Origin: Psychroserpens jangbogonensis
GTDB taxonomy: Bacteria; Bacteroidota; Bacteroidia; Flavobacteriales; Flavobacteriaceae
Assembly (NCBI RefSeq): GCF_000797465.1
Contig: NZ_JSWG01000008.1
Location: 124,001 to 188,000, forward strand
DNA: 64,000 nt
Direction: 5' to 3'
Notes under the pieces: generated by a model
Databases searched by the model: none
Told to the model about the DNA's origin: nothing
The model's input: the letters and a program-made list of their open reading frames with translations, nothing else
Part shown: positions 1-64,000 of the stretch, piece after piece
Numbering within the stretch: the stretch's first letter is position 1
How the letters are laid out: each line of letters begins with the position of its first letter
Position numbers and translations under genes: made by a program

Positions 1-1
1 A

Positions 2-328
2 CCATTAAAACGTTTAGCAGAACTCTACAACTCGAATATTAAAATTGTTCATATTAACGAAGAGAATAATTTAACAGAGGAACAAGGCTACAATCTCACC
101 AAGCTAAAAGACGACTTAGAAGATTATACTCTTAGCTTCCATTGGATGCCAGACTACGATAATAAAGAACAAGTCATTAAGGATTTTATTGAAGAACTCA
201 ATATTAATATTTTGGTAATGATAAACTACAACCATAGTTTTATTGAAAGCATCGTTAACGAACCAGTTATCAAAAACATAGGATTTCAACCAACAGTTCC
301 ATTTCTAGTTATTCCTTGTTTGAGCTGA
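2..328 (+). CDS. Universal stress protein (UspA family), C-terminal fragment
   Basis: The reading frame is already open at the left edge, so the gene is 5'-truncated by the window; 108 residues are visible before TGA at 326-328. The fragment alternates strands and helices (IKIVHINEENN, then NILVMINYNHSFIESI, then VPFLVIPCL), which fits the second UspA domain of the two-domain stress proteins common in Flavobacteriaceae. The end 'VPFLVIP' is the usual last strand of the fold. A methionine at 146 lies inside the domain and is not a start. The stop codon overlaps a palindromic site (325-341) placed ahead of the next gene. Family assignment is by pattern only. Confidence 0.75.
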   Translation, partial: PLKRLAELYNSNIKIVHINEENNLTEEQGYNLTKLKDDLEDYTLSFHWMPDYDNKEQVIKDFIEELNINILVMINYNHSFIESIVNEPVIKNIGFQPTVPFLVIPCLS

Positions 329-341
329 TGGATATCATTTC
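325..341 (+). promoter_or_regulatory. Palindromic CRP/FNR-like site 1
   Basis: CTGATGGATATCATTTC contains TGAT-N4-ATCA. A copy differing at one base occurs at 3133-3149, also ahead of stress genes. TGAT-N4-ATCA resembles the TTGAT-N4-ATCAA site of the CRP/FNR family. The centre (331.5) is about 42 bp before a TSS inferred from a weak -7-like TAATTTTA at 361-368. Binding is inferred. Confidence 0.5.
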
Positions 342-393
342 CTTTTAGAAGGCTAGACTTTAATTTTATGCTAATAAGTTAAACAGATATAAA

Positions 394-801
394 ATGAGAC
401 AGACAGGCATTTGGATTGATAGAGACAAAGCACATATTGTAACTATTGAAAACGGAGTAGAAAGATTAAACACAATTACATCTAACATGGACCATTTTAA
501 ACCACATGGTGGTTCTGGAACACGATTAAAAGGTGGTCCACAAAATGTTGTCCAAGACAGTAAATATTTAGAACGTGAGAAACATCAATTAAAACAATAT
601 TATACTGTTATCGCTACTCAAATTAAAGACACAGATGAATTAGTGATTTTTGGACCAGCAGACACTAATGAAAAATTAAGCAAAGAATTACACGAAAACT
701 ATAGCAGTTTAAGCAAAAAAATAAAAGATGTAAAAAAAGCTGATAGCATGACAGACAATCAAGTTAAGGCTTTGGTAAGAGACTTCTATGAGTTGAATTA
801 A
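394..801 (+). CDS. Small stress-cluster protein resembling bacterial eRF1-like / Host_attach proteins
   Basis: 135 residues, soluble, no signal peptide or membrane segment. The N-terminus (GIWIDRDKAHIVTIENG) and the middle (YYTVIATQIKDTDELVIFGPADTNEKL) have the strand-helix pattern of the RNase H-like core of bacterial relatives of release factor eRF1 (baeRF, Host_attach). Members of that group are proposed to act in ribosome rescue; this protein is short and lacks an obvious GGQ motif, so any role is inference. The ATG lies 56 nt after the palindromic site at 325-341, and a strong terminator follows at 832-870, suggesting its own short transcript. It could equally be an uncharacterised conserved family. 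Confidence 0.55.
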   Translation: MRQTGIWIDRDKAHIVTIENGVERLNTITSNMDHFKPHGGSGTRLKGGPQNVVQDSKYLEREKHQLKQYYTVIATQIKDTDELVIFGPADTNEKLSKELHENYSSLSKKIKDVKKADSMTDNQVKALVRDFYELN

Positions 802-831
802 ATTTCGACAATTTACTTAGTTAGTGAAGTG

Positions 832-870
832 AAACTGCCATTATCGATTTTGATTTTGGCAGTTTTTTTT
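832..870 (+). terminator. Intrinsic terminator after the eRF1-like gene
   Basis: Inverted repeat AAACTGCCA (832-840) and TGGCAGTTT (857-865), with the right arm running into eight consecutive Ts. It separates the 394-801 gene from the nuclease gene at 883. Confidence 0.85.
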
Positions 871-882
871 AAAACATAAACA

Positions 883-1722
883 ATGAAAAATACAGACTTA
901 GAGATAACCAAATCATCTGGTGAGAAAGTGAAGTTTTCATTAGATAAGTTGCGCACATCATTAAAACGAACTGGAGCAGAGAAAGTGACTATAGACCAAA
1001 TAATAGATAATGTTCGTGATGAATTATATCAAGGAATATCTACGAAAGAAATTTATAATAGAGCCTTTGCACTTCTCAAAAAGAAGAAAAGCTATTTAGC
1101 TTCAAAATACAAACTAAAAAAAGCCATCTATGAGTTAGGACCTACTGGGTTTCCGTTTGAACGCTTTGTAAGTGCAATTCTAAAATATTCAGGATACAAA
1201 ACTGAAGTTGGTAAAATTTTACAAGGTAAATGTGTAAAGCATGAAGTTGATGTTATTGCCCATAAAAAAAACGAAACCACAATTATAGAATGTAAGTTTC
1301 ATAGTGATCAAGGTCTTAATTGCAATGTCAAAATTCCACTATACATTAACTCGCGATATCAAGATGTAAAAACCCATTGGGACGCCAATCCAAAAAATGA
1401 TACCATTCTCACTAAAGGTTGGTTAGTAACCAATACAAGGTTTACTGAAGATGCATTGCGATATGGTAATTGCTGTGGTCTTTATTTATTAAGTTGGGAT
1501 TACCCTAAAGGCGATGGCTTAAAGGATAGAATTGATCGATTAGGACTATATCCAATAACCGTGTCAACACAACTTACCAACAGAGAAAAACAATTTTTAT
1601 TAAGCAGAAATATTGTTTTATGCAGAGAGTTAATAGGAGATGTTTTCTATCTCGATCATTTAGGTATTTCTGAAATAAGAAAAGAGAAAATATTAAATGA
1701 AATTTCTCAATTATGTCGCTAA
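883..1722 (+). CDS. ATP-cone domain fused to a PD-(D/E)xK restriction-type endonuclease
   Basis: 279 residues. Residues 5-90 look like an ATP-cone, the nucleotide-sensing domain of ribonucleotide reductases and NrdR (ITKSSGEKVKFSLDKLRTSL, then the conserved STKEIYNRAFALL region). Residues 90-200 look like an Mrr-type nuclease: FERFVSAILKYSGYKTEV, then D123 in HEVDVIAHKKN and E136-C-K138, the D...ExK catalytic signature. The C-terminus (LDHLGISEIRKEKILNEI) resembles a helix-hairpin-helix. No methylase is nearby, so it is not an ordinary restriction enzyme. It may be a nucleotide-gated nuclease; substrate unknown. The next gene starts 13 nt downstream, indicating co-transcription. Confidence 0.75.
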   Translation: MKNTDLEITKSSGEKVKFSLDKLRTSLKRTGAEKVTIDQIIDNVRDELYQGISTKEIYNRAFALLKKKKSYLASKYKLKKAIYELGPTGFPFERFVSAILKYSGYKTEVGKILQGKCVKHEVDVIAHKKNETTIIECKFHSDQGLNCNVKIPLYINSRYQDVKTHWDANPKNDTILTKGWLVTNTRFTEDALRYGNCCGLYLLSWDYPKGDGLKDRIDRLGLYPITVSTQLTNREKQFLLSRNIVLCRELIGDVFYLDHLGISEIRKEKILNEISQLCR

Positions 1723-1735
1723 ATATATAATCAAC

Positions 1736-3109
1736 ATGGAAAAATTTGCGAAAATCACGTTTTTAGGAGCTTCAGGAGTTGTTACAGGATCTAAATTTCT
1801 GATAGAAACTTCAGAAAAGAATATATTAGTTGATTGTGGTATGTTTCAAGGTTTGAAAGAACTTCGAGAATTAAATTGGGACAATTTGCCTATTGATGTC
1901 GAAACCATAGACATCGTTTTACTTACTCATGGCCATTTAGATCATGTTGGGTATTTACCACGTTTACTAAAACAAGGCTTTAAAGGGAAAATTAAAGGAA
2001 CTGCTCCAACACTAGCAATCGCTGAGATAATCCTTAAAGATAGTGCCAAAATACACGAAGAAGAAGCAGAAAAAGCTAATAAAGAAAAGTATACTAAACA
2101 TAGTCCTGCACTTCCCTTCTACACCATTATCGATGCTGAGAAAACAATACGACAGTTTGAAGTAGAGATTGAAGATAAATGGATTTCATTATCAGAAAAC
2201 ATATCTTATCGTTTTCAGTATAATGGACATATTATTGGAGCTACATTCATAGAAATTGATATCAATGGTAAACGATTTGTGTTTTCTGGAGATATTGGTA
2301 GAACTGATGATTATTTATTGAATGATCCAAAAACACCAGAATGGGCAGATTTTTTATTCATTGAGAGCACCTATGGCAATAAACTACATCCTGAAGAAAA
2401 TATAGAAGACATTCTAACTACAATTATCCACGAAACCATTCATAAAAAAGGGAATCTTATTATTCCGAGTTTTGCTGTTGAACGGCTGCAAACACTCATG
2501 TACATCTTATGGAAATTATATAAGAAAAATAAGATTCCAAATATTCCAATTTTCATAGATAGCCCAATGGGAAATAATGTTTTAGAAGTATTTAATCGAT
2601 TTCCAAAATGGCATAAACTATCCACACAAGAATACAATGCGATGTGCAACCATGTAAACATTGTACAGTCTTATAGAGAAACATGGGAAACCATTGATGA
2701 TAAAAGATCTAAAATTGTCATCGCCGGAAGCGGTATGGTTACTGGTGGCCGCGTACTAACATATTTAAAGCAACTCATAGACGAACCTTCAACAACCGTT
2801 TTATTAGTTGGCTATCAAGCTGAAGGCACACGAGGACGACAATTGCAAGATGGCGCTCATGAAATAAAGTTTTTCGGAAAATATTATCCTGTAAAAGCAA
2901 CAATTAAAAATATTGAAAGTCTTTCTGCTCATGCCGATCAAGAAGATCTGCTCAACTGGATTAAAACCATTAAAAATATTCCTGAAAACGTGTATTTAAT
3001 TCATGGTGAACCTACAGCTTTAGATGCGTTTAGAGTAAAAATTAAAGATACTTATAATTGGAATGTAATCATTCCCAAATTAACAGATATAGAGGAGGTA
3101 ATTCTTTGA
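1736..3109 (+). CDS. MBL-fold beta-CASP ribonuclease
   Basis: 457 residues starting MEKFAKITFLGASGVVTGSK. The ATG at 1736 is preferred over the in-frame ATG at 1697, which would overlap the previous gene and add 13 residues before the typical family start. Metal-binding HGHLDH (about residues 65-70) is the MBL motif II; later motifs are FSGDIGR, FIESTYGNKLH, GSGMVTGGRVLTYLK and SLSAHADQEDLL, with a final IHGEP, which together define the beta-CASP (CPSF73-like) RNase family. Expected role: RNA cleavage or exonucleolytic decay in the cytoplasm. It lies 13 nt after the ATP-cone nuclease, so the two are probably one operon. Confidence 0.9.
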   Translation: MEKFAKITFLGASGVVTGSKFLIETSEKNILVDCGMFQGLKELRELNWDNLPIDVETIDIVLLTHGHLDHVGYLPRLLKQGFKGKIKGTAPTLAIAEIILKDSAKIHEEEAEKANKEKYTKHSPALPFYTIIDAEKTIRQFEVEIEDKWISLSENISYRFQYNGHIIGATFIEIDINGKRFVFSGDIGRTDDYLLNDPKTPEWADFLFIESTYGNKLHPEENIEDILTTIIHETIHKKGNLIIPSFAVERLQTLMYILWKLYKKNKIPNIPIFIDSPMGNNVLEVFNRFPKWHKLSTQEYNAMCNHVNIVQSYRETWETIDDKRSKIVIAGSGMVTGGRVLTYLKQLIDEPSTTVLLVGYQAEGTRGRQLQDGAHEIKFFGKYYPVKATIKNIESLSAHADQEDLLNWIKTIKNIPENVYLIHGEPTALDAFRVKIKDTYNWNVIIPKLTDIEEVIL

Positions 3110-3132
3110 TCCTACTAAAATAATAGATCAAA

Positions 3133-3149
3133 CTGATTGATATCATTTC
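3133..3149 (+). promoter_or_regulatory. Palindromic CRP/FNR-like site 2
   Basis: CTGATTGATATCATTTC differs from the site at 325-341 at one position and contains TGAT-N4-ATCA. It lies 66 bp before the hsp20 start codon, in an intergenic region without another gene. Near-identity of 17 bp with the same placement suggests one regulator for both halves of the stress cluster; the regulator is not in this window. Confidence 0.5.
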
Positions 3150-3214
3150 GAAAGATATAATTCATGAGTACATTAGTAATTGACAATTAAGTTTAACTCT
3201 TAAATATAAAAATT

Positions 3215-3667
3215 ATGTCACTTATTAAATTTAACAACGGAAACAGATTATCCCCTTCGTGGGCAAATGACAGTTTAAAAAACTTTTTAAGTAGCGATGA
3301 TTTTTTCAATCATGACTTTTTAGAAGAAGACAGTTTGATGCCTGCAATGAACGTCAAAGAACACAATCAAGACTTTGAAATTGAATTTGCAGCTCCTGGT
3401 TTTTCAAAAAAGGATTTTGAAGTTACCATCGAAGACAACACCCTCAAAGTGTGTGGAGAAAAGAAAAAAGAGACTGAAGAAAAGGATGAAGGTTACAATC
3501 TTAAAGAGTTTAGTTACAATTCATTTAAAAGAACTTTAAAACTTCCTAAATCTGTTAACACAGACCAAGATGTAAAAGCTACATACAAAAATGGGATTCT
3601 TAAGTTAAATCTTCAAAAGAAAGAAGAAGCAAAAGAACAACCTAAAAAAGTAATTGAAGTTTTGTAA
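3215..3667 (+). CDS. Small heat-shock protein, Hsp20/alpha-crystallin family
   Basis: 150 residues, usual length for the family. The alpha-crystallin domain spans about residues 42-135: PAMNVKEHNQDFEIEFAAPG, then KKDFEVTIEDNTLKVCGEKK, and the A-x-x-x-N-G-I-L signature (ATYKNGILKLNL). The C-terminal IEVL is a short I-x-V/I-type anchor used for oligomer assembly. It acts as an ATP-independent holdase in the cytoplasm. The gene follows palindromic site 2 by 66 bp and is followed by a long hairpin at 3675-3713. Its neighbours (UspA, RNase, nuclease) suit stress induction. Confidence 0.95.
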   Translation: MSLIKFNNGNRLSPSWANDSLKNFLSSDDFFNHDFLEEDSLMPAMNVKEHNQDFEIEFAAPGFSKKDFEVTIEDNTLKVCGEKKKETEEKDEGYNLKEFSYNSFKRTLKLPKSVNTDQDVKATYKNGILKLNLQKKEEAKEQPKKVIEVL

Positions 3668-3674
3668 TAATCAC

Positions 3675-3713
3675 GAAAGCAGATTGTAGTTTGAGGGACT
3701 ACTTTCTGCTTTC
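3675..3713 (+). other. Long intergenic hairpin after hsp20
   Basis: Outer arms GAAAGCAGA (3675-3683) and TCTGCTTTC (3705-3713), inner arms GTAGT (3686-3690) and ACTAC (3698-3702). There is no T-tract, so it is a poor intrinsic terminator; it may protect the hsp20 mRNA 3' end or control the gene starting 17 nt downstream. Confidence 0.6.
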
Positions 3714-3730
3714 TCATAAAAATTTACGTC

Positions 3731-4180
3731 ATGACAACAACAAAAACATACGCTCATTATGTAGAATGGTTAAATTCAGACCAAATGCATTATGCTTCCA
3801 AAGAATGGCTTTCAGAATTAAGATTTATAAGAGATGAACATCACTTTTTTGAAGACCTCATAACCACATTTACATCGCTAATAATAGAAACTGGGAAATT
3901 TTCAGATACCAAAGAAATTATTGATGCCATAAACAGATCTCATAAGCGAACTAATTTACTTATTGAAGTCGTAAAGACACATCAAAATGATCTTCAAATA
4001 ATGGTTGATGGAATAGATCAGTTAGAACAAGAAAAAGCTTACACCCAAGAGCATAGAGTTTTAATAATTACGATCGCTGACTTCTTAAAAGAATACAAAT
4101 CATTGAAATTGCAACTCTTCGACATCATAAAAAACATTAAAAAAGAAGAGAAGCAAAAGCATCTAATTGATAAAAAATAA
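3731..4180 (+). CDS. Hypothetical all-helical protein of the stress cluster
   Basis: 149 residues, not recognised. It is predicted by eye to be nearly all alpha-helical, charged, without signal peptide or membrane segments: long amphipathic stretches run from residue 18 to about 75 (EWLSELRFIRDEHHFFEDL) and again from about 90 to 140, ending in a very basic tail (KKEEKQKHLIDKK). A four-helix-bundle or coiled-coil arrangement is likely. It sits 63 nt after hsp20, separated by a hairpin, and ends 16 nt before the lipoprotein gene, so it probably belongs to the same transcript. No function is claimed. Confidence 0.7.
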   Translation: MTTTKTYAHYVEWLNSDQMHYASKEWLSELRFIRDEHHFFEDLITTFTSLIIETGKFSDTKEIIDAINRSHKRTNLLIEVVKTHQNDLQIMVDGIDQLEQEKAYTQEHRVLIITIADFLKEYKSLKLQLFDIIKNIKKEEKQKHLIDKK

Positions 4181-4196
4181 CTCAAATAAAATTGTT

Positions 4197-4886
4197 ATGA
4201 AAAAATCACTCCTAATAATAGTCTTCCTCTTTTTGATTAGTTGTTCTTCAACTCAATTAGTTGAAAGCTGGAAAAATCCAGACATTGATAATTATGAACC
4301 CTATAAAGTGTTCGTTGTTGGATTAACGTCTGATATCGATGCAAGACAGCAATTTGAAAAAAAACTTAAAGATGAGTTAGAGCATAGAGGGTATGAAGCT
4401 GTTATGAGTATAAATGTATTAGATGATGCTCAAAAAAATGATAAAATGTCGGAAACAGAATTAAATGCATTAGAAAACAAGTTAATTTTAGAAGGCTTTG
4501 ACACAGTTCTATTGACTAAGATTGTTGGAGTTGAAGAAAAAATTAATTACAAAAAAAACTACGATGACTACGAAGAGACTTTCCGAAGATTTAAGGAAGA
4601 ATATTTAATGTATCAGGATGTTTTTTATAATCCCGAATATTATGAAGAGTATAATATATACAAAGCAGAAACCTCAATGTATTGCATTTGCCCTACAAAG
4701 GACAGAGAACTTATTTGGAAAGGCTACATTAATATTACCGATCCTCAATCACAATCAATAGGAAAAACTGTAAATGATTATGTGAGGTTGGCCATTGTTG
4801 TTCTAGAAGAAGAACTATTGATTGGACCAGTCGTTATTAAAAACGAGGAAACTACTGAAGGAACAGTTCAAATTTTGTTCGATTAA
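4197..4886 (+). CDS. Putative periplasmic lipoprotein, DUF4136-like
   Basis: 229 residues. The ATG at 4197 gives a textbook lipoprotein signal (MKKSLLIIVFLFLISCSS, lipobox LISC); the ATG at 4167 would add ten polar residues and overlap the previous gene. After the acylated Cys comes SSTQLVESWKNPD, then a strand-rich domain (YKVFVVGLTSDIDARQQFEKKL; a Tyr/Glu-rich insertion around residues 118-160). The order resembles DUF4136-type lipoproteins of Bacteroidota, with a moderate degree of doubt. Located in the envelope facing the periplasm; role unknown. A bidirectional terminator follows directly. Confidence 0.7.
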   Translation: MKKSLLIIVFLFLISCSSTQLVESWKNPDIDNYEPYKVFVVGLTSDIDARQQFEKKLKDELEHRGYEAVMSINVLDDAQKNDKMSETELNALENKLILEGFDTVLLTKIVGVEEKINYKKNYDDYEETFRRFKEEYLMYQDVFYNPEYYEEYNIYKAETSMYCICPTKDRELIWKGYINITDPQSQSIGKTVNDYVRLAIVVLEEELLIGPVVIKNEETTEGTVQILFD

Positions 4887-4891
4887 CTCCA

Positions 4892-4923
4892 CAAAAAAAC
4901 CGCTCGATATGAGCGGTTTTTAT
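4892..4923. terminator. Bidirectional terminator between convergent genes
   Basis: ACCGCTC (4899-4905), loop GATAT, GAGCGGT (4911-4917), with an A-run to the left and a T-run to the right. It can end both the plus-strand stress cluster and the minus-strand gene at 4943-5710. Confidence 0.9.
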
Positions 4924-4942
4924 TATTTTAACTTATGTAAGA

Positions 4943-5710
4943 TTAATCTCCACTTAGGTGTTTATTATACTCCCAAATTTCATCCCATCTGTTAGTAAAT
5001 GTATCATCCAATGTATCAAGAAACGTTTCCCACGATTTTTCGCCATATAACTTTTCATAAGCGGCTTTAAAATTTCTATCTTCATCCATCTCTGCCCAGT
5101 TTTTCATAAAACCAACTGTAGCTACATGTCTTCCTAAATCACCTTGTAAAAAAGCATTGTAGTATAAACCCCAAGGATTTTCACCTGGTAATGACTTGAT
5201 AGTTTTACTTACTTGTTCGAATACTTGATCCATTGTATAATCATGGTCATCAGAGATTTCAAAGTATCTAATATACATTAGAGGATATAAGTTATCTGGC
5301 CCTAACATACTTGTGTTTGATTTTTTATCATCTTGAGACCAATATTCAATAGTATGAATCTTTTTAATGTACGGCATCACATTATCACGCCAATCAGCAT
5401 CATGACCATTTGCTCCAGGACGAGAATCATTGTGCTTAAGCATCATTGACCCCATTTGCCAAACCATTTTACCAGCATTTGGGCCAGTACTAATATTGTA
5501 AACTGTAGCCTTATAAGGTCCTTCCTTATGATACGTTTCATTGTGCTTGCGCATGTTATCACTAAACGTTTTTAATTGTGTATAATCAGCAGTAAACATC
5601 ATGTTTTCCCACATGTTATAATCTTCAGATTCTTCTTGGGCATTTGCTGGATTTGAAAACGCAAATACCATAGCTAGCATCATTAGAGATGCAATTGATT
5701 TTTTCAACAT
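4943..5710 (-). CDS. Secreted protein of unknown function
   Basis: 255 residues with a Sec signal peptide (MLKKSIASLMMLAMVFAFSNPANAQ, likely cleaved after ANA). The mature part is acidic and rich in Trp, Tyr and Met: YNMWENMMFTADYTQL, then GPYKATVYNISTGPNAGKMV, and a second half with a similar pattern (YPLMYIRYFEISDDHDYTMD ... GRHVATVGFMKNWAEMDED), suggesting two related ferredoxin-like (dimeric alpha-beta barrel) halves. No catalytic motif recognised. It is monocistronic, ending at the bidirectional terminator; the 246 bp upstream contain no gene. Confidence 0.75.
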   Translation of the reverse strand: MLKKSIASLMMLAMVFAFSNPANAQEESEDYNMWENMMFTADYTQLKTFSDNMRKHNETYHKEGPYKATVYNISTGPNAGKMVWQMGSMMLKHNDSRPGANGHDADWRDNVMPYIKKIHTIEYWSQDDKKSNTSMLGPDNLYPLMYIRYFEISDDHDYTMDQVFEQVSKTIKSLPGENPWGLYYNAFLQGDLGRHVATVGFMKNWAEMDEDRNFKAAYEKLYGEKSWETFLDTLDDTFTNRWDEIWEYNKHLSGD

Positions 5711-5956
5711 AATTTATAGTTTTTGTTGGTTAGATTAGCGCTCTGTAAACTTTTAAGCACTGTATTAATTTAAAAATTGAAATAGCATATAATAAATAGA
5801 GTTATAAACTCTTATTTAAGATAAAGATCAGATTTGAAGACAAAGTAAATATATACTAGAACAATCCTAAAACCAACTGACTTAGGACGAAACCAACAAA
5901 ATAGTGTACAGAGGTTCGTTTATACTTACCGAAGCGAATTTTAATCAATTAGTAGG

Positions 5957-6829
5957 TTACTGTATTGGTTTGAAGTAAACTCTTGCGTTATTGAAATCTA
6001 TAATCCAATTGAATTCTTTGAGCACTGTTCCGCCCAAAATAGCTGTAAAATCAGTGCTTGCTGGAGTCAAATTAAAGTTAACTTGTAAATTTTCAATGGT
6101 GCTTTTTCACAGCATCACTTTAGGAATAATAACTTGATTAGACTTAATTACCGTTCCATCAGTGCCAGAAGATTGGCTATTTCGCTTTGTTTCATATTGA
6201 TTCGCTAATTCAAATTTCGAAACGATTTTATGATACACAATTAGGATTCCATTAAATCCAGTATCAATCATAACAGGAAACACTACAGATTCGTCATCTT
6301 TGAAGATTGTAAAATCTATGAATGGGACTTCACCTGTCATTGTCATTTTTACGTTTTCATATTTATCGATACTGTTAATCGTTTTTTTAGATCCATGCAA
6401 TACTAGTTTTTGAAGTTCATAATTGATTTCAACTAAATAGTCCTCAAAAAAAGGATAACCAATAACACCATCAAAAACATATGAATTTGGATAAGCAATA
6501 GCAATCAATTCTTCATTCCTTCGTTCAAACTTACCTATATGTAAGTCATTAGAAGAACTCACTCTTTGATTGGTCACGCCATTTGCACCTGTGTTTTCAG
6601 TACTACTATCAAACTCCAAATTAAGTTTAGAATCTGTTTTGGTAGTATTCACAACCATAGCATTAGCTCCAGTATCAAAAATAAAATCTAAGGGTTCTGA
6701 ATCATTTATGGTTGCCTTAATATAAATCCTGTTATCGTTCCCTAACTTAAATGGAATAGAGTCTTGAGCTTCGACAAGAGTGATTGAAAAGTAAAATATT
6801 ATAAGAAAAAGTTTAAAAAATGTTTTCAT
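5957..6829 (-). pseudogene. Retropepsin-like aspartyl protease gene with in-frame TGA
   Basis: The first 240 codons encode a signal peptide (about 1-21) and two aspartyl protease lobes with catalytic motifs FDTGAN (D52) and MIDTGFNG (D189). The frame stops at TGA (6107-6109), right after VIIPKVML. The same frame continues with 49 sense codons to TAA at 5957-5959 and reads TAILGGTVLKEFNWIIDF, then NNARVYFKPIQ, which is the normal C-terminal strand (ILG...FN...DF) of this family. The nonsense codon therefore cuts about 17% off a roughly 290-residue protein. It could be a recent mutation, a sequencing error or, less likely, readthrough. Both active-site Asp residues are retained. Confidence 0.8.
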
Positions 6830-6836
6830 TCAATTT

Positions 6837-6870
6837 CAAAAATAGCAATTATACTATTTGAAAAGTACAA
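6837..6870 (-). promoter_or_regulatory. Promoter for the aspartyl protease gene
   Basis: On the minus strand TATTTTTG (6837-6844) matches TAnnTTTG; TTG (6868-6870) lies 23 bp upstream. The predicted TSS is within a few bases of the ATG at 6829, implying an almost leaderless mRNA. Confidence 0.4.
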
Positions 6871-6900
6871 CTTTTATTTTTGCATAAAATTGTGTTTACA

Positions 6901-9207
6901 CTACTGTTTTTCCTTTTTCTTTAAGAATGAAAAAATGCTTTTCTTTTTTTTCTTTGTGTCTTCAGTACCAGAATCAAACTCACGTTCTTTTTGGTCTTTA
7001 GTGAAGAGTCGTTTTAGAAATCCATCTCGCTTTTCTTGTTCGCAATCTAAGGCTGCAATAATAGCTTCAGATGGTGTTTCAAACTTCGCCTTAGTAATAT
7101 CATTATATTTTGAATCAGCATTCAACTGCTTTAAAAATAAAGCCACAGTTGGCAAAGCTGAATTAGCACCTTGTCCAATAGTCGTATTACTAAAACCAAT
7201 ACGATGGTCATCATTTCCAACCCAAGATGCCATGACTAAATTTGGGCTTATGCCAATAAACCAACCATCTTTATTATTTTGTGTTGTTCCTGTTTTTCCA
7301 GCTAAATCATTATCCAATCCATAAGTGCTTCTCATTCGCCTTGCTGATCCTGAATTTATTGTTGATTTCATCATCTCAATCATGATTTGCCTTGTGTCTT
7401 GAGAAAAAGCTTCAGTTCCTATGTAACTATTAGATCGTTGGTAAATAATTTTTCCAGCTTTGTCCTCAATTTTAGTAATATAAAACGGTTTTGAAACATG
7501 AGCTTCATTAGCAAAACTTGTATAGGCACCAATCAATTCTAACATTGAAAGTTCTGCAGTTCCTAAAGCTAATGATGGTACTCTTGGCAAGTCTGATTGT
7601 ATTCCCATACGTTGTGCTTGTTCAATTACAGCGTCAACACCAACATCTTCAAGAACTTTTACAGCGATAGTATTTACAGATTCACTCAACGCTTTTTCAA
7701 AGGAATAATTAAGGTGTCGATCCACTTCTTCTTTACCTCCATTTGTAGGTGTCCATCCTTTTTGATTGGTATATGTAATTTCTTTTATCGGATAATAGGT
7801 ACAAGCATCCATACCTTTTTCTAAGGCTGTTGTATATACTATAGGTTTAAATGTAGAACCAACTTGTCGCTTTGAAGCAGATACATGATCAAATTTAAAA
7901 CGTTCAAAATTGATACCTCCAACATAAGCTTTCACAGCTCCAGATTTCGGATTCACAGCAACAAATCCAGTATTTAAAAACTTCATGGTATGCTTTAGAC
8001 TATCAATAACTGAAGCGTCTTTAATGATTTCACCTTCCCAAGAGAATAGACTCTTTTTAGTCTTTACCTTTAAAGAATCCATGATGGCTTTTTCGCTCCA
8101 CTTTTGCTTCTTTAATCTTCTATATAGTGGTAAATCTTTTATTCGTTTTTCAATCAATGAAGTGTTAGTAATCCAAGGTGCTCGCTTTCCATATGAGGTT
8201 TCTAATTGCGACTGTAAAAATGCTAGATGTTGTTGCATCGCAGTTTCTGCATAGCGTTGCATATCAATATCTAAAGTAGTATGAATTGTCAATCCGTCCT
8301 TATACAAATTATAAGATTCGCTATTTGCTGTAGATAAACTATCAAGAATTCCCTTTACATCTAACCTCACCTTTTCTCTAAAGTAAGGTGCAGTGCCTTC
8401 AGAATGATTGAATTTTCTATAATCTACAACCAAGGATTGCTCACTTGTTTCTGTCCTTACCGCTTTAGTAATGTATTGGTACTTTTCCATTTGTTGTAAG
8501 ACAACATCACGTCTTAACTGGCTTCTTTCAGGAAATAATCTCGGATTATAACTATGTGGAGCTTTTAAAGTGCCTATTAAAGTTGCCGATTGCGATAAAT
8601 CGAGGTCATTCGTTGTTGTACTAAAAAACCGTTGTGAAGCACTTTCTAGTCCGAAGACATTCTCACTAAAAGGAACAGTATTTAAATACATGGCTATGAT
8701 TTCTTGCTTCGAATACAAGTCTTCAAAACGTGTGGCAATAATCATTTCTTTGGTTTTATTTACTGGCATCGAAAACCAACCATGATTATCCCTTCCGTAG
8801 ATATTTTTCGCCAATTGCTGGCTAATTGTACTTCCTCCACCTGAAGAGTTATTTTGCAATAGAATGGATTTAAAAAACACTCGAAATAGACTTCTATAAT
8901 CGACGCCATCATGTTCATAAAACCGAACATCTTCAGTAGCTACTAATGCGTCAACCAAATGCTTCGGAAGATCTTTATGTTCAATTATTTGTCTATCGAA
9001 AATGAAATATTTACCTAATAACTCTTGATTTGCATCTAGTAACAAACTAGCTTCAGCTTGCTTGATGTTTGAAATATCTTCTTTAGATGGCAACTTTCCC
9101 CAAAGTCCGAAATACACTGAAAACCAAAAAAGTAAAATCAAAATTATGCCACTTAAAGACAATTTAAGCAATACTTTCAACCAAGATTTTTTGAATTTCA
9201 AACTCAT
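6901..9207 (-). CDS. Class A penicillin-binding protein (PBP1A-type)
   Basis: 768 residues, normal for the family. One N-terminal membrane anchor (about 14-33, LLKLSLSGIILILLFWFSVYF). GT51 glycosyltransferase domain about 60-230 with TEDVRFYEHDGVD (catalytic Glu) and GGSTISQQLAKN. Transpeptidase domain about 400-690: STFK (serine nucleophile), SESVNT (SxN) and KTGTTQ. The C-terminal tail is basic (KKKKKSIFSFLKKKEKQ). It polymerises lipid II and cross-links peptidoglycan at the inner membrane. It stands alone, with 71 nt to the protease gene. Whether it is named mrcA, ponA or pbpC cannot be settled from the sequence, so no symbol is given. Confidence 0.95.
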   Translation of the reverse strand: MSLKFKKSWLKVLLKLSLSGIILILLFWFSVYFGLWGKLPSKEDISNIKQAEASLLLDANQELLGKYFIFDRQIIEHKDLPKHLVDALVATEDVRFYEHDGVDYRSLFRVFFKSILLQNNSSGGGSTISQQLAKNIYGRDNHGWFSMPVNKTKEMIIATRFEDLYSKQEIIAMYLNTVPFSENVFGLESASQRFFSTTTNDLDLSQSATLIGTLKAPHSYNPRLFPERSQLRRDVVLQQMEKYQYITKAVRTETSEQSLVVDYRKFNHSEGTAPYFREKVRLDVKGILDSLSTANSESYNLYKDGLTIHTTLDIDMQRYAETAMQQHLAFLQSQLETSYGKRAPWITNTSLIEKRIKDLPLYRRLKKQKWSEKAIMDSLKVKTKKSLFSWEGEIIKDASVIDSLKHTMKFLNTGFVAVNPKSGAVKAYVGGINFERFKFDHVSASKRQVGSTFKPIVYTTALEKGMDACTYYPIKEITYTNQKGWTPTNGGKEEVDRHLNYSFEKALSESVNTIAVKVLEDVGVDAVIEQAQRMGIQSDLPRVPSLALGTAELSMLELIGAYTSFANEAHVSKPFYITKIEDKAGKIIYQRSNSYIGTEAFSQDTRQIMIEMMKSTINSGSARRMRSTYGLDNDLAGKTGTTQNNKDGWFIGISPNLVMASWVGNDDHRIGFSNTTIGQGANSALPTVALFLKQLNADSKYNDITKAKFETPSEAIIAALDCEQEKRDGFLKRLFTKDQKEREFDSGTEDTKKKKKSIFSFLKKKEKQ

Positions 9208-9352
9208 ATATAAATATTAGATACTATTTATATACGTAAGAAAAATCATATTCGATGTTTTAAGATTAAAAAAATTATGACTTTTAATTTCATTGGAATA
9301 TCAATCACTCCAAAACACGTCATCATATTAATTAATTGTGTAATTTTCATCT

Positions 9353-10081
9353 ATGGAAAAAACAGTATCCGAAGCTATCGCTTATAGACGATCAACACGA
9401 GTTTACAAAGATGAACCTATAGATAACGAGAAAGTAAAGCAATGTTTACATAACGCATCTTTAGCACCAACGAGTAGTAACTTACAACTTTGGGAATTTT
9501 ATCATGTGACTTCAAAGGATACTTTAGAGAAATTAACCAAAGCGTGTTTTAATCAAAATGCTGCTAAAACGGCTCAGCAATTAGTCGTTGTTGTCACTCG
9601 AAAAGATCTATGGAAAAAACGTGCTCAAGCGAATATTAATTTTTTGAATAAAGCTTTTGACAAACCCGATTTAGAACCTAGACTCGAAAAACGAAAAAAG
9701 CAAGCTACAGATTATTACAAAAAACTGATTCCGACCATCTATTTTGATTTTTTGGGCATACTCGGATTTATAAAATATTGGGTATTTCAAGTCATTGGAT
9801 TGTTTCGACCAATTTACAGACAGACTAGATTAAGTGATATGCGCATAGTAGCACATAAAAGCGCTGGATTGGCTGCACAAAATTTTATGGTCAGTATGGC
9901 TGGAATAGGTTATGATACATGTCCAATGGAAGGCAGTGATACCTTAAGAGTTAAGCGAATTTTAGGTTTACCTCGTGGTGCCGAAATCAATATGATTATT
10001 GGTTGCGGAATTAGAGACGAATCTGGTATTTACGGACCTCGTTTTCGTGTGCCCTTTGAAGAGGTTTATTTTGAAAAATAA
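9353..10081 (+). CDS. Nitroreductase family protein
   Basis: 242 residues. The N-terminus AIAYRRSTRVYKDEPID is the FMN-phosphate-binding RRS(T/I)R motif, followed by NASLAPTSSNLQLWEFYHVT, the second FMN-binding element. A hydrophobic insertion around residues 128-153 (IYFDFLGILGFIKYWVFQVIGLF) is unusual and could be a membrane-associating lid. The C-terminal half holds DTCPMEGSD and the closing GCGIRDESGIYGPRFR. Likely a flavin NAD(P)H oxidoreductase with unknown substrate. Its stop codon abuts the stop codon of convergent dsbD with no spacer. Confidence 0.9.
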   Translation: MEKTVSEAIAYRRSTRVYKDEPIDNEKVKQCLHNASLAPTSSNLQLWEFYHVTSKDTLEKLTKACFNQNAAKTAQQLVVVVTRKDLWKKRAQANINFLNKAFDKPDLEPRLEKRKKQATDYYKKLIPTIYFDFLGILGFIKYWVFQVIGLFRPIYRQTRLSDMRIVAHKSAGLAAQNFMVSMAGIGYDTCPMEGSDTLRVKRILGLPRGAEINMIIGCGIRDESGIYGPRFRVPFEEVYFEK

Positions 10082-12490
10082 TTAATTATCAAAATTACTA
10101 ATCCCCTCAGATAACCAATCGTGATAATCGTCAGCATCTGGCGTATAGCTCACTGGGTCATTTAGGTTTTCTTCGTTATGATCCATTAAAACATAAAAAG
10201 GTTGTGTATTGGTCTTATATTTTATGGTTTGTAATTCACTCCATTTCTGACCAATATATCTTAGTTTTTTACCAGGTTTCAATTTTGAATCTGTAACATC
10301 ATCATCAGATAATTTTCGTTTATCATCTACATATAATGAAATGAGTACAACATCATTTTTCAATCTATTCAATACCTTATCTTTTACCCAAACATTCTGT
10401 TCCATCTTACGACAATTAACACATGCCCAACCTGTGAAATCAATCATAACTGGTTTTCCAACTTCTTTGGCATAGGCTAATCCTTTATCATAATCGTTAA
10501 AAGCGAGAATATCGTGTGGTGCCAATAAATGTGCACCATCTGGTAAATCTGAATGATCAGTTGAACTTACAGAACTCCCTCCTTTTGAGTTACCAACACC
10601 ATAAGGAGATTCACTATAATCTAATGGTGGTGGAAATGCACTAATTAAATTTAAAGGCGCTCCCCAAAGTCCAGGAATCATATAAACGGTGAACGATAAG
10701 GTCAATAAACCTAATAATAAACGTCCAACCGAAATATGTTTTAATGGTGAATCATGAGGCAATTGAATTTTTCCGAGGAGATATAATGACAATGCTCCAA
10801 AAATGGCAATCCAAATAGCGATAAAGACTTCACGCTCTAAGAAATGTAATTGTAATACTAAATCGGCTTGTGATAAAAATTTGAACGCAAACGCTAATTC
10901 TAAAAACCCTAAAACAACTTTAACCGTATTTAACCAACCTCCTGATTTTGGCAACGAATTTAACCAACCAGGAAATGCTGCAAATAATGCAAATGGCAAC
11001 GCTAAGGCTAACGAAAATCCTAGCATTCCTATCATTGGAGCTAAACCTCCTTCAGAAGCAGAAAGCACAATTATATTACCAACAAAAGGTCCTGTACATG
11101 AAAAAGATACAATCGCTAATGCTAAAGCCATAAAGAAAATACCTGTGTATCCTCCTCGATCTGCTTTTCTATCAATTTTATTTGCCCAAGAATTAGGTAA
11201 CATAATTTCAAATGCTCCTAAAAACGAAATAGCAAAAATAACAAGGATTGCAAAAAAGACAAGATTGAAAGTTACACTTGTGGAAAATTCATTAATTGCA
11301 CTTGCACCAAAAATGGCGACAACTCCAGTTCCAAGAATAACGTAAATTACTATAATAGACAATCCATAAATGATTGCGTTTTTTATACCTTCAGCTTTAT
11401 TTTTACTTTGTTTAGTGAAAAAACTAACCGTCATTGGGATTAATGGGAATACACATGGTGTAAATAATGCAATAAAACCAGCTCCTAAACCTAGGATGAA
11501 AATAGTCCATAATCCTTCCTTACTACCTTCTTTTTCTGAAGAACCATCATCACTTACCTGCTTGGCTTCAACACTTTTAGTTAAATCAAAATTTAAATCT
11601 ACATAACTTGGTGTTAAACATTTTTCATCATCACAAGCCATAAATCCTACTTCTCCAACAATTGAAGTAATATCTGTTTTGGACAATTTTATACGTTGTC
11701 TAAATTCTGCAGAAGTCTTAAAGAATTTAATCTTCATATTAAAGACTTTATCTTCTACTTCCTTCCCTTTTTCTTCAGAAGTTTTGCCAGCTAAATCAGC
11801 ACCTTCAGGCAATTGATATGTGAATTCGGTAGGTATTGGTCCATCTTCAGGCACAGATTGTGAGTATAATTTCCAGCCTTTATCTACTGTTGCTTTAGAC
11901 ACTAAGACATACTCTGAATCTGAAATTTTCTCTACAGCTGTAGTCCATTTTACAGGTTCTAAAATTTGAGACGTATCATCAGAAGCTCCCATTTGAAAAG
12001 GATTACTTTTTTCAGTATTAGTATCAGATTTTGTAGCTGCAGCTAAATTGAAATTTAAATCTATATATTCTGGAGGTAAGCATTTGCTATCATCACAAAC
12101 CATGAATTCAACTTCACCTTTTACTACCGATAATTCTTTGTTTAAGACTTTAATACGCTGTCTAAATTCCGCACGATCTCCAAAATACTTGATTTTCATC
12201 TCGAATATTGGATCATCTACCGTATGACCTTCTTCTTCTGAAGTATCTCTTAAGGTTTCAAAATCTGAAGTTGTAGTATATATAAATGTAGTTGGAATTG
12301 GTCCATCCTCAGGTACATTTTGAGAATATAAATGCCATCCGCTATCTATTGTAGCCGTTGATATTAAGTCATATTCAGTATCTGAAACTTTCTCAACTGA
12401 AGTCTCCCATTTTACAGGCTCAAACACTTGTGCTTTAGCAGTGATAGAACACACTATGAAGCTACAAAGTGCAATTATTAAGTTTTTCAT
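10082..12490 (-). CDS. dsbD: Thiol:disulfide interchange protein DsbD with duplicated N-terminal domain
   Basis: 802 residues from the ATG at 12490; the longer frame starts at a TTG two codons earlier. Signal peptide (to about AKA-Q). Two DsbD-alpha-like domains in tandem (about 22-150 and 175-310) share near-identical stretches such as [13 protein letters not shown] and [13 protein letters not shown]. The membrane domain (about 330-610) carries the Cys pair in [10 protein letters not shown] and [10 protein letters not shown]. The C-terminal thioredoxin domain has CVNC ([14 protein letters not shown]). It passes electrons from cytoplasmic thioredoxin to periplasmic partners, which fits the neighbouring thioredoxin-fold genes. 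Most relatives carry one alpha domain; this one has two. Confidence 0.92.
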
Positions 12491-12587
12491 CAGCAATAAT
12501 TAGGTATTGAAAGGAGCTAATTTATAAAAAACAAAGGGATAAATACATAGTATTAAGTCTTGATTAACAAATATCAATTTTGGTCAC

Positions 12588-12614
12588 AAAAAAACCGAAC
12601 ACATGGTTCGGTTT
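12588..12614 (-). terminator. Terminator of the rhodanese operon
   Basis: AAACCGAAC (12592-12600), loop ACATG, GTTCGGTTT (12606-12614). Read on the minus strand the stem is followed by a T-run (the A-run at 12588-12594), so it ends the transcript of the rhodanese genes and lies just before the dsbD promoter region. Confidence 0.8.
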
Positions 12615-12636
12615 ATATTTGGTTTATATAGTGCTG

Positions 12637-13035
12637 TTATTCAAAGGTTTTTATTTCGTGACCCTTAAATTTCCATTGTGTTATTCCGCCTTTAAGGTCA
12701 TAGATTTTAACAAATCCAGCGTCTTTAAGTTTTTTAGTGCATTTAGCACTTCGACCTCCTGATTTGCAATATAAAACAACAGGTTTTGTTTTATCCAATT
12801 TTGTGATGTCCTCATCAAAAGTTGGAGATTTAAAATCGATGTTTTGTGAGTTATCGATAAATCCATTTTTGTATTCCTCTGGAGTGCGTACATCCACAAT
12901 TTGAACATCATCTAGCTCTAAAATGGTTTGCATTTCTTCAGGAGAAATAACTTTAATTTCTGATTGTGTTTCTTGTTCGCAATTTGTTAGAGTTAGCGCG
13001 AACATGAGACTAAGAACGATACTTATTTTTTTCAT
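12637..13035 (-). CDS. Rhodanese-like lipoprotein
   Basis: 132 residues. Lipoprotein signal MKKISIVLSLMFALTLTNCE (lipobox LTNC) followed by a single rhodanese domain: VQIVDVRTPEEYKNGFIDNS, then the active-site loop CKSGGRS with the catalytic Cys, then the closing GGITQWKFKGHEI. Expected to carry sulfur as a persulfide or to bind thiols on the periplasmic side of the envelope. It follows the cytoplasmic rhodanese gene by 11 nt on the same strand, so the two form an operon; the terminator at 12588-12614 ends it. Confidence 0.92.
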   Translation of the reverse strand: MKKISIVLSLMFALTLTNCEQETQSEIKVISPEEMQTILELDDVQIVDVRTPEEYKNGFIDNSQNIDFKSPTFDEDITKLDKTKPVVLYCKSGGRSAKCTKKLKDAGFVKIYDLKGGITQWKFKGHEIKTFE

Positions 13036-13046
13036 TTTTGATTGAT

Positions 13047-13361
13047 TTATATAGAAGAAACTTCACCTTTCCAAACACTGAAGCCTCCTAATAGATTGTA
13101 TGTTTTATTAAATCCGAGTTGATTCATAACAGCACACGCTTGTCCACTTCTTACTCCAGCTTTACAATACACAAAATATGTTTTAGTTTTATCAAGCTGT
13201 TGAACTTCATCAATAAAGCCTTGACCTTTAAAAATATCTATATGTATTGCATTAGGTATAATACCTTCTGCAACCTCTTCAGGTGTTCTAACGTCTAAAA
13301 CTACAGCTTTATTATCTGCTCCTAGTTCTGAAATCCACTCTTGTTGTGTTAAATCTGCCAT
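13047..13361 (-). CDS. Cytoplasmic single-domain rhodanese
   Basis: 104 residues, no signal peptide. Rhodanese features: VVLDVRTPEEVAEGIIPNAI, active-site loop CKAGVRS and the terminal GGFSVWKGEVSSI. It is a paralogue of the lipoprotein next to it (same DVRTPEE motif and similar active loop), so the pair puts a rhodanese on each side of the inner membrane. Probably moves sulfane sulfur between small thiols and acceptors. First gene of the two-gene operon, starting 120 nt from the stop of the thioredoxin-like gene. Confidence 0.92.
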   Translation of the reverse strand: MADLTQQEWISELGADNKAVVLDVRTPEEVAEGIIPNAIHIDIFKGQGFIDEVQQLDKTKTYFVYCKAGVRSGQACAVMNQLGFNKTYNLLGGFSVWKGEVSSI

Positions 13362-13427
13362 AATAATTTTATAAAATAATACGTATCAAAAACCATGCTA
13401 ATTTAACGTTTCCTTATGATAAAGACG

Positions 13428-13458
13428 AAAAAAAACCCAAAGCGTTACACTTCGGGTT
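13428..13458 (-). terminator. Terminator after the thioredoxin-fold operon
   Basis: AACCCAAAG (13434-13442), loop, CTTCGGGTT (13450-13458) with one G-U type pair; on the minus strand the stem leads into a long T-run (A-run 13428-13435). It ends the transcript of the 14105 and 13482 genes. Confidence 0.8.
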
Positions 13459-13481
13459 GTTAAAATTATAAGATTTATGGA

Positions 13482-14096
13482 TCACACCTTGATAGAACAG
13501 CCTATTGCTCTAGTTTGTTTTTCTTCAATTTCTTTACCAGAAAGCAAAGCATCAACTGCATCTTCAACATATTTTTTATTTACTGCATTGGCATCTAGAT
13601 AATTGTCATCTATAGCTCCCATATACTTTACAACATTACCTTTTTTGGTTTTTTGTAGTATGTATATATGTGGTGTTTTTGTTGCACCATACTTCGGATA
13701 TATTTTTTGCCCTTCATCCATTAAATACGGGAACGTAAATCCTTTTGCTTTCGCACGAGCTTTCATAGCCTCCATACTATCTCCAGGTTTAACCTCGGTA
13801 TTATTAGGCATAATAGCTACAACAGGGTAACCAAGATTTGCGTACTTCTTATTTAATGCTTCTACTCGATCTTCATAAGCTACAGCGTAAGGACAAGTGT
13901 TGCATGTAAATACAACTATAAATCCCTTAGCGGATTTAAAGTCTGACAATGATACTGTTTTACCATCAATGTTTTCAAGTTCAAAATCTGTTGCAACATC
14001 ACCAATATGATATCCATGACCACCACCTAAATTGGCAAATGAAGACAGAGCTACTATAGTTAATACTGCAAAAAATGTTTTAAGTGTGTTTTTCAT
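13482..14096 (-). CDS. Secreted thioredoxin-fold protein (peroxiredoxin/TlpA-like)
   Basis: 204 residues with an N-terminal signal sequence (TFFAVLTIVALSSFANLGGG). The domain is thioredoxin-like: GDVATDFELENIDGKTVSLS, redox motif CNTCPYA with two Cys, GYPVVAIMPNN, and TPHIYILQ with the conserved cis-Pro. This order is that of AhpC/TSA-type thioredoxin family proteins often annotated as 'thioredoxin family protein' in flavobacteria. It lies 8 nt after the TlpA-like gene on the same strand, so both would be made together, with DsbD nearby as the likely electron donor. Confidence 0.88.
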   Translation of the reverse strand: MKNTLKTFFAVLTIVALSSFANLGGGHGYHIGDVATDFELENIDGKTVSLSDFKSAKGFIVVFTCNTCPYAVAYEDRVEALNKKYANLGYPVVAIMPNNTEVKPGDSMEAMKARAKAKGFTFPYLMDEGQKIYPKYGATKTPHIYILQKTKKGNVVKYMGAIDDNYLDANAVNKKYVEDAVDALLSGKEIEEKQTRAIGCSIKV

Positions 14097-14104
14097 GATT
14101 TAGT

Positions 14105-14623
14105 TTATTTAAGGAATTGTTTGACTTCGGTTTCTAGTTCGTCATAATTAAATGACTTTTCGTAAAATTGGCGTTTATTTTTATTGTAAATAATAGTCGC
14201 TGGAATGGCTCCAGTCCAACTTTCATCTACTTTAGGAATCCATGTATTTGAATCTACATCATTTAATGCTACGACTTTAGATTTCAAGTTTTTATTTATA
14301 ATATAAGGCTTTAATTTAGTCTCATATTTACTAGGAAAATCAAGGCTCACTAAAATTACTTCTACATCTTCTGAATAATTTTTATTAAGCTTCTCGAAAT
14401 ATGGTAATTCCTTAATACAAGGAGCACACCAAGTGGCCCAGAAATTAACAACATAAGTTTTATCATCAGTAGTACTCAAAAACTTTTGTAGTCCATCAAA
14501 ATCATACACTTCGAGAGATATTTCTGTTTCTAATATCTGCTTTACTTCAGCTACCTGTTCTTTTTCAGTTGCATCTTTACAAGAGAAAAATAACACCAAA
14601 CCTATTATCCATGCGTACTTCAT
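14105..14623 (-). CDS. TlpA-like thioredoxin-fold lipoprotein
   Basis: 172 residues. Lipoprotein signal MKYAWIIGLVLFFSCKD (lipobox FFSC). Thioredoxin domain with NFWATWCAPCIKELPYFEKL (CxxC = CAPC) and a cis-Pro region GAIPATIIYN. Members of this family reduce disulfides in cytochrome c maturation or envelope proteins. First gene of a two-gene operon with the 13482 thioredoxin-fold gene. Its start is 108 bp from that of the divergent MarR gene, so the regulator may control both directions (inference). Confidence 0.9.
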   Translation of the reverse strand: MKYAWIIGLVLFFSCKDATEKEQVAEVKQILETEISLEVYDFDGLQKFLSTTDDKTYVVNFWATWCAPCIKELPYFEKLNKNYSEDVEVILVSLDFPSKYETKLKPYIINKNLKSKVVALNDVDSNTWIPKVDESWTGAIPATIIYNKNKRQFYEKSFNYDELETEVKQFLK

Positions 14624-14699
14624 GATATAAAGTTATTAATCCTAATGTTGCATTGTCAAACTTTAACAAAATATTAGACAAACGGTCCATCATTTATAT

Positions 14700-14730
14700 T
14701 ACATTTGTATGCACAACAATTGTATATACA
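14700..14730 (+). promoter_or_regulatory. -7 element and palindrome ahead of the MarR gene
   Basis: TACATTTG (14700-14707) is a perfect TAnnTTTG -7 element, though no clear -33 TTG is spaced correctly. TGTATATACA (14721-14730) is a perfect 10-bp palindrome between it and the ATG at 14732, placed where a MarR dimer could autoregulate. Confidence 0.45.
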
Positions 14731-14731
14731 T

Positions 14732-15187
14732 ATGTCAATAGAAGAAGATATTAAAAGCACAGTTATACTTGACAAAAAAGAAAAGACTGTTATTAATTTA
14801 TTATATACGGGAAGTTGGCTAAAAGAAAAAGAATTCACTTTCTTTAAAAATTATGAACTATCATCAGAACAATATAATGTTCTTAGGATATTAAGAGGTC
14901 AAAAAGGGAAGCCTGCGAATTTAAGTACTATTCAAGAACGTATGCTTAACAAAATGAGTAACACAACACGTTTAGTAGATAAATTAATAAAAAAAGATTT
15001 GGTTACACGACAAGTATGCATGACAAATAGAAGAAAAATAGAAATTCAAATTACTCAAAAGGGTTTGGATCTATTGATTCAATTGGACAGTAAAATTAAA
15101 TTAAATAATAAAAAAATCACAAAAAGTTTAGATCAATCAGAACTCACACTACTAAATAATTTATTAGACAAATTAAGAACTCAATAA
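14732..15187 (+). CDS. MarR family transcriptional regulator
   Basis: 151 residues starting at ATG 14732 (MSIEEDIKSTVI); the longer frame begins at a TTG inside the -7 promoter element and is rejected. Winged-helix fold: LSSEQYNVLRILRGQ, the recognition region LSTIQERMLNKMSNTTRLVDKL, and the wing DLVTRQVCMTNRRKIEIQIT. The Cys in the wing could allow redox sensing, though that is only a possibility. The yceI gene follows 41 nt downstream; MarR-YceI pairs are common in flavobacteria. Confidence 0.93.
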   Translation: MSIEEDIKSTVILDKKEKTVINLLYTGSWLKEKEFTFFKNYELSSEQYNVLRILRGQKGKPANLSTIQERMLNKMSNTTRLVDKLIKKDLVTRQVCMTNRRKIEIQITQKGLDLLIQLDSKIKLNNKKITKSLDQSELTLLNNLLDKLRTQ

Positions 15188-15228
15188 ACAATTTCAAATA
15201 TTAAATCAATTTCAAACAAAAAAAAACA

Positions 15229-15801
15229 ATGAAAAACAACATTTTAAAAACAGGATTTATCGTGGTATTAGCAATGACCATTGCTTCTTTCACATCAGTA
15301 TCAGAAAAAAGTGTAAACGTTAAAGAAAGCAGCATTACGTGGACTGGCCACAAAGTAACTGGATCTCATGAAGGAACCATCAATTTATCTGAAGGTGCTT
15401 TAATGTTTGAAGATGATAATTTAGTTGGTGGAAGTTTTACTATGGATATGACATCAATTGTCGTTACAGATATAGATGCAGGAAGTGGAAAAGAAAAATT
15501 AGAAGGACATTTAAAATCTGATGATTTCTTTGGAGTTAAAGACCACAAGAAGGCAATGTTCAAAATCAATAAAGTTGATGGGAAAAATGGCACATACCGT
15601 GTATATGGTGATTTAACTATTAAAGGAATATCAAAACCTGCAACGTTTCAAATGATGGTAAAAGGCAATACAGTAACAGCTAATTTCAAAGTTGATAGAA
15701 CAAAATATGACATTAGATATGGTTCTGCTAGTTTCTTTGATGATTTAAAAGACAAAGCTATTTATGATGATTTTGATTTAAATGTAACCCTAAAGTTTTA
15801 A
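15229..15801 (+). CDS. YceI family periplasmic protein
   Basis: 190 residues with a signal-like N-terminus (ILKTGFIVVLAMTIASFTSV). YceI lipocalin-like barrel: SSITWTGHKVTGSHEGTI, SFTMDMTSIVVTDID, GHLKSDDFFGVKDHKKAMF, GDLTIKGISKPATFQM, and FKVDRTKYDIRYGSASFF. The family binds isoprenoid-like lipids; the ligand here is unknown. It is the second gene after the MarR regulator and ends just before a terminator at 15831-15866. Confidence 0.93.
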   Translation: MKNNILKTGFIVVLAMTIASFTSVSEKSVNVKESSITWTGHKVTGSHEGTINLSEGALMFEDDNLVGGSFTMDMTSIVVTDIDAGSGKEKLEGHLKSDDFFGVKDHKKAMFKINKVDGKNGTYRVYGDLTIKGISKPATFQMMVKGNTVTANFKVDRTKYDIRYGSASFFDDLKDKAIYDDFDLNVTLKF

Positions 15802-15830
15802 CCCTATAACTTGATTAATAGCACATTTAG

Positions 15831-15866
15831 AAAAAAGATTCTCATTAATTTGGGAATCTTTTTTTA
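15831..15866 (+). terminator. Terminator of the marR-yceI transcript
   Basis: AAAAAAGATTC (15831-15841) and GAATCTTTTTT (15854-15864) with the T-run continuing. It is preceded at 15811-15823 by TTGATTAATAGCA, a 13-mer that recurs ahead of another terminator at 60051-60063. Confidence 0.85.
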
Positions 15867-15881
15867 TTTTGGTTGAATAAA

Positions 15882-15912
15882 TTTGAATTCTAGAAATTCA
15901 TTTCTATATTTG
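15882..15912 (+). promoter_or_regulatory. trp operon promoter
   Basis: TTTG (15882-15885), 19-bp spacer, TATATTTG (15905-15912). This matches the Bacteroidota housekeeping promoter (-33 TTTG, -7 TAnnTTTG). The transcript should start near 15917-15920, only about 8-11 nt before the leader-peptide ATG. Confidence 0.75.
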
Positions 15913-15927
15913 AATATCACAACAACT

Positions 15928-15990
15928 ATGAACACAAACTTAAATAATACTTGGTGGTGGAATTCTCGAAACTCATACTTCGTGAACTAA
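15928..15990 (+). CDS. trpL: trp operon leader peptide with three Trp codons
   Basis: A 20-codon reading frame: MNTNLNNTWWWNSRNSYFVN. It contains TGG TGG TGG at 15952-15960. Three consecutive Trp codons in a 20-residue peptide directly ahead of a terminator and trpE is the signature of ribosome-mediated attenuation. The start is set by the ATG 16 nt after the -7 element. When Trp-tRNA is scarce the ribosome would stall on the TGG triplet and cover the first RNA arm; when it is plentiful it reaches the TAA and covers the second. The peptide itself is not expected to have another role. Confidence 0.88.
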   Translation: MNTNLNNTWWWNSRNSYFVN

Positions 15991-16051
15991 CCCTATAGTA
16001 TATTTAAAATAAAATATCAAAAAGGCTTGTCATTCACGACAAGCCTTTTTT
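15963..16051 (+). promoter_or_regulatory. trp transcription attenuator
   Basis: Four pairing regions can be read. Region 1 TTCTCGAA (15963-15970) pairs with region 2 TTCGTGAA (15979-15986), seven of eight positions, loop ACTCATAC. Region 2 TCGTGAA (15980-15986) can instead pair with TTCACGA (16033-16039), extended by TAA/TTG and CCT/AGG (15988-15994 with 16023-16029), which occupies the left arm of the terminator. Regions 3 and 4 form the terminator itself. The Trp codons lie just before region 1 and the leader stop codon just after region 2, as in classical attenuators. Structure is read by eye. Confidence 0.75.
16020..16051 (+). terminator. Attenuator terminator of the trp operon
   Basis: AAAGGCTTGTC (16021-16031), loop ATTCAC, GACAAGCCTTT (16038-16048), followed by Ts. 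Eleven perfect base pairs only 12 nt before the trpE start codon; this position makes sense only if termination is conditional. Confidence 0.92.
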
Positions 16052-16062
16052 AATTTCAAAAA

Positions 16063-17463
16063 ATGAAAACATTTAGTTTATATACGCATTACAAGAAAAT
16101 ATTAGCAGACACTATAACACCTGTTAGCATTTATCTTAAGATTAGAGATAAATATCCTAACAGCATACTTCTAGAGAGTAGTGATTATCATGCTAACGAT
16201 AATAGTTTTTCATATATCTGTTTTAACCCAATTGCATCTATAAAAGTTAATGATGATATTATCGAGCAACATTATCCAGATGGAAGCTCGAAAAAGAACT
16301 ACACCAATAAAGTTTCTGTAACTGAAGAGATCCATAAATTCACAAAGCGTTTCAAAGTAAATTCAGATGCGGATTTCAAATTTATTAATAATGGGATTTT
16401 TGGTTATACAGCTTATGATGCCGTAAAGTACTTCGAAGATATTGAAATCAGTAAAAAACCAAATTCATTAGAGATTCCAGATATTTATTACGCTGTATAT
16501 CAAAACATCATCGCCATTAATCATTTTAAAAATGAAGCCTATATTTTTGCACATTGTTTTGAAACTGAAAACAATATAGATGAAATTCTACATTTGATTA
16601 GTTCAAAAAACTTTGCGTCATATAATTTTAAAACCGATTCTGATATCTCTTCAAATCTTACAGACCAAGAATATAAAGATCAAGTTGAGTTAGCAAAAAA
16701 ACACTGTGCTCGAGGTGATGTATTTCAATTGGTATTGTCTAAAAAGTTTTCTCAAAGCTATAAAGGAGACGAGTTTAATGTGTATCGAGCTTTACGAAGC
16801 ATAAATCCGTCGCCATATTTATTCTATTTTGACTATGGTGATTTTAAAATCTTCGGAAGCTCTCCAGAAGCTCAACTTGTTGTTAATAAAGGACAAGCTG
16901 AAATTCACCCAATAGCAGGAACATTTAAAAGAACTGGTAACGATGAGGAAGATCAAATCCTAGCAAAGAAACTAGCACAAGACGATAAAGAAAATGCAGA
17001 ACATGTCATGCTAGTTGACTTAGCCAGAAACGACTTAAGTCGACATGGAAGTCAGGTTAAAGTAGAAACCTATAGAGAGGCACAATTTTTCTCTCATGTG
17101 ATTCATTTAGTAAGTAAAGTCACAGGGAAAATTCATGATAATACGCCTACCATGCAAGTTGTAGCAGACACCTTTCCAGCAGGAACCTTAAGTGGTGCTC
17201 CCAAATACAGAGCCATGCAATTGATTGAAAAATATGAAAAAACTAGTAGAGCCTTTTATGGTGGAGCTATTGGTTTTATGGATTTTGAAGGCAATTACAA
17301 TCAAGCTATAATGATTAGAACTTTTATGAGTAAAAATCATAAACTCCATTGGCAAGCAGGCGCAGGATTAGTTTCTAAATCTAATCCAGAAAATGAATTA
17401 CAAGAAGTATATAATAAACTAGGTGCTTTAACAAAAGCAATAGAATTAGCAGAAGACATATGA
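16063..17463 (+). CDS. trpE: Anthranilate synthase component I
   Basis: 466 residues. Converts chorismate and ammonia or glutamine to anthranilate with TrpG. The N-terminal LLESSDYH contains the LLES motif that binds feedback-inhibiting tryptophan in TrpE proteins. The C-terminal chorismate-binding domain has GDVFQLVLSKKF, IFGSSPEAQL, HPIAGTFKRTG, LVDLARNDLSRHG, SHVIHLVSKVTG and DTFPAGTLSGAPKYRAM. First enzyme gene after the attenuator; its end overlaps trpG by 4 nt (ATGA), consistent with coupled translation of the two subunits. Confidence 0.97.
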   Translation: MKTFSLYTHYKKILADTITPVSIYLKIRDKYPNSILLESSDYHANDNSFSYICFNPIASIKVNDDIIEQHYPDGSSKKNYTNKVSVTEEIHKFTKRFKVNSDADFKFINNGIFGYTAYDAVKYFEDIEISKKPNSLEIPDIYYAVYQNIIAINHFKNEAYIFAHCFETENNIDEILHLISSKNFASYNFKTDSDISSNLTDQEYKDQVELAKKHCARGDVFQLVLSKKFSQSYKGDEFNVYRALRSINPSPYLFYFDYGDFKIFGSSPEAQLVVNKGQAEIHPIAGTFKRTGNDEEDQILAKKLAQDDKENAEHVMLVDLARNDLSRHGSQVKVETYREAQFFSHVIHLVSKVTGKIHDNTPTMQVVADTFPAGTLSGAPKYRAMQLIEKYEKTSRAFYGGAIGFMDFEGNYNQAIMIRTFMSKNHKLHWQAGAGLVSKSNPENELQEVYNKLGALTKAIELAEDI

Positions 17464-18023
17464 AAGTATTAGTAATAGATAACTACGATAGTTTTACTTA
17501 CAATTTAGTTCATTATTTCGAGGATCTAAACTGTGAAGTGACTGTAAAACGGAATGACAAATTAACCCTAGAGGAAGTAGACGCTTTTCAAAAGATCGTG
17601 TTATCTCCAGGACCAGGAATTCCAGATGAAGCTGGCCTTTTAAAAGCTATAATTAAAACCTATGCATCAACCAAAAGCATATTAGGTGTTTGTCTTGGAC
17701 AACAAGCCATTGGAGAAGTTTTTGGAGGAACACTTGTTAACCTTGATGAAGTATATCATGGTGTAGCTACTCCAGTTGAAATTACTGTTGATGATGAAAC
17801 TTTATTCAAAAACATGGGTAAAACGATTGAAGTTGGTCGCTATCACTCATGGGTTGTTAATGCAAATTTACCTGAAGTATTAGAAGCCACTTCGATTGAT
17901 AGTAACGGACAAGTAATGTCATTAAGACATAAGTTTTATGATGTAAAAGGTGTACAATACCATCCTGAATCGGTGTTGACACCAAATGGAAAACAAATTT
18001 TAGAAAATTGGATCAAGAGTTAA
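17460..18023 (+). CDS. trpG: Anthranilate synthase component II (glutamine amidotransferase)
   Basis: 187 residues, class I glutamine amidotransferase. DNYDSFTYNLVHYFEDL start, oxyanion region SPGPGIPDEAG, nucleophile Cys in GVCLGQQAIGE, and the His/Glu of the triad in YHPESVLT. Supplies ammonia to TrpE; some organisms share this subunit with p-aminobenzoate synthase, which cannot be excluded. ATGA overlap with trpE; trpD follows after 1 nt. Confidence 0.96.
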   Translation: MKVLVIDNYDSFTYNLVHYFEDLNCEVTVKRNDKLTLEEVDAFQKIVLSPGPGIPDEAGLLKAIIKTYASTKSILGVCLGQQAIGEVFGGTLVNLDEVYHGVATPVEITVDDETLFKNMGKTIEVGRYHSWVVNANLPEVLEATSIDSNGQVMSLRHKFYDVKGVQYHPESVLTPNGKQILENWIKS

Positions 18024-18024
18024 T

Positions 18025-19017
18025 ATGAAACAAGTACTTAACAGATTAATAAATCATGAAAGCATCTCAAGTGAAGAAGCCAAACGTGTATTGGTTGATA
18101 TTTCAGATGGAAAATTCAACCAAAGTCAGATTGCATCTTTCTTAACTATTTTCATGATGAGAAGTATAACTCTTGAAGAGTTACAAGGCTTTCGTGATGC
18201 ATTACTAGAACTTTGTATTCCGGTAGATTTATCAGATTTTAATGCCATTGATTTATGCGGAACAGGTGGTGACGGAAAAGACACATTTAATATTTCTACA
18301 TTAGCTTCATTTATAACTGCAGGAGCTGGAGTGAACGTTTCAAAACATGGAAACTACGGCGTATCTTCTGCATCTGGATCTTCAAATGTTATGGAAGCCT
18401 TAGGTGTGAAATTCACTAACGATGTTGATCAATTAAAACATAGTATTGATAAAGCTGGAATTTGCGTGATGCACGCACCTTTATTTCATCCAGCTATGAA
18501 AAACGTTGCTCCAATTAGAAAGGAATTAGGAGTTAAAACTTTTTTCAACATGCTTGGTCCAATGGTAAATCCATCATTTCCAAAAAATCAAATGGTTGGT
18601 GTTTTCAATCTAGAATTACAACGAATTTACGGTTACCTCTACCAAAATACAGATAAAAATTATAGCATTGTCCATGCATTAGATGGTTATGATGAGATTT
18701 CATTAACAGGAAATACAAAAATCATATCCAATACTTCTGAAACGATGTTAAAACCATCAGATTTAGACGTTCCTCAAATAGAACAACATGAAATATTTGG
18801 AGGCTCAACTGTTGATGAGGCTGCTAAAATTTTCAAAAAGATCATTAATAATAAAGGGACCGAAGCGCAAAACAATGTGGTTTGCGCCAATGCAGGATTA
18901 GCTATTGCAACTGTTAAGAAAATTACACATCAAGAAGGGTTTCAATTAGCACAAGAAAGCCTTGAAAGCGGAAATGCAAAAACAAGTTTAGAGAGATTAA
19001 TAGCGTTAAGTAAGTAA
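18025..19017 (+). CDS. trpD: Anthranilate phosphoribosyltransferase
   Basis: 330 residues. Transfers the phosphoribosyl group from PRPP to anthranilate. Signature motifs: DLCGTGGDGKDTFNISTLA (PRPP-pyrophosphate binding), KHGNYGVSSASGSSNVMEA, and the Mg-binding HALDGYDEISLTG. Separate from trpG, unlike the TrpGD fusion of enterics. Its stop codon overlaps the trpC start codon by one base (TAATG). Confidence 0.97.
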   Translation: MKQVLNRLINHESISSEEAKRVLVDISDGKFNQSQIASFLTIFMMRSITLEELQGFRDALLELCIPVDLSDFNAIDLCGTGGDGKDTFNISTLASFITAGAGVNVSKHGNYGVSSASGSSNVMEALGVKFTNDVDQLKHSIDKAGICVMHAPLFHPAMKNVAPIRKELGVKTFFNMLGPMVNPSFPKNQMVGVFNLELQRIYGYLYQNTDKNYSIVHALDGYDEISLTGNTKIISNTSETMLKPSDLDVPQIEQHEIFGGSTVDEAAKIFKKIINNKGTEAQNNVVCANAGLAIATVKKITHQEGFQLAQESLESGNAKTSLERLIALSK

Positions 19018-19802
19018 TGGATATTTTAACTAAAATAATAAACGACAAACGCATCGAAGTTAATCTTCGAAAGCAACTCATTCCAACCAAACAATTGGAG
19101 CAATCTGTTTTGTTTGAACGCAATACAGTTTCATTAGCTAAAAGACTTCGACATAGTAACACAGGTATTATTGCTGAACACAAACGACGTTCACCATCAA
19201 AACACGTTATCAATCATGATTTAAATGTGTATGATGTCGCAAGAGGTTATGAAAACGCAGGTGTTTGTGGCATGTCTGTTCTTACCGATGGAAAATATTT
19301 TGGTGGAAGTTTAGACGATTTGCTAACAGCACGTTCCAGTTGTAATTTACCTTTACTTCGAAAAGAATTTATAATTGATGACTATCAAATACTAGAAGCC
19401 AAAGCATATGGAGCTGATGTCATTTTATTGATAGCAGCAATTTTAACGAGAGATGAAATCAAGCAATTTTCAGAATTTGCAAAGCAATTACAATTAGATG
19501 TATTACTTGAAATTCATAATGAAGAAGAACTTAATAAATCGATTATGCTAAGTATAGATATGCTAGGTGTGAACAATAGAAATCTGAAAACTTTTGAAGT
19601 CAGTCTAGAAACGAGTAAACAATTAAGTGAATTGATTCCTAACGATTTTGTAAAAGTGTCAGAAAGTGGCATTAGCAGTATTGAAGCCATTAAGATATTG
19701 CAACCTTTTGGCTACAAAGGATTTTTAATTGGTGAAAATTTCATGAAAACCGATAATCCAGGAGAGCATGCTTCTCAATTTATTAAAAACTTACAATTAT
19801 GA
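19017..19802 (+). CDS. trpC: Indole-3-glycerol phosphate synthase
   Basis: 261 residues, (beta/alpha)8 barrel. Catalytic Lys/Glu elements: EHKRRSPSKH near strand 1, SVLTDGKYFGGS, LPLLRKEFIIDDYQI, GADVILLIAAIL, LLEIHNEEEL, LGVNNRNLKTF, VSESGI and GFLIGENFM. Makes indole-3-glycerol phosphate from CdRP. Not fused to TrpF, which follows as its own gene with a 4-nt overlap. Confidence 0.97.
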   Translation: MDILTKIINDKRIEVNLRKQLIPTKQLEQSVLFERNTVSLAKRLRHSNTGIIAEHKRRSPSKHVINHDLNVYDVARGYENAGVCGMSVLTDGKYFGGSLDDLLTARSSCNLPLLRKEFIIDDYQILEAKAYGADVILLIAAILTRDEIKQFSEFAKQLQLDVLLEIHNEEELNKSIMLSIDMLGVNNRNLKTFEVSLETSKQLSELIPNDFVKVSESGISSIEAIKILQPFGYKGFLIGENFMKTDNPGEHASQFIKNLQL

Positions 19803-20434
19803 AATTAAAGATCTGTGGAATGAAAAATGAAGGCAACATTTTAAATGTTGCCAAATTAAATCCAGATTTTATGGGTTTCATTTTCTACAAAAATTCGCCA
19901 CGCTATTTTAATAGTGTAATTCCAGAATTACCTGAGGGCATTAAAAAAATTGGAGTATTCGTTGATGCAACTTTTGATTACATAAAAGGTATTGTGGGTA
20001 AACATAATTTACAAGGTGTGCAATTACATGGTAACGAATCTCCAGAACTATGTAAACAACTACAAGATTTGGATTGTACAGTAATAAAAGTGTTTTCTAT
20101 AAAAGACACCTTTGACTTCAAAAACCTAGAGCCTTACGAAGACGCTTGTGATTACTATTTATTCGATACAAAAGGGAAACAACCAGGAGGAAATGGTTTC
20201 ACTTTTGATTGGAGTGTTTTAAAAAAATACTCATCAATAAAACCATTTTTTTTAAGTGGTGGTATTGGACCTAATGAATTAGAAAATTTGTTGTCATTTC
20301 TAAAAAGACCTGAAGCAATTTTTTGCCACTCATTAGATTTAAATAGTAAGTTCGAAACTAACTTAGGATTGAAAAATACAGAAAAATTAAAAGCATTTAA
20401 AGATCAACTTATAGCGAACAATTATGACGTATAA
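19799..20434 (+). CDS. trpF: Phosphoribosylanthranilate isomerase
   Basis: 211 residues, (beta/alpha)8 barrel. [11 protein letters not shown] carries the catalytic Cys, [13 protein letters not shown] is typical, [13 protein letters not shown] and [16 protein letters not shown] follow (catalytic Asp), and FFLSGGIGP binds phosphate. Overlaps trpC by 4 nt and trpB by 11 nt, the tightest packing in the operon, so translation is probably coupled. Confidence 0.96.
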
Positions 20435-21605
20435 TATTGACGACAAGGGCTACTATGGAGAATTTGGAGGTGCATATATTCCAGAAATGCTGTATCCAAA
20501 TGTAGAAGAATTGCGACTAAACTATCTGAAGATAATGGCTGAGCCTTCTTTTAAAAAGGAATTTGATCAGTTACTAAAAGATTATGTTGGACGTCCTTCT
20601 CCACTCTATTTTGCAAAACGACTTAGCGAAAAATATAGCACAAAAATTTATCTAAAACGTGAAGATTTAAATCATACAGGAGCACATAAAATCAATAATA
20701 CAATTGGTCAAATTTTAGTGGCTCAGCGTTTGGGCAAAACTAGAATCATTGCCGAAACTGGAGCTGGACAACATGGTGTTGCTACAGCAACGGTTTGTGC
20801 TTTAATGGGACTAGAATGCATCGTTTATATGGGAGAAATTGACATTGCACGTCAAGCGCCAAATGTGGCTCGTATGAAAATGTTAGGTACAAAAGTAAGA
20901 CCAGCTTTATCTGGAAGTCGCACTTTAAAAGATGCTACTAATGAAGCTATTCGTGATTGGATTAATAATCCTTTAGACACACATTACATTATTGGAAGTG
21001 TGGTAGGTCCACATCCTTATCCAGATATGGTCGCTCGTTTTCAATCTGTTGTTTCTGAAGAAATTCAATGGCAACTTAAAGAAAAAGAAAACACCACCAA
21101 ACCAGATTATGTTATAGCTTGTGTTGGTGGAGGAAGTAATGCTGCTGGTGCATTTTATCATTATTTAGACGATACAGACGTTAAACTCATTGCTGTAGAA
21201 GCTGCAGGAAAAGGCATTCATAGCGGAGAAAGTGCTGCCACATCAGTTCTAGGTCGTGAAGGTATTATTCATGGAAGTAAAACATTGTTGATGCAAACAA
21301 GCGACGGACAGATAACTGAACCCTACTCTATTTCTGCTGGTTTAGATTATCCAGGTGTTGGACCAATGCATGCGCATTTGTACAAATCTGGACGTGCAGA
21401 GTTCATGTCTATTACAGATAACGAAGCCATGATTGCTGGCTTAGAATTAAGTCAATTAGAAGGTATAATTCCTGCCATTGAAACATCACATTCGTTAGCC
21501 ATTTTTGAAAAAAAGAAGTTTACAGCAGATGACATCGTAATTATTAACCTATCTGGTCGAGGCGATAAAGATTTACAAAACTATATTGATTATTTTAAAT
21601 TGTAA
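20424..21605 (+). CDS. trpB: Tryptophan synthase beta subunit
   Basis: 393 residues, PLP enzyme joining indole and serine. [15 protein letters not shown] start; PLP-binding Lys in [29 protein letters not shown]; phosphate loop [22 protein letters not shown] and [10 protein letters not shown] at the end. Full-length single-copy type; the start codon lies inside the end of trpF. The alpha subunit gene starts 1 nt after its stop, as expected for a 1:1 complex. Confidence 0.98.
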
Positions 21606-21606
21606 A

Positions 21607-22371
21607 ATGAACAGAATAAACCAAAAACTAACAGAAGACAAAAAGTTACTATCCATATACTTTTCAGCAGGATATCCAAGTCTACACGATACGGTTTCAA
21701 TCATAGAAAATCTTGAAAAATGTGGTGTTGACATGATAGAAATCGGATTACCTTTTAGTGATCCATTGGCTGATGGACCAACAATTCAAGCAAGTTCTAC
21801 TCAAGCTTTAAAAAATGGAATGACTTCAGAAATACTATTTGATCAATTAAAAGGTATTCGAAATACGGTTTCTATCCCTTTGATTATTATGGGTTATTTT
21901 AATCCGATGTTACAATATGGCGTTGAAGCTTTTTGCAAGAAGTGTCAGGAAATTGGTATTGACGGACTCATAATTCCTGACTTACCAGTAGATGTTTACA
22001 ACGAACAATATAAAACTACTTTTGAAAAATATGATTTAATTAATGTGTTTCTAATTACACCTCAAACATCAGTAGAACGGATTCGCTTTATTGATTCCAT
22101 TTCAAATGGTTTTATTTATATGGTAAGCTCAGCCAGTGTCACAGGAAGTAGTTCAGGTTTTGGAGATGAACAAACAGCTTACTTTAAACGCATTGCAGAT
22201 ATGAATCTTAAAAACCAGCAAATTGTAGGGTTTGGAATTTCAAACAACAACACTTTTAGTCAAGCCACACAATATGCTAAAGGCGCTATAATTGGAAGTG
22301 CATTTATAAAACACCTATCTGATAAGCCAATTCATAAAATAGACGAATTTGTATTATCTATAAATAATTAA
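21607..22371 (+). CDS. trpA: Tryptophan synthase alpha subunit
   Basis: 254 residues from ATG 21607 (MNRINQKLTEDKKL); a longer frame begins upstream at a TTG inside trpB and is rejected. Splits indole-3-glycerol phosphate to indole. MIEIGLPFSDPLADGPTIQ includes catalytic Glu and the family signature; IIPDLPVDVYNEQ holds the catalytic Asp; YMVSSASVTGSSSGF and VGFGISNNN bind phosphate. Last gene of trpEGDCFBA. Confidence 0.97.
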   Translation: MNRINQKLTEDKKLLSIYFSAGYPSLHDTVSIIENLEKCGVDMIEIGLPFSDPLADGPTIQASSTQALKNGMTSEILFDQLKGIRNTVSIPLIIMGYFNPMLQYGVEAFCKKCQEIGIDGLIIPDLPVDVYNEQYKTTFEKYDLINVFLITPQTSVERIRFIDSISNGFIYMVSSASVTGSSSGFGDEQTAYFKRIADMNLKNQQIVGFGISNNNTFSQATQYAKGAIIGSAFIKHLSDKPIHKIDEFVLSINN

Positions 22372-22384
22372 AAATTTATATTTG
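22348..22384 (+). promoter_or_regulatory. Possible promoter for the DUF805 gene
   Basis: TATATTTG (22377-22384) is a perfect -7 element 19 nt before the ATG at 22404; TTTG (22348-22351) lies 25 bp upstream, slightly farther than usual. It would separate the DUF805 gene from trp attenuation. Confidence 0.45.
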
Positions 22385-22403
22385 ACAAACAAAACTATTA
22401 TTT

Positions 22404-22811
22404 ATGGAATGGTATTTAAAAGTTATTAAAGATAATTATGTTAATTTCGAAGGACGAGCAAGACGTACAGAGTATTGGATGTTCAATTTGATACATATCA
22501 TTATCGTATTTGCACTTGCTTTTTTAGGAGGTTTCTTTGGGGACTCAGAAGCGTCTTTAATAATAATGATCCCATTACTTATCTACGTACTAGGAACATT
22601 TTTACCAGCATTAGCAGTTACTGTAAGAAGATTACATGATACTGGGAAAAGCGGTTGGTACTATCTTTTTACTTTGATACCTTATATTGGAAGTTTTATC
22701 TTGTTAATTTTTATGGTTATTGATGGAGACACAGGCCAAAACAAATATGGACCTGACCCAAAAGCAATTTCTAATGAAGAAATAAATGAAATTGGAAAGC
22801 CTCTTGAATAG
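22404..22811 (+). CDS. DUF805 family membrane protein
   Basis: 135 residues with three hydrophobic segments (about 24-43, 50-72, 91-108). N-terminal NFEGRARRTEYWMFNLIH and central VTVRRLHDTGKSGWYYL are the hallmark motifs of DUF805, a small inner-membrane family of unknown function; C-terminus is polar (DGDTGQNKYGPDPKA). It follows trpA by 32 nt but has its own -7 element, so it need not be part of the tryptophan operon. Confidence 0.92.
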   Translation: MEWYLKVIKDNYVNFEGRARRTEYWMFNLIHIIIVFALAFLGGFFGDSEASLIIMIPLLIYVLGTFLPALAVTVRRLHDTGKSGWYYLFTLIPYIGSFILLIFMVIDGDTGQNKYGPDPKAISNEEINEIGKPLE

Positions 22812-22840
22812 CTGCCGAAATGAAATTAGTATTGAAAGCA

Positions 22841-22854
22841 AATCAAGCTTGATT
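22841..22854. repeat. Perfect 14-bp palindrome
   Basis: AATCAAGCTTGATT between the DUF805 gene and the next small gene. No T-run follows; it could be an operator or a weak hairpin. Confidence 0.4.
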
Positions 22855-22901
22855 CCCTCTTAAATATAGTATGAAGTTTGTTCCTTATTTAGACTTTTTT
22901 C

Positions 22902-23126
22902 ATGAAATTAATAAACAGTTTTAAAGTTATTATCATCCTTTGCTTAACCTTAGGTTTAGCACCATATTTTCCAGAACCACATATCTGGGGAAAATTAAAA
23001 TGGATAACTGGTGGTGCCAACGGAATGTTACTAAAAGATTGGTTTGATGTTGTCTTACATGGCTTCCCATGGATCCTTCTTGTTCGATTGATAATAATTA
23101 AATCTTATACCAAAAATGGCGCTTAA
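22902..23126 (+). CDS. Small membrane protein upstream of trmL
   Basis: 74 residues with two hydrophobic stretches (about 6-22, FKVIIILCLTLGLAPYF, and about 49-65) separated by a loop (GKLKWITGGANGMLLKDWFD). Not recognised as a named family. Its 3' end overlaps the start of trmL by 11 nt, so the two genes are translationally linked. No function is claimed. Confidence 0.65.
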   Translation: MKLINSFKVIIILCLTLGLAPYFPEPHIWGKLKWITGGANGMLLKDWFDVVLHGFPWILLVRLIIIKSYTKNGA

Positions 23127-23571
23127 CATTGTTTTATTTGAACCTGAAATACCGAACAACACAGGTAATATTGGTCGATTAACTTTAGCCTCTGGCTCAA
23201 AGCTACATTTAGTAAAACCGTTTGGTTTCGAATTAAGTAATAGCAGGCTAAAACGTGCAGGACTAGATTATTGGCAACATCTTGATGTTACTATATACGA
23301 ATCTATTGAAGACTTTTTCAGAATTCAACATGACAAAAATTTCGTTTTCTTATCAAGTCATGGAACTAAATCTCATTGGGAGATTTCCTTTAAAGATGAT
23401 ATGTTTCTTATCTTCGGAAAAGAATCGGTTGGATTGCCAAAACAACTAATAGAAGACTATAAAAATCACCTTTATAAAATACCTTTATATAGTGATCATA
23501 TAAGAAGTCTAAATTTAGCAAATGCAGTGAGTGTTGTCATTTACGAAGGCATAAGACAATTAAACAACTAA
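23116..23571 (+). CDS. trmL: tRNA (cytidine34/5-carboxymethylaminomethyluridine34-2'-O)-methyltransferase
   Basis: 151 residues, the size of stand-alone SPOUT methyltransferases. NTGNIGRLTLASGSKLHLVK at the N-terminus, then LIFGKESVGLPKQL (SAM-binding knot) and RSLNLANAVSVVIYE, all typical of TrmL. Methylates the wobble ribose of certain Leu tRNAs. Overlaps the small membrane protein gene; a methyltransferase gene follows after 9 nt. Confidence 0.92.
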   Translation: MALNIVLFEPEIPNNTGNIGRLTLASGSKLHLVKPFGFELSNSRLKRAGLDYWQHLDVTIYESIEDFFRIQHDKNFVFLSSHGTKSHWEISFKDDMFLIFGKESVGLPKQLIEDYKNHLYKIPLYSDHIRSLNLANAVSVVIYEGIRQLNN

Positions 23572-23580
23572 CAATTATTT

Positions 23581-24456
23581 ATGAATAAAGAATCTCTTAG
23601 GAAATTTTGGTATAGCATATCTCCAAGGCATCGTTTTTTAATTAGACGTTTATATTACTTTCCTGCAGATTTATTAGATAAAATTCAAGGCAAACGTCAT
23701 AAATATGTTCCACCTAGAGGCTCTATTTATACTGGTTCTCCGGCAAACGCTGAAGCTTATATTGATCAAGGCAAACGACAACTTGTTTTACTAAAAAACC
23801 ATATCGATTTAAAGTCCAATGATGAAATTTTGGATATAGGAAGCGGAATTGGCAGAACTGCTATTGCTTTAACAGAATTTCTAGAACCAGAAGGCGGTTA
23901 TAAAGGCTTTGATGTTGTTAAACTTGGTATTGATTGGTGCAATTCTAAAATAGCAAAAGACTTTCCAAATTTTGAATTTAAATATGTTCCACTTTTTAAT
24001 GATTTGTATAATACATCAGATTTAAAAGCCGAAGATTTTGTTTTTCCATATGATAACGATGCCTTTAATAAAATCTTCTCCTTTTCAGTTTTTACGCACA
24101 TGCAAATTGATGAAATTCAAAATTATTTTAAGGAAGTGAATAGAGTTCTTAAAACCGATGGTTTAGCCTTTTCTACTTTTTTTCTATATGATGATACTAT
24201 TGAAAATTATATAAGTACTGAGAATGAATTTAAATTTCCAATCAAAAAAAGTGGTTATCGCTTAATGAATAAAGAAGTGAAATCTGGGAATATAGCTATC
24301 CATAAAGACACTTTAAAAGCCATGTTGAATAAAGAAAAACTAGAAATCGTAGAAATAATTGATGGGTTTTGGAAAGATAAAAGCACATATTCAAAAAATG
24401 GAAGTTATCAGGATGTTGCCGTTTTTAAAAAGAAACAAGCTATCTCAGATCATTAA
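23581..24456 (+). CDS. Class I SAM-dependent methyltransferase
   Basis: 291 residues. SAM-binding motif I is EILDIGSGIGRTAIALTEF (about residues 83-101); motif II region is FNKIFSFSVFTHM, followed by YFKEVNRVLKTDGLAFSTFF. A basic N-terminal extension (about 1-50) precedes the Rossmann core. Substrate unknown; the HMQ/EVNRVLK pattern is that of the Methyltransf_11/25 group. Third gene in a short cluster with trmL. Confidence 0.88.
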   Translation: MNKESLRKFWYSISPRHRFLIRRLYYFPADLLDKIQGKRHKYVPPRGSIYTGSPANAEAYIDQGKRQLVLLKNHIDLKSNDEILDIGSGIGRTAIALTEFLEPEGGYKGFDVVKLGIDWCNSKIAKDFPNFEFKYVPLFNDLYNTSDLKAEDFVFPYDNDAFNKIFSFSVFTHMQIDEIQNYFKEVNRVLKTDGLAFSTFFLYDDTIENYISTENEFKFPIKKSGYRLMNKEVKSGNIAIHKDTLKAMLNKEKLEIVEIIDGFWKDKSTYSKNGSYQDVAVFKKKQAISDH

Positions 24457-24473
24457 TTTAAACCATAAAACCT

Positions 24474-25388
24474 ATGCTATCAAAACGCACTAAATATATT
24501 CAACTGTTTTCTGAGTATTTTCAGATCGCTTTAGGAATTGTACTCGCAAGTATTGGTTTAAAAGCTTTTTTATTACCAAACGGATTTTTAGATGGAGGCG
24601 TTACAGGAATGGCGCTATTAGTTAAATCCCAAGTTGACATTAATTTATCGTATTTATTAATAGTGTTCAGTATACCATTTTTAATTCTAGGCTACTATAC
24701 AGTATCAAAACGTATTGTTATCAAATCAATAATAAGCATTTTAGGTTTGGCACTTTTTATTCATTTTGAAAATTTTGAGACCATAACAGACGACAAATTT
24801 CTCATCTCGATTTTTGGTGGCCTCTTTTTAGGTGCTGGAATTGGAATAGCCATTCGTAACGGTTCTGTTCTTGATGGTTCAGAGATTTTAGGCGTGTTTA
24901 TCAACGATAGATTTGGAATAAGTATAGGAAAAGTCATTTTGGCTTTTAATATCATTTTATTCAGTATTACTGCATTTGTAATTTCAACAGAGGTCGCTAT
25001 GTATTCTATTCTAACTTATATCGTAACAGCTAAAGTAACCGATTTGGTTATTGAAGGCTTTGAAGATTTTATTGGAGTGACTATTGTGTCTAAAGACTTT
25101 GCGAAAATTGAAGCATCAATTATCACTAAACTTGGTGCTGGAATGACTTTATACAAAGGCAGAAAAGGTTTTGGAAGCACAGGTGAGAAACAAGATTTTG
25201 ATATTATTCATACCATAATCAATCGTATTGATATCAAAAAAATGTATCGCATTGTCGCAGATATTGATGAAAATGCCTTTATCGTTGAGTTTGATGTGAA
25301 TAATGTAAAAGGTGGTGTATTACGACGTTATTTAGACCGAAAAAAAGGAAAAAAATTAGCTCAATTCCTAGAAGAACAAAACTTATAG
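24474..25388 (+). CDS. YitT family membrane protein (DUF161/DUF2179)
   Basis: 304 residues. Five or six hydrophobic segments in the first 195 residues, beginning with YFQIALGIVLASIGLKAFLL and including the characteristic FLDGGVTGMALL and IRNGSVLDGSEILGVFI. C-terminal DUF2179 domain about 210-300 (GAGMTLYKGRKGFGSTGEK ... MYRIVADIDENAFIVEFDV). Inner-membrane protein of unknown role. Its stop codon abuts the stop of the convergent VF530 gene with no gap. Confidence 0.92.
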   Translation: MLSKRTKYIQLFSEYFQIALGIVLASIGLKAFLLPNGFLDGGVTGMALLVKSQVDINLSYLLIVFSIPFLILGYYTVSKRIVIKSIISILGLALFIHFENFETITDDKFLISIFGGLFLGAGIGIAIRNGSVLDGSEILGVFINDRFGISIGKVILAFNIILFSITAFVISTEVAMYSILTYIVTAKVTDLVIEGFEDFIGVTIVSKDFAKIEASIITKLGAGMTLYKGRKGFGSTGEKQDFDIIHTIINRIDIKKMYRIVADIDENAFIVEFDVNNVKGGVLRRYLDRKKGKKLAQFLEEQNL

Positions 25389-25613
25389 TTACTTATTATT
25401 CTTTAAATAATTTAGGTACATCTGTTCTACTTTAGTTCTAGCCCAAGGTGTACGTCTTAAAAATTTTAAACTTGATTTTATAGTTGGATTTTCATTAAAA
25501 CATCTAATATTAATTTCGTGACCCATATATTCCCAACCATAGTGGTTTTGTAAATCAGTAACAATTTGCTCTAATTTAATGCCATGTAAGGGATTGTTCT
25601 TCTGAGTTTCCAT
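25389..25613 (-). CDS. VF530 family protein (DUF2132)
   Basis: 74 residues. [38 protein letters not shown] and [20 protein letters not shown] match the VF530 family, small proteins with a DNA-binding-like fold of unknown function. The start overlaps the stop of the upstream gene by one base (25613), so it belongs to the helicase transcript. Confidence 0.92.
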
Positions 25614-25828
25614 TATAAGTGTTCGACTAGTTTTTTAATCTTTACTGCTTTTTCGAAATGATCTAATTTGTGAGTTTTAATCCACCACGTTGCAGCCTCC
25701 ATTAATAATTCTGGATTGTCATTTTTATTTTTAAAAAACGCATAAAATGAAACACCAACAGCGTCTCCTTTTTGAGCAATCTTTTTATCGCAAACGTCTA
25801 TAATTTTGTGCTTTAAACTAACGGTCAT
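25613..25828 (-). CDS. Small conserved protein between RhlE and VF530
   Basis: 71 residues from ATG 25828 ([20 protein letters not shown]); the open frame extends upstream to 25996 but that part overlaps the helicase C-terminus and has no protein-like character, so the start directly after the helicase stop is chosen. Sequence is compact and helical ([37 protein letters not shown]) and may be the family called DUF6500, from memory only. No known function. It is part of a three-gene run with 1-base overlaps or gaps. Confidence 0.75.
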
Positions 25829-25829
25829 A

Positions 25830-27107
25830 CTAGTTTCGTCTGTCGTTACGACGTCTTGAATTATTACTCTTGCTTCTGTTATTTCTATTACCACCAGAAT
25901 TATTAGAGTTTCTAGATCCAGAATTTCGATTTTGCCTATTCTGACCAGGTTTAATTGGTTCTGTTGAAGCATTCGGATCTGGTTCAAAACCTTCAAGAAC
26001 CTCTACATCAATCTTTTGTCCGATTAACTTTTCAATGTCACGTAAAAATGTTGTTTCATCTGCACTTACTAGAGATATAGCTTGACCATTTGCGCCTGCT
26101 CTACCTGTTCTACCAATTCGATGAACATAGTCCTCAGAAATATTAGGCAATTCAAAATTTACAACATGAGGCAATAAAGGAATATCTAATCCACGAGCAG
26201 CAATATCTGTCGCGACTAATACTTTTACACTTCCATTTTTAAAACCAGATAAAGCTTTCGTTCTTGCACCTTGGCTTTTATTTCCATGAATAGCAGCTGC
26301 AGTAATACCCGAACTTATCATTTTTTTACACAGCTTATTGGCACCATGCTTTGTTCTAGTAAATACGAGAACTTGTTTCCAGTTCCCATCGATAATAAGC
26401 TTAATAATTAAACCCGTTTTTAATCCTTTAGCAACACGATATACCTTTTGAGAAATCGCTTCTACAGTTGTATTTTCAGGAGTCGCTTCAACTTGAACTG
26501 GATTGTTCAAAATACCATTTGCTAACTTTCTAATATCTTTAGAAAACGTAGCTGAAAACATCAAATTCTGACGTTTCTCTGGCATTAATTTCATAACACG
26601 TTCTATATCTCTCAAAAATCCCATATCGAGCATACGATCGGCTTCATCAAGTACAAATACCTCAACACGATTTAGAGATAATAGGTTTTGATTATGTAAA
26701 TCTAATAAACGTCCTGGAGTAGCAACCAAAATATCCACACCACGACGAATCGTAGCTGCTTGTGGCTTTTGATTAACACCTCCAAAAATCACAGTACTCC
26801 TAATATCCAAAAACTCACTATAGTCTTTAACACTTTCATGAACTTGAGCTGCAAGTTCGCGCGTTGGTGTTAAAATTAGAGCACGAATTGGTCTAAATTT
26901 TGCTTTTGGGTTTTCAGATAAATAATGCAACAATGGTAATGTAAAACCTGCTGTTTTACCAGTTCCTGTTTGCGCAGAAGCCAATACATCACGACCTTCC
27001 AATACTGGAGGAATCGCTTTTTCTTGAATTGGACTGGGAGTTTTGTATCCTTTTTTGCTAATTGCTTTTAACAAGGCATCAGATAAGCCTAAAGATTGAA
27101 ATGACAT
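25830..27107 (-). CDS. DEAD-box RNA helicase, RhlE-like
   Basis: 425 residues from ATG 27107 ([16 protein letters not shown]); an upstream in-frame start would add eight hydrophobic residues not seen in the family. Motifs in order: Q motif [13 protein letters not shown], Walker [39 protein letters not shown], and [10 protein letters not shown]. The C-terminal 50 residues are a disordered Asn/Arg/Ser/Gly-rich tail ([18 protein letters not shown]) used for RNA binding. Probably unwinds RNA in ribosome assembly or decay. A TACATTTG -7-like element is seen at 27162-27169 on the minus strand without a clear -33. Confidence 0.93.
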
Positions 27108-27235
27108 AAATAATAGTTGTGAGATAAACACTGTTATTTAGGTTACCTCTTTAATTAGCAGCAAATGTAAGGCAAATAATTCGATACATAGAATTTAGTT
27201 GCTTTTAAGCTAATGCTACTTGTAATTATTCGGTT

Positions 27236-28372
27236 TTAGAGAACTAAACACTTTCGTAAGGTATCTTCGTATATTTTTTCATATTGTGGAACAATCGCAT
27301 GAATATCAAATCGCTTAGATGCTTCCTTCGCATTCACTTTAAATTGTGCTAAACGATTATCATCACTTAAAATATGAAAGGCATTTTTTGACATCCCTTC
27401 AATATCATTTACGGGACTTAGAAATCCTGAAAAACCATTAGTGTTAACTTCAGGAATTCCACCTGTATCACTAGAAATCACAGGTACTCCAGAAGCCATA
27501 GCTTCTAATGCGGCTAAACCAAAACTCTCTGTTATTGATGGCAGCAAGAACAAATCACTAAAGCAAAGTATTTTGTCTATCTCGTTACTGTTTCCGAAGA
27601 AAACCACCTTATCACTTAAACCTAATTCAGCACATAATTGTTCAGCTGGCTCACGTTCTGGACCTTCACCTACCATCATCAATTTAGCTGGAATTTTCTT
27701 TTGAATTTCATTAAACACTTTGATAACATCAGGAATTTGTTTGACTTCTCTAAAATTACTAATGTGTGTGATTATTTTTTCTTCATCAGTTGCCATCATA
27801 CCACGTTGGCAATCGGTAAAATGATTTTCATGTTTACTTAAATCGATAAAATTTGGTACAACTTCAATCTCATTTTTAATATCAAACAAACGTAAAGTAT
27901 CATCTTTTAAACTTTGAGATACAGATGTCACAGCATCAGATTTATTGATACTAAAGGTTACTGCAGTTTTATAGAATGGATGACTTCCAACTAAGGTAAT
28001 ATCAGTTCCGTGAAGTGTTGTAACAATTGGAATGTAAATGCCTTCCTCCTGTAACATCTTTTTAGCCATATATGCTGCATATGCATGTGGAATAGCGTAG
28101 TGTACATGTAAAACCTCAATGTCATGAAGTTTCACCATGTCTACTAACTTGCTAGATAAAGCTAATTCATAAGGTTGATATAAAAACAAAGCATATTCTG
28201 GAACCGTTACTTCGTGGTAATGAACATTATTACTCAATAACTCTAATCGTACAGGTTGACTATAGGTAATGAAATGAATTTCATGACCTCGTTTTGACAA
28301 TTCTATTCCTAATTCTGTGGCTACAACTCCACTACCTCCAAAAGTTGGATAACATACAATTCCTATTCTCAT
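27236..28372 (-). CDS. bshA: N-acetyl-alpha-D-glucosaminyl L-malate synthase
   Basis: 378 residues, GT4 glycosyltransferase. The start MRIGIVCYPTFGGSGVVATE is the BshA signature; then HVHYAIPHAYAAYMAK, TTLHGTDITLVGSHP, VPNFIDLSKH, and the donor site FLLPSITESFGLAALEAMASG. Joins UDP-GlcNAc and L-malate in the first step of bacillithiol synthesis in the cytoplasm. bshB and bshC are not in the window. It follows the GH3/hydrolase gene on the same strand after 138 nt. Confidence 0.93.
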   Translation of the reverse strand: MRIGIVCYPTFGGSGVVATELGIELSKRGHEIHFITYSQPVRLELLSNNVHYHEVTVPEYALFLYQPYELALSSKLVDMVKLHDIEVLHVHYAIPHAYAAYMAKKMLQEEGIYIPIVTTLHGTDITLVGSHPFYKTAVTFSINKSDAVTSVSQSLKDDTLRLFDIKNEIEVVPNFIDLSKHENHFTDCQRGMMATDEEKIITHISNFREVKQIPDVIKVFNEIQKKIPAKLMMVGEGPEREPAEQLCAELGLSDKVVFFGNSNEIDKILCFSDLFLLPSITESFGLAALEAMASGVPVISSDTGGIPEVNTNGFSGFLSPVNDIEGMSKNAFHILSDDNRLAQFKVNAKEASKRFDIHAIVPQYEKIYEDTLRKCLVL

Positions 28373-28510
28373 TGAATATTGGTTTTAGTTGAAAAGGTTT
28401 CGATTGTGCTCAACCGATAATTCAACTATTTAATTAGACTGATTGTAAAGATAAAGATTAATAGACCTTATTGAGAAGTCTTTTAACATTTTGAAAGGGT
28501 TTGACCGCTA

Positions 28511-31429
28511 CTAATCTATAATAGCTTCATAAATAGCTTCTTGAATATCTGTTCTAATATTTTCCCGTAGCAATAAATTTTTTCCAGCTTTAGGATAGGT
28601 CCTATTTGCTAAAAAGATATATACGATATCTTCTTCAGGATCTGCCCAAGCATACGTTCCTGTAAACCCAGAATGCCCAAAACTTGTCATTGACAAACAA
28701 CCACATGTTGGACCTTCGTCACCTAATTGAGGTTTATCAAATCCAATTCCGCGTCTATTATCATCTTCACAATAGTAGCAGGTATTAAACTTATCTAAAG
28801 TTTCTGTATTCAAGTATCGTTTTCCACCATAATAACCTCTTTGCAAATACAACTGCATAATTTTTGCCACATCATTGGCATTACTAAATACACCTGCGTG
28901 ACCACCAACACCATTTTGCATGGCTGCTCCCATATCATGCACATAACCATGAACTTCTTGGTAACGATAGTAATCATCAACTTCGGTTGGAATGATATTT
29001 TTATTACTAAATTTCACTGATGGATTATAAGTGGTATAATTCGCTCCTAGCGATTGATAAAAGTGATCTTGAACCAATTCATCTAAAGGTTTATCATAAT
29101 ACTTTTCAATGTATTTTTTTAAAATATAGTATGGCATATCACTGTAACGATAGCGTAACCTGGACAACAAATCACTGTCTTTAATTATTTTTTGAATAGA
29201 ATCTGGATAATCTTTTCTGAGGTATAGATTTTCAGCAACCTTAATATTAAACTTAGAACTGGCTTCTTTTCTATAATATTTTGGATCTGGCTTTTTAGTC
29301 ACCGAATCTAAGGTCGATACATAAAATGGAATCCAAGGTTTTAACCTCGCATAATGCGATAGCATCTGTTTTATAGTTACATTTTTTTTATTCGAAGACG
29401 TATATTCGGGAAGCATCTTTGACAGCTTAGTATCTAAAGTTACTGCACCGTTTTCTTCCAACTCCATTACTAAGGGCAATGTTGCTAATATTTTAGTTAG
29501 TGAGGCAACATCATACACATCCTCAAACTTCACTGCTTGTTTTTTACTATAGGTATGATGACCAAAATTCTTATTATAAATGACTTTTCCTTTTCTAGCT
29601 ATTAGTAATTGAATACCTGGTGTCATTTTATTATCTACAGCATATTGAGCTATTGAATCGACACGTTTTAAAAGTTCTGAACTCATACCAACACGTTCGG
29701 GCAAGCCATAACTAAGGGAATTAATTGCGTTATAAGTAATTCCATCGTTAACCTTAAAATACTCACCTGCAGAAACTGGTAAAGTTGCCTTTACAGCAAT
29801 TGCACCAAAAATAGCTTGAGCAGATTTTTGTTGCGCAATTTCACTGTTCTGATAACTCATTACAATGCCATCAATATTTTCAACCGTTTTCAAATCTATA
29901 AGCGCGTAAGGCCTTGTAAATACATCTAAAATTACGGTATTGGTTCTAGCTATTTCATAGAGCCAAACCAATTCCTTATCAGTAAATTCAAACTTTTCCC
30001 AAGCATGTTTATTAGATCTATGTAAACCTATTATAACGGTATTATAGTTTTGTAATTTGGTCATCATTTCGTCAAGCTTTAATGCTTTAACGTGATGAAC
30101 TTTACTGTATTTCTTTAATTCATTATAAAACGTTGAACCATCATCATCACCAAATTGAACGTAGGCGATTTTTTTTGTCTGAAGATTTCGTAATGGTAAT
30201 AAGTCTGATTTGTTTCGAACTACAGTAATTGCGTTTTCTAAAAGCTCTTCATACAAGACATCATCTTTGAGACGATTAAGATCATCGAACAAAGTTGCAG
30301 TACCAATTGGACTATAATCCTGAAGGCCAACTTTATATTTCGCCATCAGTATTTTTTTGACCGAATGTGCTAGTCGTTCTTCTGAAATCTCTTCGCCATT
30401 ATAAGCTTCAATAATTTTTTCGATTGCTTTTGGAACGTCTTCAGAAATTAAGAGCACATCATTACCAGCTCTAAAAGCCGCCAAATCAATATCTCCTGGA
30501 GCGCTATAATTTGACACCCCTTTCATTTCAAGTGCATCTGTAAAAATCAATCCTTTAAACCCTAGAGAATCCTTTAATATATCTGAAACTATATGTTCAG
30601 AAAGGGACGAAGGAAACCCTCTTCGCGGCTCTAAACTAGGAACATTTAAATGAGCAACCATCACGCTAGACAAACCGTATTTAATAAGTTTTCTGTATGG
30701 ATACAACTCAACAGAATCGATTCGTTTTTCATCAAAACTAATGGTTGGTAATGTTTTATGAGAATCACTTTCGGTATCTCCATGACCAGGAAAATGTTTC
30801 GCATTTGCCAACACTCCTGCATCTTGCATGCCTTTCATAAAAGCCAAAGCCTTTTCGGTTACATTATCTCGATCTTCACCAAAGGAACGGTTACCAATTA
30901 TTGGATTCTTAGGATTTGTATTTATATCTACTACTGGAGCAAAATTAAAATGTACTCCAATTCGTTTACAATGCTCTCCAATTTGAAATCCTGTACGTTC
31001 AATAAGTTTGTTATCACGAATAGCTCCAAGCGTCATATTCCAAGGAAAAGCATATGTAGAATCCAAACGCATACTCAAACCCCATTCTGCATCCATACCT
31101 ATCAATAAAGGTGTTTTAGAAATAGCTTGATATAAGTTATTCAGTTTGGCTTGTCTCACTGGACCACCACTTGAAAAAATCAAACCTCCAATATGATTTT
31201 CGTTTATAAGTTTTGCAACCGCATTTTCGTGTGCCTTGGATTGATTAGAAAAAGCTCTAACCATAAACAATTGGCCTACTTTTTCTTCTAAAGACATTAA
31301 ACTATAAAGGCTATCCACCCATTTTTGTTGGGCTTGAATATCTTTAGCTAATAAAGGATGGTTGCCATCTTGAGATGCAACCGTGTTTGAAAAAATAATA
31401 AGGGTAATAAGGGACAGTATATATCGCAT
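28511..31429 (-). CDS. Glycoside hydrolase family 3 / serine hydrolase fusion
   Basis: 972 residues with a signal peptide (MRYILSLITLIIFSNTVASQ). Residues about 30-390 are a NagZ-like GH3 domain: GLIFSSGGP, KHFPGHGDTESDSHKTLP (catalytic loop) and IFTDALEMKGVS with the nucleophile Asp. A linking GH3-C-like region follows to about 570. Residues about 590-970 are a class C beta-lactamase/esterase fold: SLTK (Ser-x-x-Lys), YSD and HSGFTG. It may remove GlcNAc from peptidoglycan fragments and cleave a second bond with the hydrolase half; the second substrate is unknown. Such fusions are known in Bacteroidota. Confidence 0.92.
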   Translation of the reverse strand: MRYILSLITLIIFSNTVASQDGNHPLLAKDIQAQQKWVDSLYSLMSLEEKVGQLFMVRAFSNQSKAHENAVAKLINENHIGGLIFSSGGPVRQAKLNNLYQAISKTPLLIGMDAEWGLSMRLDSTYAFPWNMTLGAIRDNKLIERTGFQIGEHCKRIGVHFNFAPVVDINTNPKNPIIGNRSFGEDRDNVTEKALAFMKGMQDAGVLANAKHFPGHGDTESDSHKTLPTISFDEKRIDSVELYPYRKLIKYGLSSVMVAHLNVPSLEPRRGFPSSLSEHIVSDILKDSLGFKGLIFTDALEMKGVSNYSAPGDIDLAAFRAGNDVLLISEDVPKAIEKIIEAYNGEEISEERLAHSVKKILMAKYKVGLQDYSPIGTATLFDDLNRLKDDVLYEELLENAITVVRNKSDLLPLRNLQTKKIAYVQFGDDDGSTFYNELKKYSKVHHVKALKLDEMMTKLQNYNTVIIGLHRSNKHAWEKFEFTDKELVWLYEIARTNTVILDVFTRPYALIDLKTVENIDGIVMSYQNSEIAQQKSAQAIFGAIAVKATLPVSAGEYFKVNDGITYNAINSLSYGLPERVGMSSELLKRVDSIAQYAVDNKMTPGIQLLIARKGKVIYNKNFGHHTYSKKQAVKFEDVYDVASLTKILATLPLVMELEENGAVTLDTKLSKMLPEYTSSNKKNVTIKQMLSHYARLKPWIPFYVSTLDSVTKKPDPKYYRKEASSKFNIKVAENLYLRKDYPDSIQKIIKDSDLLSRLRYRYSDMPYYILKKYIEKYYDKPLDELVQDHFYQSLGANYTTYNPSVKFSNKNIIPTEVDDYYRYQEVHGYVHDMGAAMQNGVGGHAGVFSNANDVAKIMQLYLQRGYYGGKRYLNTETLDKFNTCYYCEDDNRRGIGFDKPQLGDEGPTCGCLSMTSFGHSGFTGTYAWADPEEDIVYIFLANRTYPKAGKNLLLRENIRTDIQEAIYEAIID

Positions 31430-31498
31430 AAATCTAATCTACAGTTTAAGTCTATTAAACATAACTAAAAACTATGCCAAAATAGTATTTTTAGACCT

Positions 31499-31512
31499 AA
31501 GTCTATAGACTT
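31499..31512. repeat. Perfect 14-bp palindrome between serB and the GH3 gene
   Basis: AAGTCTATAGACTT, 47 nt after the serB stop and about 70 bp before the GH3 start (both minus). It lacks a T-run on either strand, so an operator is as likely as a terminator. Confidence 0.4.
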
Positions 31513-31558
31513 TAAGATAGATTTATAAAGAAGGTTGTAAACAAATCAATTGTAATTC

Positions 31559-32782
31559 TTATTCAATTAAATCAATGTGTCTGTCATGATAACCTAATAA
31601 GTAAAGCACGCCATCTAATCCAATACTTGATATTGAACTTTGAGCATTATCTTTTACGGTAGGTTTGGCATGAAAAGCGATCCCTAATCCTGCCAAATTT
31701 AGCATTGGCAAATCGTTAGCACCATCACCAACAGCTATAGTTTGACTAATATCTATACCTTCTTTAATAGCTATTTCCTTGAGATATTCCGCTTTTTTAT
31801 TACCATCTACAATGTCGCCTAAATAGCCACCTGTTAAAACTCCGTTTTTAATTTCTAATTGATTGGCATATACATAGTCCATGCCTAATTCCTTTTTTAA
31901 ATATTCACCAAAAAAAGAAAATCCGCCAGAAAGAATAGCTGTTTTAAATCCGTAACTTTTTAGGGTATCAATAAGTCTTTTTGCTCCTTTAGTAATTGGC
32001 AAATTAACTGCTACGTCGTGAAGCACGTCTTCACTCAATCCTTTTAGCAGTTTCATTCGTTTTATAAAACTCTCATTAAAATCTATTTCGCCTAGCATCG
32101 CAGATTCAGTGATGGCCTTTACTTCTGGACCAACTCCTGCCAATTCAGCTAATTTATCAATGACTTCTGCTTGAATAAGAGTAGAATCCATATCGAAACA
32201 AACGAGGCGTCGATTTCTTCTAAAAATATTATCTTCTTGAAATGCAATATCAACATCTAAATCTCTTGAAATTTGCATGAATTTCTCAGTGAAATCTGCT
32301 TTACAGTCGATTTTCCCTCTAATAGACAATTGAATTGAAGCACGAGGATACTTTTCTTCATTAACAAGAGACATGCGTCCTGTTAGTCGTTTAATCGCGT
32401 CAATATTTAAGTTTTTATCAGAAATCACTTTAGTGACTTGAGATATTTGTTCAGCAGATAGTTTTTCTCCTAAAATGGTTATGATATAACGATCTTTACC
32501 TTGCAACTTCACCCACTTTTCGTAATCTTCAAGAGAAATTGGCGAGAATTTAGCAGTAACACCTAATTCATAGGCCTTAAAAAGTAAATCTTTTAATACT
32601 GAAGATGAATTATGTCCAGATTCAATTTCAAACATAAAACCTAAAGATAAGGTGTCATGTATGTTTGCCTGACCTATATCCAAAATTTTGGCACCATATT
32701 CTGACAAAACACTCATTAAACTAGAAGTTAGTCCTGGTTTATCTTGTCCAGATATGTTCATTAAAAAAATATCTTTCGTCAT
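31559..32782 (-). CDS. serB: Phosphoserine phosphatase with ACT domains
   Basis: 407 residues. Two N-terminal ACT-type domains (about 1-80 and 95-170), beginning MTKDIFLMNISGQDKPGLTS. HAD phosphatase domain about 190-400: nucleophile motif CFDMDSTLIQAEV (DxDST), AILSGGFSFFGEYL, and AVGDGANDLPML. Last step of serine synthesis from 3-phosphoserine, with probable amino-acid feedback through the ACT domains. It follows the 32801 gene by 18 nt on the minus strand. Confidence 0.95.
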   Translation of the reverse strand: MTKDIFLMNISGQDKPGLTSSLMSVLSEYGAKILDIGQANIHDTLSLGFMFEIESGHNSSSVLKDLLFKAYELGVTAKFSPISLEDYEKWVKLQGKDRYIITILGEKLSAEQISQVTKVISDKNLNIDAIKRLTGRMSLVNEEKYPRASIQLSIRGKIDCKADFTEKFMQISRDLDVDIAFQEDNIFRRNRRLVCFDMDSTLIQAEVIDKLAELAGVGPEVKAITESAMLGEIDFNESFIKRMKLLKGLSEDVLHDVAVNLPITKGAKRLIDTLKSYGFKTAILSGGFSFFGEYLKKELGMDYVYANQLEIKNGVLTGGYLGDIVDGNKKAEYLKEIAIKEGIDISQTIAVGDGANDLPMLNLAGLGIAFHAKPTVKDNAQSSISSIGLDGVLYLLGYHDRHIDLIE

Positions 32783-32800
32783 ATTAAATTGAAACTAGAT

Positions 32801-33286
32801 TTATTTTAAGAATCTACTATGCCAGCTTTCACTTGCAGGAACTTCCCAATTCTCATTGAATTCCGCAATATTATTCACCATATTATTAAAGACAATTGTG
32901 TTTTTAGAAACAGCTTTATCTTTAGCCATTTTTTTGAAATCTAACAGTGTTTTGTAAGCAACATATTCCCCTTGTTTATAGGAAACATTCATTTTATCCA
33001 TGAGATCTACATTGTATTCTTTTTCTAATTGCTGAATAAAATGGACTGATGCGTCGATGCTACAGCCAGTCGCATTATTTAGGTTTTGATTAAGAGCTAC
33101 AACAATGAAACGTTTGTATTTTATTGTATATCCAGACTGCAAATCGCTTCCATGAGCTGTCCAATTTTCAATAAATATGTTAAGCTTATCTTCTATTTCT
33201 GAAATCTCTTGTTCAGTAAATGAGCGATTGGCCTGATATATCCAAACGCGTGATTCTTCTGGTAAAGTATTGAAATCAACTAACAT
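32801..33286 (-). CDS. Conserved flavobacterial protein, often mislabelled ABC transporter ATPase
   Basis: 161 residues, soluble and acidic. MLVDFNTLPEESRVWIYQAN, WTAHGSDLQSGYTIKYKRFI, CSIDASVHFIQQLEKEYNVD and the end SESWHSRFLK are a well-kept pattern in Flavobacteriaceae. Relatives carry the label 'ABC transporter ATPase', but there is no Walker A, Walker B or ABC signature here, so that name is not supported. Function unknown. It lies between a small membrane protein and serB in one run of closely spaced genes. Confidence 0.8.
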   Translation of the reverse strand: MLVDFNTLPEESRVWIYQANRSFTEQEISEIEDKLNIFIENWTAHGSDLQSGYTIKYKRFIVVALNQNLNNATGCSIDASVHFIQQLEKEYNVDLMDKMNVSYKQGEYVAYKTLLDFKKMAKDKAVSKNTIVFNNMVNNIAEFNENWEVPASESWHSRFLK

Positions 33287-33295
33287 AAAGGGTAG

Positions 33296-33490
33296 TTATT
33301 TTTGATGTTTTTTAAAATTCCTGTAGGTCAAAAACCCATACATAATAACGCCAAAAACAAAATAGAAAACCAACCGTAGCCAAGAAAAATCTCTGCCCAT
33401 AAGTTTGTCAACAAGAAGAACAACTAGAGAAAATATAGCTCCTCCAATTAGACCTGCTTTTATAATTTGTTTCTTGCTTGCTTTTGCCAT
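33296..33490 (-). CDS. Small two-helix membrane protein
   Basis: 64 residues from ATG 33490 (MAKASKKQIIKAGLIGGAIF); the longer frame starting at 33514 would overlap the previous gene's end by 23 nt and is less likely. Two hydrophobic segments (about 12-28 and 38-53) with a basic C-terminus (TYRNFKKHQK). Not recognised. The gene starts 1 nt past the stop codon of the CCG protein and is presumably co-transcribed with it. Confidence 0.65.
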   Translation of the reverse strand: MAKASKKQIIKAGLIGGAIFSLVVLLVDKLMGRDFSWLRLVFYFVFGVIMYGFLTYRNFKKHQK

Positions 33491-33491
33491 T

Positions 33492-34283
33492 TTATAAGTC
33501 TTGAGAATCTGCAATTAACTCTGCGATATCTAAAACCTTAATATCGCTTTCCTTTTCTTTAAACTTCACACCATCTGTCATCATAGTATTACAATACGGA
33601 CAGCCTGTAGCTATAATTTCGGGATTTGTTTCGATAGCATCTTCAGTTCTAAGAACATTAATTTCTTTATTTCCTGGCTCAGCATCTTTAAACATCTGCG
33701 CTCCTCCAGCTCCACAACATAAAGCAGAACCTTTATGACGTTTCATTTCAACTAAGGTTGCATTCGTTTTTTTAAGTACATTTCTAGGAGCTTCATAAAC
33801 ACTATTTGCTCTTCCTAAGTAACAAGGATCATGAAATGTAATACGTTTTCCTTTATACTTATCTCCTTCAACTTTTAAACGTCCAGAGCTTATTAATTCT
33901 TCTATAAATTGAGTATGATGAATGACTTCAAAAACACCTCCTAAACTTGGATATTCGTTTTTTAAGCAATTAAAAGAGTGTGGATCACAAGTTACTATTC
34001 TCTTTACTTCGTAAGCATTAAGAACTTCAATATTCATTACAGCTTGCATTTGAAATAAGAACTCATTACCTGCGCGTTTAGCAACATCACCTGTATTACT
34101 CTCTTCTGTTCCCAATACAGCAAAATCAACATTAGCTTTGTTTAATATTTTCACAAAAGCTTTAGTGATTTTTTTAGCTCTATCATCATAACTACCAGCT
34201 GAACCAACCCAAAACAAAATGTCTGGTTTTTTACCTTCAGCCATAAATTCAGCCATAGTTGGCACCGTAAGTTGTTCGCTCAT
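33492..34283 (-). CDS. CCG-domain (Fe-S)-binding protein, HdrB/GlpC/LutA-like
   Basis: 263 residues, soluble. Two CCG-type cysteine clusters: CDPHSFNCLKNEYP with HDPCYLGRANSVYEAPR, and SALCCGAGGAQMF with ATGCPYCNTMMTDG. Such domains bind a non-cubane or 4Fe-4S centre and are found in heterodisulfide reductase B, LutA and glycerol-3-phosphate dehydrogenase subunit C. It pairs with the membrane ferredoxin-like protein encoded 4 nt upstream; together they likely form a quinone-linked dehydrogenase module. The substrate cannot be told. Confidence 0.9.
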   Translation of the reverse strand: MSEQLTVPTMAEFMAEGKKPDILFWVGSAGSYDDRAKKITKAFVKILNKANVDFAVLGTEESNTGDVAKRAGNEFLFQMQAVMNIEVLNAYEVKRIVTCDPHSFNCLKNEYPSLGGVFEVIHHTQFIEELISSGRLKVEGDKYKGKRITFHDPCYLGRANSVYEAPRNVLKKTNATLVEMKRHKGSALCCGAGGAQMFKDAEPGNKEINVLRTEDAIETNPEIIATGCPYCNTMMTDGVKFKEKESDIKVLDIAELIADSQDL

Positions 34284-34287
34284 ATCT

Positions 34288-35595
34288 CTATTCGTTTTTC
34301 CAATTTAATCGATCCTGTTGGTTGTATGGCCAAGGTGCTCCATTATTTTCAATATTGGTCATCATGGTATTGAGTTCCATTGGTGCAGCACTTTGTTCCA
34401 TTACCAAATATTGACGCATTTGCATGATAATATTAAGTGGATCAATACTTACTGGACAAGCTTCTACACAAGCATTACATGTTGTACAGGCCCAAAGCTC
34501 TTCATTAGTGATATAATCACCTAACAATTGCTTACCATCATCTTTAAATTCGCCTTTATTAGCATCTATATTTTTTCCAACCTCTTCTAAACGATCACGA
34601 GTATCCATCATGATTTTACGAGGTGATAATTTTTTACCTGTTTGATTTGCTGGACATTCACTTGTACATCGACCACATTCTGTACACGTATATGCATTCA
34701 ATAAGTTTACCCAACTTAAATCTTGCACATCACTTGCTCCAAACTTAGCTGGAATAGCAGCTTCAGCTCCTTCAGGAGGTGCAGCAAACGGATCGACATT
34801 TGGATCCATCATCATCTTTACCTCTTTGGTTACAGCTTCTAAATTTTCAAACTGTCCTTTTGGAGTTAGCTTTCCGTAGTATGTGTTTGGGAACGCAAGT
34901 AAAATATGTAAATGTTTTGAAAAATAGAGGTAGTTCAAGAATGTTAGAATACCTATTATATGAATCCACCACGCAGATCTTTCGATAAGGTGAATTGAAC
35001 TTTCTGAAAAACCACTAAACCAAGGTGAGATAAATTGGCTTATAACATTACCAGAATCCATAGCTTGAAATTGAAGATCAGTTGCATTCATTACTAAGAA
35101 TAAACACATTAATACAACTTCAAAATAAAGAATGATATTACCATCACTTTTTGGCCAACCCTTCATTTCTGCGCTTAAAAAACGTTTTAGTTTAATCACA
35201 TTTCGTCGCAACCAGAATACAATTACGGCTACTAAGACAAGGACTGCCAAAATTTCAAACGCGCTTATTAATACACCATAAAGGCTTCCTATTGAAGAAA
35301 AAATACGATGTGTTCCAAATAAACCATCAATTATAATCTCAAGAACTTCAATATTGATAATTACGAAGCCAACATAAACAATAACATGCAAGAAACCAGC
35401 AATGGGACGTTTTACCATTTTGCTTTGACCTAAAGCAATCATACTCATGTTTTTCCAACGTTGTGGTTTATCATCCGAAACATCAACATCTCGACCTAAT
35501 TTTATGTTTCTGAAAAGCTTTTTTACATTGTTAGCAAAATAACCAATGCCAATGGTAAGAATAATGGCAAATATTATGTTTGGTAAATATTCCAT
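34288..35595 (-). CDS. Membrane-bound 4Fe-4S dicluster electron-transfer protein
   Basis: 435 residues. About five hydrophobic segments in the first 230 residues (for example LPNIIFAIILTIGIGYFA and GVLISAFEILAVLVLVAVIV) with His residues that could bind haem, as in NarI/HdrE-like subunits. Two 4Fe-4S clusters near residues 300-390: CTECGRCTSECP and CTTCNACVEACP. The next gene, 4 nt downstream, encodes the CCG partner. Probably carries electrons between the CCG subunit and quinones at the inner membrane; the exact enzyme is unknown. Confidence 0.9.
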   Translation of the reverse strand: MEYLPNIIFAIILTIGIGYFANNVKKLFRNIKLGRDVDVSDDKPQRWKNMSMIALGQSKMVKRPIAGFLHVIVYVGFVIINIEVLEIIIDGLFGTHRIFSSIGSLYGVLISAFEILAVLVLVAVIVFWLRRNVIKLKRFLSAEMKGWPKSDGNIILYFEVVLMCLFLVMNATDLQFQAMDSGNVISQFISPWFSGFSESSIHLIERSAWWIHIIGILTFLNYLYFSKHLHILLAFPNTYYGKLTPKGQFENLEAVTKEVKMMMDPNVDPFAAPPEGAEAAIPAKFGASDVQDLSWVNLLNAYTCTECGRCTSECPANQTGKKLSPRKIMMDTRDRLEEVGKNIDANKGEFKDDGKQLLGDYITNEELWACTTCNACVEACPVSIDPLNIIMQMRQYLVMEQSAAPMELNTMMTNIENNGAPWPYNQQDRLNWKNE

Positions 35596-35603
35596 ATCGC
35601 AGT

Positions 35604-36557
35604 CTAATTATTTTGGTCTTCTTCTGTTGATGGTTTATATGGTATTTCCTTTTTTGACAAAATACGTCTGTAACGTGCTGGATGTAATTTTATATCTCTA
35701 ACTAACTCTTCCATTTCTTTAGAAGCAGCTTCCATATTGTCATATAAGCCATCTTCTTTTAATAATTTCCCAATAGTACCTTCACCATTGTTAATGCTAA
35801 CCATTATAGCATCAAAGTTTTTAATAGTAGAGTGAAGATCTTTCATTGTTTGAGCCAAATTTGCATTAGCCAGAGAATCTGATAATTTTGAAAAATTTTC
35901 AGATGTAGTTTCAAAATTTGACATTGTTGCTGTAATGCTTTCTTGATTACTATCAACAAGTCTATTTAAAGATATCGATGTCTTTTTAAATGACTTAATA
36001 GTTGCGTTCAATTCTGCTACACCTTCTTTGATATTATTTTTGGTTTCATCATCAAGAATATCATTCAAATTAGCAAATAATGAATCCGCCTGATCCATAA
36101 CGATTTCTATTTTTTCTTGCAAAGGTGTTAAGCGTTGATTTAGGAGTTCTGTAAGACCAGCTTTAACTGTAGTTTCCAGATAAGACCCAGTTACGGCATT
36201 TTCACCATTGTCAAATGCAGGAATAATTGCAACTGCTCTACCTCCTAGCAATCCGAGATCATACAATTCTGCCTTACTGTTTTTTGAAAATTCAAAATCA
36301 TTATCGACCAATAGTGTCACTAATAATTTCCCAGAACCGTCTCCATTAAAAGCGATACTTTTTACCTTTCCTACTGTCATACCATTAATGGTCACAGGAG
36401 TTGAAGGCGCAAGACCTTCTACATTATCATAAAGCGTATAATACGTTCGTGAAGAATCTAATATATTTTCTCCTTTAAGATAATTGAATAAGAAAACAAA
36501 AAGTAGGATGCCAGATATGACTAATACTGCTGTTTTTACTTCTCTTGATATTTTCAA
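35604..36557 (-). CDS. MlaD/MCE family lipid-transport protein
   Basis: 317 residues. A single N-terminal membrane anchor (VKTAVLVISGILLFVFLFNY), then one MCE domain about 35-125 (LYDNVEGLAPSTPVTINGM, VGKVKSI, LGLLGGRAVAII), then a long helical part with Ser/Thr/Asn-rich repeats (SLFANLNDIL ... SKLSDSLANANLAQTM). It is the substrate-binding part of a putative phospholipid transporter between the two membranes. The permease and ATPase genes are not beside it. It follows the amidase gene by 54 nt, as is common in flavobacteria. Confidence 0.9.
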   Translation of the reverse strand: MKISREVKTAVLVISGILLFVFLFNYLKGENILDSSRTYYTLYDNVEGLAPSTPVTINGMTVGKVKSIAFNGDGSGKLLVTLLVDNDFEFSKNSKAELYDLGLLGGRAVAIIPAFDNGENAVTGSYLETTVKAGLTELLNQRLTPLQEKIEIVMDQADSLFANLNDILDDETKNNIKEGVAELNATIKSFKKTSISLNRLVDSNQESITATMSNFETTSENFSKLSDSLANANLAQTMKDLHSTIKNFDAIMVSINNGEGTIGKLLKEDGLYDNMEAASKEMEELVRDIKLHPARYRRILSKKEIPYKPSTEEDQNN

Positions 36558-36611
36558 TGCGTCTAATATTTGATTATAACAAACTTAGCCATAAATATAT
36601 AAAGAATGTTT

Positions 36612-37730
36612 CTAATTCGAGCTTGTTTTTAGTGCTTCTGACAGTTTAATTTGCTCTCCATCTTCAAAGGCAACTACAAAACTACTTGTATAGCCTTTTT
36701 GTTTAGCAATGGCTTCTAAACGTCTAATTTCATTTAAATCTGAAGTATTTCCGTAATAGTATTTATAAAGACCTCCAACATTTACTTTTGAAATTTCTGT
36801 AAGTCCTTTAAAATTATACGATTTTGGTTCTAAATCTCTTGAACTAGCAGCTATTTGAACTTTAAACACAATATTGTCATATACCAGAGTTGTATGTGTT
36901 GTTTCGTTTGAATCTGTAGGAGTCATTTCTTCGTAGATGTTTTCTCCAATATTTTGGTCTAGATTTTTTTTGTAAGCAAAAATAGCTTCTATAATAGAGC
37001 TTGACATTTTCGATTGTCCATTTTTAGAATTTAAATAAGCTCCTTCTTTTTTATACGTTAAAAAACCAGTCTCTATCAATATACTAGGCATGTAAGTATT
37101 GTGCAACACCCAAAATCCCGCTTGTTTTACTCCTCGACTGTTTCGTTTTCTTTTAAACTTAAAACTATCTTCAACAAGACGAGCTAGACGAATACTTTGT
37201 TCTAAATATTCTTCTTGCATTAATGTAATTCCTATCAACGATTCTGGCGAATTAGGATCAAAGCCTTCATAATGCTTTTGATAATCAGTCTCCAAAAAGA
37301 TAACTTCGTTTTCTTTCTTTGCAATTTCAAAGTTTCTCTGATTTGCATGCAAACCTAGCACAAACGTTTCTGTACCATGAGCTGCTGAGTTATGCGCATT
37401 GCAATGCACAGACACAAACAAATCTGCACCAGCATCATTTGCTATTTTAGCTCGACCTCTTAACGTAACAAACTTGTCACCTTTTCTTGTGTAAATAACC
37501 TTAATATCTTTATTTTCCTCCAGTTTTTTGCCAACTTCCAAAACGATTTTAAGTGCAATCTCTTTTTCCTTGTATCCACTCCCTAAATTACCAGAATCAT
37601 GACCTCCATGTCCTGCATCTAGAACTACTACAAACTTTTCTTTATTCTTTGTAATGCTATCTGCAGATGTTAAAAAACATGTAAATATTAAGGCAATCCA
37701 TACGATTATATAATGTAAGTTCGTTTTCAT
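36612..37730 (-). CDS. N-acetylmuramoyl-L-alanine amidase with SPOR-like tail
   Basis: 372 residues with a signal peptide (to about TSA). Amidase_3 domain about 33-250: VVLDAGHGGHDSG (zinc His), KEKEIAL (zinc Glu), FVSVHCNAH (zinc His) and SILIETGFLTYKKEG (catalytic Glu). The last 80 residues (FKVQIAASSRDLEPKSYNF, GLYKYYYGNTSDL, YTSSFVVAFEDGEQI) look like a SPOR peptidoglycan-binding domain. Splits septal peptidoglycan in the periplasm. Divergent from lptD across 127 bp. Confidence 0.92.
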   Translation of the reverse strand: MKTNLHYIIVWIALIFTCFLTSADSITKNKEKFVVVLDAGHGGHDSGNLGSGYKEKEIALKIVLEVGKKLEENKDIKVIYTRKGDKFVTLRGRAKIANDAGADLFVSVHCNAHNSAAHGTETFVLGLHANQRNFEIAKKENEVIFLETDYQKHYEGFDPNSPESLIGITLMQEEYLEQSIRLARLVEDSFKFKRKRNSRGVKQAGFWVLHNTYMPSILIETGFLTYKKEGAYLNSKNGQSKMSSSIIEAIFAYKKNLDQNIGENIYEEMTPTDSNETTHTTLVYDNIVFKVQIAASSRDLEPKSYNFKGLTEISKVNVGGLYKYYYGNTSDLNEIRRLEAIAKQKGYTSSFVVAFEDGEQIKLSEALKTSSN

Positions 37731-37857
37731 ATTTGTTCTAACGGTTAATACTTTCGGTTTATTTTAAAAATATCAGTATATACTTGTAATAACTGAGTTT
37801 CAACACTTTTTATAAAAAAATTAAATTATAAACTAATCATAAAAAATATATGTAATT

Positions 37858-40635
37858 TTGGCAATTCAAAAACCGCGCCATACTTTAGCAAAAATACATT
37901 TAAAAGCATTGCATACAAAAAGCTTTAATATACTTTTTACCTTAAGTTTTACCGTGTTTATCAACATGTTCTGCTTTGCACAAGAATTGGAAAAACCCAA
38001 AAATCCAATTAAGCCGAAATTAATTACTGATTCGACCGTAGTAAAAACAGATTCACTTTTAGGTTTACCAATACCTATCAAGGAAATTGATAGCACAAGC
38101 AAAGATTCTGTTGCCAAGAAAAAAGAATTTCTGACAGACATTGTAAAGTATAAAGCTAAAGATTACGTCTCTTTAAACCAGCGATTACAACAAACTAGAC
38201 TCTACAATGAAGCGCAAGTAAACTATGGCGACATGAACATTACTGCTGGTGTTATTGTTATAGACCACAATAAAGACTTGGTATATGCTGGGAGAATTAA
38301 AGATACGGCTGGTGTTTATTCACAATCTCCAGTTTTTACTCAAGGCACTAATGTTGTTGAACCAGATTCTATAATTTTTAATACGGTCTCCAAAAAGGCT
38401 CTTATCTTTAATTCTAGAACTGAACAAAGTGGTGGTACTATCATGTCAGATATCACTAAAAAAGAAAATGATTCAGTGTTTTTCGTGAAGGATGCAAAAT
38501 TTACAACTTCAGAAAATTTGGATGACCCTGAATATTATATTTATATGAGAAGGGCTAAAATTGTCCCTGGAAAAAAAGTAATTACAGGTTTAGCAAATAT
38601 GTATATATACGATGTTCCAACTCCTATTGGAATACCGTTTGCCTATTTCCCTATGAGTGACAAGCATACATCTGGTGTTATTTTCCCGTCTTTTGGTGAA
38701 GACAATGGTAATGACAGAGGTTACTTCTTACAAAATGGAGGTTATTATTTTGCAATAAGTGATCACCTTGATTTAGCTGTTCTTGGTGATTATTATACAA
38801 ATGGTAGTTATGGTTTGCGATTTGAAACTAACTATGCTACTCGATACAGATTTAATGGAAATTTAAGTTTTAGATATGAGAACCTAATTAATAGTGAAAG
38901 AGGATTTCCTGAATTCTCAAAATCTACGATATACAATTTAAGATGGTCTCACAGTCAAGATACCAAAGCTAATCCGAGTTCAAGGTTTTCAGCATCTGTT
39001 AACCTAGGAAGTAGTACTTATTTTAGACAATCTATAAACCAACTCAACATTCCGAATTCACAAAACAACACATTAGCATCCTCTGTTTCATATTCGAAAA
39101 CGTTTCAAGGTGAACCTCAAGCTAATATGAGCATTACCGCAACGCACTCTCAAAACACTAATACAGAAGCTATTAATATGACTTTACCAACATTTCAAGG
39201 TAGTGTGAGTCGTGTTTTTCCTTTTGAACCAAAAGTAGGTGCAAAAAAAGGAATCATACAGAATATTAACTTTCAGTATAATGTAAGAGCAGAAAACAGG
39301 ATTCAAACTACAGACTCCTTATTTTTTAAAAAGGAAATGTTTGATGACGCAAAAATTGGAGCATTGCATTCGATTCCTATTTCGACCAACTTCAAGGTGT
39401 TTAAATATTTTAGCATGAGTGGTAGTGCTAATTTTGAAGAAAATTGGACTTACAACACTATTAATAAGTTTCAGGATGAGGATGGTGACATTATCACTGA
39501 AGACCTTACTGGTTTTGATCGTTTTTACACCTACAATTTTAGTACAAGTATAGGAACAACTATTTATGGACTATTCAATTTTCAGAAAGAAGGCAAAGAC
39601 CCAAAAATACAAGCTATTAGACATGTTATACGACCATCCATTAGCTACAATATCAATCCAGCTTTTGATCAATACTACGATTCGTTCGAGGTCATTGATG
39701 CAGATGGAACGACAACAGACGATTTAGAAAGGGAAGAATATACTCGTTTTCAAGGTTCAATTTTCGGAGCTCCAAATCAAAATTTTTCAAGCTCTTTAGG
39801 GCTTTCTGTTGGAAATAACTTTGAAGCAAAAGTAAGAGACAAAGACAGTACTGCAACTGAACCTAAAAAGGTAATATTACTTAATAATCTTAATTTTTCT
39901 ACATCTTATAATTTTGCAGCCGACTCTTTAAGATGGAGCCCAATGAGAGTCACAGGTGGAACATCAATTTTAAATGACAAAATGAGCATCAATTTCGGTG
40001 CTACTCTAGACCCTTATGCTCTTGATAATAACAACAGGAGAATTAATCAATACAATATTGATAATGGCGGAAGTTTATTTAGGTTAACTACTGCCAATAT
40101 AAACATGAGTTACACACTGTCTAGTAAAACATTTGATGGCACAGATGATCAACAAGATGATGCTTCTATACAAGAATCAATAAGGAGTGGCGGACGTGCT
40201 GATGATTTATTTGGTAAGCCCGAAGACTTTGCTGATCGAAGGCTAAATGATGAGGAAAAAGATGAAGATGAAGACAAAGAAATGTCCGAGCTCTATAGCT
40301 ACAATATGCCATGGAGTTTACGTTTAGCTTATGCTGTTAATTATTCTAATAACACCAGACAAAACGAAGTATCGTCACATTCCTTAATGTTTTCAGGTGA
40401 TGTAGATTTATCACCTCGATGGTCAGTTGGTGCCTCTTCCGGTTATGATTTCAAGAACCAAGGGTTTACTTTAACTCAATTTAGATTTGAGCGCGACCTA
40501 CTATCGTGGCGACTAAATTTTAGTTGGGTGCCTTTTGGAGATTATAATTCATGGAACTTTTTTGTAGGTATTAAATCTAACCTACTTAAGGATCTTAAAT
40601 ACGATAAGCGAAGACAACGAGATCAACAGCTTTAA
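37858..40635 (+). CDS. lptD: LPS-assembly outer-membrane protein LptD
   Basis: Up to 925 residues. The frame opens at TTG 37858 without a nearby ATG; the first in-frame ATG lies within the signal peptide. TTG 37909 (then HTKSFNILFTLSFTVF) would also give a complete signal peptide ending at CFAQ. The choice is open, since TTG 37858 is the last part of a -7 match TAATTTTG (37853-37860). After an OstA-like N-terminal region (LVYAGRIKDTAG, AKFTTSENLDDPEYYIY) comes a large beta-barrel (GVIFPSFGEDNGNDRGYFL onward). It inserts LPS in the outer leaflet. The 3' end overlaps rimO by 4 nt. Confidence 0.85.
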   Translation: MAIQKPRHTLAKIHLKALHTKSFNILFTLSFTVFINMFCFAQELEKPKNPIKPKLITDSTVVKTDSLLGLPIPIKEIDSTSKDSVAKKKEFLTDIVKYKAKDYVSLNQRLQQTRLYNEAQVNYGDMNITAGVIVIDHNKDLVYAGRIKDTAGVYSQSPVFTQGTNVVEPDSIIFNTVSKKALIFNSRTEQSGGTIMSDITKKENDSVFFVKDAKFTTSENLDDPEYYIYMRRAKIVPGKKVITGLANMYIYDVPTPIGIPFAYFPMSDKHTSGVIFPSFGEDNGNDRGYFLQNGGYYFAISDHLDLAVLGDYYTNGSYGLRFETNYATRYRFNGNLSFRYENLINSERGFPEFSKSTIYNLRWSHSQDTKANPSSRFSASVNLGSSTYFRQSINQLNIPNSQNNTLASSVSYSKTFQGEPQANMSITATHSQNTNTEAINMTLPTFQGSVSRVFPFEPKVGAKKGIIQNINFQYNVRAENRIQTTDSLFFKKEMFDDAKIGALHSIPISTNFKVFKYFSMSGSANFEENWTYNTINKFQDEDGDIITEDLTGFDRFYTYNFSTSIGTTIYGLFNFQKEGKDPKIQAIRHVIRPSISYNINPAFDQYYDSFEVIDADGTTTDDLEREEYTRFQGSIFGAPNQNFSSSLGLSVGNNFEAKVRDKDSTATEPKKVILLNNLNFSTSYNFAADSLRWSPMRVTGGTSILNDKMSINFGATLDPYALDNNNRRINQYNIDNGGSLFRLTTANINMSYTLSSKTFDGTDDQQDDASIQESIRSGGRADDLFGKPEDFADRRLNDEEKDEDEDKEMSELYSYNMPWSLRLAYAVNYSNNTRQNEVSSHSLMFSGDVDLSPRWSVGASSGYDFKNQGFTLTQFRFERDLLSWRLNFSWVPFGDYNSWNFFVGIKSNLLKDLKYDKRRQRDQQL

Positions 40636-41933
40636 ATAACTTCAGCATAAAGGTCGAAATCTTCAGCTTCAATTACTTTCACTGTGCTAAATTCACCTGT
40701 TTTCAAATAAGTGTTAGTAGCATCTATACGCACTTCATTATCTACGTCTGGAGAATCATATTCTGTACGACCAACAAAGTAATTCCCTTCTTTTCTATCA
40801 ATCACTACCTTAAATTCTTGTCCTATTTTAGCCTGATTCAATTCCCAAGAAATTTGAGATTGAAGTTCCATTATCTGATTTGCTCTATCGATTTTCACGT
40901 CTTCAGGAACATCATCATCTAAATTATACGCATGCGTATTTTCTTCATGAGAATATGTAAAACAACCTAAACGTTCAAAACGCATCTCTTTTACCCAATC
41001 TCTAAGAGTTTCAAAATCTTCTTCTGTTTCTCCAGGATAACCAACAATCAAAGTTGTTCTAATGGTCATTTCTGGAACTTTAGCTCTGAATTCTTTAAGC
41101 AGCTTTGTCGTTTTTTCTTTTGTTGTACCACGACGCATACTTTTTAATATTGAATCACTAATATGTTGTAATGGAATATCTAAATAGTTACAAACTTTTG
41201 GTTCGCGATTCATTACATCTAATACATCCATCGGAAAACCTGTTGGAAACGCATAATGCAATCGAATCCATTCAATACCATCTACTTTAACCAAATGCTC
41301 TAATAATTCAGCAAGGTTTCGCTTTTTGTATAAATCAAGTCCGTAATACGTTAAATCCTGAGCAATCAATATGAGTTCCTTAACACCTTTAGCCGCCAAT
41401 TTTTCAGCTTCTATAACAATCTCTTCAATTGGAGTACTCTTGTGCTTCCCTCTCATTAATGGGATTGCACAAAAACTACAAGGTCTGTCACAACCTTCTG
41501 CAATTTTTAAATAAGCATAATTTTTAGGTGTTGTTGTTAATCGTTCTCCAATTAACTCATGCTTATAATCTGCTCCTAAAGCCTTTAATAATTGTGGTAA
41601 TTCTGTAGTTCCAAAATATTCATCCACATTCGGAATCTCTTTCTGCAAGTCTGGCTTGTATCGTTCACTTAAGCATCCTGTTACAAATACTTTATCAACT
41701 TCTCCTGCTTCCTTTTTCTGCATAAATTCCAAAATGGTATTTACACTTTCTTCTTTAGCATTATTAATAAAACCACAGGTATTGATTACAACAACATTAC
41801 CATCTTCTTCATGAACAACATCTTTACCACTAGCTTTTAACTGTCCCATTAGGACTTCACTATCGTAAACATTTTTGCTACAACCAAGCGTTACAACATT
41901 GATTCTATTTTTCTTAAGCGATTTAGTTCTCAT
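40632..41933 (-). CDS. rimO: Ribosomal protein S12 methylthiotransferase
   Basis: 433 residues from ATG 41933; the TTG two codons upstream is not needed. N-terminal MTTase domain with VTLGCSKNVYDSEVL, INTCGF and VTGCLSERY (three cluster Cys), radical SAM core CDRPCSFCAIPLMRG, and a C-terminal TRAM domain (VVIDRKEGNYFVGRTEYDSP). The sequence GCSKN and the GRTEYDSPDVD end favour RimO over MiaB. It thiomethylates Asp88 of S12. Convergent to lptD with a 4-nt overlap; a TATCTTTG element is at 41951-41958. Confidence 0.95.
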   Translation of the reverse strand: MRTKSLKKNRINVVTLGCSKNVYDSEVLMGQLKASGKDVVHEEDGNVVVINTCGFINNAKEESVNTILEFMQKKEAGEVDKVFVTGCLSERYKPDLQKEIPNVDEYFGTTELPQLLKALGADYKHELIGERLTTTPKNYAYLKIAEGCDRPCSFCAIPLMRGKHKSTPIEEIVIEAEKLAAKGVKELILIAQDLTYYGLDLYKKRNLAELLEHLVKVDGIEWIRLHYAFPTGFPMDVLDVMNREPKVCNYLDIPLQHISDSILKSMRRGTTKEKTTKLLKEFRAKVPEMTIRTTLIVGYPGETEEDFETLRDWVKEMRFERLGCFTYSHEENTHAYNLDDDVPEDVKIDRANQIMELQSQISWELNQAKIGQEFKVVIDRKEGNYFVGRTEYDSPDVDNEVRIDATNTYLKTGEFSTVKVIEAEDFDLYAEVI

Positions 41934-41973
41934 AATCAAATTTCAGTTTGCAAAGATACGCCTAAAAATCTGT

Positions 41974-43614
41974 CTAATTATAATTTTTAGGTGCAACTCT
42001 CATCTTAGAAGCTTGCTCGTAAGCGTAAGCCCATTGTAATAATGAATATTCTGATAATGGTTTTGATATAAAGGTTAAACCTTCTGGAACACCTTTTTCA
42101 GTATAACCCATAGGAACTGTAAGTGCTGGATATTCTGCTACAGCTGCTTCACCTGCATGGTAATTATTGATGGAAATTATGCCATCAAGACTTTGACTAT
42201 CCATTGGGACATCAAAAAATTGCCTTCCATTAGTCTTCAAGATATTCTTTATAGCATCAAACTCTTCTTTGGTACTGCTATCATTAGAAACACCTTCAAA
42301 TAATGATTGGCCATAAGGCATTGCTTTGTCTGAATTGTTTTTATTGAATTCCATAACATCTTCAATGGTCGTGTAAGTCAAATTTTTATTTGCTGAAGTT
42401 TTAAAATAAGTTGCTAAATCTACTTTCATATCTAAATTCAACAATCTTAAAAAGTCAGGTAATTCGATTTTCTCTTCAGTAATTTCAACAATTTCTGCTC
42501 CTTGTTTTTTCAGAACATCTAGAGCTTGAACATAAAGTTTATCTTCCATTAATTCTTTAAATGCTCCTAAACGTTTTCCTTTTAGACTTTCTGTAGAAAG
42601 GTTATTAAAAAATTGTTTCGCATCAAGGATTGGCTCTACTGATTTAAAATCATTTTTATCAAACCCTTTCATAGCATCTAACATAATAGCATTATCTATT
42701 ACATTTTTTGTAATTGGTCCAGGAGTATCTAAGGTTGAAGAAATAGGTATAATTCCTGTTCTACTAAGCAATCCTATAGTAGGTTTTAAACCTACAGCAG
42801 AGTTTTGACTAGCAGGTGACAAAATTGACCCAGAAGTTTCACTACCAACAGCTGCAGCACAAAAATTTGCTGTTACTGCCACACCACTTCCAGAACTTGA
42901 ACCGCCTGTATCAATAATTCTTCGACCATAAGGATTAAATGTTTGTCCACCAACAGCACTATAACCGCTTGGACATTCACCACAGAAAAAATAAGCCCAT
43001 TCACTTAGGTTCGCTTTTCCTAAAATTATTGCTCCAGATTCCTTTAGTGATTTTGTAATAAACGCATCTGAAGTCCTATTTTTTTGCAAGGCAAGAGATC
43101 CTGCTGTTGTTGGCATTTCGGCCGTATTAATATTATCTTTTAATAATACAGGCATTCCAAACACAGGATGCTTTATTTTTTTATTCAAAAGCTCACGATC
43201 TTTCTGTTTTGCCTCTTCAATGGCTTTCGGGTTTAATGAAATCACTGAGTTTAATGATAAGTCGTTCTCTCTATCAAAGGCTTTAATGCGAAATAAATAA
43301 AACTTCACAAGTACTTCGTAGCTTAGCTTCCCATCTGATATGTGTTTTTGAAGGGTTGGAATATCTTGATCTAAAATTAGAGATTTGAGAGCACTGTACT
43401 TTTCTTCAGAAAAATCTGCCAATTGTTCATCTAAAGTCTTCCAAATTGCTTCATTACTAATCAGCTTAGAATCTGAGATTTTAAAATCCCTAAAATCTTT
43501 GGTTGAAATGGCACTAATATCTGTGGAAGATTCTGCGTCCAGTTCTATTTTTTTATCGTCTTTCTTGCAAGAAAACACAACTATAGCTAAGCAAAGGAAA
43601 AGTAAATATCTCAT
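41974..43614 (-). CDS. Amidase-signature family lipoprotein
   Basis: 546 residues. Lipobox VFSC in MRYLLFLCLAIVVFSCKKDD, so it is anchored in the envelope. Amidase signature domain with the Ser-cisSer-Lys triad: Lys in MPVLLKDNINTAE, cis-Ser in GGSSSGSGVAVTANF and nucleophile Ser in SETSGSILSPASQN. These enzymes hydrolyse amides; the substrate is unknown. It is not GatA, because of the lipoprotein signal and because gatB and gatC are absent here. Upstream gene begins in the opposite view after 43 nt. Confidence 0.92.
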   Translation of the reverse strand: MRYLLFLCLAIVVFSCKKDDKKIELDAESSTDISAISTKDFRDFKISDSKLISNEAIWKTLDEQLADFSEEKYSALKSLILDQDIPTLQKHISDGKLSYEVLVKFYLFRIKAFDRENDLSLNSVISLNPKAIEEAKQKDRELLNKKIKHPVFGMPVLLKDNINTAEMPTTAGSLALQKNRTSDAFITKSLKESGAIILGKANLSEWAYFFCGECPSGYSAVGGQTFNPYGRRIIDTGGSSSGSGVAVTANFCAAAVGSETSGSILSPASQNSAVGLKPTIGLLSRTGIIPISSTLDTPGPITKNVIDNAIMLDAMKGFDKNDFKSVEPILDAKQFFNNLSTESLKGKRLGAFKELMEDKLYVQALDVLKKQGAEIVEITEEKIELPDFLRLLNLDMKVDLATYFKTSANKNLTYTTIEDVMEFNKNNSDKAMPYGQSLFEGVSNDSSTKEEFDAIKNILKTNGRQFFDVPMDSQSLDGIISINNYHAGEAAVAEYPALTVPMGYTEKGVPEGLTFISKPLSEYSLLQWAYAYEQASKMRVAPKNYN

Positions 43615-43657
43615 AGTTTTATTTTTTATAAAAATACGAAATACACTTTAAATCCTA

Positions 43658-44008
43658 CTACGAACCATATGGATTGATATGCATTAGATATTCATAAATT
43701 TTCCATTGAAAAATGAAGAATAAAAACACCATTCCAAATAAGAAAAAAACAACATGAAATTGATATTGCTTAGTTTTTAAAAAGCGAATACAAATAAGGA
43801 TTACGACTAGAAAAAATGGTAAAATAAAATATGCTGGAAAAGCTATGTAATAGGTAAGGTATTCAGGAATTAATGGATTCTTAGGTTTAAAAACAAATCC
43901 AGCTAGATTTTCAATATAATTAAAGAACATTAAAATCGAATATAATAATATTACAATTGTAATGGGCTTTAAAATTTTATTGTCTTTAAAATTGAAACTT
44001 GAATTCAT
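43658..44008 (-). CDS. Hypothetical membrane protein
   Basis: 116 residues with three hydrophobic segments (about 13-30, 48-72 and 82-102, for example YFILPFFLVVILICI and FFLFGMVFLFFIFQW). Not recognised. It lies between ftsY and the amidase gene on the same strand, 32 nt after ftsY. No function is claimed. Confidence 0.65.
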   Translation of the reverse strand: MNSSFNFKDNKILKPITIVILLYSILMFFNYIENLAGFVFKPKNPLIPEYLTYYIAFPAYFILPFFLVVILICIRFLKTKQYQFHVVFFLFGMVFLFFIFQWKIYEYLMHINPYGS

Positions 44009-44040
44009 TATAAAGAGGTTCCTATTTTATTGGGAATCTA

Positions 44041-45015
44041 CTACTTAAAGAAAGAGTCTACAAACTCGTACTTATTAAATACTTGTAAATCTTCGATACC
44101 TTCACCAACACCAATATATTTCACAGGAATTTTAAATTGGTCACTAATTCCAATCACAACACCACCTTTGGCAGTACCATCAAGTTTAGTAACTGCTAGT
44201 GACGTCACTTCGGTTGAAGCCGTAAATTGTTTAGCTTGTTCAAATGCATTTTGACCAGTAGAACCATCAAGTACTAAAAGAACATCGTGTGGTGCATCAA
44301 CAATTACCTTTTGCATGACACGTTTCACTTTGGTCAACTCGTTCATTAAATTCACTTTGTTGTGTAAGCGACCTGCTGTATCTATTATAATAACGTCTGC
44401 ATTTTGATTAACACCAGACTGTAAGGCATCAAAAGCTACACTTGCCGGATCACTACCCATTTCTTGTTTTATCATTGGCACATCAACACGATCTGCCCAA
44501 ACTTGAAGTTGATCAATTGCTGCTGCTCTAAATGTATCTGCAGCTCCAAGAACGACATTAAAGCCTTGCTTCTTAAACTGGTATGCTAACTTCCCAATAG
44601 TTGTTGTTTTACCAACACCATTAACACCAACAACCATTAATACATAAGGTGTTTTAGAACCATCTGCCTGTTTTGGCAATTCAGGAATAACATAATCGGT
44701 ATCTTCACCTGAATTAGTTTCAGATAAGAGGCCAGCTATTTCATCTCTTAAAATTTGATTTAATTCAGAAGTCCCTAAATACTTGTCTTTTGAAACGCGT
44801 TCTTCAATACGTCCAATAACCTTTAGGGTTGTATTTACGCCTACATCACTACTTACAAGGATTTCTTCCAAGTTATCTAAGACATCATCGTCAACTTTAG
44901 ATTTTCCTGCAACTGCTTTATTTAATTTTGAAAAAAAAGTTGTTTTAGATTTCGCTAAACCTTTGTCTAAGGTTTCTTTTTTTTCTGAAGAAAATATTTT
45001 TTTAAAAAAACTCAT
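44041..45015 (-). CDS. ftsY: Signal recognition particle receptor FtsY
   Basis: 324 residues, short because the acidic N-terminal A domain is only a basic stub (MSFFKKIFSSEKKETLDKGL). N domain about 20-100; G domain: GVNGVGKTTTIGKLAY (P loop), DTFRAAAIDQL, IIDTAGRLHNKVNLM, and TKLDGTAKGG. Works with SRP to deliver membrane proteins. A TTTG-19-TATATTTG promoter is upstream at 45092-45122, so it is transcribed separately from the ribosomal protein genes. Confidence 0.97.
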   Translation of the reverse strand: MSFFKKIFSSEKKETLDKGLAKSKTTFFSKLNKAVAGKSKVDDDVLDNLEEILVSSDVGVNTTLKVIGRIEERVSKDKYLGTSELNQILRDEIAGLLSETNSGEDTDYVIPELPKQADGSKTPYVLMVVGVNGVGKTTTIGKLAYQFKKQGFNVVLGAADTFRAAAIDQLQVWADRVDVPMIKQEMGSDPASVAFDALQSGVNQNADVIIIDTAGRLHNKVNLMNELTKVKRVMQKVIVDAPHDVLLVLDGSTGQNAFEQAKQFTASTEVTSLAVTKLDGTAKGGVVIGISDQFKIPVKYIGVGEGIEDLQVFNKYEFVDSFFK

Positions 45016-45091
45016 TCGTAATTCTTATTTGTAAATACTGGTCAAATGTCGAGCCGAAATTATTGTACTGCTATAATGGCAGAATACTGCT

Positions 45092-45122
45092 CAAATATAG
45101 ACATAAAAAAACTGCTTTCAAA
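45092..45122 (-). promoter_or_regulatory. ftsY promoter
   Basis: On the minus strand TTTG (45119-45122), 19-bp spacer, TATATTTG (45092-45099), the same spacing as the trp promoter. The -33 box lies inside the stem of the terminator that ends the upstream transcript. The 5' UTR would be about 70 nt. Confidence 0.7.
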
Positions 45123-45135
45123 TTTGAAAGCAGTT
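45105..45135 (-). terminator. Terminator after the rpmB-rpmG-DUF4295 transcript
   Basis: AACTGCTTTCAAA (45110-45122) and TTTGAAAGCAGTT (45123-45135) form a perfect 26-bp inverted repeat. On the minus strand it is followed by Ts (A-run at 45105-45111). Confidence 0.9.
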
Positions 45136-45160
45136 CCTATTTAGACTAAAAATGTCTAAA

Positions 45161-45313
45161 TTATTTTTTGTTTAAAAAATCATTGACAAACTCTGGTGCC
45201 ATTACTGACTCCACAAACATATAAGCGCCTGTTTTTGGTGACTTTACCATTTTGATCGCTTTTGTAAGTCTTTTAGATCCTGTTTGTAATGATGCTACTG
45301 ATTTCTTTGCCAT
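45161..45313 (-). CDS. DUF4295 small basic protein
   Basis: 50 residues: MAKKSVASLQTGSKRLTKAI, followed by KMVKSPKTGAYMFVESVMAP and EFVNDFLNKK. Start ATG at 45313, stop at 45161. This is the DUF4295 family, found in Bacteroidota directly after rpmG; size, charge and place suggest a ribosome-associated protein, though that is inference. The gene is 7 nt downstream of rpmG and before the terminator. Confidence 0.93.
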   Translation of the reverse strand: MAKKSVASLQTGSKRLTKAIKMVKSPKTGAYMFVESVMAPEFVNDFLNKK

Positions 45314-45320
45314 GACTTAA

Positions 45321-45503
45321 TTATTTTATCTCTTTATGAACTGTCATACGCTTTAAGATTGGATTAAATTTCTTAATCTCCATTCTATCTGGCGTATTCT
45401 TTTTATTTTTTGTTGTAATGTAACGAGACGTACCTGGTTGCCCAGATTCTTTGTGCTCTGTACATTCTAGTATTACCTGTATTCTATTTCCTCTTTTTGC
45501 CAT
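45321..45503 (-). CDS. rpmG: 50S ribosomal protein L33
   Basis: 60 residues: [20 protein letters not shown], then [20 protein letters not shown] and a basic end. One Cys only, so it is the zinc-free form. Located between rpmB (27 nt upstream) and the DUF4295 gene. Confidence 0.97.
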
Positions 45504-45530
45504 TTTACGTGTATTTAACGCGTTATGCTA

Positions 45531-45767
45531 TTATTTTAAAAATCCTTTGGATTTCGCTTCCTTTATTACAGCAGTAATACCAAGTTTATTGATAGTCTTT
45601 AATGCTGAAGTAGACACTTTTAAAGTAACCCACTTATCTTCTTCAGGAAGATAGAAACGTTTCTTTATTAAGTTAACATTAAATTTACGCTTCGTTTTAT
45701 TCATTGCATGCGACACGTTGTTTCCAACCATCGCTTTTTTTCCTGTAAGTTCACAAACTCTTGACAT
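45531..45767 (-). CDS. rpmB: 50S ribosomal protein L28
   Basis: 78 residues: [20 protein letters not shown], then [20 protein letters not shown] and [16 protein letters not shown]. Standard length. It is first in the rpmB-rpmG-DUF4295 operon, with a good promoter at 45807-45838. Confidence 0.97.
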
Positions 45768-45806
45768 TTCTCTCTGACTTTAATTATGTTATTTTAAAAC
45801 AGGGTG

Positions 45807-45838
45807 CAAATTTAGTAAATCTTTACAATATCAACAAA
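45807..45838 (-). promoter_or_regulatory. rpmB operon promoter
   Basis: On the minus strand TTTG (45835-45838), 20-bp spacer, TAAATTTG (45807-45814). The TSS should lie near 45800, about 33 nt before the rpmB ATG. Confidence 0.65.
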
Positions 45839-45847
45839 CTAAAAGTG

Positions 45848-47095
45848 TTACTTTTTTAAAATTTCTTTTTGTAGCATTTCAAAGGCTTTGTTTGCAGCTT
45901 TATTTATCACTTTAACACGATGGTTTCCAAAGCTAAACTGTTCAGAATACACCTTGTCTTTTGTTGCGATAGCTATGTACACAATTCCTAAACCTTCCTC
46001 AGTATCATCTTTTGTTGGACCAGCATTGCCAGTTGTGGCAATTGCATAATCTGTATGCATTATTTGCAATGCATTTTTCGCCATAGCTTCAGCAACTTCT
46101 GCACTAACAACAGAATGTTTGTTAATTATATCTTCGGAAACCTTTAGAACATTAACCTTAATCTCTTTTGTATAACTGACGATACTGCCTTTAAAATATT
46201 TTGAAGCACCTGCATTTGTAGTAAAGCGTTCGGCAATTAAGCCACCTGTACAACTTTCAGCTGTCGCAACTGTTTTTCCAGTTTCTGTCAGTTGCTTACC
46301 TATAACTGCTTCAATAGACAAGTCTTGTTCAAAGCCTACAAAAATATCTTCTATTTGAGGTAATAGCAAATCGGTTTGGTTTTGCATTTCAGCTTCAACA
46401 ACCGTCTTATCATTTCCTTTAGCTGATAATCGTAAACGTACACGACCTAAGCTCGGCAAATAGGCCAATTTAATAAAGTTTGGTAATTGGTTTTCAAAAG
46501 ATTCGATACGTGCAGCTAGTGAACTTTCACCTAAACCATAAGTTAAAAATGTTTTATGTTGAATGAATGGTAACTTAAAACTTGCTCTCAATTTCGGAAG
46601 GACTTCATCTGTAATTAATGACTTCATCTCATAAGGAACTCCTGGCAGAGATATAAAAACAGTATTGTTTTTTTCAAGCCACATACCTGGAGCGCTTCCA
46701 TATTTATTCATTAAAACACTAGCCTTTGAAGGCACTAAAGCTTGATCCAAATTAACTTGAGTCACAGGTTTTTTTACAAACACCTCCCATAGGTGTTCAA
46801 TGTTTTTTCTAACCGAAATATCTTCAGTTAAAGTATCATCAAAATAGTCTGCAATTGTTTTTTTGGTAATATCGTCTTTTGTTGGCCCTAAACCACCTGT
46901 AAGAATTACAATATCGGCATTAGCTTCAGCTTCTGCTAATGATTTTAAAATATGAGTTCTATCATCTTGAACAGATGTAATCTGGTACACTGAAACACCA
47001 ATTTTATTTAATTGCTTTCCAATGAAGGCCGAATTAGAATCCACAATTTGACCAATGAGAATCTCATCACCAATTGTAATTATTTCTGCTAGCAT
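45848..47095 (-). CDS. cinA: CinA family protein (nicotinamide-nucleotide amidohydrolase)
   Basis: 415 residues, two domains. The N-terminal COG1058/MoCF-like domain has ITIGDEILIGQIVDSNSAFI and ILTGGLGPTKDDITKKTIA. The C-terminal PncC domain has TAESCTGGLIAERFTTNAGA and ATTGNAGP, with the catalytic Ser in the ESCTGG loop region. It deamidates NMN in pyridine nucleotide recycling. The start codon overlaps the stop of the Hpt gene (47095), so they are coupled. Confidence 0.94.
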   Translation of the reverse strand: MLAEIITIGDEILIGQIVDSNSAFIGKQLNKIGVSVYQITSVQDDRTHILKSLAEAEANADIVILTGGLGPTKDDITKKTIADYFDDTLTEDISVRKNIEHLWEVFVKKPVTQVNLDQALVPSKASVLMNKYGSAPGMWLEKNNTVFISLPGVPYEMKSLITDEVLPKLRASFKLPFIQHKTFLTYGLGESSLAARIESFENQLPNFIKLAYLPSLGRVRLRLSAKGNDKTVVEAEMQNQTDLLLPQIEDIFVGFEQDLSIEAVIGKQLTETGKTVATAESCTGGLIAERFTTNAGASKYFKGSIVSYTKEIKVNVLKVSEDIINKHSVVSAEVAEAMAKNALQIMHTDYAIATTGNAGPTKDDTEEGLGIVYIAIATKDKVYSEQFSFGNHRVKVINKAANKAFEMLQKEILKK

Positions 47096-47436
47096 TATAA
47101 GTTGAAGTCTTGCTTAATTTCTGCAGTTACATTCTCTACTGCAGTTAATACCAATTGTAATTCTTTAGAACAGTCTTCTCCTGCTTTTTCAAGTTTTCCC
47201 CAATCTTGAACTGTGATAAGGTCCTGAAGCACACCAAGTTCGAACAAATCTATAGTTGGCTTCATCTTATGCGCAGCTTGATAGGTATTGTAAAAATCTT
47301 GCTCAGCGACTGCTATTTTCAAACGTTCTGCATCAACTGGGACTTCTTCTAGAAATGCTGCTGCAAGTGCAGCAACGAAATCTTCGTCATTATCAGCCAA
47401 TTCACGTACTCTGTATAATTTATAATGTTGTTCCAT
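47095..47436 (-). CDS. Stand-alone Hpt (histidine phosphotransfer) protein
   Basis: 113 residues, all helical. The phosphoacceptor motif is QAAHKMKPTIDLF (H56, followed by K-x-K-P as in typical HPt domains), preceded by VAALAAAFLEEVPVDAERLK. No kinase, response regulator or other phosphorelay partner is encoded in the window. It is squeezed between a FAH-family gene and cinA with 0-1 nt spacing, an order that suggests housekeeping co-expression and not a dedicated two-component system. Confidence 0.85.
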   Translation of the reverse strand: MEQHYKLYRVRELADNDEDFVAALAAAFLEEVPVDAERLKIAVAEQDFYNTYQAAHKMKPTIDLFELGVLQDLITVQDWGKLEKAGEDCSKELQLVLTAVENVTAEIKQDFNL

Positions 47437-48048
47437 TTATTTTACTGTTATTGAAAACATTTGCTTGTCTTCTATAAATCCTTTTAATTTATCATTAGCA
47501 ATAACTTTGCCAACTCCAGCAGGAGTTCCCGTAAATATAATATCTCCAATCTTTAAAGTAAAATATTTTGAGACATATTCGATGATATCGTCAATTTTAT
47601 ACAACATCAAACTTGTATTTCCCTCTTGCACAATGGTTTCATTTTTACGCAAACTAAAGTTGATATTATTAACATCTTCAAAATCTAGTTTTGGCAACCA
47701 CTCTCCTATCACAGCTGCGCCATCAAAGGCTTTCGCCTTTTCCCAAGGCAAACCTTTAGCTTTTAACTTTGACTGCAAATCACGAGCGGTAAAATCGATC
47801 CCTAAACCTATATAATCATAATACTTATGTGCGAATTTTTTTGAAATATGTTTTCCAACCTTATTAATCTTGACTAATATTTCTACCTCATGATGTACAT
47901 CTTCAGAAAAGTCTGGAATAAAAAACGGTTGCTTCTTTAATAAAATTGAAGTATCTGGTTTTAAAAACACCACAGGATCTGAAGGCCTTTCATTCTCCAG
48001 TTCTTTGATGTGCTCTGTATAATTTCGACCAATGCAAATCAATTTCAT
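47437..48048 (-). CDS. Fumarylacetoacetate hydrolase family protein
   Basis: 203 residues, the size of small FAH/YcgM-like hydrolases. MKLICIGRNYTEHIKELENE, VFLKPDTSIL, the metal-binding VHHEVEILVKI (E-x-E type), GIDFTARDLQSKLKAKGLPW and GDIIFTGTPAGVGKV. Probably an acylpyruvate hydrolase or oxaloacetate tautomerase/decarboxylase; the substrate is not resolved. First base of the Hpt gene is directly next to its stop. Confidence 0.92.
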   Translation of the reverse strand: MKLICIGRNYTEHIKELENERPSDPVVFLKPDTSILLKKQPFFIPDFSEDVHHEVEILVKINKVGKHISKKFAHKYYDYIGLGIDFTARDLQSKLKAKGLPWEKAKAFDGAAVIGEWLPKLDFEDVNNINFSLRKNETIVQEGNTSLMLYKIDDIIEYVSKYFTLKIGDIIFTGTPAGVGKVIANDKLKGFIEDKQMFSITVK

Positions 48049-48073
48049 GCTAAGGTAAATTTGAAGGTTAGGT

Positions 48074-48850
48074 TTATTGTAATTTATTATTGAAGGCTCT
48101 TAATTTAATTGCAGTTAGCACCTTTTTGGTATACAATGGAAAATCCGCATTAAGCAACCAACCAAAATAACCAGGTTCTTTTTCAAGGACCTCTGTCACT
48201 AGTTTTCCTTTATGCTTTCCAAAAGAGAAACATTCTACACCTTCTTTAGTATACCCAATAAATCCAGCGAAATCTGCAAACTTTTTACGTGAGCTAAACT
48301 CCGCTAAGAAATTAGAATCGTTTTCTAGGTCTTCATATCTATCTAATTGTGCTTTCAAAATTTCGTAGGTTGCAATTGTATCAGCTTCAGCACTATGTGC
48401 ATTATCAAGATTTTTATCACAATAGAATTTATAAGCTGCACTTAATGTACGTTGTTCCATTTTATGAAAAATGGTTTGCACATCGATAGATTGTGTGTTT
48501 TTCATATCAAAATCAACCTCAGCACGTAGCATTTCTTCAGCGAGTAATGGTATGTCAAAACGGTTAGAATTGAAACCACCTAAATCACAATCTTTAATCA
48601 TTGCATGCACCTCTTTAGAAATCTCTTTAAAGGTTGGTTTATCTGCCACATCTGAATCAGAAATTCCATGAACCTGAGTAACCACATATGGAATTGGAAT
48701 CGTTGGGTTCACACGCTGCGTATACGTTTCTTCTTTTCCATCAGGATGCACCTTATGGATTGAGATTTCAACAATTCGGTCGTTAGTGATATTAATTCCT
48801 GTCGTTTCTAGATCGAAAAAACAAATGGGTTTTGTGAGATTGAGTTGCAT
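48074..48850 (-). CDS. DnaQ-like 3'-5' exonuclease with C-terminal DUF3820-like domain
   Basis: 258 residues. DEDDh exonuclease: Exo I CFFDLETTGI, Exo II region GGFNSNRFDIPLL, Exo III HSAEADT with catalytic His and Asp. About residues 190-255 (GKHKGKLVTEVLEKEPGYFG, WLLNADFP) resemble the DUF3820 module that follows DnaQ-like domains in some bacteria. Could be a proofreading or RNA-degrading exonuclease; not the polymerase III epsilon subunit for certain. A TACCTTTG -7-like element is at 48868-48875. Confidence 0.9.
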   Translation of the reverse strand: MQLNLTKPICFFDLETTGINITNDRIVEISIHKVHPDGKEETYTQRVNPTIPIPYVVTQVHGISDSDVADKPTFKEISKEVHAMIKDCDLGGFNSNRFDIPLLAEEMLRAEVDFDMKNTQSIDVQTIFHKMEQRTLSAAYKFYCDKNLDNAHSAEADTIATYEILKAQLDRYEDLENDSNFLAEFSSRKKFADFAGFIGYTKEGVECFSFGKHKGKLVTEVLEKEPGYFGWLLNADFPLYTKKVLTAIKLRAFNNKLQ

Positions 48851-48957
48851 TAGTAATTGCTTTTTTACAAAGGTAATTAGAATATGTGGAAAAGAGGATT
48901 TTGGTTTACGGAATAAAACATTCTAATTAGCTGAACTCAATAATTAGTGAATAGAAA

Positions 48958-48989
48958 CAAAAAAAGCACAATTTTAAGATTGTGCTTTT
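48958..48989 (-). terminator. Terminator of the E2 gene
   Basis: AAAAGCACAAT (48962-48972), loop TTTAAG, ATTGTGCTTTT (48979-48989), with an A-run to the left giving a T-run on the minus strand. Confidence 0.85.
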
Positions 48990-49027
48990 CTACTTTATAT
49001 ATGAAATTTCTGTCTTAGCAGAATTTT

Positions 49028-50359
49028 TTAGATTTCTCTATTAGAATCCCAAGCTTCTAAATAATCTTTTACAGCTTTTACAAATTGTCCTCCAAGAGCT
49101 CCATTTACGACCCTATGATCGTAAGAGTGAGATAAGAACATTCTGTATCGAATACCTATAAAATCACCTTCTGGAGTTTCGACAACAGCAGGTACTTTTC
49201 TAATAGCACCAAGTGCTAATATTCCAACTTGTGGTTGATTAATAATTGGTGTTCCCATAATACTTCCGAAGGTACCTACATTAGTTACTGTATAAGTTCC
49301 TCCTTGAATATCATCAGGTTTTAAATTATTATCTCTAGCTCGTGTTGCTAAATCATTAACTTTTTTAGTCATACCAACCAAATTAAGTTGATCTGCATCT
49401 TTAATTACAGGAACAATTAAGTTACCATTCCCTAAAGCGGCAGCCATACCTAAATTGATATGTTTTTTCTTAACGATGGTATCTCCTTGTAGAGAAATAT
49501 TCATCATTGGGAAATCACGTAATGCTTTCGCAATGGCTTCCATAAATATAGGAGTAAACGTTAGGTTTTCACCTTCACGTTTAAAGAATTCATCTTTAAC
49601 TTTCTTACGCCAATTCCAGATTTTAGTCACATCTGCTTCAATGAAACTTTGTACATGTGCAGATGTTTGAACTGACTCAACCATGTGATGCGCAATAAGC
49701 TTGCCCATTCTGGTCATTTCAATAATTTCATCATCACCACTTGCCATTACAGGAGTAGGAGTTGGTTTTGATTCTACTGCTTTTATCGGAGCAGCTTTTG
49801 GAGCTTCTTCACTTTTTGCAGCAGCAATTTGAGGTTGTGAACCTTTATTTTCTATATATGTTAACATGTCATTTTTAGTGACACGTCCTTCTTTTCCTGT
49901 TCCTGAAATACTATCTAATTCGGCTTGAGAAATTCCTTCCTGTTTTGCCATGTTTTTTACTAAAGGCGAATAAAAACGCTCTCCAGAATTCACAATTGGC
50001 GCAGCAGTTTCTTTTGCAGCTACAACTGTTTTAGCTACTTCAGCAACAGCAGGAGCATCTTTAGCCTCTACTTTTGCAGGTTCAGCTTTTGGTGCTTCGT
50101 TTGAACCACTATCAGAACCAGCGATTTCTATAACAGCTATGGTTTGACCTACTTGAACGATGTCATCTACATCGAAAAATTTTTCGATTAAAACACCATC
50201 AACCTCACTAGGCACCTCACTATCAACCTTATCTGTCGCAATTTCTAATACTGCCTCATCAGCTTCAATAGTATCACCTACTTCTTTTAACCAAGATGTT
50301 ATTGTTGCTTCAGCAACACTCTCTCCCATTTTAGGAAGCTTTAGTTCAAATTTTGCCAT
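49028..50359 (-). CDS. 2-oxo acid dehydrogenase E2 (dihydrolipoyl acyltransferase)
   Basis: 443 residues. Lipoyl domain 1-80 with the lipoylated Lys in EIATDKVDSEVPSEV; an Ala/Glu/Lys/Pro-rich linker; E3/E1-binding domain about 130-170 (YSPLVKNMAKQEGISQAELD); acyltransferase domain from about 215 ending SHSYDHRVVNGALGGQF. The active-site motif reads DHRVVNG, with Asn where many E2 proteins have Asp (DHRxxDG). Likely the E2 of branched-chain or 2-oxoglutarate-type complexes; E1 and E3 are elsewhere, so the exact substrate is open. Confidence 0.9.
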   Translation of the reverse strand: MAKFELKLPKMGESVAEATITSWLKEVGDTIEADEAVLEIATDKVDSEVPSEVDGVLIEKFFDVDDIVQVGQTIAVIEIAGSDSGSNEAPKAEPAKVEAKDAPAVAEVAKTVVAAKETAAPIVNSGERFYSPLVKNMAKQEGISQAELDSISGTGKEGRVTKNDMLTYIENKGSQPQIAAAKSEEAPKAAPIKAVESKPTPTPVMASGDDEIIEMTRMGKLIAHHMVESVQTSAHVQSFIEADVTKIWNWRKKVKDEFFKREGENLTFTPIFMEAIAKALRDFPMMNISLQGDTIVKKKHINLGMAAALGNGNLIVPVIKDADQLNLVGMTKKVNDLATRARDNNLKPDDIQGGTYTVTNVGTFGSIMGTPIINQPQVGILALGAIRKVPAVVETPEGDFIGIRYRMFLSHSYDHRVVNGALGGQFVKAVKDYLEAWDSNREI

Positions 50360-50389
50360 ATCTGTAATCTAGCGTCAATTATTCGTTTA

Positions 50390-50425
50390 ACGATTGCAAA
50401 ATTAATGAAAAATCAATACAATCGT
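50390..50425 (-). promoter_or_regulatory. Promoter region of the E2 gene with inverted repeat
   Basis: TAATTTTG on the minus strand (50397-50404) fits the -7 consensus; ACGATTG (50390-50396) and CAATCGT (50419-50425) form a 7-bp inverted repeat around it, suggesting an operator. The -33 box is not clear. Confidence 0.35.
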
Positions 50426-50439
50426 TGCGATTTTTTCAA

Positions 50440-51552
50440 TTAATTATTATTGAGTTGCATAACAGCTCCTCTACTTTTAGAGCTATTACTTCCGATGATA
50501 AAGTTAGAATTTTTTGGTAGAATTTTGAATGTCGCAGTACAATTTTTAGGCGTATTGGATAAGATTTCGATGATTGACCTAAAACTTAGGTGATTATTGT
50601 CTAAAATGTATTCTGTATCATCCTTATAGGCTTCTATTTGAGAATAGCAAACTAGTTCTTGCTTTATGAGTTTCTCAATTGAAGATTTATGATCTAAGCC
50701 AATGTAGACGAAATGTTTAGGATTATCCTGAATTTCTCCTGATGTTTTTAGCAACATTGGTCCTAATTTAATTCCGAACCACACTAAGGCATCAAAAATA
50801 AAATTAGACTTAAAATGCTTAGTGTAAAAAATCTGCATTGCTCCATAAAATCGGTTTGCATAAGTTTGATCCTTAAGTGTACTTTCCCCTTTATAATGAA
50901 TTATAGTAGCATTACCATTATATATATTACTGTATCCAGCTTGTTCTACTTTATAAGATAAATCAATATCTTCTCCATACATAAAATAATCTTCGTCAAA
51001 TCCTCCAACTTGATTATATATTTCTCTTTTCATTATCATAAAGGCACCAACAAATACTGGAGAACTTCCTACACCTTTTTCATCTAGATTAGACACATAG
51101 TATGATTTTGGAAAGCCCAACATTTTTTTGACAGCAACCATTGGTCTTGGCACGTTTCGTTTGCTTTCTGGCAAAAATCGTCCTTGACCATCAATGAGTC
51201 TGCATCCTAAAATCCCAAGGTTTGTTTGTTTGTCGGCAAATTGAAGTAGTTTTTCAAAAGTGTTTTCTGCAACAACGGTATCAGGATTTAAAATACAAAC
51301 ATAGTCGCCTTTAGCTTGAACAACACCAATATTATTTCCTTTTGAAAACCCGTAGTTTTCTTTATTTGCTATAAGTTTTATCTTCGGAAACAAGGTCTTC
51401 ACCATATCACAACTATCATCTGAAGACAAGTTATCAATCACTATAATTTCGGCATCAATATTAATTAATGACGCTTCAACACTTTTTAGACATAACTCTA
51501 AAAAATGGCGCACATTATAGTTTAATATGATTACGGATAATTTCAAATTCAA
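50440..51552 (-). CDS. Glycosyltransferase family 2
   Basis: 370 residues. GT-A fold at the N-terminus: MNLKLSVIILNYNVRHFLEL, IVIDNLSSDDSCDMV, KGDYVCILNPDTVV (nucleotide-sugar metal site) and GGFDEDYFMYGEDIDLSYKV (the ED acid region typical of rhamnosyltransferase-like enzymes). A hydrophobic/basic C-terminus follows. Probably adds a sugar to a surface glycan at the inner membrane; acceptor unknown. It overlaps no gene and follows recR by 7 nt. Confidence 0.92.
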   Translation of the reverse strand: MNLKLSVIILNYNVRHFLELCLKSVEASLINIDAEIIVIDNLSSDDSCDMVKTLFPKIKLIANKENYGFSKGNNIGVVQAKGDYVCILNPDTVVAENTFEKLLQFADKQTNLGILGCRLIDGQGRFLPESKRNVPRPMVAVKKMLGFPKSYYVSNLDEKGVGSSPVFVGAFMIMKREIYNQVGGFDEDYFMYGEDIDLSYKVEQAGYSNIYNGNATIIHYKGESTLKDQTYANRFYGAMQIFYTKHFKSNFIFDALVWFGIKLGPMLLKTSGEIQDNPKHFVYIGLDHKSSIEKLIKQELVCYSQIEAYKDDTEYILDNNHLSFRSIIEILSNTPKNCTATFKILPKNSNFIIGSNSSKSRGAVMQLNNN

Positions 51553-51559
51553 ATAGCGA

Positions 51560-52177
51560 TTAGGATTTTAGGGATGCTTCAAACGGAATTCTATTAATAA
51601 TACTTCTACCTAGAGTAACCTCATCAGTATATTCTAATTCATTTCCAACAGAAATACCTCTAGAAATTGTTGATGTTATAACATTGTATTCTTGTATCTG
51701 TTTGTATATATAGAAATTGGTTGTATCACCTTCCATTGTAGAACCCAGTGCAAAAATAAGCTCACTTACTCGGCCCTGTTTTACTTTGTCTACTAATGAT
51801 TTAATATTAAGTTCATTTGGACCAATCCCATCCATTGGAGAAATTTTTCCACCCAATACATGATATTGTCCACGAAACGAACTTGTGTTTTCAATGGCCA
51901 TAACATCTCTGATATCTTCAACAACACAAATGGTATCTTTTACACGATGTGGATTAGCACAAATCTCACAAAGATCGACATCACTAATATTATGGCAACT
52001 TTCGCAAAACTTTATTTTACTTCGCATAGCACTTAATGATTCAGCAAGATTCAGGGTTTGAGATTCTGGCTGTCGCAATAAATGAAGTACTAAACGCAAT
52101 GCCGTTCGTTTACCAACACCTGGTAATTGAGACATTTCGTTGACTGCATTTTCAAGTAATTTTGAAGAAAATTCCAT
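51560..52177 (-). CDS. recR: Recombination protein RecR
   Basis: 205 residues, standard size. N-terminal helix-hairpin-helix ([19 protein letters not shown]), four-Cys zinc finger [16 protein letters not shown], then a Toprim domain starting [20 protein letters not shown], and the C-terminal [20 protein letters not shown]. Helps load RecA at gaps with RecFO. First gene of a pair with the glycosyltransferase. Confidence 0.97.
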
Positions 52178-52207
52178 AATTGCGAAATTACAATTTAATA
52201 TGAAGCT

Positions 52208-52241
52208 AAAAAAGCCACCTTCAAATAGAAAATGGCTTTTA
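52208..52241 (-). terminator. Terminator of the T9SS-protein gene
   Basis: AAAAGCCA (52210-52217), loop of 15 nt, TGGCTTTT (52233-52240); on the minus strand followed by Ts. It lies between recR and the large secreted protein gene. Confidence 0.75.
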
Positions 52242-52258
52242 TTTTGTTTGTATGCAGT

Positions 52259-55240
52259 CTACTCAATAATAAGTTTTTTGGTGACCACACCTTTGATAGT
52301 ATTAATAGAAACAAAGTATAATCCCGAATTGTATTGAGACGTATCAATATTTAAAGGATCTAATAAGCTCTGTTTTTTAGTATAATACATCATCTTACCT
52401 AATGAATTGTATACTTTAACAGATACTTGTTCGCCTTTGTTCCAAGATAAACTAACTTGATTTTTTGCAGGATTAGGATACATTGAAATACTATTCAATT
52501 CAAAGTCTTCAACACTTAATGTTGGATCGAAAAGATTAGAACGCCAGAGTCCTCTACCGTATGTTCCTGCATAAACCATATTATCTGCAGTATTTATTTC
52601 AAGTTCACTAATAATAACGTTAGGAAGGTTATTACTAAATGGTTGCCAATCAGTATATGTATTGTCTATATAAAATACACCGTAATTCATACCTAGATAC
52701 AAACCATCTTTACCATTATTTTCCCAAACTAATGCACGTGCACTAAAATTTGGCAAATTAAATAAATATGAATTCCAAGTATCTCCACCATTAGTAGACA
52801 CATAAACTTTATCTGATCCTGTAGTTGCAATAGCTATCTTATTATGATCTGTTGGATGTATTGCAATCGAATTAATAGAACCCGTAAATCCTGATAATTG
52901 ATCCCAATTACCAAGTATACCACCTGATTCTGTTTTATATAAACTATTTCCTCTGGCTGCATACATATAAACACTGTTACTAGGCGCAATTTTTAAATGA
53001 TTAAGGTTGCCACCAAAATTTTGTGAAATTGACACCCAGCCTCCGCCTCCACTAGTAGACTTATACACTTCATCATAACCTGAATAAATCACATTAGACT
53101 GATTTGGATCTTGCTCGAAAGGTGTTATCCAGTTTCCTGTTTTACCATCAGGAGAACCAATTCCATTTGTAGCATTACCTCCACTAAACGATTTATAAAG
53201 TGTACCGTTTTGTGATGTTCCATAAAGGATATCATTATTGTCCTTATCTACAAACGACTCCATACCATCAGCACCAAGCCAATCTTTCCAAATTCCATTA
53301 GCACCTAAAACAGAAGACCCATTGTCTTGTGAGCCTCCAGTTACCACAACCGGATCAGTTTGACTAATTCCAATTTTATAAAACTGTTTAATTGCTAATC
53401 CTGTAGTTAAATCTCTATAGTAAGAACTTGATACATTAAGAGGATTGTCTGCAACAAAAATACCTCCATCACTACCGACATATAATTTATAACCATCAGT
53501 GTCATTTCCAATAAATTCCATAATATCAATATCTGCATGGCAATAACCAATTCCTTGACCAGCCGCAGTTTGAGGCACCCATTGAGATGTAATATCGAAA
53601 TTAACTCCACCATCTGTAGAACGCCATGATAAAACACCTGCTATGTGAACATCCAATGCATTTTGAGGATTAACAGCAATATCCATATCTCGAGGTGCTT
53701 GACCTGAATTATCACTTGCAGTAGAACTGTAACCGAAATAATTTTTACCTGCATGATCTAACTGAATGAATGTATTTCCGCTATCGATTGATTTATGAAA
53801 ACCTCCAAACGTACCTCCTGAAGCTTCAAGTACATAAACAACACTTGGATCATTTGCTGAAACACCAATCATTTTTGGTCCGCTAGAAAACGAATTTGAT
53901 AAATTTTCAAAACCATCTTGAAAAACAATACCTAATGTAGGATCTACTATAGAAACATCATCTAGGGTTAGTCCGCGACCATAATTTGCAGTTCCTTCAA
54001 ATGCTATGTAAAAATCTGAACTCGAAGTAGGAAGATTTATAGTAATATTATTCCATGCAGTTGATTCGGTCACATAATTTGCTAATTCTGTCCAAGCATC
54101 TCCAGCAGAGGTTTTGTACAAAACTTTTAATGTATCTAAATCTCCTCCCCAGTTTACATTGGTAAATGAAAAACTTAATACTGGATTAGTTGCTCCTGAC
54201 AGGTCTAAAGATGGAGTCACTAAATTTGTTACAGGCGATGAAAAATTTCCAATGTAACAAATGGCCATACCGTTTCCTGTTCTTGGTGTAACTGTATTAT
54301 CTTGATTCGATCCAGTTGTTGTCCAATTATTAGAACCAGTAAGATACTCTTGAGTCCATTGGGTCAAGGTATCGGGAGCTCCAAATGTTACTCCTCCATC
54401 TGTAGATACATAAAACTCATTTCCAGACGCATAAATTGTATTTGTATCACCTGGTTTAAACTCTATGTCATAACCATTAGTTGCGTTACCATTAATTATA
54501 GTCCAATTTAGACCAGCATCAATAGATTTATAAATTCCACCACCTTCTACCGAAGAATACATTTTATTTGTATTGGTTGGATCTATAAGTATTTTATTAA
54601 CTGTTCCTCCACCAGTGTCGGAATAAAAATTCCAAGTCGTACCAGAATCAGTTGATTTTAAAATTGTTCCTCCTGTAGAACCCCAAAAATATGTAGATGA
54701 ATTTGTAGGATCCATAGCGAGTGCACTCACAGTAAGTGTAGATAAATTATCCGTAAGGACTGTCCAATTTGCACCTCCATCAATTGATCTCCAAACACCA
54801 CCTGTATTTGCACCAACAATCATATGATTTGGATTAGCAGGTTCGACAGCAACAGAAGTTATACGACCTACTCCAGGATTCCATCCAGCAGTTTGATTCC
54901 AATAATCTGGGCCTAAAGGTTCCCAAGTACCAACTGTTGTTCTTGCTTCTCCCGAATTTTCATTGATTAAAGCGTTGTAGTTTTCTAGTTCATTGAAATA
55001 GAATTCTGGAGTTGGCAACATTCCGTTTTCATCCATATCCTGCAATGCTTGATATTCCCAACGCTTGTATGGTTTGTATCCTTTTCCGCGTTCTGTACCA
55101 ACTTGAGTAAAATAAGCTTCTGCACTTTGTTGAATTTCTTGCACAGTGTAGGTTCCTTTAGCAATCATTTCCCTATGTTCCTGCGACCAAGACATTGTAA
55201 CTGTTACTAAAAAAGCAATGAGGAGATAGTAATTTTTCAT
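52259..55240 (-). CDS. Secreted BNR-repeat protein with T9SS type A sorting domain
   Basis: 993 residues. Signal peptide MKNYYLLIAFLVTVTMSWSQ. From about residue 105 on, many BNR/sortilin-like Asp-box repeats (S-x-D-G-G-x-x-W: SIDGGANW, STDSGTTW, STDGGVTF, STNGGDTW) form a beta-propeller. About residues 295-433 interrupt this with a different beta-sandwich domain resembling the choice-of-anchor J/MAM type (LVTPSLDLSGATNPVLSFSF ... GRGLTLDDVSIVD). The C-terminal 80 residues (SISMYPNPAKNQVSLSW ... SGLYFVSINT) are the T9SS type A sorting signal. Expected on the cell surface or released. Confidence 0.92.
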   Translation of the reverse strand: MKNYYLLIAFLVTVTMSWSQEHREMIAKGTYTVQEIQQSAEAYFTQVGTERGKGYKPYKRWEYQALQDMDENGMLPTPEFYFNELENYNALINENSGEARTTVGTWEPLGPDYWNQTAGWNPGVGRITSVAVEPANPNHMIVGANTGGVWRSIDGGANWTVLTDNLSTLTVSALAMDPTNSSTYFWGSTGGTILKSTDSGTTWNFYSDTGGGTVNKILIDPTNTNKMYSSVEGGGIYKSIDAGLNWTIINGNATNGYDIEFKPGDTNTIYASGNEFYVSTDGGVTFGAPDTLTQWTQEYLTGSNNWTTTGSNQDNTVTPRTGNGMAICYIGNFSSPVTNLVTPSLDLSGATNPVLSFSFTNVNWGGDLDTLKVLYKTSAGDAWTELANYVTESTAWNNITINLPTSSSDFYIAFEGTANYGRGLTLDDVSIVDPTLGIVFQDGFENLSNSFSSGPKMIGVSANDPSVVYVLEASGGTFGGFHKSIDSGNTFIQLDHAGKNYFGYSSTASDNSGQAPRDMDIAVNPQNALDVHIAGVLSWRSTDGGVNFDITSQWVPQTAAGQGIGYCHADIDIMEFIGNDTDGYKLYVGSDGGIFVADNPLNVSSSYYRDLTTGLAIKQFYKIGISQTDPVVVTGGSQDNGSSVLGANGIWKDWLGADGMESFVDKDNNDILYGTSQNGTLYKSFSGGNATNGIGSPDGKTGNWITPFEQDPNQSNVIYSGYDEVYKSTSGGGGWVSISQNFGGNLNHLKIAPSNSVYMYAARGNSLYKTESGGILGNWDQLSGFTGSINSIAIHPTDHNKIAIATTGSDKVYVSTNGGDTWNSYLFNLPNFSARALVWENNGKDGLYLGMNYGVFYIDNTYTDWQPFSNNLPNVIISELEINTADNMVYAGTYGRGLWRSNLFDPTLSVEDFELNSISMYPNPAKNQVSLSWNKGEQVSVKVYNSLGKMMYYTKKQSLLDPLNIDTSQYNSGLYFVSINTIKGVVTKKLIIE

Positions 55241-55389
55241 TTTAAATTATTTTTGGTAAACTAGAATAAACAACGGTGTATTCTATATGCTAGAAAACAA
55301 GTTTTTTTATAATAAAATACTTATTATTGTTTACAATTTTTTTTGTAAATATAAGGTTTTCAAAAATTAAATCTGTTAAAACACTAATT

Positions 55390-56868
55390 ATGTCGACAAA
55401 CGCCATTATTTTATTAATCCTTGCCTATTTTGGTGTTCTTTTTTTAATTTCATATTTCACAGGAAAAGAAGACTCTAACGAAGCTTTTTTTAAGGCCAAC
55501 AAATCAGCTCCTTGGTATTTAGTTGCTTTTGGAATGATTGGAGCTTCGCTATCTGGAGTAACATTTATTTCAGTTCCTGGAGCAGTTGAAGTCAAACAGT
55601 TTGGTTATTTCCAAGTGGTATTAGGTTACTTTTTCGGGTACCTCATTATAGCCTATGTATTGCTTCCTCTCTATTACAAAATGAATTTAACGTCGATATA
55701 TACTTATCTTAAGGAACGGTTTGGTAATACAAGTTATAAAACTGGATCTGTAGCTTTTTTAATATCTAGAACAGTTGGAGCTGCTTTTAGGTTGTTTTTG
55801 GTCGCTAAAGTATTGCAGTTACTCATTTTTGACAACATCTATATTTACGGAAATTATACCATTCCATTTCCAGTAACTGTTATGATTACCATTGCACTTA
55901 TTTGGTTATACACGTTTAGAGGCGGAATTAAAACTATCATATTTACTGATACACTTCAAACATTATTCATGTTAGTTTCAGTAGTTGTTGCCATATCATT
56001 TTTAGCTAGCGCCTTAGATTTAAACAGTATTTCAGAAGTCTATACTAATGTTACAGACAGTAAGCTTAGTAAGGTGTTCTTTTTTGGAGATGGAAATGAT
56101 CCACAATATTTTATAAAGAGTTTTCTTGCTGGTATATTTATAACGATCACTATGACTGGTTTAGACCAAGATATGATGCAAAAGAACTTAACCTGCAGAA
56201 ACTTAAAGGATGCTCAAAAAAACATGGTAAGTTTCAGTGTTATTTTAGTCTTTGTAAACATTCTGTTTTTAGCATTAGGATTACTATTAACTCAATATGC
56301 AGAACTACATGGAATTACAGCTAAAAAAGATGATCTGTTCCCAACAATTGCCATGCTTCCTGAAATTGGAGTAGTGACTTCAGCATTCTTTTTATTAGGA
56401 TTAATTGCTGCTGCTTATAGTAGTGCCGATAGTGCGCTTACGTCTCTAACGACTTCTTTTTGTATTGATATTATTGAATTAGATAAAAAACCAAAACAAA
56501 ATCAAAAAAGAGTCCGCAAGCAAATACACATCCTTTTTAGCTTTATCCTCGTTCTCGTAATAATTTTGTTTGACCTTTTATTTAAAGATGTCTCTGTTAT
56601 TTGGGAATTATTTAAAGCTGCAGGATACACTTATGGACCTTTACTTGGTCTATTTGCCTTTGGTATTCTAACCAAAAAGCACATTAAAGATAGGTATGTC
56701 TGGATTATTGCTATAGTAGCTCCATTGCTTTCTTATTTAATTAATTTCTACTCTGTAGAATTATTAAATGGATACAAAATTGGTTTTGAAATTCTAATAG
56801 TAAATGGCTTATTAACCTTTTTAGGTTTACTATTTATAACAAAGAAAACTGAAACTAGTATTGGTTAG
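55390..56868 (+). CDS. Sodium:solute symporter (SSS family)
   Basis: 492 residues from ATG 55390 ([20 protein letters not shown]); the longer frame from a TTG at 55327 adds a poor N-terminus. About 13 hydrophobic segments. Family motifs: [56 protein letters not shown] (Na+-binding region) and [20 protein letters not shown]. Imports a solute with Na+; the solute is not determined (sialic acid, proline or similar types are possible). It overlaps the next gene tail-to-tail by 14 nt. Confidence 0.92.
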
Positions 56869-57217
56869 TTCCTAATAAAACTAGAGTGCAAGCCTCTTCA
56901 AAAAAGATATTATTTTGTTTTAATAAGTTTTGAAGCTCGGTGTTTTCCGTTCCTGGATTAAAAATTACACGTTCTGGCATCAACGAAATAATATAATCAT
57001 AATACGCTTTTTGACGCTCAGGATTTAAATAGAGGGTAATTGTATGCACATCTTTGTAAGGCATTAAATCAGTATCTATTTCAATACCTGCAACTGTACC
57101 TTCTCTTAACCCAAAAGCGACTACCTCCTGACTATATTTCACTAATCTATTGATGGCAATATTTGAATATCGCTGTGGCTTTAAAGATGCACCTATAACT
57201 AAAGTTTTTTTATTCAT
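56855..57217 (-). CDS. CoA-binding domain protein
   Basis: 120 residues from ATG 57217 ([20 protein letters not shown]); the in-frame upstream ATG would add 17 residues before the usual start of the Rossmann fold. CoA_binding_2 domain: [33 protein letters not shown], and [13 protein letters not shown] small cytoplasmic protein of unknown function. Overlaps the convergent symporter end by 14 nt. Confidence 0.9.
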
Positions 57218-57396
57218 TAATAGTGAATTAATATTGAAAACATTCCAATCAAAATATATGCTTTCCAAAGTGATTTTTGTTAATCAATCTGGAGGCATTT
57301 GTTAAAAACGTGTTAATGAATGTTAAAAGCAGTAACACAACTCAAAAATAAACGTCTATGGTGTAACAACCTATTCTGAAAAGAATAATTATTTAA

Positions 57397-57420
57397 AATC
57401 AATCAATCAATCAATCAATC
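57397..57420 (+). repeat. (AATC)6 microsatellite ahead of the TonB-dependent receptor
   Basis: Six perfect copies of AATC, ending 5 nt before the ATG at 57426. Slipped-strand changes in copy number would alter the 5' UTR and the spacing to the start codon but not the reading frame. Confidence 0.95.
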
Positions 57421-57425
57421 AAAAA

Positions 57426-59819
57426 ATGAAAAAAGTCACATTACTGTGTATGCTCCTACTTTCTGTATTATCATATGCAAACTCCACAGAAACCGCAGCA
57501 GCAAGAGAAGGCACGATCTCAGGACGTGTTATTGATGCTTCGCTTAATGAACCCCTTCCCTACGTAAATGTTATTATAAAGGATTCAGAGAACAACATCC
57601 TTACTGGTGGAATCACCAAAGAAGATGGTTCTTTCGAAATCGAAAAAATTCCTGCAGGCACTGTAATACTAAGTGTTCAGTATATTGGTTTCAAAACAGC
57701 AACAAAAACAATTATTATAGGAAAAGGAAACTACAAAATTAATATTGGTGATATTTATCTTGAAGAAGACATTGCTAGCTTAGATGAAGTAACTGTCGTT
57801 GCTGAAGTCACTACAATTCGTCAAAAAGTCGATAGAAAAGTTATTACAATTGGTAAAGATTTGACAACTCAAGGTGCTACAGCTAGTGACATCATGAATA
57901 ATTTACCTTCTGTTAGTGTTGATAGCCAAAATGGTGCTATTAGCCTAAGAGGTAATCCAAACGTACGTGTCTTGGTTGACGGAAAACCAACTAACGTCTC
58001 TGCAGCGCAATTACTAAAACAAATTCCTTCAACATCAATAAAGAGTGTAGAATTAATTACCAACCCCTCAGCAAAATACAATCCTGAAGGCATGAGTGGT
58101 ATTATCAATATTATACTCCACAAAAGCACCATTCAAGGATTTAACGGAAACCTCAATTTAGGACTGCAAAAGGAAATAAATGCCAATTTTAATAGCTCAA
58201 TCGATATGAATTATCGCAACGGTAAATTTAATTTTTATGGTAATTATGGTAACAATATTGGAAAAAGGGATAACTATGGATTTATAGAGCGATTTGATAA
58301 TGACAGTAAGCAGATATTTAATTTTGGAAATAATAATAAATCGCACTTGTTTAAAGTAGGTGTAGACTATTATATTAATGATAATAACACCTTTTCAGTA
58401 TATACTAATCAAAACATATATGACGGAAAAGGATCTGGTTCTACAGACATTAGAAATCTATCAAATAACGATCCTATATTTCGTCAAGATTTCAGTAACA
58501 CTAATGATAATAATACCTCAACTTACAATACCACTTATAAACATGACTTTAGCAAAGAAGGGCACTCCATAAGTATAGAAGGTGATTATAGTACATTTGA
58601 CAGTGATGAAAGTGCAGCTTTCAATTTTTCTGACAATTCCAACTACATTGATTTAGTTGAAAACAAAAGAGATAATACTCAAATTAATTTAGATTATGAG
58701 AATCCTTTGTCTGATAAATCTAAGCTTGAATTAGGTGCCGAATACCGTATTAATAATTCCGACAACATATATAATACGACAAATACATTTGGAGCAAATT
58801 CTAATTATGAGTATGAAAGAAGTATATATTCATTTTATGCTACCTATGGAAAAACCTTCGAAAAATGGTCGTATCAAATTGGAGCTCGAATAGAGCAATA
58901 TGAGGTTCAGGCTGATTTTGCGCAAACAGGTTCTAATGATGCTCAGTTTAAAGATGATCAATTTAGTGTTTATCCTTCAGCGTTTTTCACTTATAACCCT
59001 TCTGAAAAAAACTCTTATCAATTGAGTTTAAGTCGTCGTGTAGATCGACCTGGTTTAGGTCAAATTAATCCAATTCGCGAATGGAGTACTCCTAGAATTA
59101 CGTCTGTTGGTAATGCAGAATTAAAACAGCAATTTACAAACTCGATTGAAGCAAATTACACTAAACAACTTAGCAATGGTAGTATTACTGGTGGTGTATT
59201 CTACCGAGTAATAGATGATGAAATTAGTCGTACTGTTAGTGTAGACCCGCTAGATCCAACAGGAGACAGACTATTGTTAAGCTTTGGCAATTTTGATGGC
59301 AATACAGCTTATGGAGCTGAAATATCTAGCAATTACAAAGCAACAAAATGGTGGAGTATTAATGCCAGTGCAGAATTATATTTTAACACTGTAAAAGGTA
59401 TAGTTGATGTCAGTTCTATACCAACTAATGTTGAAATAGATAATACATCTTTCAATTTCAGGATGAATAACAATTTTAAAGCTACTAAAAAATTAAGCTT
59501 TTCACTATTTGGAATGTATAGAGGTGAACAAAAAAGTTTACAATTTGAAAGACAACCTATGGTATTAGTAAATACTGGTTTACGTTACAAATTCTTAGAA
59601 GACAAAGCAACCTTTAGTTTTAGTTACAATGATATTTTTAATACTATGAAGTTTGAGTTTGAAGGAGAAAGACCTTATCCTCAACAAGGAGAGTTTAACG
59701 GTGAAAGCAACACATGGAGAGTTGGATTAACCTATCGATTTGGTGGTGGAAAATACAGAGCTTTAAAACGTAAAAACAGAGATAACAGCGATAAATCTGG
59801 AAGTGGTGGATTTTTATAA
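57426..59819 (+). CDS. TonB-dependent receptor, outer-membrane beta-barrel
   Basis: 797 residues. Signal peptide to about residue 24. Carboxypeptidase D regulatory-like domain about 28-115 (GTISGRVIDASLNEPLPYVN ... TVILSVQYIGFKTA). Plug domain about 135-230 (GATASDIMNNLPSVSVD, GNPNVRVLVDGKP, NPSAKYNPEGMSGIINI). The rest is an OMP_b-brl_3 barrel ending in YRFGGGKY plus a basic tail. The plug motif order fits the barrel proteins called 'outer membrane beta-barrel family protein'. No SusD partner follows. Its ligand is unknown. The start is the ATG after the AATC repeat. Confidence 0.93.
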   Translation: MKKVTLLCMLLLSVLSYANSTETAAAREGTISGRVIDASLNEPLPYVNVIIKDSENNILTGGITKEDGSFEIEKIPAGTVILSVQYIGFKTATKTIIIGKGNYKINIGDIYLEEDIASLDEVTVVAEVTTIRQKVDRKVITIGKDLTTQGATASDIMNNLPSVSVDSQNGAISLRGNPNVRVLVDGKPTNVSAAQLLKQIPSTSIKSVELITNPSAKYNPEGMSGIINIILHKSTIQGFNGNLNLGLQKEINANFNSSIDMNYRNGKFNFYGNYGNNIGKRDNYGFIERFDNDSKQIFNFGNNNKSHLFKVGVDYYINDNNTFSVYTNQNIYDGKGSGSTDIRNLSNNDPIFRQDFSNTNDNNTSTYNTTYKHDFSKEGHSISIEGDYSTFDSDESAAFNFSDNSNYIDLVENKRDNTQINLDYENPLSDKSKLELGAEYRINNSDNIYNTTNTFGANSNYEYERSIYSFYATYGKTFEKWSYQIGARIEQYEVQADFAQTGSNDAQFKDDQFSVYPSAFFTYNPSEKNSYQLSLSRRVDRPGLGQINPIREWSTPRITSVGNAELKQQFTNSIEANYTKQLSNGSITGGVFYRVIDDEISRTVSVDPLDPTGDRLLLSFGNFDGNTAYGAEISSNYKATKWWSINASAELYFNTVKGIVDVSSIPTNVEIDNTSFNFRMNNNFKATKKLSFSLFGMYRGEQKSLQFERQPMVLVNTGLRYKFLEDKATFSFSYNDIFNTMKFEFEGERPYPQQGEFNGESNTWRVGLTYRFGGGKYRALKRKNRDNSDKSGSGGFL

Positions 59820-59902
59820 TTCGAAGACTTAAATGATCGTACATTTAATAGCCTACATAATAGTTGATGGTTAGTGTTAAGTTTGGTTATTAAATGCTAC
59901 AG

Positions 59903-59931
59903 CCCGAAGCCCAAAAGCTTCGGGTTTTTTT
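59903..59931 (+). terminator. Terminator A (TonB-dependent receptor gene)
   Basis: CCCGAAGC (59903-59910), loop CCAAAA, GCTTCGGG (59917-59924), seven Ts. Confidence 0.92.
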
Positions 59932-60064
59932 ATGAGATTATGTTAAAAATTGATAATCAGTGTAATGCATTGAGTTTTAGTACGACAAAACTCCAATAAC
60001 ATAAATTTAATGTATTTGAATTAGTCCTATATAAATACAAAGTTTTTAAATTGATTAATAGCAG

Positions 60065-60098
60065 AAAGTCCGTAAGTAATACCTACGGACTTTTTTTT
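60065..60098 (+). terminator. Terminator B (no assigned gene)
   Basis: AAAGTCCGTA (60065-60074), loop, TACGGACTTT (60084-60093), then Ts to 60098. Directly preceded by TTGATTAATAGCA (60051-60063). Confidence 0.9.
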
Positions 60099-60245
60099 AT
60101 GTTAATTAACGTTAAAAGTGAATTTAAATATAATAAAAGCGAAATTTTAGCGTCTAAGTATATGTGATAAGTTTTAAAGTTAATCAGTTTAACATATCAC
60201 TAGTTTTATAGTTTTAGTGTTACTAAGAATTGGTTAATAGCGAGG

Positions 60246-60279
60246 AAATCCGGAACTGAAAAGTTTCGGATTTTTTTTT
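60246..60279 (+). terminator. Terminator C (no assigned gene)
   Basis: AAATCCGGAAC (60246-60256), loop TGAAAA, GTTTCGGATTT (60263-60273) with one G-U pair, then Ts to 60279, running into the stop codon of convergent fabH. Preceded by TTGGTTAATAGCG (60230-60242). Confidence 0.9.
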
Positions 60280-61288
60280 ACCATTTTATAATCACACTTC
60301 CCCATGTAAATCCACTTCCAAAAGCAGCCAATACAACAGTATCACCTTCTTTAATTTTCCCTTCTTCCCATGCTTCAGTTAAAGCAATAGGAATTGAAGC
60401 TGCGGTCGTGTTTCCGTATTTTTGAATGTTATTAAAAACTTGATTGTCTTCTAATTTAAACCTACGTTGAATAAACTGAGCAATACGTAAATTCGCTTGA
60501 TGTGGAATAAGCATATCAATATCATCGACTTGAAGGTTATTTTTCTCTAAACCTTCCATAATTACTTCGCTAAAACGAACCACCGCATTTTTAAATACAA
60601 ATTGTCCGTTCATATAAGGAAAGTAACTTTCGTCATTAGGATCATTTTCTGCAAGAATATCATTCACCCAACGTTTTCCCATTCCTGGAGCAATTAATAC
60701 CAATTCTTCAGCATGTTCACCTTGTGAGTGTAAATGTGTAGATAAAATTCCTTTGGTATTATCTTCTTCTCGTGTCAAAACTGCTGCTCCTGCTCCATCT
60801 CCAAAAATGACAGTGACTCCTCTTCCTCTTGTCGTTTTATCTAGTCCGTGAGAATGTAATTCACTACCAATCACCAAGATATTTTTATACATTCCTGTTT
60901 TGATAAAATTGTCTGCCACAGAAATGGCATACACAAAACCTGAACATTGATTACGTACATCTAAAGCTCCAACAGTTTTAATGTCTAAAGCATGTTGAAC
61001 TTGTACTCCTGGACCAGGAAAATACATATCTGGACTCAACGTAGCAAAAATGATAAAATCAATCTCATCTTTATCAATCCCAGAACGTTCAATAGCAATT
61101 TTAGCAGCCTTCACTCCCATTCCTGCAGTAGTATCACCAGTACCTTTTAAAGCCCAACGACGCTCTTTAATTCCGGTACGCTCCTGAATCCATTCATCGT
61201 TCGTATCCATCATTTTTGATAAATCGTCATTGGTAACTACATTGTCAGGAACGTAATGTCCTAAACCTATTATTTTGGAATTGTACAT
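60278..61288 (-). CDS. fabH: 3-oxoacyl-ACP synthase III (FabH)
   Basis: 336 residues. Catalytic Cys in VRNQCSGFVYAI, His in LIPHQANLRIAQ, Asn in YGNTTAASIPIAL; N-terminal KIIGLGHYVPDNVVTNDDLS and DEWIQERTGI are standard. Starts fatty acid synthesis by condensing acyl-CoA with malonyl-ACP. In Bacteroidota the enzyme often prefers branched primers; that is not visible here. It is slightly longer than E. coli FabH. The stop is inside terminator C of the opposite strand. Confidence 0.93.
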   Translation of the reverse strand: MYNSKIIGLGHYVPDNVVTNDDLSKMMDTNDEWIQERTGIKERRWALKGTGDTTAGMGVKAAKIAIERSGIDKDEIDFIIFATLSPDMYFPGPGVQVQHALDIKTVGALDVRNQCSGFVYAISVADNFIKTGMYKNILVIGSELHSHGLDKTTRGRGVTVIFGDGAGAAVLTREEDNTKGILSTHLHSQGEHAEELVLIAPGMGKRWVNDILAENDPNDESYFPYMNGQFVFKNAVVRFSEVIMEGLEKNNLQVDDIDMLIPHQANLRIAQFIQRRFKLEDNQVFNNIQKYGNTTAASIPIALTEAWEEGKIKEGDTVVLAAFGSGFTWGSVIIKW

Positions 61289-61389
61289 AATAAAATTTAG
61301 TATTAAATAAGTACTGCAATTTAACTATTTAAGCAGAATTTTTTTTTAAACTGAAACCCAATCGTTATGCACGCATAGCATCTTTAAAA

Positions 61390-61429
61390 TGTCAGTTTGT
61401 CACCTTATAAGTCTTGGTACTTTTTTTGC
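61390..61429 (+). promoter_or_regulatory. Sigma-54-type promoter of htpG with upstream repeat
   Basis: TTGGTACTTTTTTTGC has the -24 GG (61416-61417) and -12 GC (61428-61429) exactly 10 nt apart, as sigma-54 promoters require (TGGCAC-N5-TTGC). No TAnnTTTG box lies in this spacer. TGTCAGTTTGTCA (61390-61402), a direct repeat of TGTCA, lies just upstream and may be an activator site. The TSS would be near 61441. Confidence 0.6.
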
Positions 61430-61473
61430 CAATAGGTATACATCACAATTAATTATAATAAAACACACATATC

Positions 61474-63360
61474 ATGACAAAAGGAAACATTAATGTATCG
61501 GTAGAAAATATTTTTCCGCTCATTAAAAAATTCTTGTACAGCGATCACGAAATATTTTTACGTGAACTTATTAGTAATGCAACAGATGCAACACTAAAAT
61601 TAAAACACCTAACCAGTATTGGTGAAACTAAAACCGAATACGGAAACCCTCAAATTGAAATAAAGATTGATAAGGAAGGAAAAAAACTCCATATCATTGA
61701 TCAAGGTTTGGGTATGACAGCTGAAGAAGTTGAAAAATACATTAACCAAGTGGCTTTTTCAGGAGCAGAAGAGTTTTTAGATCAGTATAAAGATGCTGCC
61801 AAAGATTCTGGAATCATTGGACATTTTGGTCTTGGATTCTATTCAGCATTTATGGTTGCTGAAAAAGTTGAGATTATCACAAAATCTCATAAAGATGAAC
61901 CTGCTGCACATTGGACTTGTGATGGTTCTCCAGAATTCTCATTAGAAGCTTCTGACAAAACAGATAGAGGAACAGAAATCGTTCTTCATATCGCTGAAGA
62001 TTCGACTGAATTTTTAGAAGAAGCACGAATTAGTGAATTGCTACTCAAGTATAACAAATTTATGCCTGTGTCAATTAAATTCGGAACTAAAGAAGTTAAT
62101 GTAGCACTTCCGGAAGATGCTCCAGAAGACGCAACACCAGAAAAAACTACAGTTGACAATATAATTAACAATCCTAATCCAGCTTGGACCAAACAACCAA
62201 CTGAATTAGAAGATGAAAACTATAAAAGTTTTTACCGTGAGTTATATCCTTCACAATTTGAAGATCCATTATTCCATATTCATTTAAATGTAGATTATCC
62301 ATTTAACTTGACAGGAATCTTGTATTTCCCTAAGATGACGAATGATTTAAACGTTCAGAAGGATAAAATTCAATTATATCAAAACCAAGTTTTTGTTACG
62401 GATAATGTAGAAGGAATTGTTCCAGAATTCTTAACAATGTTAAGAGGTGTAATTGATTCACCAGACATTCCGTTAAACGTATCTCGTAGTTATTTGCAAG
62501 CTGATGGAGCTGTGAAGAAAATTTCATCTTACATCACTCGTAAAGTAGCAGATAAATTAAAGTCATTATTTAATTCTAATCGTGAAGATTTTGAAGCTAA
62601 ATGGGATGACATCAAAATCGTTATTGAATACGGAATGCTTTCTGAAGATAAATTCTTTGAAAAAGCAGATGCCTTTGCATTGTATCCAACAGTTGATGGT
62701 GCGCATTACACGTATGAAGAACTTTACAACAAGATTAAAGCGAAGCAAACTGACAAAGATGACAAACTAGTTATTTTATATGCTTCAAATAAAGATACGC
62801 AACACTCATATATTGAGTCTGCCAAGGCTAAAGGTTACGAAGTCTTAATGTTAGATTCTCCAATTGTATCACACTTGATTCAGAAGTTAGAAACGACCAA
62901 AGAGAACATTTCTTTTGCTCGTGTTGATGGAGATCATATTGACAACCTGATTAAAAAGGATGAGACTGCAATTTCTAAACTATCTGAAGAAGAAAAAACA
63001 ACTTTAGATGCGTTATTAAAAGAAGTTGTGCCTTCAGAAAAATTCATGGTACAATTAGAAGCTATGGATAGTGATGCTAGTCCGTTTATTATTACACAAC
63101 CTGAGTTTATGCGTCGAATGAAAGAGATGCAACAAACAGGTGGTGGTGGAATGAATATGTTTGGCAATATGCCAGAGATACATAATCTTATTGTAAATAC
63201 AAACTCTGAATTGGTTAGTGAAATACTTAACACTAAAACCAAGAAAAAGCAAGAACGCTTGATTACTCAAAGTTTAGACTTGGCACGTTTGTCTCAAGGC
63301 TTACTTAAAGGTGAAGAGTTGACAAATTTTATCAAACGTAGTTACGACATGATAAAGTAA
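61474..63360 (+). CDS. htpG: Chaperone HtpG (Hsp90)
   Basis: 628 residues, normal length. GHKL ATPase domain: FLRELISNATDATLKLK (Glu and Asn of the ATP site), IIDQGLGMT, GHFGLGFYSAFMVA. Middle domain: YFPKMTNDLNVQKDKIQLY, LNVSRSYLQAD. C-terminal dimer domain from about 500, ending LLKGEELTNFIKRSYDMIK. Cytoplasmic ATP-dependent chaperone. It has a sigma-54-like promoter and a strong terminator, so it is monocistronic. Confidence 0.98.
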   Translation: MTKGNINVSVENIFPLIKKFLYSDHEIFLRELISNATDATLKLKHLTSIGETKTEYGNPQIEIKIDKEGKKLHIIDQGLGMTAEEVEKYINQVAFSGAEEFLDQYKDAAKDSGIIGHFGLGFYSAFMVAEKVEIITKSHKDEPAAHWTCDGSPEFSLEASDKTDRGTEIVLHIAEDSTEFLEEARISELLLKYNKFMPVSIKFGTKEVNVALPEDAPEDATPEKTTVDNIINNPNPAWTKQPTELEDENYKSFYRELYPSQFEDPLFHIHLNVDYPFNLTGILYFPKMTNDLNVQKDKIQLYQNQVFVTDNVEGIVPEFLTMLRGVIDSPDIPLNVSRSYLQADGAVKKISSYITRKVADKLKSLFNSNREDFEAKWDDIKIVIEYGMLSEDKFFEKADAFALYPTVDGAHYTYEELYNKIKAKQTDKDDKLVILYASNKDTQHSYIESAKAKGYEVLMLDSPIVSHLIQKLETTKENISFARVDGDHIDNLIKKDETAISKLSEEEKTTLDALLKEVVPSEKFMVQLEAMDSDASPFIITQPEFMRRMKEMQQTGGGGMNMFGNMPEIHNLIVNTNSELVSEILNTKTKKKQERLITQSLDLARLSQGLLKGEELTNFIKRSYDMIK

Positions 63361-63387
63361 CATTTAGATTATTGAACTTTATATATT

Positions 63388-63416
63388 TAAGCCACCTCTT
63401 TTTGAGGTGGCTTTTT
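63388..63416 (+). terminator. htpG terminator
   Basis: AAGCCACCTC (63389-63398), loop TTTTT, GAGGTGGCTT (63404-63413), followed by Ts. Confidence 0.95.
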
Positions 63417-63435
63417 GGTTTTAAACCTTTTTAAA

Positions 63436-63515
63436 AGCCCATGGGCTATGTAACAAATGTTACACATCCTCATGACAATTATCATGTTATTATGACTTAT
63501 AGTGGAGTACCTTTA
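63436..63515 (+). promoter_or_regulatory. Upstream region of the FadL-like gene with three palindromes
   Basis: AGCCCATGGGCT (63436-63447) is a perfect palindrome; TGTAAC-AAAT-GTTACA (63449-63464) and CATGA-CAATTA-TCATG (63471-63486) are inverted repeats. A -7-like TACCTTTA is at 63508-63515. With a TSS near 63522 the last two would be centred near -65 and -43, positions used by CRP-type activators. Confidence 0.45.
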
Positions 63516-63589
63516 TATGACTTAAAGATGCTGAAAACCATGTGATTATTGAGAATCTATACTCAATTATTACAGTAAACTATAAAATC

Positions 63590-64000
63590 ATGAAATCATC
63601 TATTCTAAAAATTATGTATTTAGTTTTTTCAGTTTCAGCCATGGCTCAAACAGGTCACGTCCTACAAGGAACAGGATCAGTAAATATGTCAATGGGTGGA
63701 GCATCAACAGCACAACCAATAGATATTGCTGGTGCCTTACAATGGAATCCAGCTTCGATATCTACTTTTGATGGAACCATAATAAGTTTTGATATTGGGT
63801 TATTCTCCTCATCTCCAACTTTATACTCAACGGTTCCAGAATTTAACAGCATGGGTCAGCCTACTGGTAATTACTTTTCTGGTGTCACTAAGGACGATAG
63901 AGGTCTTTCTCCTATGCCTGCTTTAGCAATAGTTTGGGGAAAAGAAGATAGCAAGCATACGTTTGGAGCTTCAGCTTTTGGTGTCAGTGGATTTGGAGTT
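63590..64000 (+). CDS. OmpP1/FadL/TodX-type outer-membrane transport protein, 5' part
   Basis: The frame is open to the right edge; 137 codons are seen. Signal peptide MKSSILKIMYLVFSVSAMAQ, followed by TGHVLQGTGSVNMSMGGAST, AGALQWNPASIST and later LAIVWGKEDSKHTFGASAFG. The motif G-x-x-x-x-M-G-G-A-x-x-A and W-N-P-A-S near the mature N-terminus is the FadL family signature, where it forms the hatch domain. It transports hydrophobic compounds through the outer membrane. The 3' part is beyond the window. Confidence 0.88.
   Translation, partial: MKSSILKIMYLVFSVSAMAQTGHVLQGTGSVNMSMGGASTAQPIDIAGALQWNPASISTFDGTIISFDIGLFSSSPTLYSTVPEFNSMGQPTGNYFSGVTKDDRGLSPMPALAIVWGKEDSKHTFGASAFGVSGFGV

Follow-up and report, generated by a model that had tools for sequence, protein, structure and literature searches.

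A predicted ribosome-mediated attenuator of the Bacteroid-trp family upstream of the trp operon of Psychroserpens jangbogonensis

Layout of the trp locus

The window analysed here, a 64-kb stretch of the Psychroserpens jangbogonensis genome, carries the operon trpEGDCFBA on its forward strand (16063..22371), as assigned from open reading frames and NCBIfam models. Scores above the curated cut-offs identify trpG (17460-18023, trpG_papA subfamily), trpD (18025-19017), trpC (19017-19802), trpB (20424-21605) and trpA (21586-22371), all on the forward strand. On the same strand, trpE (16063-17463) and trpF (19799-20434) have their own families as best matches, at scores under the curated cut-offs. 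The nearest named relatives of TrpE, among the best 80, come from Psychroserpens (at most 91% identity) and Olleya (89%), both Flavobacteriaceae. Because the preceding gene ends at 15801 and has a terminator-like hairpin of its own behind it (15830-15865), the trp leader is probably the start of a separate transcription unit.

A sequence-only reading of this DNA had proposed a ribosome-mediated attenuator ahead of trpE, and its individual parts can be located. The promoter that it named is present at 15882..15912 of the forward strand, where TTTG (15882-15885) is followed by a 19-nt spacer and by TATATTTG (15905-15912). This TTTG-19-TATATTTG arrangement is a predicted Bacteroidota housekeeping promoter whose box is common in relatives; a sigma-70 promoter scan, with a model that is uninformative for Bacteroidota, reported sites more rarely than in shuffles. 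From the box to the leader ATG the gap is 15 nt, which places the predicted transcription start at about 15917 and gives the window's own leader a 5′ UTR of 11 nt. The 20-codon leader frame with three Trp codons also reads as described: it spans 15928..15990 on the forward strand, encodes MNTNLNNTWWWNSRNSYFVN and ends in TAA at 15988-15990. Its TGG TGG TGG run (15952..15960), which is kept in relatives, is the predicted sensing site. Short ATG frames of 6-40 codons with a Trp-Trp run number five on both strands of the whole window, the trp leader included, a count that corresponds to a chance rate of about 0.013 per 330 nt of one strand.

Downstream of the leader frame, RNAfold places an intrinsic terminator (pairing 3:4) at 16019..16050 on the forward strand, with a 6-nt loop and a following T run. 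It extends the 11-bp stem noted earlier to 13 bp, pairing 16019-16031 with 16038-16050, and ends 12 nt before the trpE ATG at 16063; a terminator scan reported the same palindrome on the opposite strand only. The minimum-energy fold, the check that had been suggested, contains this terminator together with a 1:2 hairpin at 15940..16007 on the forward strand. Here the earlier description was right in part: the inner stem that it gave for 1:2, 15963-15970 with 15979-15986, is found (7 bp with one mismatch) but forms only the tip of a longer hairpin whose outer stem pairs 15940-15958 with 15990-16007. The Trp codons are partly paired within this hairpin in the minimum-energy fold. Region 2, the antiterminator arm (15980..15994, core TCGTGAA at 15980-15986), and region 3 (16023..16039), which runs from within the terminator 5′ arm across the loop into the first two bases of the 3′ arm, were defined on the forward strand by RNAduplex, folding and relatives. 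RNAduplex returned a 2:3 pairing identical to the one first proposed, 15980-15994 with 16023-16039, at 13 bp (7+3+3) and -11.4 kcal/mol. The leader as a whole folds with z = -7.4 and none of 200 shuffles is as stable, a value that owes much to the terminator, because 15955-16036 alone gives z = +0.2.

Membership in the Bacteroid-trp family

The leader matches the Rfam family RF01692 (Bacteroid-trp) at 15908..16031 of the forward strand with 62.4 bits against a gathering threshold of 49, over the full model (positions 1-131). This is the sole Rfam match over gathering in the 64-kb window, and a genome search with RF01692 returned no second match beyond the trp leader. Besides the score above gathering, the position fits the family, with the trpE of trpEGDCFBA 12 nt past the terminator. 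Several other Rfam models also touched the leader and were rejected: Atu_C9, Thr_leader, AbsR25, mir-4000, MicC, STnc390 and NrrF all score under gathering and all span the generic terminator hairpin.

Rfam describes RF01692 as 'Bacteroidete tryptophan peptide leader RNA', which agrees with the leader in the window. As aligned, the structure in the model comprises the 1:2 hairpin only, its consensus hairpin coinciding with the 1:2 stretch; it is without the 3:4 terminator and the 2:3 antiterminator, and its match ends at 16031, the end of the terminator 5′ arm. In surveys whose family, order and phylum samples overlap and whose search filters lose weak matches, RF01692 was found at E ≤ 0.001 in 208 of 299 genomes of the family sample, 184 of which score over the cut-off; the order sample gave 33 of 196 genomes and the phylum sample 30 of 296, 28 of the last from Flavobacteriaceae.

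The sequence-only reading was unsure whether such a leader had been described for flavobacteria. It has: the trp leader of the window is an already described RNA family and reading, not a new one. Table 1 of Weinberg et al. 2010 (PMC2864571) enters Bacteroid-trp as a Bacteroidetes RNA with 'y' for RNA and 'y' for cis-regulatory. A passage of PMC6414381 (2019) notes the Bacteroid-Trp RNA as conserved upstream of the Flavobacterium psychrophilum trp operon and compares it with the Escherichia coli leader, and the F. psychrophilum transcriptome study PMC9723704 (2021) reports strong indications of attenuation by leader peptides ahead of operons for amino-acid biosynthesis. A comparative attenuator survey by Lopatovskaya et al. 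2010, seen as a reference in PMC4833913, may overlap with the comparison made here.

Trp codons are conserved upstream of trpE

We assembled 71 RF01692-positive loci, comprising the window's own, the 30 best and 40 plus-strand rows among the family matches. An ATG frame with a Trp-Trp run is present in 70 of these, and the remaining locus (L044) has a frame of the same kind with a GTG start. Trp conservation in this set is partly circular because the model itself contains UGG codons, and we therefore carried out two reverse tests that start from TrpE.

The first covered 30 genomes, 29 of them RF01692-negative. Of the 30 genomes, 4 had no TrpE match and 7 had weak matches only (E 1e-49 to 1e-27), which we took as other chorismate enzymes and set aside; L088 was excluded as belonging to an RF01692-positive genome in which trpE is not the first gene. 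The negatives gave 18 full TrpE loci, from which L074, at a contig edge, was dropped. A Trp-Trp leader lies at most 330 nt upstream in 16 of the 17 loci left, the exception being L090, which has trpE and no such leader within that distance. RF01692 accordingly misses related trp leaders, of which these 16 found upstream of TrpE are examples.

In the second test, which took the best 80 TrpE relatives in named genomes, 2 loci were lost for want of upstream sequence. Of the other 78, 71 carry an ATG-started leader with a Trp-Trp run no more than 330 nt away, three Trp codons being present in 70 of them. The remaining seven are explained by one TTG start and six loci without a leader in range; of these six, one is cut by a contig end with the leader tail still visible, and five have a GIY-YIG gene before trpE. 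As controls, the reverse strand gave such a leader in 0 of 78 loci and the interior of trpE in 1 of 80. The conservation of TGG codons in relatives, a check put forward with the original reading, is thus borne out (70/71, 16/17 and 71/78 loci).

The comparisons below use 86 leaders, 70 from RF01692-positive loci and 16 from RF01692-negative genomes, leaving out L044 with its GTG start. Their Trp run has three codons in 75 and two in 11.

A predicted antiterminator that captures the terminator loop

By a strict rule, which drops L025 and L038, a terminator was detected in 84 of the 86 leaders. A 2:3 core helix, defined as at least 4 contiguous pairs, is present in 83 of these 84, with at least 6 contiguous pairs in 78 of the 83. 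When the 2:3 score was compared with 50 mononucleotide shuffles of the upstream stretch, at most two shuffles reached it in 78 of 84 leaders and none did in 50 of 84. The RF01692-negative genomes contribute 16 leaders, of which 11 reach the mark of at most 2 in 50 and 5 do not; the loci without a clear win over shuffles are L077 (which lacks the core helix), L082, L083, L084 and L089, together with one RF01692-positive locus.

The common 2:3 core pairs TCGTGA with TCACGA. Region 2 lacks CGTG in 13 loci with the pairing retained; L035 and L075 carry a one-sided change to a G-U pair, and both arms are changed together in L039 (TCGCAAT/ATTGCGA), L080, L085 (GCGAG/CTCGC) and L086, the last with GGATTCAG/CTGAATCC alongside an unrelated terminator. 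These changes are counted on related sequences and are not independent events. With that reading of the counts, the covarying stems that had been called for are present: an alternative antiterminator that excludes the terminator is kept or compensated across relatives.

Spacing relative to the leader frame is also constrained. Counted from the first base of the final Trp codon, region 2 starts after 19-22 nt in 75 of 83 loci (range 17-27), and the stop codon falls anywhere from 15 nt ahead of to 26 nt beyond the point where region 2 begins. If a ribosome is taken to cover about -15 to +12 nt, region 2 stays exposed in all 83 loci when the Trp codons are occupied (it starts more than 15 nt past the first base of the last of them). 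A ribosome at the stop codon overlaps region 2 in every locus except L083 and L089 (81 of 83). The geometry therefore suits the earlier proposal that the placement of Trp and stop codons would decide whether region 1 or region 2 is covered.

Of the terminator, the strong block of 2:3 takes in 4 or 5 loop bases (67 of 83 loci) and 2 or 3 bases from the 3′ arm (71 of 83). In the window, the strong 7-bp block falls on the loop and the start of the 3′ arm, and the weaker block (3+3 bp) on the 5′ arm.

Separately, L086, L087 and L089, all from RF01692-negative genomes, keep the Trp run while their terminator and region 2 are unrelated in sequence to the others, so that the same logic is seen with replaced sequence.

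Folding of the growing transcript

Growing window transcripts were folded with their 5′ parts hidden by a ribosome, as a thermodynamic sketch rather than a kinetic simulation. With no ribosome, 1:2 forms and then the terminator, and the probability of 2:3 is at most 0.02. With a ribosome on the Trp codons (RNA hidden to 15964, 15970 or 15975), 2:3 reaches probabilities of 0.79-0.96 for RNA ends at 16038-16042, and at RNA end 16044 it competes with the terminator. With a ribosome at the stop codon only the terminator forms, and the probability of 2:3 is 0. For RNA ends at 16046 and beyond, 2:3 is less stable than the terminator in all of the states folded. The switch must for this reason be kinetic and depend on polymerase speed, and the design, as modelled, would therefore work as a race between 2:3 and the terminator.

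Leader starts close to the promoter box

The box TAnnTTTG occurs within 70 nt upstream in 83 of the 86 leaders, and a Shine-Dalgarno-like word (GGAG, GAGG or AGGA) stands at the usual place in 3 of 86. In F. psychrophilum, TAnnTTTG spans -12 to -5 according to PMC9723704, so that a box-to-ATG gap of 4 nt makes the ATG +1; the same source gives 5.5% of mRNAs as leaderless. With the shortest Trp frame, 21 of 83 leaders have a gap of 4 or 5 and none has one of 0-3, 6 or 7; with the longest frame that starts at or after the predicted +1, a gap of 4 or 5 is seen in 22 of 83 and one of 7 in a single leader. L006, L007, L061, L079, L080 and L082 are among the 21, and leaderless or one-base-leader translation of the leader peptide is predicted for them. 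Within open-licence PubMed Central, the material consulted held no report of the 2:3 pairing or of leaderless leaders for Bacteroid-trp.

Neighbouring genes and other leaders

A small GIY-YIG nuclease gene (PF01541) lies between the trp terminator and trpE in 5 of the 78 TrpE loci of relatives: L163 (140-433), L165 (170-454), L190 (140-436), L191 (139-435) and L195 (160-366, where the copy looks shortened). Hairpin-like short repeats of the CGGAAAT and CCCGCC types flank these genes, and on the far side of the gene a leader, a leader tail or at least a terminator is visible in the five loci. The gene looks like an insertion into an attenuated trp operon and would fall under Trp control.

A search for leaders beyond trp in the same genome covered pheA and hisG. 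Upstream of the prephenate dehydratase gene, on the reverse strand of contig C4 at about 2125-2178, lies a candidate second attenuator (L102), in which the leader MNTINNTYYSWFYFFFS precedes a terminator that lies just ahead of pheA. An aromatic-rich leader, scored as at least 3 Phe without a chance control, occurs in 20 of 22 pheA loci and in 17 of 17 of the genus; the exceptions are L105, which has none, and L103, which was left unparsed. HisG (PF01634) had no match in this 99.97% complete genome, and 13 of the 14 control genomes did match. This absence is tentative, because the one control without a match was Bacillus subtilis, which carries hisG. In the literature, a passage of PMC9723704 lists pheA among conserved 5′ elements without Rfam matches, and PMC7366714 describes short frames reminiscent of leader peptides in Bacteroides thetaiotaomicron, trp not being named in the relevant passages.

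Alternative modes of control

The hairpin and T run end 12 nt ahead of trpE and so lie near its start region, an arrangement that would also suit a leader acting through the trpE translation start or through Rho, with the hairpins tuning translation or stability and not termination. A trpE-like start was found downstream in 67 of the 70 RF01692-positive leaders (the motif failed in L002, L025 and L048), and in the 66 loci with an assigned start the distance from leader stop to trpE varies from 64 to 169 nt while the terminator and the spacing from Trp codons to region 2 are kept. In the five genomes with a GIY-YIG gene, moreover, that gene separates the attenuator from trpE. Both observations speak against control at the trpE start, which we regard as very improbable.

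In other phyla, trp genes are controlled by TRAP or T-boxes, and the terminator before trpE could equally serve a Trp-binding protein or direct binding of Trp or tRNA (TRAP-like, T-box or riboswitch), the leader frame then being incidental. Searches of the genome gave 0 matches to TRAP (PF02081), for which the Bacillus subtilis control matches, and 0 to the T-box (RF00230), for which control genomes match; no TrpR match was found either, again with matches in control genomes. Control of the trp operon by TrpR, TRAP or a T-box is thus unsupported. An incidental frame also fits poorly with L086, L087 and L089, in which tandem Trp codons persist despite different terminator and region 2 sequences, and we hold a mechanism of this type to be extremely improbable. 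Finally, terminator-like sites are common (6 in 7 kb versus 2.8 in shuffles), but a constitutive leaky terminator without regulation, preceded by a chance ORF with Trp codons, is contradicted by the comparative data, namely a chance frame rate of about 0.013 per locus against the 71 of 78 seen and the compensated 2:3 pairs, and we give it next to no credence.

Discussion

The locus combines a short leader with tandem Trp codons, predicted to be translated, and a terminator before the first structural gene. Sequence, comparison and folding show the leader parts and how they are conserved, the compensation within pairings, the spacing and the folding order, and we are highly confident that 15882-16062 is a ribosome-mediated transcription attenuator of trpEGDCFBA and a member of Bacteroid-trp. 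The original reading is thereby supported, as far as sequence can do so, by conserved Trp codons and by pairings that are kept or compensated. We infer that the leader is translated, that ribosomes stall on it and that readthrough tracks the charging of Trp-tRNA.

In the proposed mechanism, RNA polymerase would begin at about 15917 and a ribosome would translate the 20-codon leader. When charged Trp-tRNA is ample, the ribosome would reach the stop codon and cover region 2, leaving the 3:4 terminator to form before trpE. When it is scarce, the ribosome would stall on the three Trp codons and cover region 1, and region 2 would then capture the emerging terminator loop and the start of the 3′ arm. 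This 2:3 pairing would delay the terminator while polymerase passes the T run, so that the operon is transcribed. If no ribosome is loaded, 1:2 would form and termination would be the default.

It is possible, rather than probable, that flavobacterial trp attenuators in general use a loop-capture antiterminator and that about a quarter of the loci combine it with leaderless or nearly leaderless translation of the leader (ATG at +1 or +2). Under such a scheme region 2, mostly 19-22 nt from the last Trp codon, would block nucleation of the terminator and not merely tie up its 5′ arm, and in the leaderless cases ribosome loading would be coupled to transcription start without a Shine-Dalgarno site. 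In the window itself the loop-capture pairing is present, and the predicted 5′ UTR measures 11 nt.

What this analysis would add to a known family is comparative support for the 2:3 pairing, together with the side observations. The comparisons give independent support to the view that trp genes are regulated by attenuation, which has translation close behind transcription, in a bacterial group not dependent on Shine-Dalgarno sites. The pairing supplied here is missing from the Rfam RF01692 model, and a corrected model should recover members that are currently missed. The apparently leaderless leaders may offer a simple system for studying ribosome loading on nascent Bacteroidota transcripts.

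For the F. psychrophilum trp leader, the relevant passages of PMC6414381 and PMC9723704 give no pairing model, unlike the account presented here. With E. coli trpL the leader of the window shares its Trp codons and its four-region logic. Enterobacterial trpL likewise carries Trp codons and four RNA regions, and terminates at high Trp. Its 2:3 pairing in E. coli sits mostly on the 5′ arm of the terminator, whereas in the window the strong 7-bp block of 2:3 spans the terminator loop and the beginning of the 3′ arm. The flavobacterial leaders differ further from E. coli in that a Shine-Dalgarno-like word precedes only 3 of 86 of them and in that no TrpR was detected.
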